Notes under the pieces: generated by a model
Database searches by the model: none
What the model saw: only the letters and a program-made list of their open reading frames with translations
Told to the model about the DNA's origin: nothing
Source of the DNA: a virus
IMG/VR virus record: IMGVR_UViG_3300020417_000549
Coordinates: 1 to 33,595 of that record
Reading direction: 5' to 3' (one strand)
DNA: 33,595 bases
In this document: piece after piece, positions 1 to 33,595 of the stretch
Position numbering within the stretch: the stretch's first letter is position 1
How the letters are laid out: each line of letters begins with the position of its first letter
Made by a program: the position numbers and the translations under genes

Positions 1-530
1 TGGACAAGGAAGATAGAACCAGATTGACCAGCTGTAAGGTTTGTCGGGTTAGCAAGAGTTAGGTTTTCACCGAGAGTAAGCGTATAGTTGTTAGAATCTG
101 CAAAATCAGGGGTAACAGTAGCACCTGAAGTCAGAGTTGTGATTGCGCTACGCTGGGCAGCAGTCCAAGTGTTAGCTGCTGAGAGAGATACACCTGCGGC
201 AGGAGTAGACCATGTAAGTGTTCCACTGCCATTAGTCGTAAGAACCTGTGCGTTTGTGCCTGTATCGTTAGGTAGGGTCAGCGTATAAGTAGCTGCTGCA
301 CTATGTGGTGGTCCTTTGATTTTGACACCATGAGAGTTGTTCTCACAATTCAAAGTAATTTCACCTGAACCATTAGTTGCATCACCTTTAACAACTACAG
401 CACCATCGAAATTAACATCTCCGGTAAATGTTGCACCTGCTAAACTAGGGATACCACTAATAGAAATTTCAACATCACTACCAGAGTTATCGTAGATAAT
501 AGAATCTACTTTGATTTTTCCGTATGCCAT
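1..530 (-). CDS. Tail fibre-type structural protein, 3' end cut by window edge
   Basis: An open frame runs from an ATG at 530 to the window edge, giving the first 176 residues with no stop. The N-terminus MAYGKIKVDSIIYDNSG is a start I recognise from fibre or appendage proteins of many marine cyanophages, both podo- and myoviruses. The rest is rich in Gly, Thr, Asn and Ser with beta-type repeats (GATFTGDVNFDG; YTLTLPND and YTLTLGEN), as expected for a trimeric fibre. The ATG overlaps the TAA of the upstream fibre gene (TAATG), so translation is probably coupled. The receptor-binding C-terminus lies outside the window, so specificity cannot be judged. Homology is by motif recognition only. Confidence 0.8.
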   Translation of the reverse strand, partial: MAYGKIKVDSIIYDNSGSDVEISISGIPSLAGATFTGDVNFDGAVVVKGDATNGSGEITLNCENNSHGVKIKGPPHSAAATYTLTLPNDTGTNAQVLTTNGSGTLTWSTPAAGVSLSAANTWTAAQRSAITTLTSGATVTPDFADSNNYTLTLGENLTLANPTNLTAGQSGSIFLV

Positions 531-1708
531 TAGATAATAATAAGTAAAGATGTACTGGGGACTGTGACTGTTGCGCCACTATTAACTGAAATGGGACCAA
601 CAGAGTGGGCACCATTACCAGCTGCAATAGAATAACTAGAAGTAACTGTCCTTGTATTTTCAATAAAAGCACTATTACCGACACTTAAGGTGACGACATT
701 ACTTGCTTGAGTGATGTTTACAAGACCAGCACCTTCTAATTTAACTGAATTAGTGGATGAATCACTACCTGTTAATGTCAGGTTAGCTCCACCAGTGACA
801 GAAGATGATGTATATGTATAAGTTGTGTTTGAGACACTACCAGCAACAGCAGTATCAACATACAATTTAGTTACAGCTGCACTATTCGATGTACCACTAG
901 TAGTTGTGGGGATGATCAGATCACCTGTCATCGTATCACCAGCAACATCTACATATACTGAAGACAGTGCATCAACATATGCTTTAGTTACTGCAGCAGT
1001 GGATGGAGTGCTAGACGTAGTAGCAGGTATATTAATATCTCCAGTGAAAGTATCACCAGATTTAAAGGCATATCTTACATCAGGATTAGCTGGGGCATAA
1101 ATTACATAGTCCCATGAAGCACCATTCCACTTAACCTTTGTCTGGATAGTGGAATCCCACGTTACATTGGCTGGTAAGTTATTAACTACAGGGTTTGCTG
1201 CACTATCAATACTAGTAGAGTTTAATACCTCATATGCTTTACCAGCATCAGCTGTAGTAAGACCACCAGCAATGGTATTTAGGGTTGCAACAGTTGCGGT
1301 TTCTACAAAGACAATAAGATTATTGATACTGTTAGAAATACCAGTAATCTGTGTCTGTAAGCTTTCGTCAATATCCCTAAATTCTTGAGAAGCAAATAGG
1401 AGTTGATCAAAATCTGAGTTTAGATCTTCAGATTTAAGAGTAGATCCAGCGTTGAAAGTAATTACATTTTCTGATAGATCTGTTTCACGATAAATGATAA
1501 CAGTGGCATTAGCTGGGATACCAGATGCAAGGGTGACAGTGCTGCCGCTAACAGAAGAAACAGTCCACGCAGCACCATTTACAGTAGCTTTAACTGCATC
1601 TGTGTCTGTGTAATATGGATTGTAGGTGTACTCCCATGTAATAGTAAAATTGGTCGTGCCTGCTGCTACATTCGTAAATGTATCAGAGGCGAAAGGAGTG
1701 TAAGTCAT
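530..1708 (-). CDS. Tail fibre protein, T7 gp17-like N-terminus
   Basis: This 392-residue protein lies directly after the largest internal virion protein, where T7 has its tail fibre gene 17. Residues 1-115 (starting MTYTPFASDTFTNVAAGTTNF, with VIIYRETDLSENVITFNAGS and LNSDFDQLLFASQEFRD further on) resemble the T7 tail fibre N-terminal domain that attaches to the tail. The middle carries two repeats of the form GDTxTGDxxIP-TTS-AAVTKxYVD, a common fibre shaft repeat. The C-terminus ends in a hydrophobic STSLLIII and is short compared with T7 gp17 (553 aa), so the tip function probably lies in the next gene. Its ATG overlaps the stop of the upstream gene by 4 bases. Confidence 0.85.
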   Translation of the reverse strand: MTYTPFASDTFTNVAAGTTNFTITWEYTYNPYYTDTDAVKATVNGAAWTVSSVSGSTVTLASGIPANATVIIYRETDLSENVITFNAGSTLKSEDLNSDFDQLLFASQEFRDIDESLQTQITGISNSINNLIVFVETATVATLNTIAGGLTTADAGKAYEVLNSTSIDSAANPVVNNLPANVTWDSTIQTKVKWNGASWDYVIYAPANPDVRYAFKSGDTFTGDINIPATTSSTPSTAAVTKAYVDALSSVYVDVAGDTMTGDLIIPTTTSGTSNSAAVTKLYVDTAVAGSVSNTTYTYTSSSVTGGANLTLTGSDSSTNSVKLEGAGLVNITQASNVVTLSVGNSAFIENTRTVTSSYSIAAGNGAHSVGPISVNSGATVTVPSTSLLIII

Positions 1709-4700
1709 CTAAATTGTTCCAATTGTTTAACTTGTTCTTGAGTTTTTTCAGCCTTATCGTAGGCTTCACTGACACGACCTTGTCTCATCATATTTTCACT
1801 TAGCTTACTTCCTGCAATTTGTACTTGCATAGAAGGATATGTTTCATACATCTTGGCTTCAGCAACCTCTTTGGCTGATTTAACAAGATTAGTTAGCCTT
1901 CTAAGGACAGGAAGATTCCTAGTATCAGGTTGTAATTGATCATAGGTTTTACCTGTAGCAAGTTCTGCACGTACAGTATCTAATTGATCATTATACTTTT
2001 TATTGGTACGCATCTTCTCGACTTCTTTCCAAATTTCTTGTTCACCAATATATTTGGACATGATAGAACGTTGTTCGTTATTATATTCATAACTACCAGT
2101 GCTATCTTTGAGAAGATAAGTAGAAGCATTGAATCCAGATTGATTGACCCATAGACGCCATGGTTCTTGATTCGCAGTCACGGGAAGTGGATTAACAGCA
2201 TTAAGGATGCGCAAGATAGGATTATCAATCTCATTTGCACGTTGCCCAGTCCACCAATCATATTTATCGGGAACTGTGCTGTTAGCAAATGGAATACGAC
2301 TTGCAATATATCCTTGAAGATCATCATAGATCTCTTTACTTGTACTATCCCATGCCTTAGCAAGAACAGCCATCCCACTAGATTGAGGGATAGCAAGGCG
2401 AGCTTGGTTTCCTAAGAACCTACTCATAGCTGTATCGTCACCACCAGCTAATGCAACCAATGGTTCAAGACCTTGTAATGGAGTCGCACCTGATAAGGAT
2501 TGTCCAATAGTCCAAATAATTTTGTCCCGAATATCCTCCATCAGAGGACTGGAAAGATCATTAGCGTAATAACCTAAGTCACCAATTGTAGTTAGAAGTG
2601 GGTCTAATGGAATTATTCCATCGTAAGATATCCATATACCACCAACCTTGATTTGCTTAGGTTGCCACCCATTGGCCTTAAGATATGCTCTTTGTCTCGG
2701 ATCACGCGGCCAATTACCACGAATATTTCCTGATAAAGCATAATTCATCAGACCCATAGTAACCATAGCTCCGGTAGCAATACGTCCTAGATATTCAGTA
2801 GCTAAATTATCAACGATAGTCCTGCCCATTGGATCATCACTTGGAATGCCATGTAGCATTAAAGCTTCACCAACTTGTTCATCTGATTTAGCAAGGATAG
2901 TTTTAGCGTATTTATTGGAATTAGGTAATGCTGCAAATGGAGTATAAGAAACAGTCTTTCTGACAAAGTTAATCCCTGTATTGGGGAACATAATGAAAGG
3001 TCTTAAGGCTGGATACTTACTTATCATTGCTGATATGTCATCCCCAAACTGAGTAGAGTCATTCAAAGCCAACTCTCTAGTTTGAGTATTCACCCATTTA
3101 TCATTAAGACGATTTGTTTTAGGGTCAAAGACTCTACTGTAATGAACTTCCTGAGCTGCATTTAAAGCATTGGTATCTAGTTTCTGGCCTTGTACATATG
3201 TGTCATCCCATGCCCGTAATTTAGAAACCATAGTGGCTTCCATAACTTCTGACATTTTGTCAACACCCATCATTAGGTTCTGACCATAACGCATGAATTT
3301 ATTCATACCTGCAGCTTGGTTGACACGTGCCCACCGTAACTTAGCAAGTTGGCCGAATTGTTTATTATCAATAAATTCTTGCTCCATACGATCCATGATT
3401 TTCCACTTTTCAGTATCACCAAATAATTGGTAGTCCTTACGAGCCATATCAATTACAGCTTGTGGATCATTAGAAGCTTTTATGAACATATCCCAGCCTT
3501 CTTTAACGGCTCTACCAATCATCTCATTCTGAATACCGAATGCATAGAATCCACGACGAAGTGGTTCGAAGTCACCCTTCAACGCACCACGGATACCAGC
3601 ACCAATTAGGTAATCAACTGGTTTAAGGGCAAGAGCAGAGATGTTACCAACCATCGCTCTACCTGCTGAAAGACCAGACAAAGCATTGTTGTAAAGTACA
3701 TTCCAGAGACCACGACTGAATATTGATTCACCATCCGATCCAGAAACAAATACTGAACGTAGTGACAGTTGATCTTTGGCCCACTTGTTTAACTTAGCGT
3801 ATGAGTCGATATTACCTTTAGAGACATTATAAGCCATCATAAGAGTTCTAGCAGCTTGAGGATTCTCAGCCTTCAATCTCTTGAGATCATCTCTAAATAA
3901 GAGAGCAGAGCTACGATTAGCTTCCTGTTTTTGTGCAAACTGTTTTACGATTTCAACAGGATCAGGTTTCTTCTGCCACCATTTAAAGTTATTACCAGAC
4001 CAACCCCATGCCATCTTAGCCATTCCATATTCTTCAGCCAAGAATCCGATCTTATCAATGATAATATCACTTAATGCATCCTCATCAACTTGACCACGGA
4101 ATAATTCCATAGCCTCAAGATGAGTATCCACTTCTTTAGCTGTAGTAAACATAGCCTTGGAAGACATAGCAGTCACTTCTTCACCAAGGAATTCATTGGT
4201 AAGAATCTTAAGAGCACGTCCAACGTCACCTACAGCAGAATCGACAAGTAGATCCACACCATAGTTTTCAGCAATTTGACGTGTTGCTTTAAGTCCAACA
4301 AATGCTTCACGGAGTTCATCGGTATCCCTAGCAGCTACAATTTCAGCTGTTAGATCCCATGCATTATCATCAATCTCCTTTTTGGTCTGACGGAATCCAT
4401 CAACAACAGCATCATATTTACCGGTTTGACGATATTCATCAGTAAGTTCAGTGACAATTCTACGGGAATTACTGTCAAGACCCATACCTTCCTTAAGCAT
4501 GGGATAGGAGATAATTGGTGATGGAGTGCCTGTAGCAGTTCCACTTCTTATTGCACCAATATCAGCTGCATTTCTTGCAATATTTCCGCGCGGAAAAGAT
4601 TGTCTTGGTCTAGAGGATTCATCAGCCAATACAGACTGGACATCAGGATCGAAGTCTTTAAGCTCAGGATTATCCTGAAGTTTCATAGCTCCTACATCAT

Positions 4701-5862
4701 CTGTCTGCCACTCCCTACTAGCCTGTTGCATACCAACATAACTTTCAAGAGGATCTACAGTAGCTGCAGTACGTCCAGTATCGAAGTATTTAGCAAACAG
4801 TTGAGCATTTTCTTCTTGAAGAAGATCTCTTTGAGCAATTAATTCAGAGACATCAGTTCCTGGAGCAGCCCCTTCAATCTCATCAGTGAGTTGTAGAATC
4901 TCTTCATCTAATTCTTGTGTCTTAAATACAGTATCAGGATCAGGATTTGCTCTTATATTGAGTTGCTTAAAGGTTTCAGCAACTTCATCTTTAGGTTTAA
5001 ACCAATTCATGATCGGTTTACCAGCACCTAAGACATAAGCAAGAGCATCACCAACAATTGAAAGACCAGCTGATTCCATCATCAGCTTACGATGTCTAAC
5101 TTCTGGTGAGTCATCGTCCATAACCATAATGGCTTGAGGAATCTTGAGATCCATTGGACGACCAATTTGTTCTAAGAAATTGTCTATACCACGAGCTAAC
5201 CCTTCATCTCTTTCTGAATAGTCAGATAAACCAGTAATAGCTGCATCAGTAGCAGCAGTTGCGGAGATAGCAGAAAGACCTTGAAGGATTTTTCCACCAC
5301 CAACAGCTGCAGCTCCTTTAGCACCTAAAGGACCGGCTGCCATAGTCAGGGCAATAGAGGGTACAATGACTGAAGCAACATCTCTCGCTGCTTGTACATT
5401 GGGATTTTTAAACTTAGTTTGCTCATCCCATGCATCATCTATACCTGCTGCGCCAGGAATGTTGCCAATAGCATCCATTCCAAAATCAATGAGCGGTAAT
5501 TCAAGAGCAGCACCTTTTAATAGTGCAGCTTCTTTTTCAGCATCGGTATCGTATCCCTGTGATTCAATAAGACCACTCAAAGGGCGACCAATAACAGGTA
5601 CTGCACTAGCAGCAACAGCACCTGCTTTGGATATTACGCCTTTATTGTCTTCAATAAATTGACCAGCTTTGTCTAATACATTAGGCTGATCACTTGTGGA
5701 TTCAGTAGGTTTGTCTTCAACCTTTTCGTTTGATCCGGGACGTCCTTCAACGATGTCTTGTCCTTCGTAAAGGCCATCAAAATTTTCTCCCGGATTTTCA
5801 CGATACCTTTTAAGTTGCTCCTCATCCTCGTAAGTCGAAGGATCATAAGGTGAGTATGTCAT
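1705..5862 (-). CDS. Internal virion protein, T7 gp16-like (ejection protein)
   Basis: This 1385-residue protein matches T7 gp16 (1318 aa) in size and in its place between the gp15-like gene and the fibre. In T7 this protein is ejected first and spans the cell envelope to allow DNA entry. The N-terminal 80 residues are charged and low in complexity. Long Ala/Gly/Val-rich stretches follow at about 85-110 and 160-215 and could be membrane-active. Near residues 1070-1130 the pattern GWQPKQIKVGGIWISYDGI followed by PLDPLLTTIGDLG resembles the conserved C-terminal part of large internal virion proteins in T7-like phages. I see no transglycosylase motif at the N-terminus, unlike T7 gp16. The hydrolase function appears to sit in the neighbouring 1083-aa protein. 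Confidence 0.82.
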   Translation of the reverse strand: MTYSPYDPSTYEDEEQLKRYRENPGENFDGLYEGQDIVEGRPGSNEKVEDKPTESTSDQPNVLDKAGQFIEDNKGVISKAGAVAASAVPVIGRPLSGLIESQGYDTDAEKEAALLKGAALELPLIDFGMDAIGNIPGAAGIDDAWDEQTKFKNPNVQAARDVASVIVPSIALTMAAGPLGAKGAAAVGGGKILQGLSAISATAATDAAITGLSDYSERDEGLARGIDNFLEQIGRPMDLKIPQAIMVMDDDSPEVRHRKLMMESAGLSIVGDALAYVLGAGKPIMNWFKPKDEVAETFKQLNIRANPDPDTVFKTQELDEEILQLTDEIEGAAPGTDVSELIAQRDLLQEENAQLFAKYFDTGRTAATVDPLESYVGMQQASREWQTDDVGAMKLQDNPELKDFDPDVQSVLADESSRPRQSFPRGNIARNAADIGAIRSGTATGTPSPIISYPMLKEGMGLDSNSRRIVTELTDEYRQTGKYDAVVDGFRQTKKEIDDNAWDLTAEIVAARDTDELREAFVGLKATRQIAENYGVDLLVDSAVGDVGRALKILTNEFLGEEVTAMSSKAMFTTAKEVDTHLEAMELFRGQVDEDALSDIIIDKIGFLAEEYGMAKMAWGWSGNNFKWWQKKPDPVEIVKQFAQKQEANRSSALLFRDDLKRLKAENPQAARTLMMAYNVSKGNIDSYAKLNKWAKDQLSLRSVFVSGSDGESIFSRGLWNVLYNNALSGLSAGRAMVGNISALALKPVDYLIGAGIRGALKGDFEPLRRGFYAFGIQNEMIGRAVKEGWDMFIKASNDPQAVIDMARKDYQLFGDTEKWKIMDRMEQEFIDNKQFGQLAKLRWARVNQAAGMNKFMRYGQNLMMGVDKMSEVMEATMVSKLRAWDDTYVQGQKLDTNALNAAQEVHYSRVFDPKTNRLNDKWVNTQTRELALNDSTQFGDDISAMISKYPALRPFIMFPNTGINFVRKTVSYTPFAALPNSNKYAKTILAKSDEQVGEALMLHGIPSDDPMGRTIVDNLATEYLGRIATGAMVTMGLMNYALSGNIRGNWPRDPRQRAYLKANGWQPKQIKVGGIWISYDGIIPLDPLLTTIGDLGYYANDLSSPLMEDIRDKIIWTIGQSLSGATPLQGLEPLVALAGGDDTAMSRFLGNQARLAIPQSSGMAVLAKAWDSTSKEIYDDLQGYIASRIPFANSTVPDKYDWWTGQRANEIDNPILRILNAVNPLPVTANQEPWRLWVNQSGFNASTYLLKDSTGSYEYNNEQRSIMSKYIGEQEIWKEVEKMRTNKKYNDQLDTVRAELATGKTYDQLQPDTRNLPVLRRLTNLVKSAKEVAEAKMYETYPSMQVQIAGSKLSENMMRQGRVSEAYDKAEKTQEQVKQLEQFR

Positions 5863-5867
5863 TTATT

Positions 5868-8800
5868 TCAATAAAATAATTTTTTATTAGTTGAACAATT
5901 ACCATGAGTGGCTTTAAACCTACCTTCAGGTGTTTGGGCAACTAGCTCCGCACCGTAACTTGTACATCTTATTGATATTGGATAAGCCCCATTTTTAAAT
6001 CGTATCTCAGACCCATCAGCAGTCGGGTAATCCCATCCATAATGTGTTCCATCATATCGACGGCCTTGTGCATCATATCTATTACGATGTGCATAGAAAT
6101 CAGTGCCAGGATGACGTCCACCTTTATAATATTTTTTCCTAAGTTCAGCCGGGGCAATACGTCCAAATTCGGGGTCATTAATTTCTATATATTTATCATA
6201 TTTATCTTCTTTCCAAAATGTAGTAAGTTCATTCTGAGGAGTATTTGGATCATCGACTTGTTTTAAATCAAGATGATAACTTGGCGTATCACCAGCCATT
6301 TCACCACCAGTAATATACATGATATCACTTACTGCCCTCAATGATGGAGACATAAAATTAGGATCCCTAGCTTTAGGCCCACTATATGGAATTATTGGTG
6401 CATCAATATTGAAACCCATACTCTTAAATATGGACTCAATTTTCTGTACATAATTCGGATCAGTAGCATACCCAGCGTTATACATAGCATTGAGTAATTG
6501 ACGTGGTGTCTTAGCTTCGTTATAACCAGGAACCTTCATGGCCCACTTAGTAAGAGCCTGAGCTGATTGAAGTGGTGATTCGTAATTAGCCCATGTAGCA
6601 GAAGTATTTACCCATTTACCGTTTAAGTATTCCTTAGTATTAGTCGTAGTACCAGAACCATCTGTAGACTTAATATTGAACAATGCATTAGGACCATGCA
6701 CTGTCTTACCGCGACCGGTCTCTAAGGCCCACATAGCAGCCGCTAATGGGGCAGAAGGGAATTGAGCTAGTTCTGCTAGTTGCATCACATCCTGCTCGCC
6801 CTGGACGCCAGAACGTACGACTGAAGGTGCATTATTGGTGCTGATAATTGATGTATTAACTCTTGCTTGAGTAGGCTGCATAAGAAGGTTTGTAAGCCTA
6901 GGATTATCTACTGACTTATCTAAAAGAAGGTCATAAGATCCTGGCTTGATTTCTTCCGTACCACCAGCTGCTTTAATCTGTTGATTTAAAACCTCGTAAG
7001 GTTTAATGTTGTTTTGTCTTGCAATCTGGTTTACCCAATGGGTATAAGTAACAGCTCTACCATTTTTAATATCATTCCTAACATCATTTATATAAGAATA
7101 ACTTAGGTATACCTTTGTGGATAATTTAGACGGATCAGCAGCAATCTCCCTATAAGTTTGTTCAGGATTAGTTCGTTGACCAGCAGTAAATCCAGAAGCA
7201 AAGTTTTTAAAGAAAGCTTGAGTACCTTTAGCTTGATCAGATGGAACGACATAAAAAGGATTTTTTTCATCGTTTACACCAGCTGTGACATAATCAAGAG
7301 TATCTTTTCTAGCTTGTTCTGCAGCTGATTCTGGAGTATAATTAGGGTCTTTAATGAAAGTTTCAAACCGTTCAATGTAGTAAGAACCTGCTGTTGATAC
7401 AGCCCAGTCAATACTATGGTGATCAATTTTATCTGTGCTTTCATTGCCCAGTGCTTTCTTGAATAATTTCCTGACTTGAGATTCAATATCATCTCTAGAA
7501 TACCCTTCGCCAGGTTTAGCACCAGTGCCAATCATGAATTGCTGGAGTTCTTTAGATTGAGCGTCGCTTAACCAAGAAATATTTTGCTGCAATTCCAATG
7601 CTGTTAGATCACCTTCAACAGCCTTTTCACGAAGAGTGTTGAACATCGTATCTTTATCTAATTTATCAACAGCACCTAAATCATATTCTGCAATTCTGTC
7701 TCGATAAGCTTGGAATGCTTCTGGTCCTAGTTGGTCACGTATTTCGAAGGCTTTCTTATTTAAAGCAATGATCTCGTTAGGATCACCTCTACCGTCATTA
7801 TCTAAAGCAGCTTGAACATGTAGATCTGCAAGCTCCTCAGCTTGACTTTTCAATAATGAAGTTTCTTCATTTTCCTGACCTTTTATACGCTCTTCAATAT
7901 TACTAATAAGTGAATCATAAATAGTGTTCCTACCGGCAAGTGACTCCAATGGAACTACATTACCATCACCCAATGTAATCTGTTGAGATTTAATATGATC
8001 TAGTAGGTACGGTAGTTGGTCATCAAAGGAGCCAGCTTCAAGAGCAGTGTTTATAGTGTTTAGTACATTATCCCGTTTTACTGCAGGACTACCATAACCT
8101 AATTGGGTTGCGACAATATCAGAAATAGAATTGGTATCGCCTTGACTTAGACCGACATCAAATTCAGTCGTGATCCTATCACGTTTCCTAGTCTCATTAT
8201 TTTGCTTAATCTGCCGTGCTCTGTCAGCTTCTACCTGAGTAATACGTTGAGAAATAAATTTTTGGGCAGGTTGGTTGAAGTATTTATTAATGAATAATTC
8301 GTCAACACCCTGCTCTCTAAATTGGTTAGCAGTCCTTTCAACAACTTCTCTATAGTATTGAGTAAGATAGACTCCACCTTTCTCCTCAGCTTGGTTGAGG
8401 TCTAGTTCAATGAGTTCACCTGAAGCTGGATCTTCTACTTCTATTTTAACGTCAGGATATAATCTTGCAAAATGAGCTACATTTCTAGAAGCTCTGGACA
8501 TCAAAGCCTGCTTCACCAGAATGGTCGGGTAACCACCATTAGCAGATTTACGGATACGTTCAGCTTCCTGTGGAGAAGTCTCAGACTCAACAATATCAGC
8601 CTGCTGATTAATCATGGCGTCCTGAGAACGCGATGAGTTGATCATTACTTGCAGACCACCCATCGCATTTCTAAATTCATCAGGACTCATGCCATCAACA
8701 TAGAGTTGGGCGCGAGCGTATTCTTCCTTTCTCTGTTTCTCTTTCTGTTCGACCCCAATCTCAAAAACTTTCTCAGCAGCAGTGAAGGAGAAATCTGCTA

Positions 8801-9119
8801 ATGTTTTATAAATGGATTCAGCATTAGCTTTCTCTTGGAGTGTATTCCTATTTACAGCCTGTTGATTACGTGCTAACTGTTCCTTATAGATAGCGTTCTG
8901 TTTGTTTTCTAATTCAAAGTTACGTATTCTATTAGCACGCTCATCCATGAGCTTTTGCCGCATCACAGCAAGGTAGCTTTGTTGCTGTTGTTTTTGTTGT
9001 TCTTGATAGGTAGCCTGCTGCTGACTGCGGATCTTTTGTTCATCAAGAATCTTTTGTGCTCTATTCGGGAACGGAGTTTGTTTAAAGGTTCCGTAAGACC
9101 CAAATTGTTGATAAGCCAT
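5868..9119 (-). CDS. Internal virion protein with GH73-like glucosaminidase domain (gp15-position)
   Basis: This 1083-residue protein is in the position of T7 gp15. The first 140 residues are Gln/Lys/Glu-rich and probably coiled coil. Residues about 770-905 look like a glycoside hydrolase family 73 domain: MWALETGRG with the likely catalytic Glu near residue 795, then GPNALFNIKS and, 90 residues on, GYATDPNYVQK. GH73 enzymes cut the glycan of peptidoglycan, so the inference is local wall opening during DNA injection. The C-terminal 90 residues contain two HxxxD motifs (HPGTD, HYGWD) that weakly recall zinc peptidases, but a full M23 signature is not visible. No Shine-Dalgarno sequence is visible; the upstream stop is 5 bases away. 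Confidence 0.82.
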   Translation of the reverse strand: MAYQQFGSYGTFKQTPFPNRAQKILDEQKIRSQQQATYQEQQKQQQQSYLAVMRQKLMDERANRIRNFELENKQNAIYKEQLARNQQAVNRNTLQEKANAESIYKTLADFSFTAAEKVFEIGVEQKEKQRKEEYARAQLYVDGMSPDEFRNAMGGLQVMINSSRSQDAMINQQADIVESETSPQEAERIRKSANGGYPTILVKQALMSRASRNVAHFARLYPDVKIEVEDPASGELIELDLNQAEEKGGVYLTQYYREVVERTANQFREQGVDELFINKYFNQPAQKFISQRITQVEADRARQIKQNNETRKRDRITTEFDVGLSQGDTNSISDIVATQLGYGSPAVKRDNVLNTINTALEAGSFDDQLPYLLDHIKSQQITLGDGNVVPLESLAGRNTIYDSLISNIEERIKGQENEETSLLKSQAEELADLHVQAALDNDGRGDPNEIIALNKKAFEIRDQLGPEAFQAYRDRIAEYDLGAVDKLDKDTMFNTLREKAVEGDLTALELQQNISWLSDAQSKELQQFMIGTGAKPGEGYSRDDIESQVRKLFKKALGNESTDKIDHHSIDWAVSTAGSYYIERFETFIKDPNYTPESAAEQARKDTLDYVTAGVNDEKNPFYVVPSDQAKGTQAFFKNFASGFTAGQRTNPEQTYREIAADPSKLSTKVYLSYSYINDVRNDIKNGRAVTYTHWVNQIARQNNIKPYEVLNQQIKAAGGTEEIKPGSYDLLLDKSVDNPRLTNLLMQPTQARVNTSIISTNNAPSVVRSGVQGEQDVMQLAELAQFPSAPLAAAMWALETGRGKTVHGPNALFNIKSTDGSGTTTNTKEYLNGKWVNTSATWANYESPLQSAQALTKWAMKVPGYNEAKTPRQLLNAMYNAGYATDPNYVQKIESIFKSMGFNIDAPIIPYSGPKARDPNFMSPSLRAVSDIMYITGGEMAGDTPSYHLDLKQVDDPNTPQNELTTFWKEDKYDKYIEINDPEFGRIAPAELRKKYYKGGRHPGTDFYAHRNRYDAQGRRYDGTHYGWDYPTADGSEIRFKNGAYPISIRCTSYGAELVAQTPEGRFKATHGNCSTNKKLFY

Positions 9120-9124
9120 TAATT

Positions 9125-11512
9125 TCAGTCTTGTGGGGCTAAATTAGACCAATTAATACCCATAAGTTTACCTAAACCAGATCCAAATGCTTGGAATATA
9201 GCTCCACTTTGCACAGCTCCTTTAACAGGTTTAGGAGGTGTACCTGGCTTCATTGGGTTTTGGTAATGTGTACGTGGGTAAATAATCGGTTTGGGAGGTC
9301 TCGGTGCCAATTGTGGTTCAACCATACGCTGTTTATCAGCAGTCAAATTAGCACTGTATTCATCAAGCCTGATACCTGCAAGATTGATAGAACGTGCCTT
9401 CTTAGCAGATGTAATTGACGCTTGATATTCAGACTTACGGAGAATCGCATTAGCATTTGCATTAGCCTTATCCTGCCTGATCTGAGTAGTTTCAATACCG
9501 TACTCACTTTCAGCAGCATCAATAGCATTCTGATTAGCTGTTTGAGCAGTCTTGAAGTTTTGAAGCGCAGCCCTACGGGCTTTGTTATTGGCCGAAAGGT
9601 CAATGCCATATTGCTTAAGTTGATTATTCAAGGAATTCACCATAAGCTTTTGTTCATTAGAAAGAGATCTCTTTGTACTCTCCCACTCTTCTTTGACGTA
9701 CGCTGTTGCTTCGTCGAAAGCACGTTGATCTAAATCAAATGAATCTCTAGCATCTTGTGCCTGACGATCTGTACGGATCTTCACTCTATCAAGTGTTTCC
9801 TGTTCATCCGCAACTAAGCGCACCTCGTCTAATTTATTCAGATTTAGATCTTCCGCATTGAATGCTTTTTCAAGATCTCTACGAGCCTCTTGTTGTTTCT
9901 GGGTCGAGTCAATAAAGCCTTTTTCTCTATCCCTTCTTTTCTCTGCACGCTCACGTAGGCTTTCAGTGACCTCAAGATCTAAGTCTTTAGTGGATTTAGC
10001 TTGACCAGTAAGACGTGTCTTGTCTTTTTCTTGACGTTCAAAAGTTTCTGTAAGATCTGTTTTCTTACGTTTAGTTGTAGCCTCATACATACCTTTCAAC
10101 GTCTTAGCACGTGCAATCTTATCCTCGATACTTTTCTTTTGAGAATCGTATATAGCAGATGCACGTAGGATTGAGTCAGCAAGCTGTGCTTGTTCACGTC
10201 CTATAGCAGCCATGACACTAGCGACATTTTTAGTTGCAGTCTTTCCACGTTGACCACGAGCAAGCTGCGCACCTTCAGCAGCTAAGCCTTCAAACATCTT
10301 AGCTTCCTGTTCAAATTCCTTAGTAGCCTTTTCAGACTCATACCTAAGTTTTAGAACTTCAAGTTCACCACCATTACCATCAACACCTTGCAAAGATTCA
10401 AGATTACCTTCTACTTCAAAGATCTGATACAACTGTTGATCCGTAAGTTCATCAGTAGCTTGATTTTTATTTAAACGTTGATCCTCTAACTTATCAGAGA
10501 TATTATCTTCAGCAGATTTAAAAGTCAGTTCAGATCGTTTATCATTAAACTCACCTTGAAGCCTGGAGTCTTCATATTCAGCATCAAGTCGAGTCTTTTG
10601 ATTCGTATTGGCAAGTTCTTGTTCAATAAATGATTGATCAAATCTCCTATCACTTTGATCAAGCTTCTGATTAGCTCGATCGAATCTAGCCGTAATAGAA
10701 TCAACAGCTTGGTTTTTGGCTAATTGAGCATCTGCATAAGCCTCTTCTGCTTGAGCAACGGCTTGGTTTTTAGCAAGTTCCTGGCGATCTTTAGTAAGGG
10801 TAAGATCGTCAAGTTGTTTATCCTTCTTTAGCCTCTCTAAACCACGTCTTTCTTCGAACTGCAATTTTCTAAGTCTCTTCTCTCCTCTGGTAGAAGCTCG
10901 GTTAGCCCGTGTCCTTCGATTATCAATTCCAACTTGATCAATAGCTTGACTATATGATCGGTTAGCTCTTTGTGTAGCCAATCGGCTGTCCTTTCTAGCA
11001 GATCTATAGTCAGCCTTAGCACCTCTCATAAGGTTACCAAGGTCTTGAATCTTTTCAAAATCTTCTAACTTTTGACGCTGATTATTGAATCCTAATGCCG
11101 CCCTTTGTTCTCTAAATTTGTTTAGTGTATCTCTTCTAGCTTGGCTAGCAATATCCTGATTTAAACCCTTATAATCTCTATAATCTTGGTTAGAAGCTCT
11201 ATATGCTTGTACCTGAGATCTAAAGTCACTCAACCTTTGACGACTAGCTTCCGTGTAGTTCTGCAAATCAATAGCTTCACGGAACCTTAACTCATTCTCA
11301 TTATTGGCTCTAGCAATCTCAACCTCATTTTTGTTGAATTCGTGCTGAGCTTCAGCTTGACCCTTGTTATATTTCCAAACTTGATGGTCGTATTTGTTCT
11401 GAGCTTTGATGGCTTTGTTCTGAGCATTCTGTGCATCAGATGCACCCTTCATAGAGAATCCGGTGCCGATAGCGGTGCCGATTGCAGGTATCACCCACGA
11501 TGGTAATGCCAT
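9125..11512 (-). CDS. Internal virion/core protein, coiled-coil rich (gp14-position)
   Basis: This 795-residue protein follows the tail tube B gene. The N-terminus MALPSWVIPAIGTAIGTGF is hydrophobic and glycine-rich, as in T7-like gp14 proteins. Residues about 25-690 are almost entirely long helical, charged segments rich in Gln, Glu, Lys, Arg and Asp with repeated Asn-Gln-Ala units (KNQAVAQAEEAY, KNQAVDSITARF, KNQATDELTDQQ), pointing to extended coiled coils. The C-terminal 60 residues are Pro-rich. It is much longer than T7 gp14 (196 aa), so assignment as a core protein rests on position and on the N-terminus. An alternative is a phage-specific elongated ejection protein. Confidence 0.7.
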   Translation of the reverse strand: MALPSWVIPAIGTAIGTGFSMKGASDAQNAQNKAIKAQNKYDHQVWKYNKGQAEAQHEFNKNEVEIARANNENELRFREAIDLQNYTEASRQRLSDFRSQVQAYRASNQDYRDYKGLNQDIASQARRDTLNKFREQRAALGFNNQRQKLEDFEKIQDLGNLMRGAKADYRSARKDSRLATQRANRSYSQAIDQVGIDNRRTRANRASTRGEKRLRKLQFEERRGLERLKKDKQLDDLTLTKDRQELAKNQAVAQAEEAYADAQLAKNQAVDSITARFDRANQKLDQSDRRFDQSFIEQELANTNQKTRLDAEYEDSRLQGEFNDKRSELTFKSAEDNISDKLEDQRLNKNQATDELTDQQLYQIFEVEGNLESLQGVDGNGGELEVLKLRYESEKATKEFEQEAKMFEGLAAEGAQLARGQRGKTATKNVASVMAAIGREQAQLADSILRASAIYDSQKKSIEDKIARAKTLKGMYEATTKRKKTDLTETFERQEKDKTRLTGQAKSTKDLDLEVTESLRERAEKRRDREKGFIDSTQKQQEARRDLEKAFNAEDLNLNKLDEVRLVADEQETLDRVKIRTDRQAQDARDSFDLDQRAFDEATAYVKEEWESTKRSLSNEQKLMVNSLNNQLKQYGIDLSANNKARRAALQNFKTAQTANQNAIDAAESEYGIETTQIRQDKANANANAILRKSEYQASITSAKKARSINLAGIRLDEYSANLTADKQRMVEPQLAPRPPKPIIYPRTHYQNPMKPGTPPKPVKGAVQSGAIFQAFGSGLGKLMGINWSNLAPQD

Positions 11513-11514
11513 AA

Positions 11515-13782
11515 TTAGCTCCTCCTATAGTAACGTGGGTTATAGTTACCCTCCCATCTCATACTAATTAAAGCTGAAGGGAATGGTGTATCACTAATGA
11601 TTGATAGGTTAAATAATTCGTTTCTCATATGTAGGGGAACATCAAAGGTTACTTCGTCAAATACAGGTAGTGTGTTAGATGGATAAGTTTGTGGATTAAG
11701 GACAGAATATCCAGCTTCATAAGAGCTATAACCATCGACCTTAAAGGTTACTCTCCCAGTAGGTGCAAAGAAGAATTTATATCTAGACAATACAAGAGAA
11801 GCTGTAAAGTCTGCAGCACCATTTTGATCTCTAAAATATGTAGTAGGTAGCTTTAGCTCCATATCATATTTATAACCAACAATCATTTTGTTGGCTACAC
11901 TTGTATAATCACCATCAACTACAAAATTATTACCACTTACAGTAGCATCCTTATAGTCTCCAGCCTGAGTAGATATTGTAGTACCACCTTGTGATGTCTT
12001 TTCAGACAACACCATAACTGGTTTATAAGTAATGCTAGAAGTATTTACTAGTGCTGGGTAATTTGTAGGAAGAGGTATCGTTGTTTTATTAGTAGGTTTA
12101 TCGTAAGTTGGAGTTCCTGTAACTTCAGTCCATAAATCAATATTAGGACCAACACCAAAGACAGTACCAGCTACAGGGTTAGGTGTAATAACACTTGTCA
12201 ATAGGTCACCATCAGGATCCTTATTCAACGCTTGTCTTACAATAGCAACATTACCATTAGTAAGTTCTAATACAGAGAACATAGTATCTGTAAAGAATGC
12301 GAATGTAAGTATCTTGCCGATTAGTTCCCATCTAAACCAAGATTGTAAAATCTTCTCTCCTTCATTATAGAACTGACGATAAAGCCAGATATTACTTTCT
12401 GATTTAGAGGTAAGACCAAGTAGTTGGTTCTGAGTATTACTAACAACTTTATCTATATTTGATGGTACATACTCCTGAACAATCTTACTGACTTCAGTGA
12501 CAATAGGAACAGCTTCAGTACCACGATTCATCATCTTGAAGACACGAGTATACCTAGGAGTTTTAGAGACAAAATAAATTTCATCACCTAACTCAATAAC
12601 AGGAATAGTTGTATCAACCTCGTAAGTAGAAACACTCTTAATCTCAGCAGTCTGTGGTGTTAGAAGACCGTCACCACTGAACATAAAGAACTGCTCACCA
12701 TTGCCAAATAGAACAAGACCAGCACGTGATGGTTGAACAGAGTAGAGAGTAACTGCTCTGACACTAGCTGTATTCAAATCAATGGGATCAGAAGCTATTG
12801 AGATCTGAGAAGACTTAGAAAAGAAACTAATATCCTGTAGTGATGTAGAAACATAATCTGGGATAAGAGTTGATGAAAGTATTACATTATCATTGGATAG
12901 GAATCCAACACGATTTAGATAAAAGAAAACATCTTGAATCTTTGCACCAACAAAACTAGGAGTAGGGACTGTTGTTTCATCACCTGCAGTTCTATTTGTA
13001 TATTGTGCTTCTCTCACTACAAAAGTATTACTACTGCTGACATACTTAATTGTATGTGGAGCGGTCCAATTATTAAAGCCATCACTAATTCCAGGTTTAG
13101 CAACTTCTACCCATGCTGAACCGTTCCACTTCAAATAGTAATCATCTTTTTCACCATCTGAATTTAGGATTTTTACGATGTCATTAGTGGAAGGTGAAGT
13201 AGGGAGATCAGCAAATGTTGTAACTTCAGTGGAGATACTACCTGGAGTATTTGTAGCACTTTGAGTAACAGTGATAGATCTATTTAATACAGAAGATGAT
13301 TTGTCAATTGTGACTACTTTATAATCATTAGAGGATGCACTGGTGAAATAATCTCTAACAGTATTAGTGTAAGGAGCTGTCAATCCTCCCGGTCCTGTAC
13401 TTGGATCGAAATTAACAGTCATCTCTACACCAGTTTTAGCGTTCCAAATCCTTACATTGCCTAATGTAGTAAGAGTAGATCCACTGTAAACTGCAGGAAC
13501 AATACATCCGAAATAACTATCCTGTTCATTTTCGATAGATGTCTGACTATCTTTGATAATAGAAAACCAGTAAGCTCCTGCTAAAGCCGTAGCTGCTACA
13601 GGGTTACTACTGCTATCTAATAGAACATTATCATATTTGGCTCCAGGTCTTTTCTGTAAACCAAAGACTGCATCTGGATATCCGTTCTTAATATCAGACA
13701 AGAATCCAGGAGCCATGTTTGGATCTGACTGTTGTGATACACCAAAGTTATAAGAAGGGATAGTCTGTGTTACTGCTGCCAT
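11515..13782 (-). CDS. Tail tubular protein B (T7 gp12-like)
   Basis: This 755-residue protein starts MAAVTQTIPSYNFGVSQQSD, with PGFLSDIKNGYPDAVFGLQKRPGA next. That is the familiar start of tail tube B proteins, which open with a statement of self-assembly onto the portal and adaptor. T7 gp12 is 794 aa. Mid-protein stretches such as VGFLSNDNVILSS and GLVLFGNGEQFFMFSGDG fit the beta-propeller-type tail nozzle fold. The C-terminus ends in RWEGNYNPRYYRRS, typical of the family. It lies directly after tail tube A, whose TAA overlaps this ATG, and before the internal virion cluster, the same order as in T7. Confidence 0.9.
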   Translation of the reverse strand: MAAVTQTIPSYNFGVSQQSDPNMAPGFLSDIKNGYPDAVFGLQKRPGAKYDNVLLDSSSNPVAATALAGAYWFSIIKDSQTSIENEQDSYFGCIVPAVYSGSTLTTLGNVRIWNAKTGVEMTVNFDPSTGPGGLTAPYTNTVRDYFTSASSNDYKVVTIDKSSSVLNRSITVTQSATNTPGSISTEVTTFADLPTSPSTNDIVKILNSDGEKDDYYLKWNGSAWVEVAKPGISDGFNNWTAPHTIKYVSSSNTFVVREAQYTNRTAGDETTVPTPSFVGAKIQDVFFYLNRVGFLSNDNVILSSTLIPDYVSTSLQDISFFSKSSQISIASDPIDLNTASVRAVTLYSVQPSRAGLVLFGNGEQFFMFSGDGLLTPQTAEIKSVSTYEVDTTIPVIELGDEIYFVSKTPRYTRVFKMMNRGTEAVPIVTEVSKIVQEYVPSNIDKVVSNTQNQLLGLTSKSESNIWLYRQFYNEGEKILQSWFRWELIGKILTFAFFTDTMFSVLELTNGNVAIVRQALNKDPDGDLLTSVITPNPVAGTVFGVGPNIDLWTEVTGTPTYDKPTNKTTIPLPTNYPALVNTSSITYKPVMVLSEKTSQGGTTISTQAGDYKDATVSGNNFVVDGDYTSVANKMIVGYKYDMELKLPTTYFRDQNGAADFTASLVLSRYKFFFAPTGRVTFKVDGYSSYEAGYSVLNPQTYPSNTLPVFDEVTFDVPLHMRNELFNLSIISDTPFPSALISMRWEGNYNPRYYRRS

Positions 13783-14417
13783 TACCGCCTCAATGCATTC
13801 ATAGGTTCATAAGATGTGTAATACTGACCATTCTGATTAAAGCCAAAGAATGATCTGTCAATTTGTTGTGTGTCATATTCAAGTGCATAAGCTCTGCACA
13901 TAACTTCCTGAGCCTCAAGTTGGGCAGCAATTTCTTGAGAACCTACAGTACGTTGTGCAAAAATCTTAGAAGCTCTTGCAATGATGTAACTCTGTACAGG
14001 TATAGGTACAGCTATAAATTCTACATGTCTAAGTACATCACAGTAGATAGCTTGATCCCATTCAAATGTATGATTTACCATGTCATACAATTTACGATTT
14101 ACATCACCAGTATTTTTAGTACGGATAGATGCATGGAAGGATCGGTTATATACAGACTCTGCTGTATTCAAGGAAACCTGAAGAAAGTCATCAGGAACAC
14201 CTATATTCTTATTAGAATCTGGTGTCATTAAGACATGATATTCCCTATTGAAAGTCCAGCCTTCAGCTTGCACATCCCTGGACACCTGATCAAGTGTGTC
14301 TTCGGCGATCGCAACGTCCGGGTTGGTTCGGTCAAGGGATGTAATTGGAGCTTGTCCAACGCTTTCAAGGATTTGATTGACAGCCTCTAGTCTGCGTTGT
14401 GTTTTGGTTAGACTCAT
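13782..14417 (-). CDS. Tail tubular protein A (T7 gp11-like adaptor)
   Basis: Starting at the ATG at 14417 this gives 211 residues, close to T7 gp11 (196 aa). MSLTKTQRRLEAVNQILESVGQAPI is followed by DVAIAEDTLDQVSRDVQAEGWTFN, the well-known start of tail tube A proteins, which ring the portal and join it to the nozzle. The open frame extends upstream to 14474, but that extension runs through the strong terminator at 14440-14466 and is not expected to be translated. The gene is the first of the tail cluster after that terminator and is followed without a gap by tail tube B. Confidence 0.9.
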   Translation of the reverse strand: MSLTKTQRRLEAVNQILESVGQAPITSLDRTNPDVAIAEDTLDQVSRDVQAEGWTFNREYHVLMTPDSNKNIGVPDDFLQVSLNTAESVYNRSFHASIRTKNTGDVNRKLYDMVNHTFEWDQAIYCDVLRHVEFIAVPIPVQSYIIARASKIFAQRTVGSQEIAAQLEAQEVMCRAYALEYDTQQIDRSFFGFNQNGQYYTSYEPMNALRR

Positions 14418-14439
14418 TAGATCTATTCTCAATAAGGAT

Positions 14440-14466
14440 AAAAAAAAGGGATCCGAAGATCCCCTT
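14440..14466 (-). terminator. Rho-independent-type terminator after the capsid cluster
   Basis: On the minus strand a 9-bp stem (AAGGGGATC / GATCCCTTT, one G-T pair) closes a TTCG tetraloop and runs into eight T residues. It sits just 3' of the 71-aa gene behind the capsid gene and 23 bases before the tail tube A start. In T7 the phage terminator Tphi occupies the same place, after gene 10 and before gene 11, and lets capsid mRNA exceed tail mRNA. The structure is seen directly; its activity is inferred. Confidence 0.9.
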
Positions 14467-14470
14467 AATA

Positions 14471-14686
14471 TCAAGTACGAGTCCTAGCAGGGGAATCGCA
14501 TTCAACTGTGTGATAAGCAAAACGAAGATTCTTTGTTTCACTATATACATCGGATGCAGATACAGCAGAGCCGTATCCTTTTTCCGTCTTAGCGACGGAA
14601 TTACGCATAGCGGTGTTTCCACCACTCACGCCAGTAGTAGCACCGGAGACACCATTGTCACCGGCAGCGGAAGTTGGATTAGCCAT
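14471..14686 (-). CDS. Small Gly/Ser-rich protein downstream of capsid gene
   Basis: This 71-residue protein starts MANPTSAAGDNGVSGATTG. It has a flexible Gly/Ser/Thr-rich first half and a more ordered second half (KTEKGYGSAVSASDVYSETKNLRFAYHTVE). It lies between another small gene and the terminator, inside the capsid transcription unit, so it would be expressed at capsid levels. I do not recognise a family. A minor capsid or decoration role is possible from position only. The start ATG is three bases after the TAA of the preceding gene. Confidence 0.65.
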   Translation of the reverse strand: MANPTSAAGDNGVSGATTGVSGGNTAMRNSVAKTEKGYGSAVSASDVYSETKNLRFAYHTVECDSPARTRT

Positions 14687-14689
14687 TTA

Positions 14690-14881
14690 TTAAAGTGAAG
14701 TAGCGTTTGTTCCTGCACCACCCCAGCAAGCTACGGTCGAGGCAGTGCCATTAGCAGCAGTGCCAGATAGACGACCGTATTCTTGTGGAGTAGGAGGGTT
14801 CATTGTCAAAGAAGCAACAGTACCGACAACACGGCCAGCAGTTGTTGTGTCTTTCCGGGTCACACCAGGAATAAGAGACAT
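14690..14881 (-). CDS. Small hypothetical protein downstream of capsid gene
   Basis: This 63-residue protein starts MSLIPGVTRKDTTTAGRVVGT. The ATG at 14881 is chosen because a GGAGGG Shine-Dalgarno sequence lies seven bases upstream; a longer frame would need a TTG at 14896. The protein is rich in Gly, Ala and Thr (GRLSGTAANGTASTVACWGGAGTN) with no recognisable domain. It is 18 bases behind the major capsid gene and shares its transcript. It could be a head decoration or completion protein, but nothing in the sequence proves this. Confidence 0.65.
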   Translation of the reverse strand: MSLIPGVTRKDTTTAGRVVGTVASLTMNPPTPQEYGRLSGTAANGTASTVACWGGAGTNATSL

Positions 14882-14899
14882 AATTAAACCCTCCAATTA

Positions 14900-15985
14900 T
14901 CAGGCTTCAGCCCGCAGTTCAATAGCACATGCGGGGTTCAATGTACCGACACCCATAGCCAGACGACCAACGATGATGTCACCCTGATACATGGTCTTCA
15001 CGTCTGCACCAGTGGTTTGGACTTGAGGACCGATTCCTTCAACAACACCAGCAGCATCACGCATATAGATGAGGCCACAGGAGGTGCGGAAGTCACCAGA
15101 GTAATCGTTGTTCTCACCATCGACACGAGTGATGTGACCAGCGGAACCGCCAGTACCAGCACCAGTCACCATGAACGGCAGGTTGTTGGAACGCTTGATT
15201 CCAATACCAGCGATTTCATAGAGACCTTCGCCACTGTTGAGATTACCCTGAGTATTACCATAGTCACGATTCAGGATGTTTGAATCAACCTGAGATACAA
15301 GTGCATAATACTGACGTGGAGAAAGTACAGCAGTACGTCCTTCACGGGGTACATTTTTTTCGTCGAGAATACTAGCGGCTTCAAAGAATGCGTCCACTAG
15401 AGATTGTGCATTGTACTGATTATTAGCGCCAAGCTTAATAACAGAACCACCAGGCTCAGGGCCGGGAGCTGCGGTTACAGGATGTGCTTCACGTGCAGCA
15501 AGTGCAATAGTACGGAACACTTTCTTATCATAGGCTTCTGCCAAAGCGTGTCCGATTTTTTTGCTGATCTCTGATCTCAGCGAGTAGTGCGCAAGTGTCT
15601 CATCAAGATCATATACAAATGCTGAAGACACAAGGAGATCATCCATCAGGATCGACTTTTCTGCCACTGGAGGATCACCACTTCCAAGAATCGGAGTTCC
15701 CGGAGTATGGTATCCAGCCGTCATACGGCCAGTGAAGATGAATTGCATACTCTTTCCTGAACGAAGAGTACGGCTTTGGACAGTACCTTTAGCGATACAT
15801 GCACTCTCATAAGCTTTGAACATCTCGCCACTAAACAGGCGAAGATAAGTCGCATACTTATCACCGGCACTACCGGCACCAGAGGGATAACCCTGGCTAA
15901 GAGCTAGTTGAGGGTTCGAGTTAAGCGAACCAATAGGAGTAGGTCTGGTGTTATTAGTAGCAGACCCTACAGCTGGAGCAGTCAT
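14900..15985 (-). CDS. Major capsid protein (T7 gp10-like)
   Basis: This 361-residue protein is the T7 gp10-type HK97-fold capsid protein (gp10A is 345 aa). Recognisable parts are the N-terminal arm ending in ALSQGYPSGAGSAGDKYATYLRLFSGEMF, then AYESACIAKGTVQSRTLRSGKSMQF and MDDLLVSSAFVYDLDETLAHYSLRSEISKKIGHALA. The gene is visibly richer in G+C than the tail genes, as expected for a highly expressed gene. It is preceded by a 170-bp leader with a terminator-like hairpin and followed by two small genes and a strong terminator, so it heads its own transcript. I see no gp10B-type frameshift site at the end. Confidence 0.95.
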   Translation of the reverse strand: MTAPAVGSATNNTRPTPIGSLNSNPQLALSQGYPSGAGSAGDKYATYLRLFSGEMFKAYESACIAKGTVQSRTLRSGKSMQFIFTGRMTAGYHTPGTPILGSGDPPVAEKSILMDDLLVSSAFVYDLDETLAHYSLRSEISKKIGHALAEAYDKKVFRTIALAAREAHPVTAAPGPEPGGSVIKLGANNQYNAQSLVDAFFEAASILDEKNVPREGRTAVLSPRQYYALVSQVDSNILNRDYGNTQGNLNSGEGLYEIAGIGIKRSNNLPFMVTGAGTGGSAGHITRVDGENNDYSGDFRTSCGLIYMRDAAGVVEGIGPQVQTTGADVKTMYQGDIIVGRLAMGVGTLNPACAIELRAEA

Positions 15986-16155
15986 TATTTTTAAGAGGTA
16001 TAGTTAGCAATTCCTCTGACGTCAAAGGGTTATTCAGTTTTTATATAAGCAGTTCATTGACCAGAACCATGGTTCGGCAAGAGGTATCCGCGTACGGGCT
16101 CAAGCCAAATAGTAAAGGGAGGACTTGAACCTCCCTGTAAGCCTTTCTTATTTAC
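15986..16155 (-). promoter_or_regulatory. Non-coding leader upstream of the capsid gene
   Basis: This is the longest gap in the virion module. On the minus strand it holds, in order, a terminator-like hairpin (16116-16136), a CTTGAGCCCGTACGC segment (16090-16104), a perfect 12-bp palindrome GAACCATGGTTC (16066-16077), an AT-rich TATATAAAA run, and an AGAGG...CCTCT inverted repeat just before the capsid ATG. T7 carries its strong class III promoter phi10 at this place, so a phage promoter is expected here. I cannot define its sequence. No Shine-Dalgarno sequence lies within 12 bases of the ATG. Confidence 0.5.
16108..16136 (-). terminator. Terminator-like hairpin behind the psbA cluster
   Basis: The minus strand shows a 7-bp stem AGGGAGG / CCTCCCT with the 7-base loop TTCAAGT, followed by TTTACTATTT. 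It lies about 20 bases behind the stop of the 68-aa gene that follows psbA. The tail is less T-rich than a classic terminator. The loop resembles a tRNA T-arm, but no matching tRNA body is present. It may end or attenuate the scaffold-psbA transcript. Confidence 0.55.
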
Positions 16156-16362
16156 TTATGTAGGAACAACTTCCTCAGCCATATCTGTTGTGCCGTCAGC
16201 TTTTTTGCCGGACATAACCTTGCATTGAGCAAGACGCTGAGCCATAGTCCCAGCTTCAGGACTATCACCATAACCAGTGGTTGGTTGGAACCATTGATCA
16301 AGGGTTGTCTTTACCATGTATTGTACTTTCGACAATGATCGATTACTAGGGTTGTATCCCAT
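16156..16362 (-). CDS. Small hypothetical protein after psbA
   Basis: This 68-residue protein starts MGYNPSNRSLSKVQYMVKTTLDQWF, has a Gly/Pro turn (TTGYGDSPEAGT) and ends in an acidic tail. Its ATG is two bases behind the psbA stop, so it is almost certainly co-translated. I do not recognise a family. P-SSP7 carries hli beside psbA, but this protein lacks the HLIP NGRxAMIG signature, so it is not hli. Its role is unknown. Confidence 0.6.
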   Translation of the reverse strand: MGYNPSNRSLSKVQYMVKTTLDQWFQPTTGYGDSPEAGTMAQRLAQCKVMSGKKADGTTDMAEEVVPT

Positions 16363-16364
16363 GA

Positions 16365-17441
16365 TTATCCAATAGAAGGAGCAGTTAATGCAACTTTGGT
16401 AGTCTCGGCTGCAGCGAGATCGAGTGGGAAGTTATGAGCATTACGTTCATGCATAACTTCAAATCCAAGATTAGCACGGTTTAGAATATCTGCCCAAGTG
16501 TTAACCACTTGACCATTACGTGCAATGATTGATTGATTAAAATTAAAGCCATTCAAGTTGAAGGCCATAGTAGAGACACCAAGGCTAGTGAACCAGATGC
16601 CAAGAACAGGCCAAGCGGCCAGGAAGAAGTGAAGGCTACGGCTGTTATTAAAGCTAGCGTACTGAAAAATAAGCCGACCGAAATAACCGTGAGCTGCCAC
16701 GATGTTATACGTTTCTTCCTCTTGTCCAAATTTGTAGCCATAATTTAAAGAAACGGATTCAGTAGTTTCGCGAATAAGGCTCGACGTAACGAGTGATCCA
16801 TGCATGGCAGAAAAAAGAGCCCCGCCAAACACACCAGCCACTCCAAGCATATGAAAAGGATGCATGAGAATATTATGCTCAGCCTGGAATACCAACATGA
16901 AGTTGAATGTACCGGAGATCCCCAACGGCATCCCGTCAGAAAAAGAGCCTTGTCCAAACGGATATACCAAGAATACCGCTGAAGCTGCGGCGACTGGGGC
17001 AGAATATGCAACACAAATCCAAGGCCTCATTCCTAGTCGATAACTAAGTTCCCATTCTCGTCCCAGATACCCAAAGATACCAACCAGGAAGTGGAAGACG
17101 ACCAGTTGGTAAGGTCCACCGTTGTACAACCATTCGTCGAGTGTTGCGGCTTCCCAGATTGGGTAGAAATGTAGTCCGATTGCATTGGAACTTGGAACGA
17201 CTGCTCCACTGATAATGTTGTTTCCATAGAGTAGTGATCCTGCGACTGGTTCTCTGATGCCATCGATATCTACTGGGGGTGCTGCTACAAAAGCAGTGAT
17301 AAAACAAATAGTTGCTGCGAGGAGACACGGAATCATCAGTGTCCCAAACCATCCAACATATAGACGGTTCTCTGTGCTGGTAACCCACTCGCAGAAGGAG
17401 TTCCAGTTAGATTGTTTTTGTAAAATTGCGGTGTTTGCCAA
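16365..17441 (-). CDS. psbA: Photosystem II reaction centre protein D1
   Basis: This is a complete D1 protein of 358 residues, one residue shorter at the N-terminus than cyanobacterial D1. It has the conserved [51 protein letters not shown] and [20 protein letters not shown] blocks and the C-terminal [10 protein letters not shown] processing site, followed by a 15-residue extension. Residue 129 (D1 position 130) is Glu, as in high-light D1 forms. Phage D1 replaces the fast-turning host protein and keeps photosynthetic energy flowing during infection. The start codon is TTG, directly after the TAA of the upstream gene, with no clear Shine-Dalgarno sequence. No other Met codon is available before residue 36. 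The gene lies in the late virion module just before the capsid gene. Confidence 0.98.
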
Positions 17442-17738
17442 TTAATTAAAACGATAAACGTTGACACGAGCCACACCTGCATCAAGCATTCCAATACGAG
17501 CAGCAGTCCCCTTGCTCAGATCAAGGTCACGTCCGGGGATAAACGGACCCCTATCTGTAATAGTCACCACTTCGCAAGTCTTATAACAAACCCGTAGCTT
17601 GGTTCCGAAAGGGAGATGTTTATGCGCAGCGGTGGCTGCGTGCATGTTGAACATAGTCCCATTAGCTGTAGTACGGCCGTGAAAAAAATCTCCATACCAT
17701 GAAGCTGTTAATACGAGAGTGGATAAAATTGGAATCAT
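17442..17738 (-). CDS. RlpA-like double-psi beta-barrel protein (putative lytic transglycosylase)
   Basis: This 98-residue protein consists almost only of an RlpA-type double-psi beta-barrel: ASWYGDFFHGRTTANGTMFN, then AATAAHKHLPFGTKLRVCY, VVTITDRGPFIPGRDLDLSK and GTAARIGMLDAGVARVNVYRF. In bacterial RlpA the barrel binds and can cleave naked glycan strands; the conserved His of AAHKHLPFG and Asp of TDRGPF, which matter for activity there, are both present. The first 12 residues (MIPILSTLVLTA) are hydrophobic and might act as a short signal or anchor. It lacks the SPOR domain of full RlpA. It sits between the scaffold and psbA, with a TAATG overlap to a tiny gene upstream. A role in late wall weakening is an inference. 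Confidence 0.85.
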   Translation of the reverse strand: MIPILSTLVLTASWYGDFFHGRTTANGTMFNMHAATAAHKHLPFGTKLRVCYKTCEVVTITDRGPFIPGRDLDLSKGTAARIGMLDAGVARVNVYRFN

Positions 17739-17803
17739 TAATAACCTTTCTTCTTACCACCGCCTTTGGATCCCTTAGATCCGCATCCCTTACGATTAAA
17801 CAT
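17738..17803 (-). CDS. Tiny Gly/Lys-rich peptide
   Basis: A 21-codon frame starts at the ATG at 17803 with MFNRKGCGSKGSKGGG and continues with a Lys run ending in GY. Its TAA overlaps the ATG of the RlpA-like gene (TAATG), and it starts three bases behind the scaffold stop, so it fills the gap exactly. The composition is strongly basic. The coupling at both ends is the main support; function is unknown. It could also serve only as a translational relay for the next gene. Confidence 0.5.
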   Translation of the reverse strand: MFNRKGCGSKGSKGGGKKKGY

Positions 17804-17805
17804 AA

Positions 17806-18573
17806 TTAAAAATCAATAGGTGAACGTTCAAGTTTTTCCATTACTTCCTGCCTATATGCAGGGTCTTTATCATATTTAGGGTCAGCCATTGCACGTACAA
17901 GTGCAGCCTGACTCTTGAAGACATCTTTACTTTCAGTGCGTGGTGCTCTACCTTTAAGCATCTCACCTTCTACACCTTGTGAATTACCGAACCTCTGAGC
18001 TAGTGCTTGTACAGCAAAGAATGCAGCAGCTTTATTACCGCTTTCCATTACTTTGTCATACATATCAATTTCATCTTTATTGAATGCTGATGATGCCCAG
18101 CGGATCATTTCATCATATGAATCTTGACCGCCAACCATATCTTTAAGACTACTGGCATCAGCCTCAGACATAATATCCTCTTGTGGCTGACTGTTTTTAT
18201 CAGCTCTAAGGTTTAGATAAGCCTGAGCAAGTTCAGTTTGATCCATACCTTTGAGTCTTTCCATGATTCCTTCGGAATACTCTTTGTCATCAGACTGTGA
18301 TTCATTCCAAAGTGCTTCAAAGAAATCCTCTTCAGGAGGTTCTTCTTCTTTTTCTTGAGGAGGTTCCTCTTGAGATTGTTGAGGTGATTCTTCCTTACCT
18401 AGCTTACCTTGTAGTTCAATGTAAGCCTTCTCAAGTTCTTCAGCGTCTTTATATTTACCAGCGAGAAGTTCAGATTGTTGAGTCTCTAACTTCTCACCAA
18501 TTTCCAGACTCTCCTTTTCGTCTGCAGATAGTTCACCCGTATCTTCGGATGGGTCATACGTCAGTGTTGCCAT
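17806..18573 (-). CDS. Capsid assembly scaffold protein (T7 gp9-like)
   Basis: From the ATG at 18573 this gives 255 residues (T7 gp9 is 307). It is strongly acidic and Glu/Gln-rich, with long helices and an EEPPQEKEEEPPEEDFFEAL hinge, a composition typical of scaffolds. The C-terminal segment (KDVFKSQAALVRAMADPKYDKDPAYRQEVMEKL) resembles the capsid-binding end of T7-like scaffolds. It lies between the portal and the capsid gene as in T7, but here psbA, the RlpA-like gene and two small genes are inserted before the capsid gene. An in-frame GTG at 18579 is less likely as the start. It overlaps the upstream gene by 20 bases. Confidence 0.88.
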   Translation of the reverse strand: MATLTYDPSEDTGELSADEKESLEIGEKLETQQSELLAGKYKDAEELEKAYIELQGKLGKEESPQQSQEEPPQEKEEEPPEEDFFEALWNESQSDDKEYSEGIMERLKGMDQTELAQAYLNLRADKNSQPQEDIMSEADASSLKDMVGGQDSYDEMIRWASSAFNKDEIDMYDKVMESGNKAAAFFAVQALAQRFGNSQGVEGEMLKGRAPRTESKDVFKSQAALVRAMADPKYDKDPAYRQEVMEKLERSPIDF

Positions 18574-18784
18574 TTGCACTAATTACTTTCAAGTTTCCAA
18601 GTCCAACTGTCTCTACATAATTAGTAGATCTTCCAATGGTTGGTGTTCCTACCATTTTACGTTGGGCATATTTATTTGGGTTACCAGCAATACCTAGTCC
18701 ACGCTCCTCTTCTGGTGGAAGTTCTTGTCGTTTCTGACTTTTACGTCGAGTTGGTTTCTTTGGTTGTGGTGTTTCTTCAGTCAT
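18554..18784 (-). CDS. Small hypothetical protein between portal and scaffold
   Basis: This 76-residue protein has a basic, Pro-rich N-terminus (MTEETPQPKKPTRRKSQKRQ) and a Gly-rich second half (GLGIAGNPNKYAQRKMVG; STNYVETVGLGNLKVISANG). It starts three bases behind the portal stop and overlaps the scaffold start. Such small genes between portal and scaffold are usual in T7-like phages, but I do not recognise this one. A role in head assembly is suggested only by position. Confidence 0.6.
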   Translation of the reverse strand: MTEETPQPKKPTRRKSQKRQELPPEEERGLGIAGNPNKYAQRKMVGTPTIGRSTNYVETVGLGNLKVISANGNTDV

Positions 18785-18787
18785 AAA

Positions 18788-20341
18788 TTATTGTGGTGTT
18801 TGTGCTGCTGCAGCCTGTTGATCTACGGATGCAAATGAACTTGCTTGTTTAGCTAGTTCCATATCCATAGCATTCATTTGTTGTTGTTCAGACTCTTGAG
18901 ATAATTGCTCTTGTGTCTTAACAAGGTTAAGGTAATCAATACCTTGAGCGGCAGCATATCGTTTAATTAGTTCATCGCTATTGATGTACTGCATGATTGC
19001 TTCAGGACCAATAGTCTGAGCAATGGTAGTCATGAATTGAGTTAAAGCATCACTATCTTGGCCGCGACCAATAGCATTGATACCTGCAACAATAGTTGGT
19101 TTAACTAGATCTTTAGGAATACGAGGAATCTCTTGTGTTCGTTGAAGAGTGTTCATCTTCCTATTGAGATAAGGTACTAGGAACTCAACTGTCAACAGTG
19201 AGAATAGACCACCAAGTTGACTCTCCAATTCCTGTTGAGTCATCCTCACCTCTTCAGCAGTAGTGCGTTCACTGTTTCTTACATTAAGAATAAGGAATGC
19301 ATCACTGATTCTACTTTCCAAACTTTGAATCATAGCCTGAGCAGTTTGGAAGTCAGCTGTTTTACCAACTTGTACAACACCAATATCATCAGGTCTTCCT
19401 TGGACAATCGCTCCATTGCCTGCCTGTGCCAGTGTCTGAGGTTTTGTTGTACTACTAGGTGATACTACAAAAACTACTTTAGCTGCTGCTGCAGAGCCTT
19501 CTACGATAGCCTGAGTGAGTGCTTCAAGTGATTTCAGATCACCCATGTACTCCTCTACCCTACCTCTACCATAAGGTTCTTGATCAACAGTGTTGAACCT
19601 CAGTGCAATCCAAGGGTTGTTATCAAGCGGTGCTTTGCTGAATGATTTTTCCAGCCTATATCCAAGGCTTTCTTGATACCAAATCATTCGATTGTTATCT
19701 CGTTTGACATGTGTGTACACGTCAATATCATCATTGTAACTAGAAGTTTCGCCGTCATCACCGACGCGGTTTACCTTTCGCTTAGCCTCAGCAGGCAACT
19801 TAGGTTCAACCAATGATCTGTGGATGCGTTCTCGTGTAACGATCTCAATTACGTTTCCATCACCATCTCTATCGACGACATACCTATTCAAAGGATAGAC
19901 TTTAAGTTGATCCTTATCCATAAACAGGAGAGCATTGCCAGTTACTACCAAGTGTTTCATTGCTTGGTGTACAACAACACGATCATCAGAAGCAGAAATC
20001 ATTTCGTTGATTGTCCTTTCAATCTTTGAGAATGAAAGATCAAGATCAGATTTTACTTGAGGATCAATATCGTTTTTAATTAGCTGTGCTTCATCGAGTT
20101 GTAATTTAAAGAAACTTGTCTGCGGTGGCATCAAAGCAAGCATCAACTTAGCAGCAAGAGCAGACACACCACGTGCTCCACTCGCTTGCCAAGGTGTCTT
20201 TAAATTAGTACGTGTTTTTGAATCTTCATCATCTTGACGGATGATGTAAGGGATAGTCAACCTAGCAGCTTCGATAGCTGTCTCTAGATATTGGTCACGG
20301 AAAGACCTTAGATAATCGTACCTACCTTTAGCTGTTTCCAT
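18788..20341 (-). CDS. Portal protein / head-tail connector (T7 gp8-like)
   Basis: This 517-residue protein (T7 gp8 is 536) forms the dodecameric portal through which DNA is packaged and ejected. Family blocks are LTIPYIIRQDD, then LKTPWQASGARGVSALAAKLMLALMPPQTSFFKL, HLVVTGNALLFMD, ERTTAEEVRMTQQELESQLGGLFSLL and FLVPYLNRKMNTLQR. The C-terminal 60 residues are Gln/Ala-rich (SQESEQQQMNAMDMELAKQ). The gene heads the head-assembly block and lies two bases behind an unknown 362-aa gene. Confidence 0.95.
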   Translation of the reverse strand: METAKGRYDYLRSFRDQYLETAIEAARLTIPYIIRQDDEDSKTRTNLKTPWQASGARGVSALAAKLMLALMPPQTSFFKLQLDEAQLIKNDIDPQVKSDLDLSFSKIERTINEMISASDDRVVVHQAMKHLVVTGNALLFMDKDQLKVYPLNRYVVDRDGDGNVIEIVTRERIHRSLVEPKLPAEAKRKVNRVGDDGETSSYNDDIDVYTHVKRDNNRMIWYQESLGYRLEKSFSKAPLDNNPWIALRFNTVDQEPYGRGRVEEYMGDLKSLEALTQAIVEGSAAAAKVVFVVSPSSTTKPQTLAQAGNGAIVQGRPDDIGVVQVGKTADFQTAQAMIQSLESRISDAFLILNVRNSERTTAEEVRMTQQELESQLGGLFSLLTVEFLVPYLNRKMNTLQRTQEIPRIPKDLVKPTIVAGINAIGRGQDSDALTQFMTTIAQTIGPEAIMQYINSDELIKRYAAAQGIDYLNLVKTQEQLSQESEQQQMNAMDMELAKQASSFASVDQQAAAAQTPQ

Positions 20342-20343
20342 GA

Positions 20344-21432
20344 TTAGCGTTTAAATTCTTTTGAAATTTCATGAGGTGCTTTCCACCTACCTTTAGAATC
20401 GTACTCCATTTGATCAAACTTAGGATTCATTTTTCCTCCCCAGTCTTTTCCTACCGGACCTTTTACTTTCATTGGAGCACGCCATTCATTTGATTGGTTC
20501 TTTCCGAAGGGTTTTTTATTAAATTCACCTGGGAATCGTTTAATTTTCCTACTACCTTTGTTACCAGAATTATTGACGGGACCAAGTGAACCTGCTCTCG
20601 CATTCAATTTATCACTCCTCTGCTGTCTTTCCTTAATTAATCTATCAGGAAGCATAGATACTTTCATAGGATCTGGATTGAAGGCAACCTCTTTCTTGAG
20701 GTTTTTCTTGGCTTCCTTCATGATTGATTTAAAGGAAGGCACCTTATATGATGCAGGTTCTATGTTTATATCAGGAGCTTTTGGAGAAGGAAGTCTATTA
20801 GCTACAGCTTTCTCAAGCCTAGCTTCTAATTTATCTGTACTGAATTTCTTGTCAATCTCAGAAGTATCCAGGGTTTTCATTTCCCAAGGATCAGCCTTCC
20901 ACTCTTCGACTACACTGTTTTCAAAACCACCACCACCATCTTTCTTCTTTTTAGTTCCAGGAATTGCCCCAGAGAATGTAGCTGTTATGGTAGGAACAGC
21001 CATGTCATCTGTAGAGTCAGTTGCTGTAGTGAATTGAAAATCAGGTACAGCTTCACCTCTCATGATTGCTTCTTTAACTGTTTTAGCTTGGTCACTCTTA
21101 AGCCAATCTTTGTAGTTCCAGTTAGTTTCAACTTGATTAGAATTTTTCGCAGCTTCTTTCCTATAATTTTCCTCTTGCCTACGTCCATACTCCTTCCATT
21201 TATCAAGACCACCTTCTGTGTATCCTAACGACTTGAGAGCATCATCTGGTCTGAACGCCTTTTTTTTACCTTCAATTTTCAGACCACGACGACGTTGTGC
21301 AAGGATCTGTAGTTCTTGAGCAAATGCCTTATGATTTTTATCATTATAATACTTCCTCTTTAACTCCCTTAGTTCAGAAGAATCTAGATTACCATCTGAT
21401 CCATACTTGTCTAGATCACTCTTTAAACTCAT
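20344..21432 (-). CDS. Hypothetical basic protein upstream of portal
   Basis: This 362-residue protein is Lys-rich. It has a helical, charged N-terminal third (MSLKSDLDKYGSDGNLDSSE; QELQILAQRRRGLKIEGKKK), a central patch GTKKKKDGGGGFEN and a Gly/Lys/Pro-rich C-terminus (NSGNKGSRKIKRFPGEFNKK). I do not recognise a family. It overlaps the upstream small gene by ATGA and is two bases from the portal, so it is probably read with the head genes. A virion or assembly role is the simplest guess. The disordered basic character would also suit DNA or RNA binding. Confidence 0.65.
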   Translation of the reverse strand: MSLKSDLDKYGSDGNLDSSELRELKRKYYNDKNHKAFAQELQILAQRRRGLKIEGKKKAFRPDDALKSLGYTEGGLDKWKEYGRRQEENYRKEAAKNSNQVETNWNYKDWLKSDQAKTVKEAIMRGEAVPDFQFTTATDSTDDMAVPTITATFSGAIPGTKKKKDGGGGFENSVVEEWKADPWEMKTLDTSEIDKKFSTDKLEARLEKAVANRLPSPKAPDINIEPASYKVPSFKSIMKEAKKNLKKEVAFNPDPMKVSMLPDRLIKERQQRSDKLNARAGSLGPVNNSGNKGSRKIKRFPGEFNKKPFGKNQSNEWRAPMKVKGPVGKDWGGKMNPKFDQMEYDSKGRWKAPHEISKEFKR

Positions 21433-21623
21433 TGCTTGTCCTCCATTTTATTTAGTAACCATTCAACCACTGAACGCTGACCAGATAAGTACATAATTTT
21501 TGCGATTGAATCATTTGGTGTTGGATTAACGGGTGGGAATTGTTCTTGAAGCTCATTGATTATTGCATTAGTTTCCATGCCACGAGCTTCAAGGAGACTA
21601 AGCATATTGTGGGAGGTTGACAT
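21429..21623 (-). CDS. Small hypothetical protein after nrdB
   Basis: Starting at the ATG at 21623, this gives 64 residues (MSTSHNMLSLLEARGMETNA, later QEQFPPVNPTPNDSIAKIMY and SVVEWLLNKMEDKQ). It overlaps the nrdB end by 26 bases and the next gene by 4. An upstream in-frame start (21671) would only extend it further into nrdB. Two helices separated by a Pro-rich loop are likely. It lies on the border between the metabolism and virion modules. I do not recognise it. Confidence 0.6.
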   Translation of the reverse strand: MSTSHNMLSLLEARGMETNAIINELQEQFPPVNPTPNDSIAKIMYLSGQRSVVEWLLNKMEDKQ

Positions 21624-22314
21624 TTGAATGCTCAAAGAATGCAGGCATACGTGCTGACTTAGTAGCGACAAGTTCAGGTGCTTTACCCTGATACATTAAG
21701 TTGTCGCTGCAATCTAGCCAAAATTTTTTCGACAAATATCTATTGTCATTTGTATAAGACAGCGGTTGCATTACCCAGTTGATAGTTGCCTTGCGGAGTT
21801 TATCAAGACTAGGACTGATATCAAGCCCCAACTCCCTACAAACCAAACTATTGGCGCTAACATGAATTTGTTCATCTCTACTTATATCTGCTGAGGTTGT
21901 ACGCATTGCAGCGTCACCATTAAAGCGAAAGAATGGCAATAGTACAAAGAAAATTGCACGTTCGGCAACCATTGCTTTGAGTATCGTGTGATCTGGATGC
22001 GCAGTCCACGCATCTCTGAGCGCCAACGCTTCCTTCTCAGCCTTTTCATCAGTGCCGTAAGCATCGGCGATGAGACCAAGTGCCAAGTCGTGGTTCTCTT
22101 CATCCCGTACATTAGAGATGAGTAACTCTCGGGAGAGCTTCGGTACGTCAGTGGATAAAGCATCACGGATAAAATCTCCCACAGGTAGTTCCATGTGTCG
22201 CAATGAAAGCGCACGGAGAATCGTTGCCTCCGAGCCTTCTTTGCATGTACCAGCAGTTGGTTTTACTGGTGTCCATTTGCGCTTCCGCGCTAGTAGTTTT
22301 TGATAAGGGTTCAT
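21598..22314 (-). CDS. nrdB: Ribonucleotide reductase class I small (R2-like) subunit
   Basis: This 238-residue protein has the ferritin-like metal ligand pattern of R2 proteins: probable first ligand Glu42, then E72-x-x-H75 (DEENHD), Glu118 (AERAIFF) and E148-x-x-H151 (RDEQIHV). R2 generates the radical that NrdA uses to reduce ribonucleotides. The position four residues after the first His, which is the radical Tyr in E. coli R2, is Leu79 here. Radical generation would therefore need a Tyr-free mechanism such as those known from class Ic or Ie. The protein is short compared with E. coli R2 (376 aa). ATGA overlap with nrdA supports a functional pair. It is easily mistaken for a hypothetical gene because overall similarity to R2 is low. 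Confidence 0.85.
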   Translation of the reverse strand: MNPYQKLLARKRKWTPVKPTAGTCKEGSEATILRALSLRHMELPVGDFIRDALSTDVPKLSRELLISNVRDEENHDLALGLIADAYGTDEKAEKEALALRDAWTAHPDHTILKAMVAERAIFFVLLPFFRFNGDAAMRTTSADISRDEQIHVSANSLVCRELGLDISPSLDKLRKATINWVMQPLSYTNDNRYLSKKFWLDCSDNLMYQGKAPELVATKSARMPAFFEHSNVNLPQYA

Positions 22315-23693
22315 TCTGCACAGTCACATTGGGGTTCATTAGTTGCATCTCCCAAAATTGTGCTCAGGTAATCTTCTAAGTCAGCTCCATCAAGAGCAGC
22401 ATAGGCATCCGATTTATCCTGAACATCTCCCATAACTTGAAGGGAATAATAAAGAGATGTTTGTGGAGACCTAAGCCACTCTTCAATAAATTTCTCATCC
22501 ATTGTGACCATATCAGACCACCAATTAAATGAATACCCATGAAGAAGTCCACTGCGAGAGTACATCGTCATGATGCCATCCGCAACAGCTTTGTAGTTAT
22601 CCCATCCAACTTCAGATGCAATTTCTACTTCGCCATAATCATATGTTTTTACACCGAAAGTTCCTGAGTCACGATCAACACTTCGTGCAATAGGTGGTGC
22701 AATCTCAGGTGTACAAGTAAAGCCATCAGTATCTTCTGATCTGTAGCTGCATGATGCAGTAGGAGCAATAGCAAAAGCTCTAACCATATTATGAGCACGT
22801 GCTACTTGTGATGCTTTACTAATTCCAACAGCAAGTCTTGAAGCTAGTTCATAAGCTACAGTTGCCTTTGGAGTATTGTTATTATAGTGGTTTAAAGCTC
22901 GACCAAATTGTTCGTAGGTGACACCGTACCGCCGCAAGAGGTTTGCGAGACCCAGCACTCCAAGTCCAACTTGTCGATCTGTTTCTGGAGAGAGGTATTC
23001 TCCAGTCTCTCCAACACCTGTCTTACTATGTAAGTCACAAAGTTGTTGCATCCCTTGAATAAAAGCGTCTGGGATGTCGTCAAATGTACAGGCTCCAAGA
23101 TTAATATGTTGGAGCAAGCATGTTCCTCGGTGGGGCAAGTACACTTCAAGGCATACATTTCCACGGATTCTTTCTTTTCCTTCATACTTAACTTTGTTTA
23201 GCCAAACATCACCTGCTTTAATAGCTTGAAGTAATGCTTGTTTGTTTGTATCGGACATGTCATCCCACCACTCTTGAGTGATGTTGACACAACGTTTGAC
23301 CCATGGAAGTACATCTCTAGGTGCAGTTACAAAGTCATAAAGGTCAGCACAGTTTGCATCATAATGGAGGACTATTGCTCCGTTGCGGAATTTTCCCCCT
23401 CTGCGCAAAGTTTCATTAAGGATCGATAGGATTCGTCCAAATGATACAGGACCACTCGCAATGACGCCGCTTGCTCTCTCGTGGCCTTTGGGGTCAAGTT
23501 CTGATAAATGGACTGCAACTCCTGCTCCATATCGTAGAGCGTGGGAAGCAAACTTCCAACTTGCTTCAATTCCGTCTGTGCCTTCCATTTCGTTTCCACA
23601 AACGAAGACCGTGCATGATACTGGGAGTCTGCCATGGGGATCATCAATCCAATTTTGTACGCGCCCAGTGCGGGCAATTTTTCCTTTACTCAT
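22311..23693 (-). CDS. nrdA: Ribonucleotide reductase large subunit, compact class I type
   Basis: This 460-residue protein reduces ribonucleotides to deoxyribonucleotides for phage DNA synthesis. All active-site elements are visible: Cys27 (LPVSC) and Cys192 (GTCLLQHINLG) as the reducing pair, N179/C181/E183 (NVCLEV) with the thiyl radical Cys, the Tyr415-Tyr416 pair (SLYYSL) of the radical path, and C-terminal CDC (456, 458) for re-reduction. The Tyr pair and the adjacent nrdB show it to be class I rather than class II. The ATP-cone that regulates overall activity in E. coli NrdA is absent, so dATP shut-off is not expected. It overlaps the upstream MazG-like gene by ATGA. As I recall, the related P-SSP7 protein was first annotated as class II and later reassigned. 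Confidence 0.93.
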   Translation of the reverse strand: MSKGKIARTGRVQNWIDDPHGRLPVSCTVFVCGNEMEGTDGIEASWKFASHALRYGAGVAVHLSELDPKGHERASGVIASGPVSFGRILSILNETLRRGGKFRNGAIVLHYDANCADLYDFVTAPRDVLPWVKRCVNITQEWWDDMSDTNKQALLQAIKAGDVWLNKVKYEGKERIRGNVCLEVYLPHRGTCLLQHINLGACTFDDIPDAFIQGMQQLCDLHSKTGVGETGEYLSPETDRQVGLGVLGLANLLRRYGVTYEQFGRALNHYNNNTPKATVAYELASRLAVGISKASQVARAHNMVRAFAIAPTASCSYRSEDTDGFTCTPEIAPPIARSVDRDSGTFGVKTYDYGEVEIASEVGWDNYKAVADGIMTMYSRSGLLHGYSFNWWSDMVTMDEKFIEEWLRSPQTSLYYSLQVMGDVQDKSDAYAALDGADLEDYLSTILGDATNEPQCDCAE

Positions 23694-24037
23694 ACCAAAT
23701 CAGACAAATTAGGTGGTTGATAGTTTGGTCCTTTCAAGACCTTGCCGTCAGCACGGCGAATAGGTTTACCATCTAGTCCAAGCTTGGACATGTTTGATTT
23801 ATGGACACGATCAAGTGCTTCTTCTAGATCCCATCCCATGTTCTCAGAATATTGAAAGCAGACATAAACAAGATCTGCTAGTTCCTTTAATTCTTGTTCA
23901 TAACCTTCATTACCTTTAGCATAACAAAGTTCACTATATTCTTCAGCAATCAAATCTAATTGCATGGCCCGGTTGTCCTCACCATTCTGGATACCGTAAG
24001 CGGATCGGAACTGAATTGCTTGGTCCGATGGAGTCAT
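23690..24037 (-). CDS. MazG-like nucleotide pyrophosphohydrolase
   Basis: From the ATG at 24037 this gives 115 residues. The core AMQLDLIAEEYSELCYAKG, followed by ELKELADLVYVCFQYSENMG, has the EExxE and ExxD metal-binding pattern of the MazG/HisE superfamily. The C-terminal block HKSNMSKLGLDGKPIRRADG, with VLKGPNYQPPNL after it, is the form common in phage enzymes. Such proteins hydrolyse nucleoside triphosphates to monophosphates; in cyanophages a role in nucleotide pools is supposed. It sits directly before nrdA (ATGA overlap), which fits. An earlier ATG at 24061 is possible; the open frame to 24148 is mostly the DUF3310-like gene read in another frame. Confidence 0.82.
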   Translation of the reverse strand: MTPSDQAIQFRSAYGIQNGEDNRAMQLDLIAEEYSELCYAKGNEGYEQELKELADLVYVCFQYSENMGWDLEEALDRVHKSNMSKLGLDGKPIRRADGKVLKGPNYQPPNLSDLV

Positions 24038-24233
24038 TCTCGTTGCAGTTGTCAAGTTCATTTTTAAGGTAGTGGATAGCCTTTTTAAGGTCTTCTGTTT
24101 TCGTCGCAGTGCTTTTGTAGCCGGCTCTGCAAATATATTTAATAGCATTACCTAGGTGGTAATTAAGTTGTTGATCTCTAATAAAATCCCACGGTTCTAT
24201 ACTTCCTCTATCGTAGTGACTGGGACATTCCAT
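23979..24233 (-). CDS. DUF3310-like protein
   Basis: This 84-residue protein contains PSHYDRGSIEPWDFIRDQQL, then YHLGNAIKYICRAGYK and EDLKKAIHYLKNEL. This is the typical pattern of the small phage DUF3310 family, once called nucleotide kinase-like, which has no firmly known activity. The conserved part ends near residue 60; the last 24 residues overlap the MazG-like gene and look unconstrained. It overlaps the nblA-like gene by 37 bases at its start. Location among nucleotide metabolism genes agrees with a role there, without proof. Confidence 0.8.
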   Translation of the reverse strand: MECPSHYDRGSIEPWDFIRDQQLNYHLGNAIKYICRAGYKSTATKTEDLKKAIHYLKNELDNCNENDSIGPSNSVPIRLRYPEW

Positions 24234-24433
24234 GCTTTTAGAAGTTCAGAGATGTTGTTGGTTAAAATAAAATTAGTTTTTTGTAGATCAAGAAAGAGTG
24301 GAATCATTTCTTCTTTAGGACATTTATCTAAAAGATCACTCATCCTTCTCAATTTGAACTGTTGTTCCAGTGTTAGTTCTACTGTCGGCATCGGCGGGAG
24401 TCCATAATATGGGTCTGGAGTGTTCGAAGTCAT
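24197..24433 (-). CDS. nblA: NblA-like phycobilisome degradation adaptor
   Basis: From the ATG at 24433 this gives 78 residues; the internal ATG at 24391 gives 64, closer to the usual NblA length of about 60. The core VELTLEQQFKLRRMSDLL, then KEEMIPLFLDLQKTNFILTN and ISELLKAW, matches the NblA helix-turn-helix pattern (LSLEQQF-R... and a closing LLK-W). NblA binds phycobilisome rods and brings them to the Clp protease, releasing amino acids under starvation. nblA is known from freshwater Microcystis phages and from marine cyanophage sequences. The 5' end overlaps the exonuclease gene by up to 98 bases and the 3' end overlaps the DUF3310-like gene. The call rests on motif recognition, not on a search. 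Confidence 0.75.
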   Translation of the reverse strand: MTSNTPDPYYGLPPMPTVELTLEQQFKLRRMSDLLDKCPKEEMIPLFLDLQKTNFILTNNISELLKAWNVPVTTIEEV

Positions 24434-25106
24434 AATCGTTAGAGGTAAGTATCTTTGCAAGGCGTGCATTTTTTAAGGCATCATCCTCTGTGAGACCTTT
24501 TTGTTTAAACGCTTTGACTACACTATTCCAAGTGTACCCATTTTCGGAAAAAAATTTTGCGCTAGTTTTTACACCGAACCCTGGCGCTCCAGAGTATCCA
24601 TCAGTTTGATCGCCTGCAAGTGTTTGAATTAAAAACCATTGCCAAGCATCTATATGCGTGATTGTGAACACCTCATCCATGTTGTATAAGGTTCCAGGAA
24701 TTTGCTTCATGTCCTTATCAGGAGAGCAGATAACACAGTCCTCTTCAGAGGTTGCATAAACTCCCATGGCATCATCAGCTTCTAAATCAGGCATACGAAT
24801 TACACGATATTCATCATGTAATGCATGGATTACTCTTCTGTATCCGCAGGGTTTTTTACGATTTCGATGACCCTTATATGCTGGATCAACTTGTTTCCTA
24901 AAATTAGTAGAATCGGAAAAGAACAGAATGATATCAGGATCAAAAAATTCTCCCTTAATTCTATCGATGTCTCTAACAGTATTGGCATATGCTTCAGAGA
25001 ATTTAGATCCGACCATGATTACATCATCGCCCCAATCAATGTCATACTCTGCTGCAGCACAACTCTTGTAGACAATATAATCAGCGTCAATCAATAATGT
25101 TGTCAT
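24336..25106 (-). CDS. 5'-3' exonuclease, T7 gp6-like (FEN family)
   Basis: This 256-residue protein has the flap-endonuclease metal sites: LLIDADYIVY near the N-terminus, MPDLEADDAMG around residue 109, CVICSPDKDMKQIPG around residue 128 and AGDQTDGYSGAPGFGVK around 167 (the helix-hairpin-helix region). T7 gp6 removes RNA primers and degrades host DNA to feed phage replication. It is slightly shorter than T7 gp6 (300 aa). It follows the polymerase region with talC and a 40-aa gene inserted between, and overlaps that small gene by ATGA. Confidence 0.92.
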   Translation of the reverse strand: MTTLLIDADYIVYKSCAAAEYDIDWGDDVIMVGSKFSEAYANTVRDIDRIKGEFFDPDIILFFSDSTNFRKQVDPAYKGHRNRKKPCGYRRVIHALHDEYRVIRMPDLEADDAMGVYATSEEDCVICSPDKDMKQIPGTLYNMDEVFTITHIDAWQWFLIQTLAGDQTDGYSGAPGFGVKTSAKFFSENGYTWNSVVKAFKQKGLTEDDALKNARLAKILTSNDYDFEHSRPILWTPADADSRTNTGTTVQIEKDE

Positions 25107-25225
25107 TTACCTTGGCCTCTACTCATTTTCCTATTACCTTTCGGTCTAGATCTACGGCTTTGACCTTGAGTAGTTGTCTTCTTAATAGGTTTAATTTCTT
25201 TCTGATTTTTATTGTTGTACAGCAT
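25103..25225 (-). CDS. Small basic protein between talC and exonuclease
   Basis: A 40-residue frame starts at the ATG at 25225 (MLYNNKNQKEIKPIKKTTTQ) and continues GQSRRSRPKGNRKMSRGQGK. It overlaps the talC end by 17 bases and its TGA overlaps the exonuclease ATG (ATGA). It fills the only gap between these genes exactly. More than a third of residues are Lys or Arg and no acidic residue follows residue 10, so nucleic acid binding is plausible. I do not recognise a family. Confidence 0.6.
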   Translation of the reverse strand: MLYNNKNQKEIKPIKKTTTQGQSRRSRPKGNRKMSRGQGK

Positions 25226-25865
25226 TAAGCAGCCATTCCTGATAATCGTTTTCAAATATTTCTAGACCTTTATCGGTCAGTATATGGTCATACATTTGCC
25301 AAAATACTTTAGGTGGCATAGTGACAATATCAGCGCCATTGTAGAAACAACGAACTACACGTTGTGGTGTTCTAATAGATGCTGCCAATACTTTTGTGTC
25401 TGTTTTGTACCTGACTAAATCAGCTACGCTTCGGACTACTTCAGTACCTGCATACCCTTGATCATCAATACGACCAACGAATGGACTGACATATGTTGCA
25501 CCAGCTTTAGCTGCCAATATTGCCTGCGCTGAATTAAAGATAAGAGTTACATTAGTCTTGATTTTAAATTGACTGAAATGCTTACAAGCTAGTAATCCAT
25601 TTACAGTCATTGGTAGTTTAATGGTAGCCACACCTCCAAAGAGTTCGTGTAGTTCAGTACCATCATCAATCATTTTATTGAGAGATCCCATCACCTCCAT
25701 AGAGACGTCAGGGATATTCATTTGTTGTAGTTCTCGGTAGACATCATGGGGTTTTCTACCACTCTTCATGATTAGCGTGGGATTGGTGGTGACGCCTTCA
25801 ATCAACCCTGTCTCTTGACAGGCTGCGATTTCTGATACGTCAGCTGAATCAATAAAGATTTTCAT
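25209..25865 (-). CDS. talC: Transaldolase, TalC / fructose-6-phosphate aldolase-like
   Basis: This 218-residue enzyme of the small transaldolase type has the Schiff-base Lys83 (VATIKLPMT), Asp6 (FIDSAD), Asn28 (TTNPTL) and the NVTLIFN and TYVSPFVGRIDDQG blocks of the barrel. Cyanophage TalC shifts host carbon flux through the pentose phosphate pathway toward NADPH and ribose for nucleotide synthesis, which fits the nrdA/nrdB genes nearby. It lies in the replication module between DNA polymerase and exonuclease. In P-SSP7, as I recall, talC lies near the end of the genome. The ATG directly follows the polymerase stop. Confidence 0.96.
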   Translation of the reverse strand: MKIFIDSADVSEIAACQETGLIEGVTTNPTLIMKSGRKPHDVYRELQQMNIPDVSMEVMGSLNKMIDDGTELHELFGGVATIKLPMTVNGLLACKHFSQFKIKTNVTLIFNSAQAILAAKAGATYVSPFVGRIDDQGYAGTEVVRSVADLVRYKTDTKVLAASIRTPQRVVRCFYNGADIVTMPPKVFWQMYDHILTDKGLEIFENDYQEWLLNAVQQ

Positions 25866-27212
25866 TTAGTGTGTTTCGCTCCAGTTTTTTCCTTGTGTTG
25901 CTTCTGCGTCGATTCTGCATTTGAGTTTATAGAACTCGCCAGCTTCTGTAGCGCTAAGTACCAAGGATGAACATAAGTCTTTTGCATGATTAGGGTCTAC
26001 TTCAAATTGAAGTTCATCATGGATGAATCCCAATTGAGAGCAGCATAAATTTAATTCTTTAATGTGGTCTTGATTGATTACCAGCCAACGCTTAGCGACA
26101 ACTGACGCTCCTGACTGAAGCAAATAGTTCAGCGCTTTATGAGGTGAATCAACCTTAATTTTTCTTCCATCGATAGACTTGATGAACCCTCTTTCCGAAG
26201 CTTTCTTGATAGCTTGTAGTAAATCTCCCAATCCATCAATTGCTTCGATGTATGCTTTACGAATTTCCTTACCTTTTCGTTTAGCTGCGCTAGAAGAGAG
26301 TTGTTTGTCATAACTATGTCCGATTTTTTCATCTCCAGCTCCATACAAAAACGCGTACGAAATTGTCTTAATAGCTGATCTTGAGACACCCACCTTGTCT
26401 GCATTTACTTGGTGGATGTCCCCATTGAGGAGGATGTTGGCATAACGTCCCTCGTCGTAACGAGATAAATAGTGGCTAAGCATCCGAAGCTCAATCCCAG
26501 AAAGATCAGCGCCGACCATGCATAAGCCTGGAGTTGGGATAAAGAGTGCTCTAAATCTTCCATCGCTGGGGACTTGCGCCAAGTTCGGTGATCGGTGCGC
26601 ACACCTGTGTGTAGACGTTGCGACACTACAGTGATGATGTATCCGGTCATTCGTAGATAGCTTGAGCCATGCGTTGACGCCTTCGGAGATCATCCCCAAT
26701 TTCTTCGTAATATCTAGACATCTCATGAAATCCGAAGCAATCTTCGGTCCACCTGATGCAATTATCTCCTTCAGTACAACTTCGTCGATAATCGGCTTCC
26801 CAGTAGGTGTCAGATGTTTCGGATTCCAACCATGATATGTTTGCAGGATCCATGAAATATGATCTCGTGATGTGCAATTTAGTTCTTTGAGTCTTTGAAA
26901 TGTTGACCCTTTGATATACCCCGAAGACTTGTTATCTCGTTTTGGAGTGAACGTAGCTCCGGCGACGTAAGGGTGTCTCCTCTGAAGTACATTTTCAGTC
27001 TCTCGTAATTCGTCGCGGAGAGCCGATGCAAGTTCCCATGCAGCTCTTTCATCGAAATGCCATCCATGTATTTCTTGTTTGGTGAGTATGTTTGCTACCT
27101 GATGCTCTAACGAGACCCACTCAGGTAAGGTTGAAAGTGTTTCCAAAGTTTGGTGGTTACAATTACATCTTGTTTGCAATAATCTTCCATTGGTTGTGAC
27201 CACTCTTTCCAA
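25866..27212 (-). CDS. DNA polymerase A, polymerase domain (T7 gp5-like), separate frame
   Basis: This frame holds the whole polymerase part: motif A MVGADLSGIELRMLSHYL, motif B RSAIKTISYAFLYGAGDEKIG, motif C GFIHDELQFEVD and the C-terminal GKNWSETH. The three motifs carry the catalytic Asp, Lys/Tyr and Asp. Protein similarity to T7-like polymerases begins only about residue 31 (EWVSLEHQVANILTKQEIHG); the earlier residues are the exonuclease-domain DNA read out of frame. The frame opens with TTG at 27212 but has no convincing start or Shine-Dalgarno sequence. It is offset by -1 from the exonuclease frame, which continues to 27107. It is best read as the second half of one polymerase gene. Confidence 0.9.
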   Translation of the reverse strand: MERVVTTNGRLLQTRCNCNHQTLETLSTLPEWVSLEHQVANILTKQEIHGWHFDERAAWELASALRDELRETENVLQRRHPYVAGATFTPKRDNKSSGYIKGSTFQRLKELNCTSRDHISWILQTYHGWNPKHLTPTGKPIIDEVVLKEIIASGGPKIASDFMRCLDITKKLGMISEGVNAWLKLSTNDRIHHHCSVATSTHRCAHRSPNLAQVPSDGRFRALFIPTPGLCMVGADLSGIELRMLSHYLSRYDEGRYANILLNGDIHQVNADKVGVSRSAIKTISYAFLYGAGDEKIGHSYDKQLSSSAAKRKGKEIRKAYIEAIDGLGDLLQAIKKASERGFIKSIDGRKIKVDSPHKALNYLLQSGASVVAKRWLVINQDHIKELNLCCSQLGFIHDELQFEVDPNHAKDLCSSLVLSATEAGEFYKLKCRIDAEATQGKNWSETH

Positions 27213-27625
27213 TCAGTATCTTTACCAAATGAACCTTTAAATTCACCTAGCCTGTAACCATATGATTCGAGTGAGTGTCTACCATATAATTGCAATGGCA
27301 TGTTTTTCCACTCATGTTTTTTATCCAATTTGATCATATCGCTATGATACAATCTAGACAAAATTAAGGTATCAATAACTAACGGTGGATCTTCAAACCA
27401 AGGGTATAGTTTTTTGATGCAAGGTAGGTCATATCCTATTATGTTATGGCCCATGATGCAGTCAGCATCTTGAAGCATTTGAATGCCACGTATAATAGGT
27501 TCTTCCTTACCTTCATCATTAAATGTGTAAGTTTCGTTTTTATTTAGGTCATAAATAACAAGACAATGAATTGTTGATACAGTGTTTAGTAACCCATTAG
27601 TTTCTAGGTCAAAGACCAGACTCAT
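27107..27625 (-). CDS. DNA polymerase A, 3'-5' exonuclease domain, separate frame
   Basis: From the ATG at 27625 this gives 172 residues with all three proofreading motifs: SLVFDLETNGLL (Exo I), CIMGHNIIGYDLP (Exo II) and DYCKQDVIVT (Exo III). The frame then runs 16 residues further and stops, while similarity continues in the -1 frame. One extra T in the TTT at 27134-27136 would join KLWKHF to STLPEWVSLEHQ and give a polymerase of about 600 residues. The ATG overlaps the TGA of the 41-aa gene upstream (ATGA), which supports this start over the ATG at 27637. Confidence 0.92.
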   Translation of the reverse strand: MSLVFDLETNGLLNTVSTIHCLVIYDLNKNETYTFNDEGKEEPIIRGIQMLQDADCIMGHNIIGYDLPCIKKLYPWFEDPPLVIDTLILSRLYHSDMIKLDKKHEWKNMPLQLYGRHSLESYGYRLGEFKGSFGKDTDWKEWSQPMEDYCKQDVIVTTKLWKHFQPYLSGSR

Positions 27626-27747
27626 TTCTGTTTCCATACATAGGTCTTGTCAACAAACTGTGCACGCTTAATAGCTTCAGCAGTCGGTGGATTAGGTCGT
27701 TTCAATTCTGTTATGTATTCAGAAATCTTCTGGGTTGAATTCTTCAT
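27622..27747 (-). CDS. Small protein between primase-helicase and DNA polymerase
   Basis: A 41-residue frame starts at the ATG at 27747 (MKNSTQKISEYITELKRPNP, then PTAEAIKRAQFVDKTYVWKQ). It overlaps the primase-helicase end by 29 bases and the polymerase start by ATGA, and covers the otherwise empty 93-base gap. The composition is that of a normal short helical protein. I do not recognise a family. No strong Shine-Dalgarno sequence is visible. Confidence 0.6.
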   Translation of the reverse strand: MKNSTQKISEYITELKRPNPPTAEAIKRAQFVDKTYVWKQK

Positions 27748-29287
27748 CGGGTTCAGTTTCATCAAACTTGCATGTTTCTAGGTTATACGTGAGTGTACAG
27801 GCTACTCCAGTTTCGCCTGAATAACGATTTTTAAGCACTCGCACAGTCGTAACACCTCCAGCTTTGTCGGATTGTTGATCTCTTTCCAATCCAATGACCG
27901 AGTCGCTAAGTTGAGAGATTGCAGAAGATCCGCGCAATTGTCCGAGAGTGACTCGTGCTCCTTCTTCATGATTTTTGTCTCCAGTAGTTCGACGTAAATG
28001 TGATACAAGAAATAATGCAATACCCGTACGTTCTACTAATGACCTAAGACGTGTCATCGTCTGGTCAATCATACGTCTCTCATCTCCATCTAATCCACTC
28101 AATAGAATTGATAAGTGGTCAAGAAAGATGATCTTGCAATCAAGACCAGACGCTAGATATTCAATACGATTGTAAATAATATCCGGGTCATAAGAACCGA
28201 AGCCATCAAAGAGATACAAATTCCATTTAGAAATGGTTGCATCAAATGCTTCAGTTAATTCATCTCTTGTTGGTTCTCCTAGATGTAAGGATTTACCAAC
28301 AGCAGCAGACATTAAACCTAATGCTGTCCTTCTGTTGGATTCTTCAAGTGCCAGGTAACCAACCCGTTCTCCGCTTTGTAATAGAGAAGTTGCAAGATCC
28401 CTGCAGAAGCTACTCTTTCCGATACCACTTCCTGCAGTAATTGTGCAAAGCTCTCCGTATCGTATGCCATGGAGCTTGTTATTAAGCCCGGAAAATGGGT
28501 ACTCATGATCGTTAGGAGGGTTAGGAGTTGTGACTAATTCAAGTAGATTTTTACCTTCGACAATTCCATCTGGTCTATATGCTTTCTTAGACCAAAATGC
28601 TTTATCAATGGCAGCCTTATCATTTGCTTGCCATGCGTCTGAGATGTCCTTGTAACCCTCTAGACGGGCGATGAATACTTTTCCTGGGGGTAATACTGAT
28701 GCAGCTGCTTTGGCGGCTTCTTGGCCCGGTTCGTCGTTATCGAACCATAAGACAATAGACTCATAACCTTGTAAGAACTCATAATTATTTTGTACAGCTT
28801 TCTTAGCTCCAGCTGCACCACTTGGTAGGGAGACAACATCCCAAGTAGGTAAGATTTCTGCATATGTTGCAGCATCAATCTCGCCCTCTGTGATGATGAT
28901 CTGTTTACCGTGTCCTTTCCATAGATGTTGACCAAAGAATTGACCATTAGACTCACCTTCATAACTGAAGATTTTATTAGCGGTGCGAGTCTTAGCACCT
29001 ATAGGTATTCCATCAGAGTTGTGATAGTAAAAACGTAGCTTATCTCCATCTCTGTAAATTTTGAATCTTTCACAGGTCTTTTCGGAGATGTTTCTTTTAT
29101 GCAGCCTTTGGGCTGATCCTATGTAACTCATCCGTGTTTGATGATTGTGAACAATACTTTGTTGTCCATCAGGTGCTTTATATGTATGACACACAAAGCA
29201 AAAAGTATGACCATCTGTATAGAGACTGTTTCCATCAGATGAGCCACACTCTTCACAAGGTATGTGCCTTTCAAATTCGCTTGTCAT
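27719..29287 (-). CDS. DNA primase/helicase (T7 gp4-like)
   Basis: This 522-residue protein (T7 gp4A is 566) unwinds DNA and makes primers. In order: a zinc site (CEEC at 11-14 and CFVC about residue 30), a TOPRIM domain with IIITEGEIDAATYAE and VLWFDNDEPGQEAA, a RecA-like helicase with Walker A TAGSGIGKSSFCRD (near 285) and Walker B DCKIIFLDHLSIL (near 385), then FLVSHLRRT and LRGSSAISQLSDSVIGLERDQ. The C-terminus is acidic and ends in Phe (PDEEFNPEDF), like T7 gp4, which uses it to contact the polymerase. The ATG at 29287 is chosen because it overlaps the endonuclease TGA (ATGA); the frame opens further up only at a TTG. Confidence 0.96.
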   Translation of the reverse strand: MTSEFERHIPCEECGSSDGNSLYTDGHTFCFVCHTYKAPDGQQSIVHNHQTRMSYIGSAQRLHKRNISEKTCERFKIYRDGDKLRFYYHNSDGIPIGAKTRTANKIFSYEGESNGQFFGQHLWKGHGKQIIITEGEIDAATYAEILPTWDVVSLPSGAAGAKKAVQNNYEFLQGYESIVLWFDNDEPGQEAAKAAASVLPPGKVFIARLEGYKDISDAWQANDKAAIDKAFWSKKAYRPDGIVEGKNLLELVTTPNPPNDHEYPFSGLNNKLHGIRYGELCTITAGSGIGKSSFCRDLATSLLQSGERVGYLALEESNRRTALGLMSAAVGKSLHLGEPTRDELTEAFDATISKWNLYLFDGFGSYDPDIIYNRIEYLASGLDCKIIFLDHLSILLSGLDGDERRMIDQTMTRLRSLVERTGIALFLVSHLRRTTGDKNHEEGARVTLGQLRGSSAISQLSDSVIGLERDQQSDKAGGVTTVRVLKNRYSGETGVACTLTYNLETCKFDETEPDEEFNPEDF

Positions 29288-29637
29288 ACAAGCCAAGCTA
29301 TCGGTATGTTAGTAAAACTTGTCCAAGGTATGTGGTGTTTTTCACACCATTGTGCGTATGTTGTTTTAGATTTTTTGCTAATCTTATTGAAGGGTGATTG
29401 GAAGACCATCCTTAGATCAATCTCTGGATGTTGCTGTTTGACGGCTTTAATCTTACGACGATCCGCCGGTTCCCAGTACCCTTTGCACTCAAGATAAACG
29501 CCGTTAGGCAGATAAAAATCAGGAGTGTAGTTATGTTGAATTTGATATGGAACTTTAGTAGATTCATACTCATACTTCACTCCTAATTCAACCATAAGAT
29601 CAGCGACTCTTTCTTCTAGTCCTGATCTGAAACCCAT
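29284..29637 (-). CDS. Endonuclease I, Holliday junction resolvase (T7 gp3-like)
   Basis: This 117-residue protein aligns by eye with T7 gp3 (149 aa): FRSGLEERVADLM, KVPYQIQHNYTPDFYLPNGVYLECKGYW and the QHPEIDLRMVF block. The catalytic residues Glu8, Asp40, Glu50 and Lys52 are all present. T7 gp3 resolves branched DNA and helps break down host DNA. The 12-residue basic N-terminal arm of T7 gp3 is missing; a tiny basic peptide is encoded directly upstream, joined by TAATG. The 3' end overlaps the primase-helicase by ATGA. Confidence 0.95.
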   Translation of the reverse strand: MGFRSGLEERVADLMVELGVKYEYESTKVPYQIQHNYTPDFYLPNGVYLECKGYWEPADRRKIKAVKQQHPEIDLRMVFQSPFNKISKKSKTTYAQWCEKHHIPWTSFTNIPIAWLV

Positions 29638-29708
29638 TACTTCTTAGTTCCTTTTTTCTTAGGCGGACGACCTTTTTTTGTTCCGTATGTTCCAGGTCCG
29701 TAAGGCAT
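29637..29708 (-). CDS. Tiny basic peptide before endonuclease I
   Basis: A 23-codon frame starts at the ATG at 29708 with MPYGPGTYGTKKGRPP and ends with a Lys-rich tail. It has a good Shine-Dalgarno sequence (AGGAGA, four bases before the ATG), better than most genes here. Its TAA overlaps the endonuclease ATG (TAATG). Similar MPYG-GTYG-GRPP micro-genes are, to my recollection, found in other T7-like phages. Function unknown; a DNA-binding or coupling role is conceivable. Confidence 0.65.
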   Translation of the reverse strand: MPYGPGTYGTKKGRPPKKKGTKK

Positions 29709-29715
29709 AATTCTC

Positions 29716-30267
29716 CTATGCGTATTTGTTCATTAGGCTGATTAGCTTCTGTGGATAGACAGGATCTGTTGCATACCCTTCATTCTTCAAATGATATGCT
29801 GCATAATCTCTATCTTTGGCTGAGTTACAACCAATGTATCCTTGATAATCCTTATACCATTTAGTTACCAACTCATTGATACAATCAAATGGTGTGTCAA
29901 AATCTTTGAATTCATCTAGTATTGTAACTGGCCCATTGCCATAGTCTTCCCATGTCTTTTGGACTGTTCCCTTACCTTTGATTCCAAAGAAGTTATTCTT
30001 ACCAGATACATGTTGACCCCATCCACTTTCCAATGCCCATTGGGCACAAACTAATTCTGGATACTTAGCGCCGGCTGCATTGGCTAGCTTGTAGACACTC
30101 TCCCAATCATTAGTGAACTCATTGGTTTCTGAATTGTTTCGGTAAAGCCTAGCAAATTCTGATAAGACTTCATCACTACAGCAGTTTTGTAACCAAGCAA
30201 ATGCATCACGTTGGTGTGGCAAATCCTTGTAGTAGTTTGCTGCATCGACAAGATTAATAGCAGGCAT
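29716..30267 (-). CDS. GH73-type lysin (glucosaminidase-like endolysin)
   Basis: From the ATG at 30267 this gives 183 residues. Residues about 1-45 contain YYKDLPHQRDAFAWLQ, a short helical motif I associate with cell-wall enzymes of cyanobacteria and their phages. Residues about 70-180 form a GH73 domain: CAQWALESGWG with the likely catalytic Glu80, KNNFFGIKG, and at the end GYATDPVYPQK. GH73 enzymes cleave the glycan strands of peptidoglycan. T7 has an amidase lysozyme (gp3.5) on the far side of gene 3, so this phage uses an unrelated enzyme in a similar position. The domain is related to the one in the virion protein at 5868-9119. The ATG overlaps the hli stop (TGATG). Confidence 0.88.
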   Translation of the reverse strand: MPAINLVDAANYYKDLPHQRDAFAWLQNCCSDEVLSEFARLYRNNSETNEFTNDWESVYKLANAAGAKYPELVCAQWALESGWGQHVSGKNNFFGIKGKGTVQKTWEDYGNGPVTILDEFKDFDTPFDCINELVTKWYKDYQGYIGCNSAKDRDYAAYHLKNEGYATDPVYPQKLISLMNKYA

Positions 30268-30458
30268 CACCAGACACCTGGGATAACCTGTCCTGTCAGT
30301 GCATAAGCACCTAAAACTGCAATGACGCCAATCATTGCAACCCTACCATTGAGTTTTTCAGCTTTTTCGTTGTGTGTTTCGTTAACTTCCATAATTACCA
30401 TTGGTGGTTCTTTTGCATAGAGGTTCATACGACCTTTGTCTTCAATTACTGTTGTCAT
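30267..30458 (-). CDS. hli: High-light-inducible protein (HLIP)
   Basis: This 63-residue protein ends in AEKLNGRVAMIGVIAVLGAYALTG, the single chlorophyll a/b-binding-type transmembrane helix of HLIPs with the ExxNGRxAMIG signature. HLIPs bind chlorophyll and protect photosystem II during assembly and high light; phage copies are thought to support photosynthesis with the phage D1. It lies between SSB and the lysin, far from psbA, so it should be expressed with the early replication genes. In P-SSP7 hli and psbA are neighbours. It could also start at the second Met, residue 11. Confidence 0.95.
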   Translation of the reverse strand: MTTVIEDKGRMNLYAKEPPMVIMEVNETHNEKAEKLNGRVAMIGVIAVLGAYALTGQVIPGVW

Positions 30459-30498
30459 CAGGTACTATCCAATAAGTGTATAAATCGTCATAACACTT

Positions 30499-31068
30499 TC
30501 AGAAATCATCTTCATCTTCAAATGTAGGGGTAGCACTTACATTAGGTTCACTCTGTTTGAATCCCTTAGTGTTACCAAACAGTGCGGCAACATCTTCGGT
30601 ATTCATGTCACCTGTATCAACCCCTGCTTCAGATTGAAGAGCAACAATTTGTACTCCCAGAAGTTTTAGTGAAGTACCATACGTTTGACCATCATTAAGT
30701 ATATAAGGCTTTTGATAAAACGCGACCTTTACCTTTGATCCAGAATATAGAGGAGTCCTCTCATCTGTGACAGGCGTACCTTCAGTATCAACAATTGGTG
30801 GTTTATTCTCTTCCTTCCATGAGAACTTAGCTTTGTAAGTACCTTCAGATACTTCTTCCCATGGTTCAGGCTTTAGTGTTGCACGCTTAGGATTCTTGAG
30901 CTTTGATTGAGCCCACTTCAGTGTTTCAGTTCGATCTTCTTCAAGTTTATCGATAAGTTCTTGATCAAATACAGTTGCAAGTGAATAACCAAACTTACTT
31001 GGTTTCATTACAGCTTGGAATCCTTCAAGGACTACAGGTTGTTCAGTTACGAATGTGGTACGTGCCAT
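30499..31068 (-). CDS. Single-stranded DNA-binding protein (T7 gp2.5-like)
   Basis: This 189-residue protein follows the RNA polymerase gene. It has an OB-fold-type core (KPSKFGYSLATVFD, YKAKFSWKEENKPP, LYSGSKVKVAFYQKPYILND, YGTSLKLLGVQIVAL) and the acidic tail FEDEDDF ending in Phe, the hallmark of gp2.5-type SSBs that contact polymerase and helicase through that tail. T7 gp2.5 is 232 aa. The ATG is directly preceded by the repeat TATCCACTAACGTAT instead of a Shine-Dalgarno sequence, which may bear on its regulation. Confidence 0.88.
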   Translation of the reverse strand: MARTTFVTEQPVVLEGFQAVMKPSKFGYSLATVFDQELIDKLEEDRTETLKWAQSKLKNPKRATLKPEPWEEVSEGTYKAKFSWKEENKPPIVDTEGTPVTDERTPLYSGSKVKVAFYQKPYILNDGQTYGTSLKLLGVQIVALQSEAGVDTGDMNTEDVAALFGNTKGFKQSEPNVSATPTFEDEDDF

Positions 31069-31081
31069 ACGTTAGTGGATA
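31067..31081 (-). repeat. Copy of 15-bp repeat at the SSB start
   Basis: The minus-strand sequence TATCCACTAACGTAT ends on the first bases of the SSB start codon and fills the gap to the RNA polymerase stop. The same 15 bases occur at 33460-33474 in front of the RNA polymerase gene, and 11 of them again at 33515-33525. A chance match of 15 bases in a window of this size is unlikely. It may be a promoter element or an operator for SSB and RNA polymerase. Confidence 0.75.
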
Positions 31082-31082
31082 A

Positions 31083-33437
31083 TTAACAGAAAAAATAGGT
31101 TGATTCAATTACTGATTCCGGTTCAAGGTCACCAATAATCGGAGGTTCGGTTTCAGCACCTATCTGTTGTGCGAAAGAGGTTAGATAATCCTGTTCCGCA
31201 AATAGATGCATGTAAGTTTCACGAACGAGTCGTGAAAGAGTAGACATGTCAGTAGCACGACATAGAACCGAGTCGTGTATGACGGAAAGCGGGGAGTCGA
31301 AACGTAATCCTGCAATGTGAAGGAGACTTGAGTCAAGTGAATGAATAAGATTTGGTGAACCAGATGCTTTATGTTTACTGATATCTGGACCCTTCTCTGC
31401 ACCTAAGATGGAGAAAGCACATCTACCTAACAACTTCAAATCAAGACGTTGTTTAGTGTATTTGTTTCTCTTTTGATAGACAACAAATCCTGATGGAGTA
31501 CACCATTCAATTGTCTCATTCCCCCTCTTAATTGCATTACCAATTTCTTTGCTTATCCAATCCATTGCTGCTAATGCAGATGGTGCCACTTTTTCGACAC
31601 CATTCCTCACAGCTTTGACACACTGATTAACTTCTTCAGTAGTTAGATCAGTAATACCTTTCTTTTTAAATGCTTCCTTTATATATTGTCTATTAGACCA
31701 AGGTTTTGCATTATACGGTATAGTCATGACACATCTTTTTGTCACGGTTCTATCGCAGTATTTCCTTAAACGTTCGGGAAACTCATCGATGCAGGCATCT
31801 GCAACTGTCTTGTAGGCATCTCTAGGTTTATTGGATGGCAAGACATTGACAAGCTCGGCTGTTTTTTTGCATTTGCAGAGTCCTGCGAGGATTTGTAATC
31901 CTGAACAGGTGGCGTCAACTGCAATTGGCAGAGAAGTATAATTTCGATCACAAGTAATAATGACGTGGTGGAATTCCTCACACGCTGCTAAGAACTGCCA
32001 TGGTTCTTCAGCGTTTTCCCAATCCGACAAATACTTCAGTGGATCAGTTGCAACGCGAGAGATTAAATCGTGATTGTGAACAACCCAATCTAATCTTGTT
32101 TGGATTGTTTCTTTATCTAACCCATATGTAGTTGCTACTTGAAAGGCTAGCCATTCCTCAGAATCAGGTGTAACAAAAGCTTCTTCAGCGAAGCGAAGCA
32201 TAGCTTTACCAAAGTCTGTATCTTGAGGAGATAAGAAAGGGGGAATAGGATAAACTCTTCCACGATAGTCGTAACTCCATGGAATCCAGAAGTTCTTACC
32301 TTCAAACATGGATGCCATATTCAATGTAATACTCGTCCGAACATGCATTGAACGTATGTAATCCATCTTGGCATTCATAGCCTCAGCTTTCTCACGCTTA
32401 TATTTCTGACGTGAATCAGCATTAGTTTCAATGTCAACAGGTTTGGTTGGCATCTCCCATAACGCAGCATGTGATAGCGGTTTGAACTTACCAACTACAT
32501 AGCCACGCTTATCCAGTTCTTTCGCAACAGTATGCACAAAGTCATTTAGCTTGTACGCTGTCTGCTGCAATTGATTCAGAAAGGCGATAGGTGTTTCCCC
32601 CTGTATTATTGTGGGATTGCCACGCCGAACCAAATCATTCCCCCGCATTACTTCATTAAGTAGATATCCGCCAGGTTTCTCGTTCGTCCAATCGTTGGGA
32701 GGAATGAGCATCGGATATAAACACGGACTGAACAACTCAGCCTCATGTAATAGTCTCTCTTGTATTGCCAGGTATTTATCAGTAGGTACAACTACCGTCA
32801 ACTTTGGTTTGCCTTCCAATGTGACTTTGGTTTCAAACCAGCCAGTGCTAACCATTACTGCATTTAGCAGCCAGTTACCTAACCTTGCTCTTACCTCAGT
32901 TGACCAACGATCCCATACATAATCCTTACGGTTCATCATTAATCGAGCAACACTCAATCGCTGTTGAGTACCTGCTGATTTATGCCAGTACCGATCTGTG
33001 ATTTTTTTGAATAGTTGTGGATCTTGAGACTCATACCATCTGATTTGACATTCAGCCTCAACAGCTGCACCGATTGAGACAGTGACATTAGCAACTGTAT
33101 TCGGTTTCTTTCTGTCTTGTTTAGTAGAGAATACAGTGTCAAATGTCCTCTTCAGTGCAATAGCTGCTAGAGCTTCCGGTTCAATATGTAAGAGGTATTG
33201 GAGTACATCTTTAAAATACTGACCGTTCTTCCTCTCCTTTATATCGGTGTACCTATCCCGAAGGAAGGCTGACACCTCATTCATCGCAGCTTCAATCGAA
33301 GTTGCACCGTAAACAGTTGCTGATGCATAGGATTTCTCCTCCAACTGTCTAGTGTTCTTGTGTAGTTTTGTTAACCCATGCTTGATTGCATCTCTCTCAA
33401 GCTTGTACTGAGCCTCAATTTCATGTGGGAATGGCAC
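31083..33437 (-). CDS. DNA-directed RNA polymerase, T7 single-subunit type
   Basis: This 784-residue enzyme (T7 gp1 is 883) transcribes the middle and late phage genes. Visible motifs are IPWSYDYRGRVYPIPPFLS, motif A LPIAVDATCSGLQILAGL with the catalytic Asp near residue 505, motif B VTKRCVMTIPYNAKPWSNRQ near 565-580 with the conserved Lys and Tyr, and motif C SVIHDSVLC near 720. The C-terminus ends FFC, comparable to the FAFA foot of T7 polymerase. The start codon is GTG with no clear Shine-Dalgarno sequence, which may keep synthesis low. The upstream control region holds two repeats and a hairpin. The promoter specificity of this enzyme cannot be read from the protein. Confidence 0.96.
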   Translation of the reverse strand: MPFPHEIEAQYKLERDAIKHGLTKLHKNTRQLEEKSYASATVYGATSIEAAMNEVSAFLRDRYTDIKERKNGQYFKDVLQYLLHIEPEALAAIALKRTFDTVFSTKQDRKKPNTVANVTVSIGAAVEAECQIRWYESQDPQLFKKITDRYWHKSAGTQQRLSVARLMMNRKDYVWDRWSTEVRARLGNWLLNAVMVSTGWFETKVTLEGKPKLTVVVPTDKYLAIQERLLHEAELFSPCLYPMLIPPNDWTNEKPGGYLLNEVMRGNDLVRRGNPTIIQGETPIAFLNQLQQTAYKLNDFVHTVAKELDKRGYVVGKFKPLSHAALWEMPTKPVDIETNADSRQKYKREKAEAMNAKMDYIRSMHVRTSITLNMASMFEGKNFWIPWSYDYRGRVYPIPPFLSPQDTDFGKAMLRFAEEAFVTPDSEEWLAFQVATTYGLDKETIQTRLDWVVHNHDLISRVATDPLKYLSDWENAEEPWQFLAACEEFHHVIITCDRNYTSLPIAVDATCSGLQILAGLCKCKKTAELVNVLPSNKPRDAYKTVADACIDEFPERLRKYCDRTVTKRCVMTIPYNAKPWSNRQYIKEAFKKKGITDLTTEEVNQCVKAVRNGVEKVAPSALAAMDWISKEIGNAIKRGNETIEWCTPSGFVVYQKRNKYTKQRLDLKLLGRCAFSILGAEKGPDISKHKASGSPNLIHSLDSSLLHIAGLRFDSPLSVIHDSVLCRATDMSTLSRLVRETYMHLFAEQDYLTSFAQQIGAETEPPIIGDLEPESVIESTYFFC

Positions 33438-33459
33438 GCTAGAACCAGTGATTAGATGT

Positions 33460-33474
33460 ATACGTTAGTGGATA
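33460..33474 (-). repeat. Copy of 15-bp repeat upstream of RNA polymerase
   Basis: TATCCACTAACGTAT on the minus strand, 22 bases before the GTG start of the RNA polymerase gene, is identical to the copy at the SSB start. The flanking bases differ, so the repeat unit is well delimited. Confidence 0.75.
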
Positions 33475-33490
33475 CCTTACTACGAAAGAA

Positions 33491-33514
33491 GTCCCAGCGT
33501 TTTACAGCCGGGAC
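33491..33514 (-). terminator. Hairpin between the repeats upstream of RNA polymerase
   Basis: On the minus strand GTCCCGGC pairs with GCTGGGAC (one G-T pair) around the loop TGTAAAAC, followed by TTCTTTC. It could end transcripts entering from upstream (an integrase gene would be expected there) or be an RNA-processing or protein-binding site. It directly abuts the repeat at 33515-33525. The T tract is interrupted, so terminator strength is doubtful. Confidence 0.5.
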
Positions 33515-33525
33515 ATACGTTAGTG
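33515..33525 (-). repeat. Partial (11-bp) copy of the repeat
   Basis: CACTAACGTAT on the minus strand, with a further G beyond it shared with the copy at 31067, matches the 3' part of the two 15-bp copies. It lies at the base of the hairpin at 33491-33514. Confidence 0.6.
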
Positions 33526-33540
33526 TTCAAAAATTGGTCT

Positions 33541-33582
33541 TGAACCTGAAACTAGCGCGTCTACCAATTCCGCCACATCCGC
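33541..33582 (-). other. tRNA-Leu 5'-half fragment, putative attachment-site core
   Basis: Read on the minus strand from 33582, the sequence begins GCGGATGTGGCGGAATTGGT and runs AGACGCGCTAGTTTCAGGTT. It is the 5' half of a cyanobacterial tRNA-Leu: 7-bp acceptor strand, complete D-arm and anticodon loop TTCAGGT (anticodon CAG). After about 41-42 bases it stops resembling a tRNA, and no 3' half follows, so it cannot encode a working tRNA. P-SSP7 is known to carry a 42-bp exact match to a host tRNA-Leu gene beside its integrase gene, proposed as an attachment core. The integrase, if present, lies beyond the window edge. Confidence 0.8.
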
Positions 33583-33595
33583 GTGTGGATTCCAG

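Follow-up and report, generated by a model that had tools for sequence, protein, structure and literature searches.

An NblA family gene in a T7-like cyanophage lineage known from metagenomic contigs

NblA is an adaptor of the ClpC chaperone with a helix-loop-helix fold (PMC7966870), in which the EQ-F motif serves the ClpC side and a C-terminal motif the phycobiliprotein side (PMC4103541). According to PMC9602691, 14 isolated cyanopodoviruses were predicted to carry nblA by Nadel et al. 2019, expression of a marine phage NblA in Synechococcus elongatus led to pigment loss, and marine NblA copies are phylogenetically distant from freshwater ones. Effects of viral NblA on oceanic photosynthesis and light capture are reported by Nadel 2025 in Nature, as cited in PMC12892361 (also cited in PMC13386980). 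The gene described here had been put forward from sequence as a candidate for a little-described host-takeover function, a view that the published work does not support, as it covers both cyanopodovirus nblA and its oceanic effect.

NblA family membership and predicted fold

We detected a minus-strand open reading frame of 78 amino acids at 24433..24197 (MTSNTPDPYYGLPPMPTVELTLEQQFKLRRMSDLLDKCPKEEMIPLFLDLQKTNFILTNNISELLKAWNVPVTTIEEV) in the window, by which we mean the whole 33,595-base virus record that was analysed. The original prediction of an NblA-like gene at these positions held up: the frame carries the LTLEQQF and LLKAW motifs, and its match to Pfam NblA exceeds the cut-off (PF04485, 30.8 bits against a gathering score of 25, E 3.9e-7), with no other NblA match in the record. 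The gene and its parts are as follows.

24197..24433, minus strand: nblA, 78 amino acids, with a Pfam NblA match above the gathering score and purifying selection
About 24379-24236, minus strand: NblA core, protein residues 19-66, part of nblA
24336..24433, minus strand: stretch shared by nblA codons 1-33 and, in a different frame, the 3' end of the exonuclease gene, from the ORF list and also seen in relatives

Among the aligned phage relatives, 28 of 31 match Pfam NblA at E <= 0.01, and a profile built from all 31 found only four significant matches in the PDB, each of them named NblA: 3cs5 (2e-8), 2q8v (2.1e-5), 1ojh (2.1e-5), and 2qdo (7.4e-5). Residues E23, Q24, F26, and W68 are invariant in these relatives and L64 is nearly so, and both the N-terminal EQ-F motif and the C-terminal motif of NblA are present in the window's protein. 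The NCBIfam NblA equivalog NF045916 was the best family in that library at 29 bits against a cut-off of 100, a stricter, name-giving threshold that is not required for Pfam family membership, and this score marks the protein as a divergent member of the family. A tblastn search gave a weak match (E about 0.02) to NblA as annotated in Microcystis phages, with 37% identity over 64 residues. Matches to TetR_C_2 and AcrR-type families were weak, fell below their own cut-offs, and were rejected.

An AlphaFold2 monomer was predicted as a two-helix hairpin, with helices at residues 22-35 and 40-67 and block-mean pLDDT of 91-97 in the core, which is the helix-loop-helix form expected of NblA (about 60 residues) and agrees with the fold that had been anticipated. 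Searches of the PDB with the 78-residue hairpin model returned no chain in Foldseek and no rows in VIA-align, two methods that say little about so short a hairpin. The two-helix fold is simple, the gene sits within a DNA-replication and nucleotide block, and its family is listed as PHROG 27006 with function unknown, all of which would suit an unrelated small phage protein, such as a DNA-metabolism accessory, that came to resemble NblA by convergence. Such convergence is very improbable given that the sequence-profile matches to NblA are significant and specific and that the N-terminal LPP-P and EQQF align with solved NblA.

Reading frame, start and selection

Relatives of the gene are carried by 55 IMG/VR loci in which the frame is kept, close relatives included; this conservation, together with the E value of the Pfam match, rules out a chance match. 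In most relatives the start leaves 21-22 residues ahead of the EQ-F motif (14, 17, 18, 19, or 28 in some), and a G-x-P-P-x-P stretch near the N-terminus is conserved, and the LPPMP of the window's protein aligns with the LPPLP of the solved NblA 3cs5. The original prediction had preferred a start at 24391, which would give the classical NblA length, but many relatives lack a methionine at that position. The shared upstream start, the conserved stretch, and the alignment to 3cs5 place the start almost certainly at 24433.

Because of the overlap, conservation in codons 1-33 could come from the exonuclease frame, and selection was measured in codons 34-78 (45 codons), which lie outside the exonuclease gene. 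Comparisons of the window with all of its clade relatives but the closest (L002) gave pS of 0.43-0.84 against pN of 0.16-0.27, and neither of the other two frames of the same DNA held a comparable excess of synonymous change, so the nblA frame is translated and selected. We weighed these values against the chance that the frame is spurious and stays open only through the overlap, as might be supposed from the 33 of 78 codons shared with the exonuclease gene and from the public record of the cultured phage S-TIP37, where the nblA stretch (L083 12562-12790) is unannotated. Strong purifying selection over the 45 non-overlapping codons, in the nblA frame only, and a frame kept over 55 contigs leave that reading practically no chance, and by these sequence comparisons it is already refuted. 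The gene is nonetheless easily missed, as it overlaps the exonuclease gene and goes unannotated in some records.

Genome context and distribution

The window belongs to a T7-like cyanophage (Autographiviridae), with genes for a T7-type RNA polymerase, primase-helicase, connector, capsid, and tail tube and Pfam matches to RNA_pol, DnaB_C with a primase zinc ribbon, Head-tail_con, and Gp10A-like. As had been predicted, this phage also encodes D1 and a high-light-inducible protein (HLIP), the latter from an ORF that had no Pfam match at 0.001 and was identified through PHROG. No tRNA was found in the window. The genes around nblA and the two photosynthesis genes are listed here.

24336..25106, minus strand: T7-like 5'-3' exonuclease, upstream neighbour (Pfam 5_3_exonuc_N; 64% identity to the S-TIP37 exonuclease)
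23979..24233, minus strand: downstream neighbour, a DUF3310 protein to which phage records give the name "nucleotide kinase" (PF11753, 58.2 bits; synteny)
23690..24049, minus strand: MazG-like pyrophosphohydrolase, downstream (Pfam PRA-PH and MazG-like; synteny)
22311..23693, minus strand: ribonucleotide reductase alpha subunit (Pfam Ribonuc_red_lgC)
16365..17441, minus strand: psbA, photosystem II D1 (Pfam Photo_RC, 294.8 bits)
30267..30458, minus strand: hli, high-light-inducible protein (PHROG 178, E 4.7e-27)

Several other features of the locus were noted. A transaldolase gene (talC) lies at 25209-25865, between the DNA polymerase and exonuclease genes, and among the related loci an exonuclease-adjacent transaldolase occurs only in L005, L006, and L030. 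The DNA polymerase (25866-27637) is read from two overlapping ORFs (27637-27107 and 27212-25866); it is also divided in P-SSP7 and S-TIP37, and in the records of these two phages either a programmed frameshift or a split protein is suggested. The window's psbA is placed near the capsid gene, unlike a psbA fragment in the close relative L011 (2-463) that ends right before endonuclease I and primase-helicase.

The order exonuclease, nblA, DUF3310, MazG, ribonucleotide reductase is kept in nearly all T7-like loci with nblA. Among cultured phages, the gene is present in S-TIP37, S-SBP1, S-CBP1, S-CBP3, S-CBP4, S-B28, KBS-P-1A, S-RIP2, S-SRP01, and DSL-LC07, and it was not found in the exonuclease neighbourhood of P-SSP10, 9515-10a, SS120-1, S-TIP28, S-CBP42, Syn5, and P60. 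In S-RIP1 (L082 1387-1796) the homologue is split over two frames, through a frameshift or a sequencing error. The combination of nblA with psbA and hli, whose novelty the original prediction had suggested, is not new, because the cultured T7-like phage S-TIP37 carries all three. Besides the S-TIP37 record, a 2017 survey table also leaves out nblA, listing just hli and psbA for the P-GSP1 group (PMC5332604).

In an exonuclease tree the window groups, with full support, with metagenomic contigs in a clade that has no cultured member among the phages compared. The window's nblA is a new sequence of a kind known from many T7-like marine cyanophages, and it adds a copy from a clade without cultured isolates among the records searched. 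A scan of genome contigs for a host source identified no host donor: apart from one Pleurocapsales NblA, it returned just two contigs, both with the gene order of the phages. An NblA with EQQF that is 41% identical was also seen at L056 4968-5222 (and in L052-L055), where it is flanked by HNH endonuclease-like and terminase-like ORFs on a 125 kb viral contig; nblA is therefore present in an unrelated phage type as well. Since viral NblA is reported to lower oceanic light capture (Nadel 2025, cited in PMC12892361), the spread of nblA matters for marine productivity.

Proposed function, host and comparison with known NblA

We suggest that the ORF is very probably the phage nblA of a T7-like cyanophage lineage, acting as a Clp adaptor for antenna proteins. 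By analogy with the family and its literature, NblA would be made during infection and dimerise into a four-helix bundle, its C-terminal helix would bind phycobilisome proteins while its conserved N-terminal motif bound the host ClpC chaperone, and antenna proteins would thereby be delivered to the host Clp protease. The resulting antenna loss would reduce light harvesting and could free amino acids for phage proteins, to the benefit of the phage; amino-acid harvesting from the antenna is plausible, and the phage's own D1 and HLIP may meanwhile keep photosystem II running. The 2025 study by Nadel reportedly also describes the loss of other host proteins.

Homologues of nblA occupy the same slot in the Prochlorococcus phages P-SSP7, P-SSP3, NATL1A-7, and, weakly, P-GSP1, as well as in a Prochlorococcus single-cell contig, whose copy is predicted as a hairpin with moderate confidence. 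These homologues carry the motif TKLTxEQDL/F (HQDL in P-GSP1) against VELTLEQQF in the window, and Pfam NblA matched none of the Prochlorococcus-phage copies tested.

L067 1568-1879: P-SSP7 PSSP7_019A, nblA homologue in the same slot, with changed EQDL/TKLT and no Pfam match
L072 1568-1876, L058 2995-3276, and L060 3001-3303: nblA homologues of Prochlorococcus phages or a Prochlorococcus single-cell contig in the same slot, with changed EQDL/TKLT and no Pfam match

Outside the exonuclease overlap, in a stretch partly shared with DUF3310, P-SSP7 and P-SSP3 differ by 16 synonymous changes and a single nonsynonymous one, and on these counts selection on this pair is strongly purifying. The link between EQDL and host is not clean, because the Synechococcus phages S-B28, S-SBP1, and S-RIP1 share the change; the P-SSP2 copy is identical to that of P-SSP3, and the P-SSP2 record names a Synechococcus host. 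Prochlorococcus does not use phycobilisomes (PMC7439483), and the copies in its phages raise the testable question of what role an antenna-degradation adaptor has in a host that lacks this antenna.

The nearest cultured relatives of the window infect Synechococcus, which fits the phycobilisome-bearing host of the original prediction, but the same-slot homologues in Prochlorococcus phages leave that host weakly supported and imply that nblA is not strictly tied to phycobilisomes. The window's psbA is not decisive for the host, matching a Synechococcus phage at 77% and a Prochlorococcus phage at 72%. The GC content of the window (41%) is near that of the Prochlorococcus-phage loci, and same-clade relatives reach 45-46%.

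The Prochlorococcus-phage copies also bear on the target of the adaptor. An NblA-derived adaptor might have kept its Clp-facing part while bringing mainly proteins other than the phycobilisome to the protease; the recurrence of the gene in the same slot of those phages, under constraint between P-SSP7 and P-SSP3 despite the missing Pfam match, would fit this. For the window's gene such a main target is unlikely, since its copy, in contrast to those of the Prochlorococcus phages, scores above the Pfam cut-off and retains both canonical motifs, VELTLEQQF and LLKAW, and since its nearest cultured relatives have Synechococcus hosts. As a tentative possibility for the lineage at large, the NblA fold may serve as a general adaptor that sends non-phycobilisome host proteins to the Clp protease. 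If so, the copies in Prochlorococcus phages, with their changed motifs and purifying selection, would be its clearest form because their hosts are without phycobilisomes, and the copy in the window would stand in between, still handling the antenna.

The window's protein can be set beside four known groups of NblA proteins and homologues. It has in common with cyanobacterial NblA (3cs5, 2q8v, 1ojh, 2qdo) the helix-loop-helix and N-terminal EQ-F, with an LPP-P start like that of 3cs5 and, as 1ojh has, an LLK close to the C-terminus; it differs in being phage-encoded, in its longer N- and C-terminal tails, and in falling below the NCBIfam equivalog cut-off. The NblA of the Microcystis phages Ma-LMM01 and MaMV-DC is likewise phage-carried and is the 37% match described above, but these are large freshwater phages unrelated to the window phage. 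The Prochlorococcus-phage homologues (P-SSP7 PSSP7_019A, P-SSP3, and NATL1A-7) share its slot, and PHROG 27006 also covers P-SSP7, whereas their EQQF has become EQDL or EQDF, their VELT has become TKLT, and Pfam NblA does not match them. Closest are the nblA genes of cultured T7-like cyanophages, with S-TIP37 (51%) and S-RIP2/KBS-P-1A (52%) nearest to the window: they share the slot between exonuclease and DUF3310/MazG/RNR, the length, the EQ-F motif, and the C-terminal helix, while about half of the residues differ and the window belongs to a separate clade seen in metagenomic contigs only.
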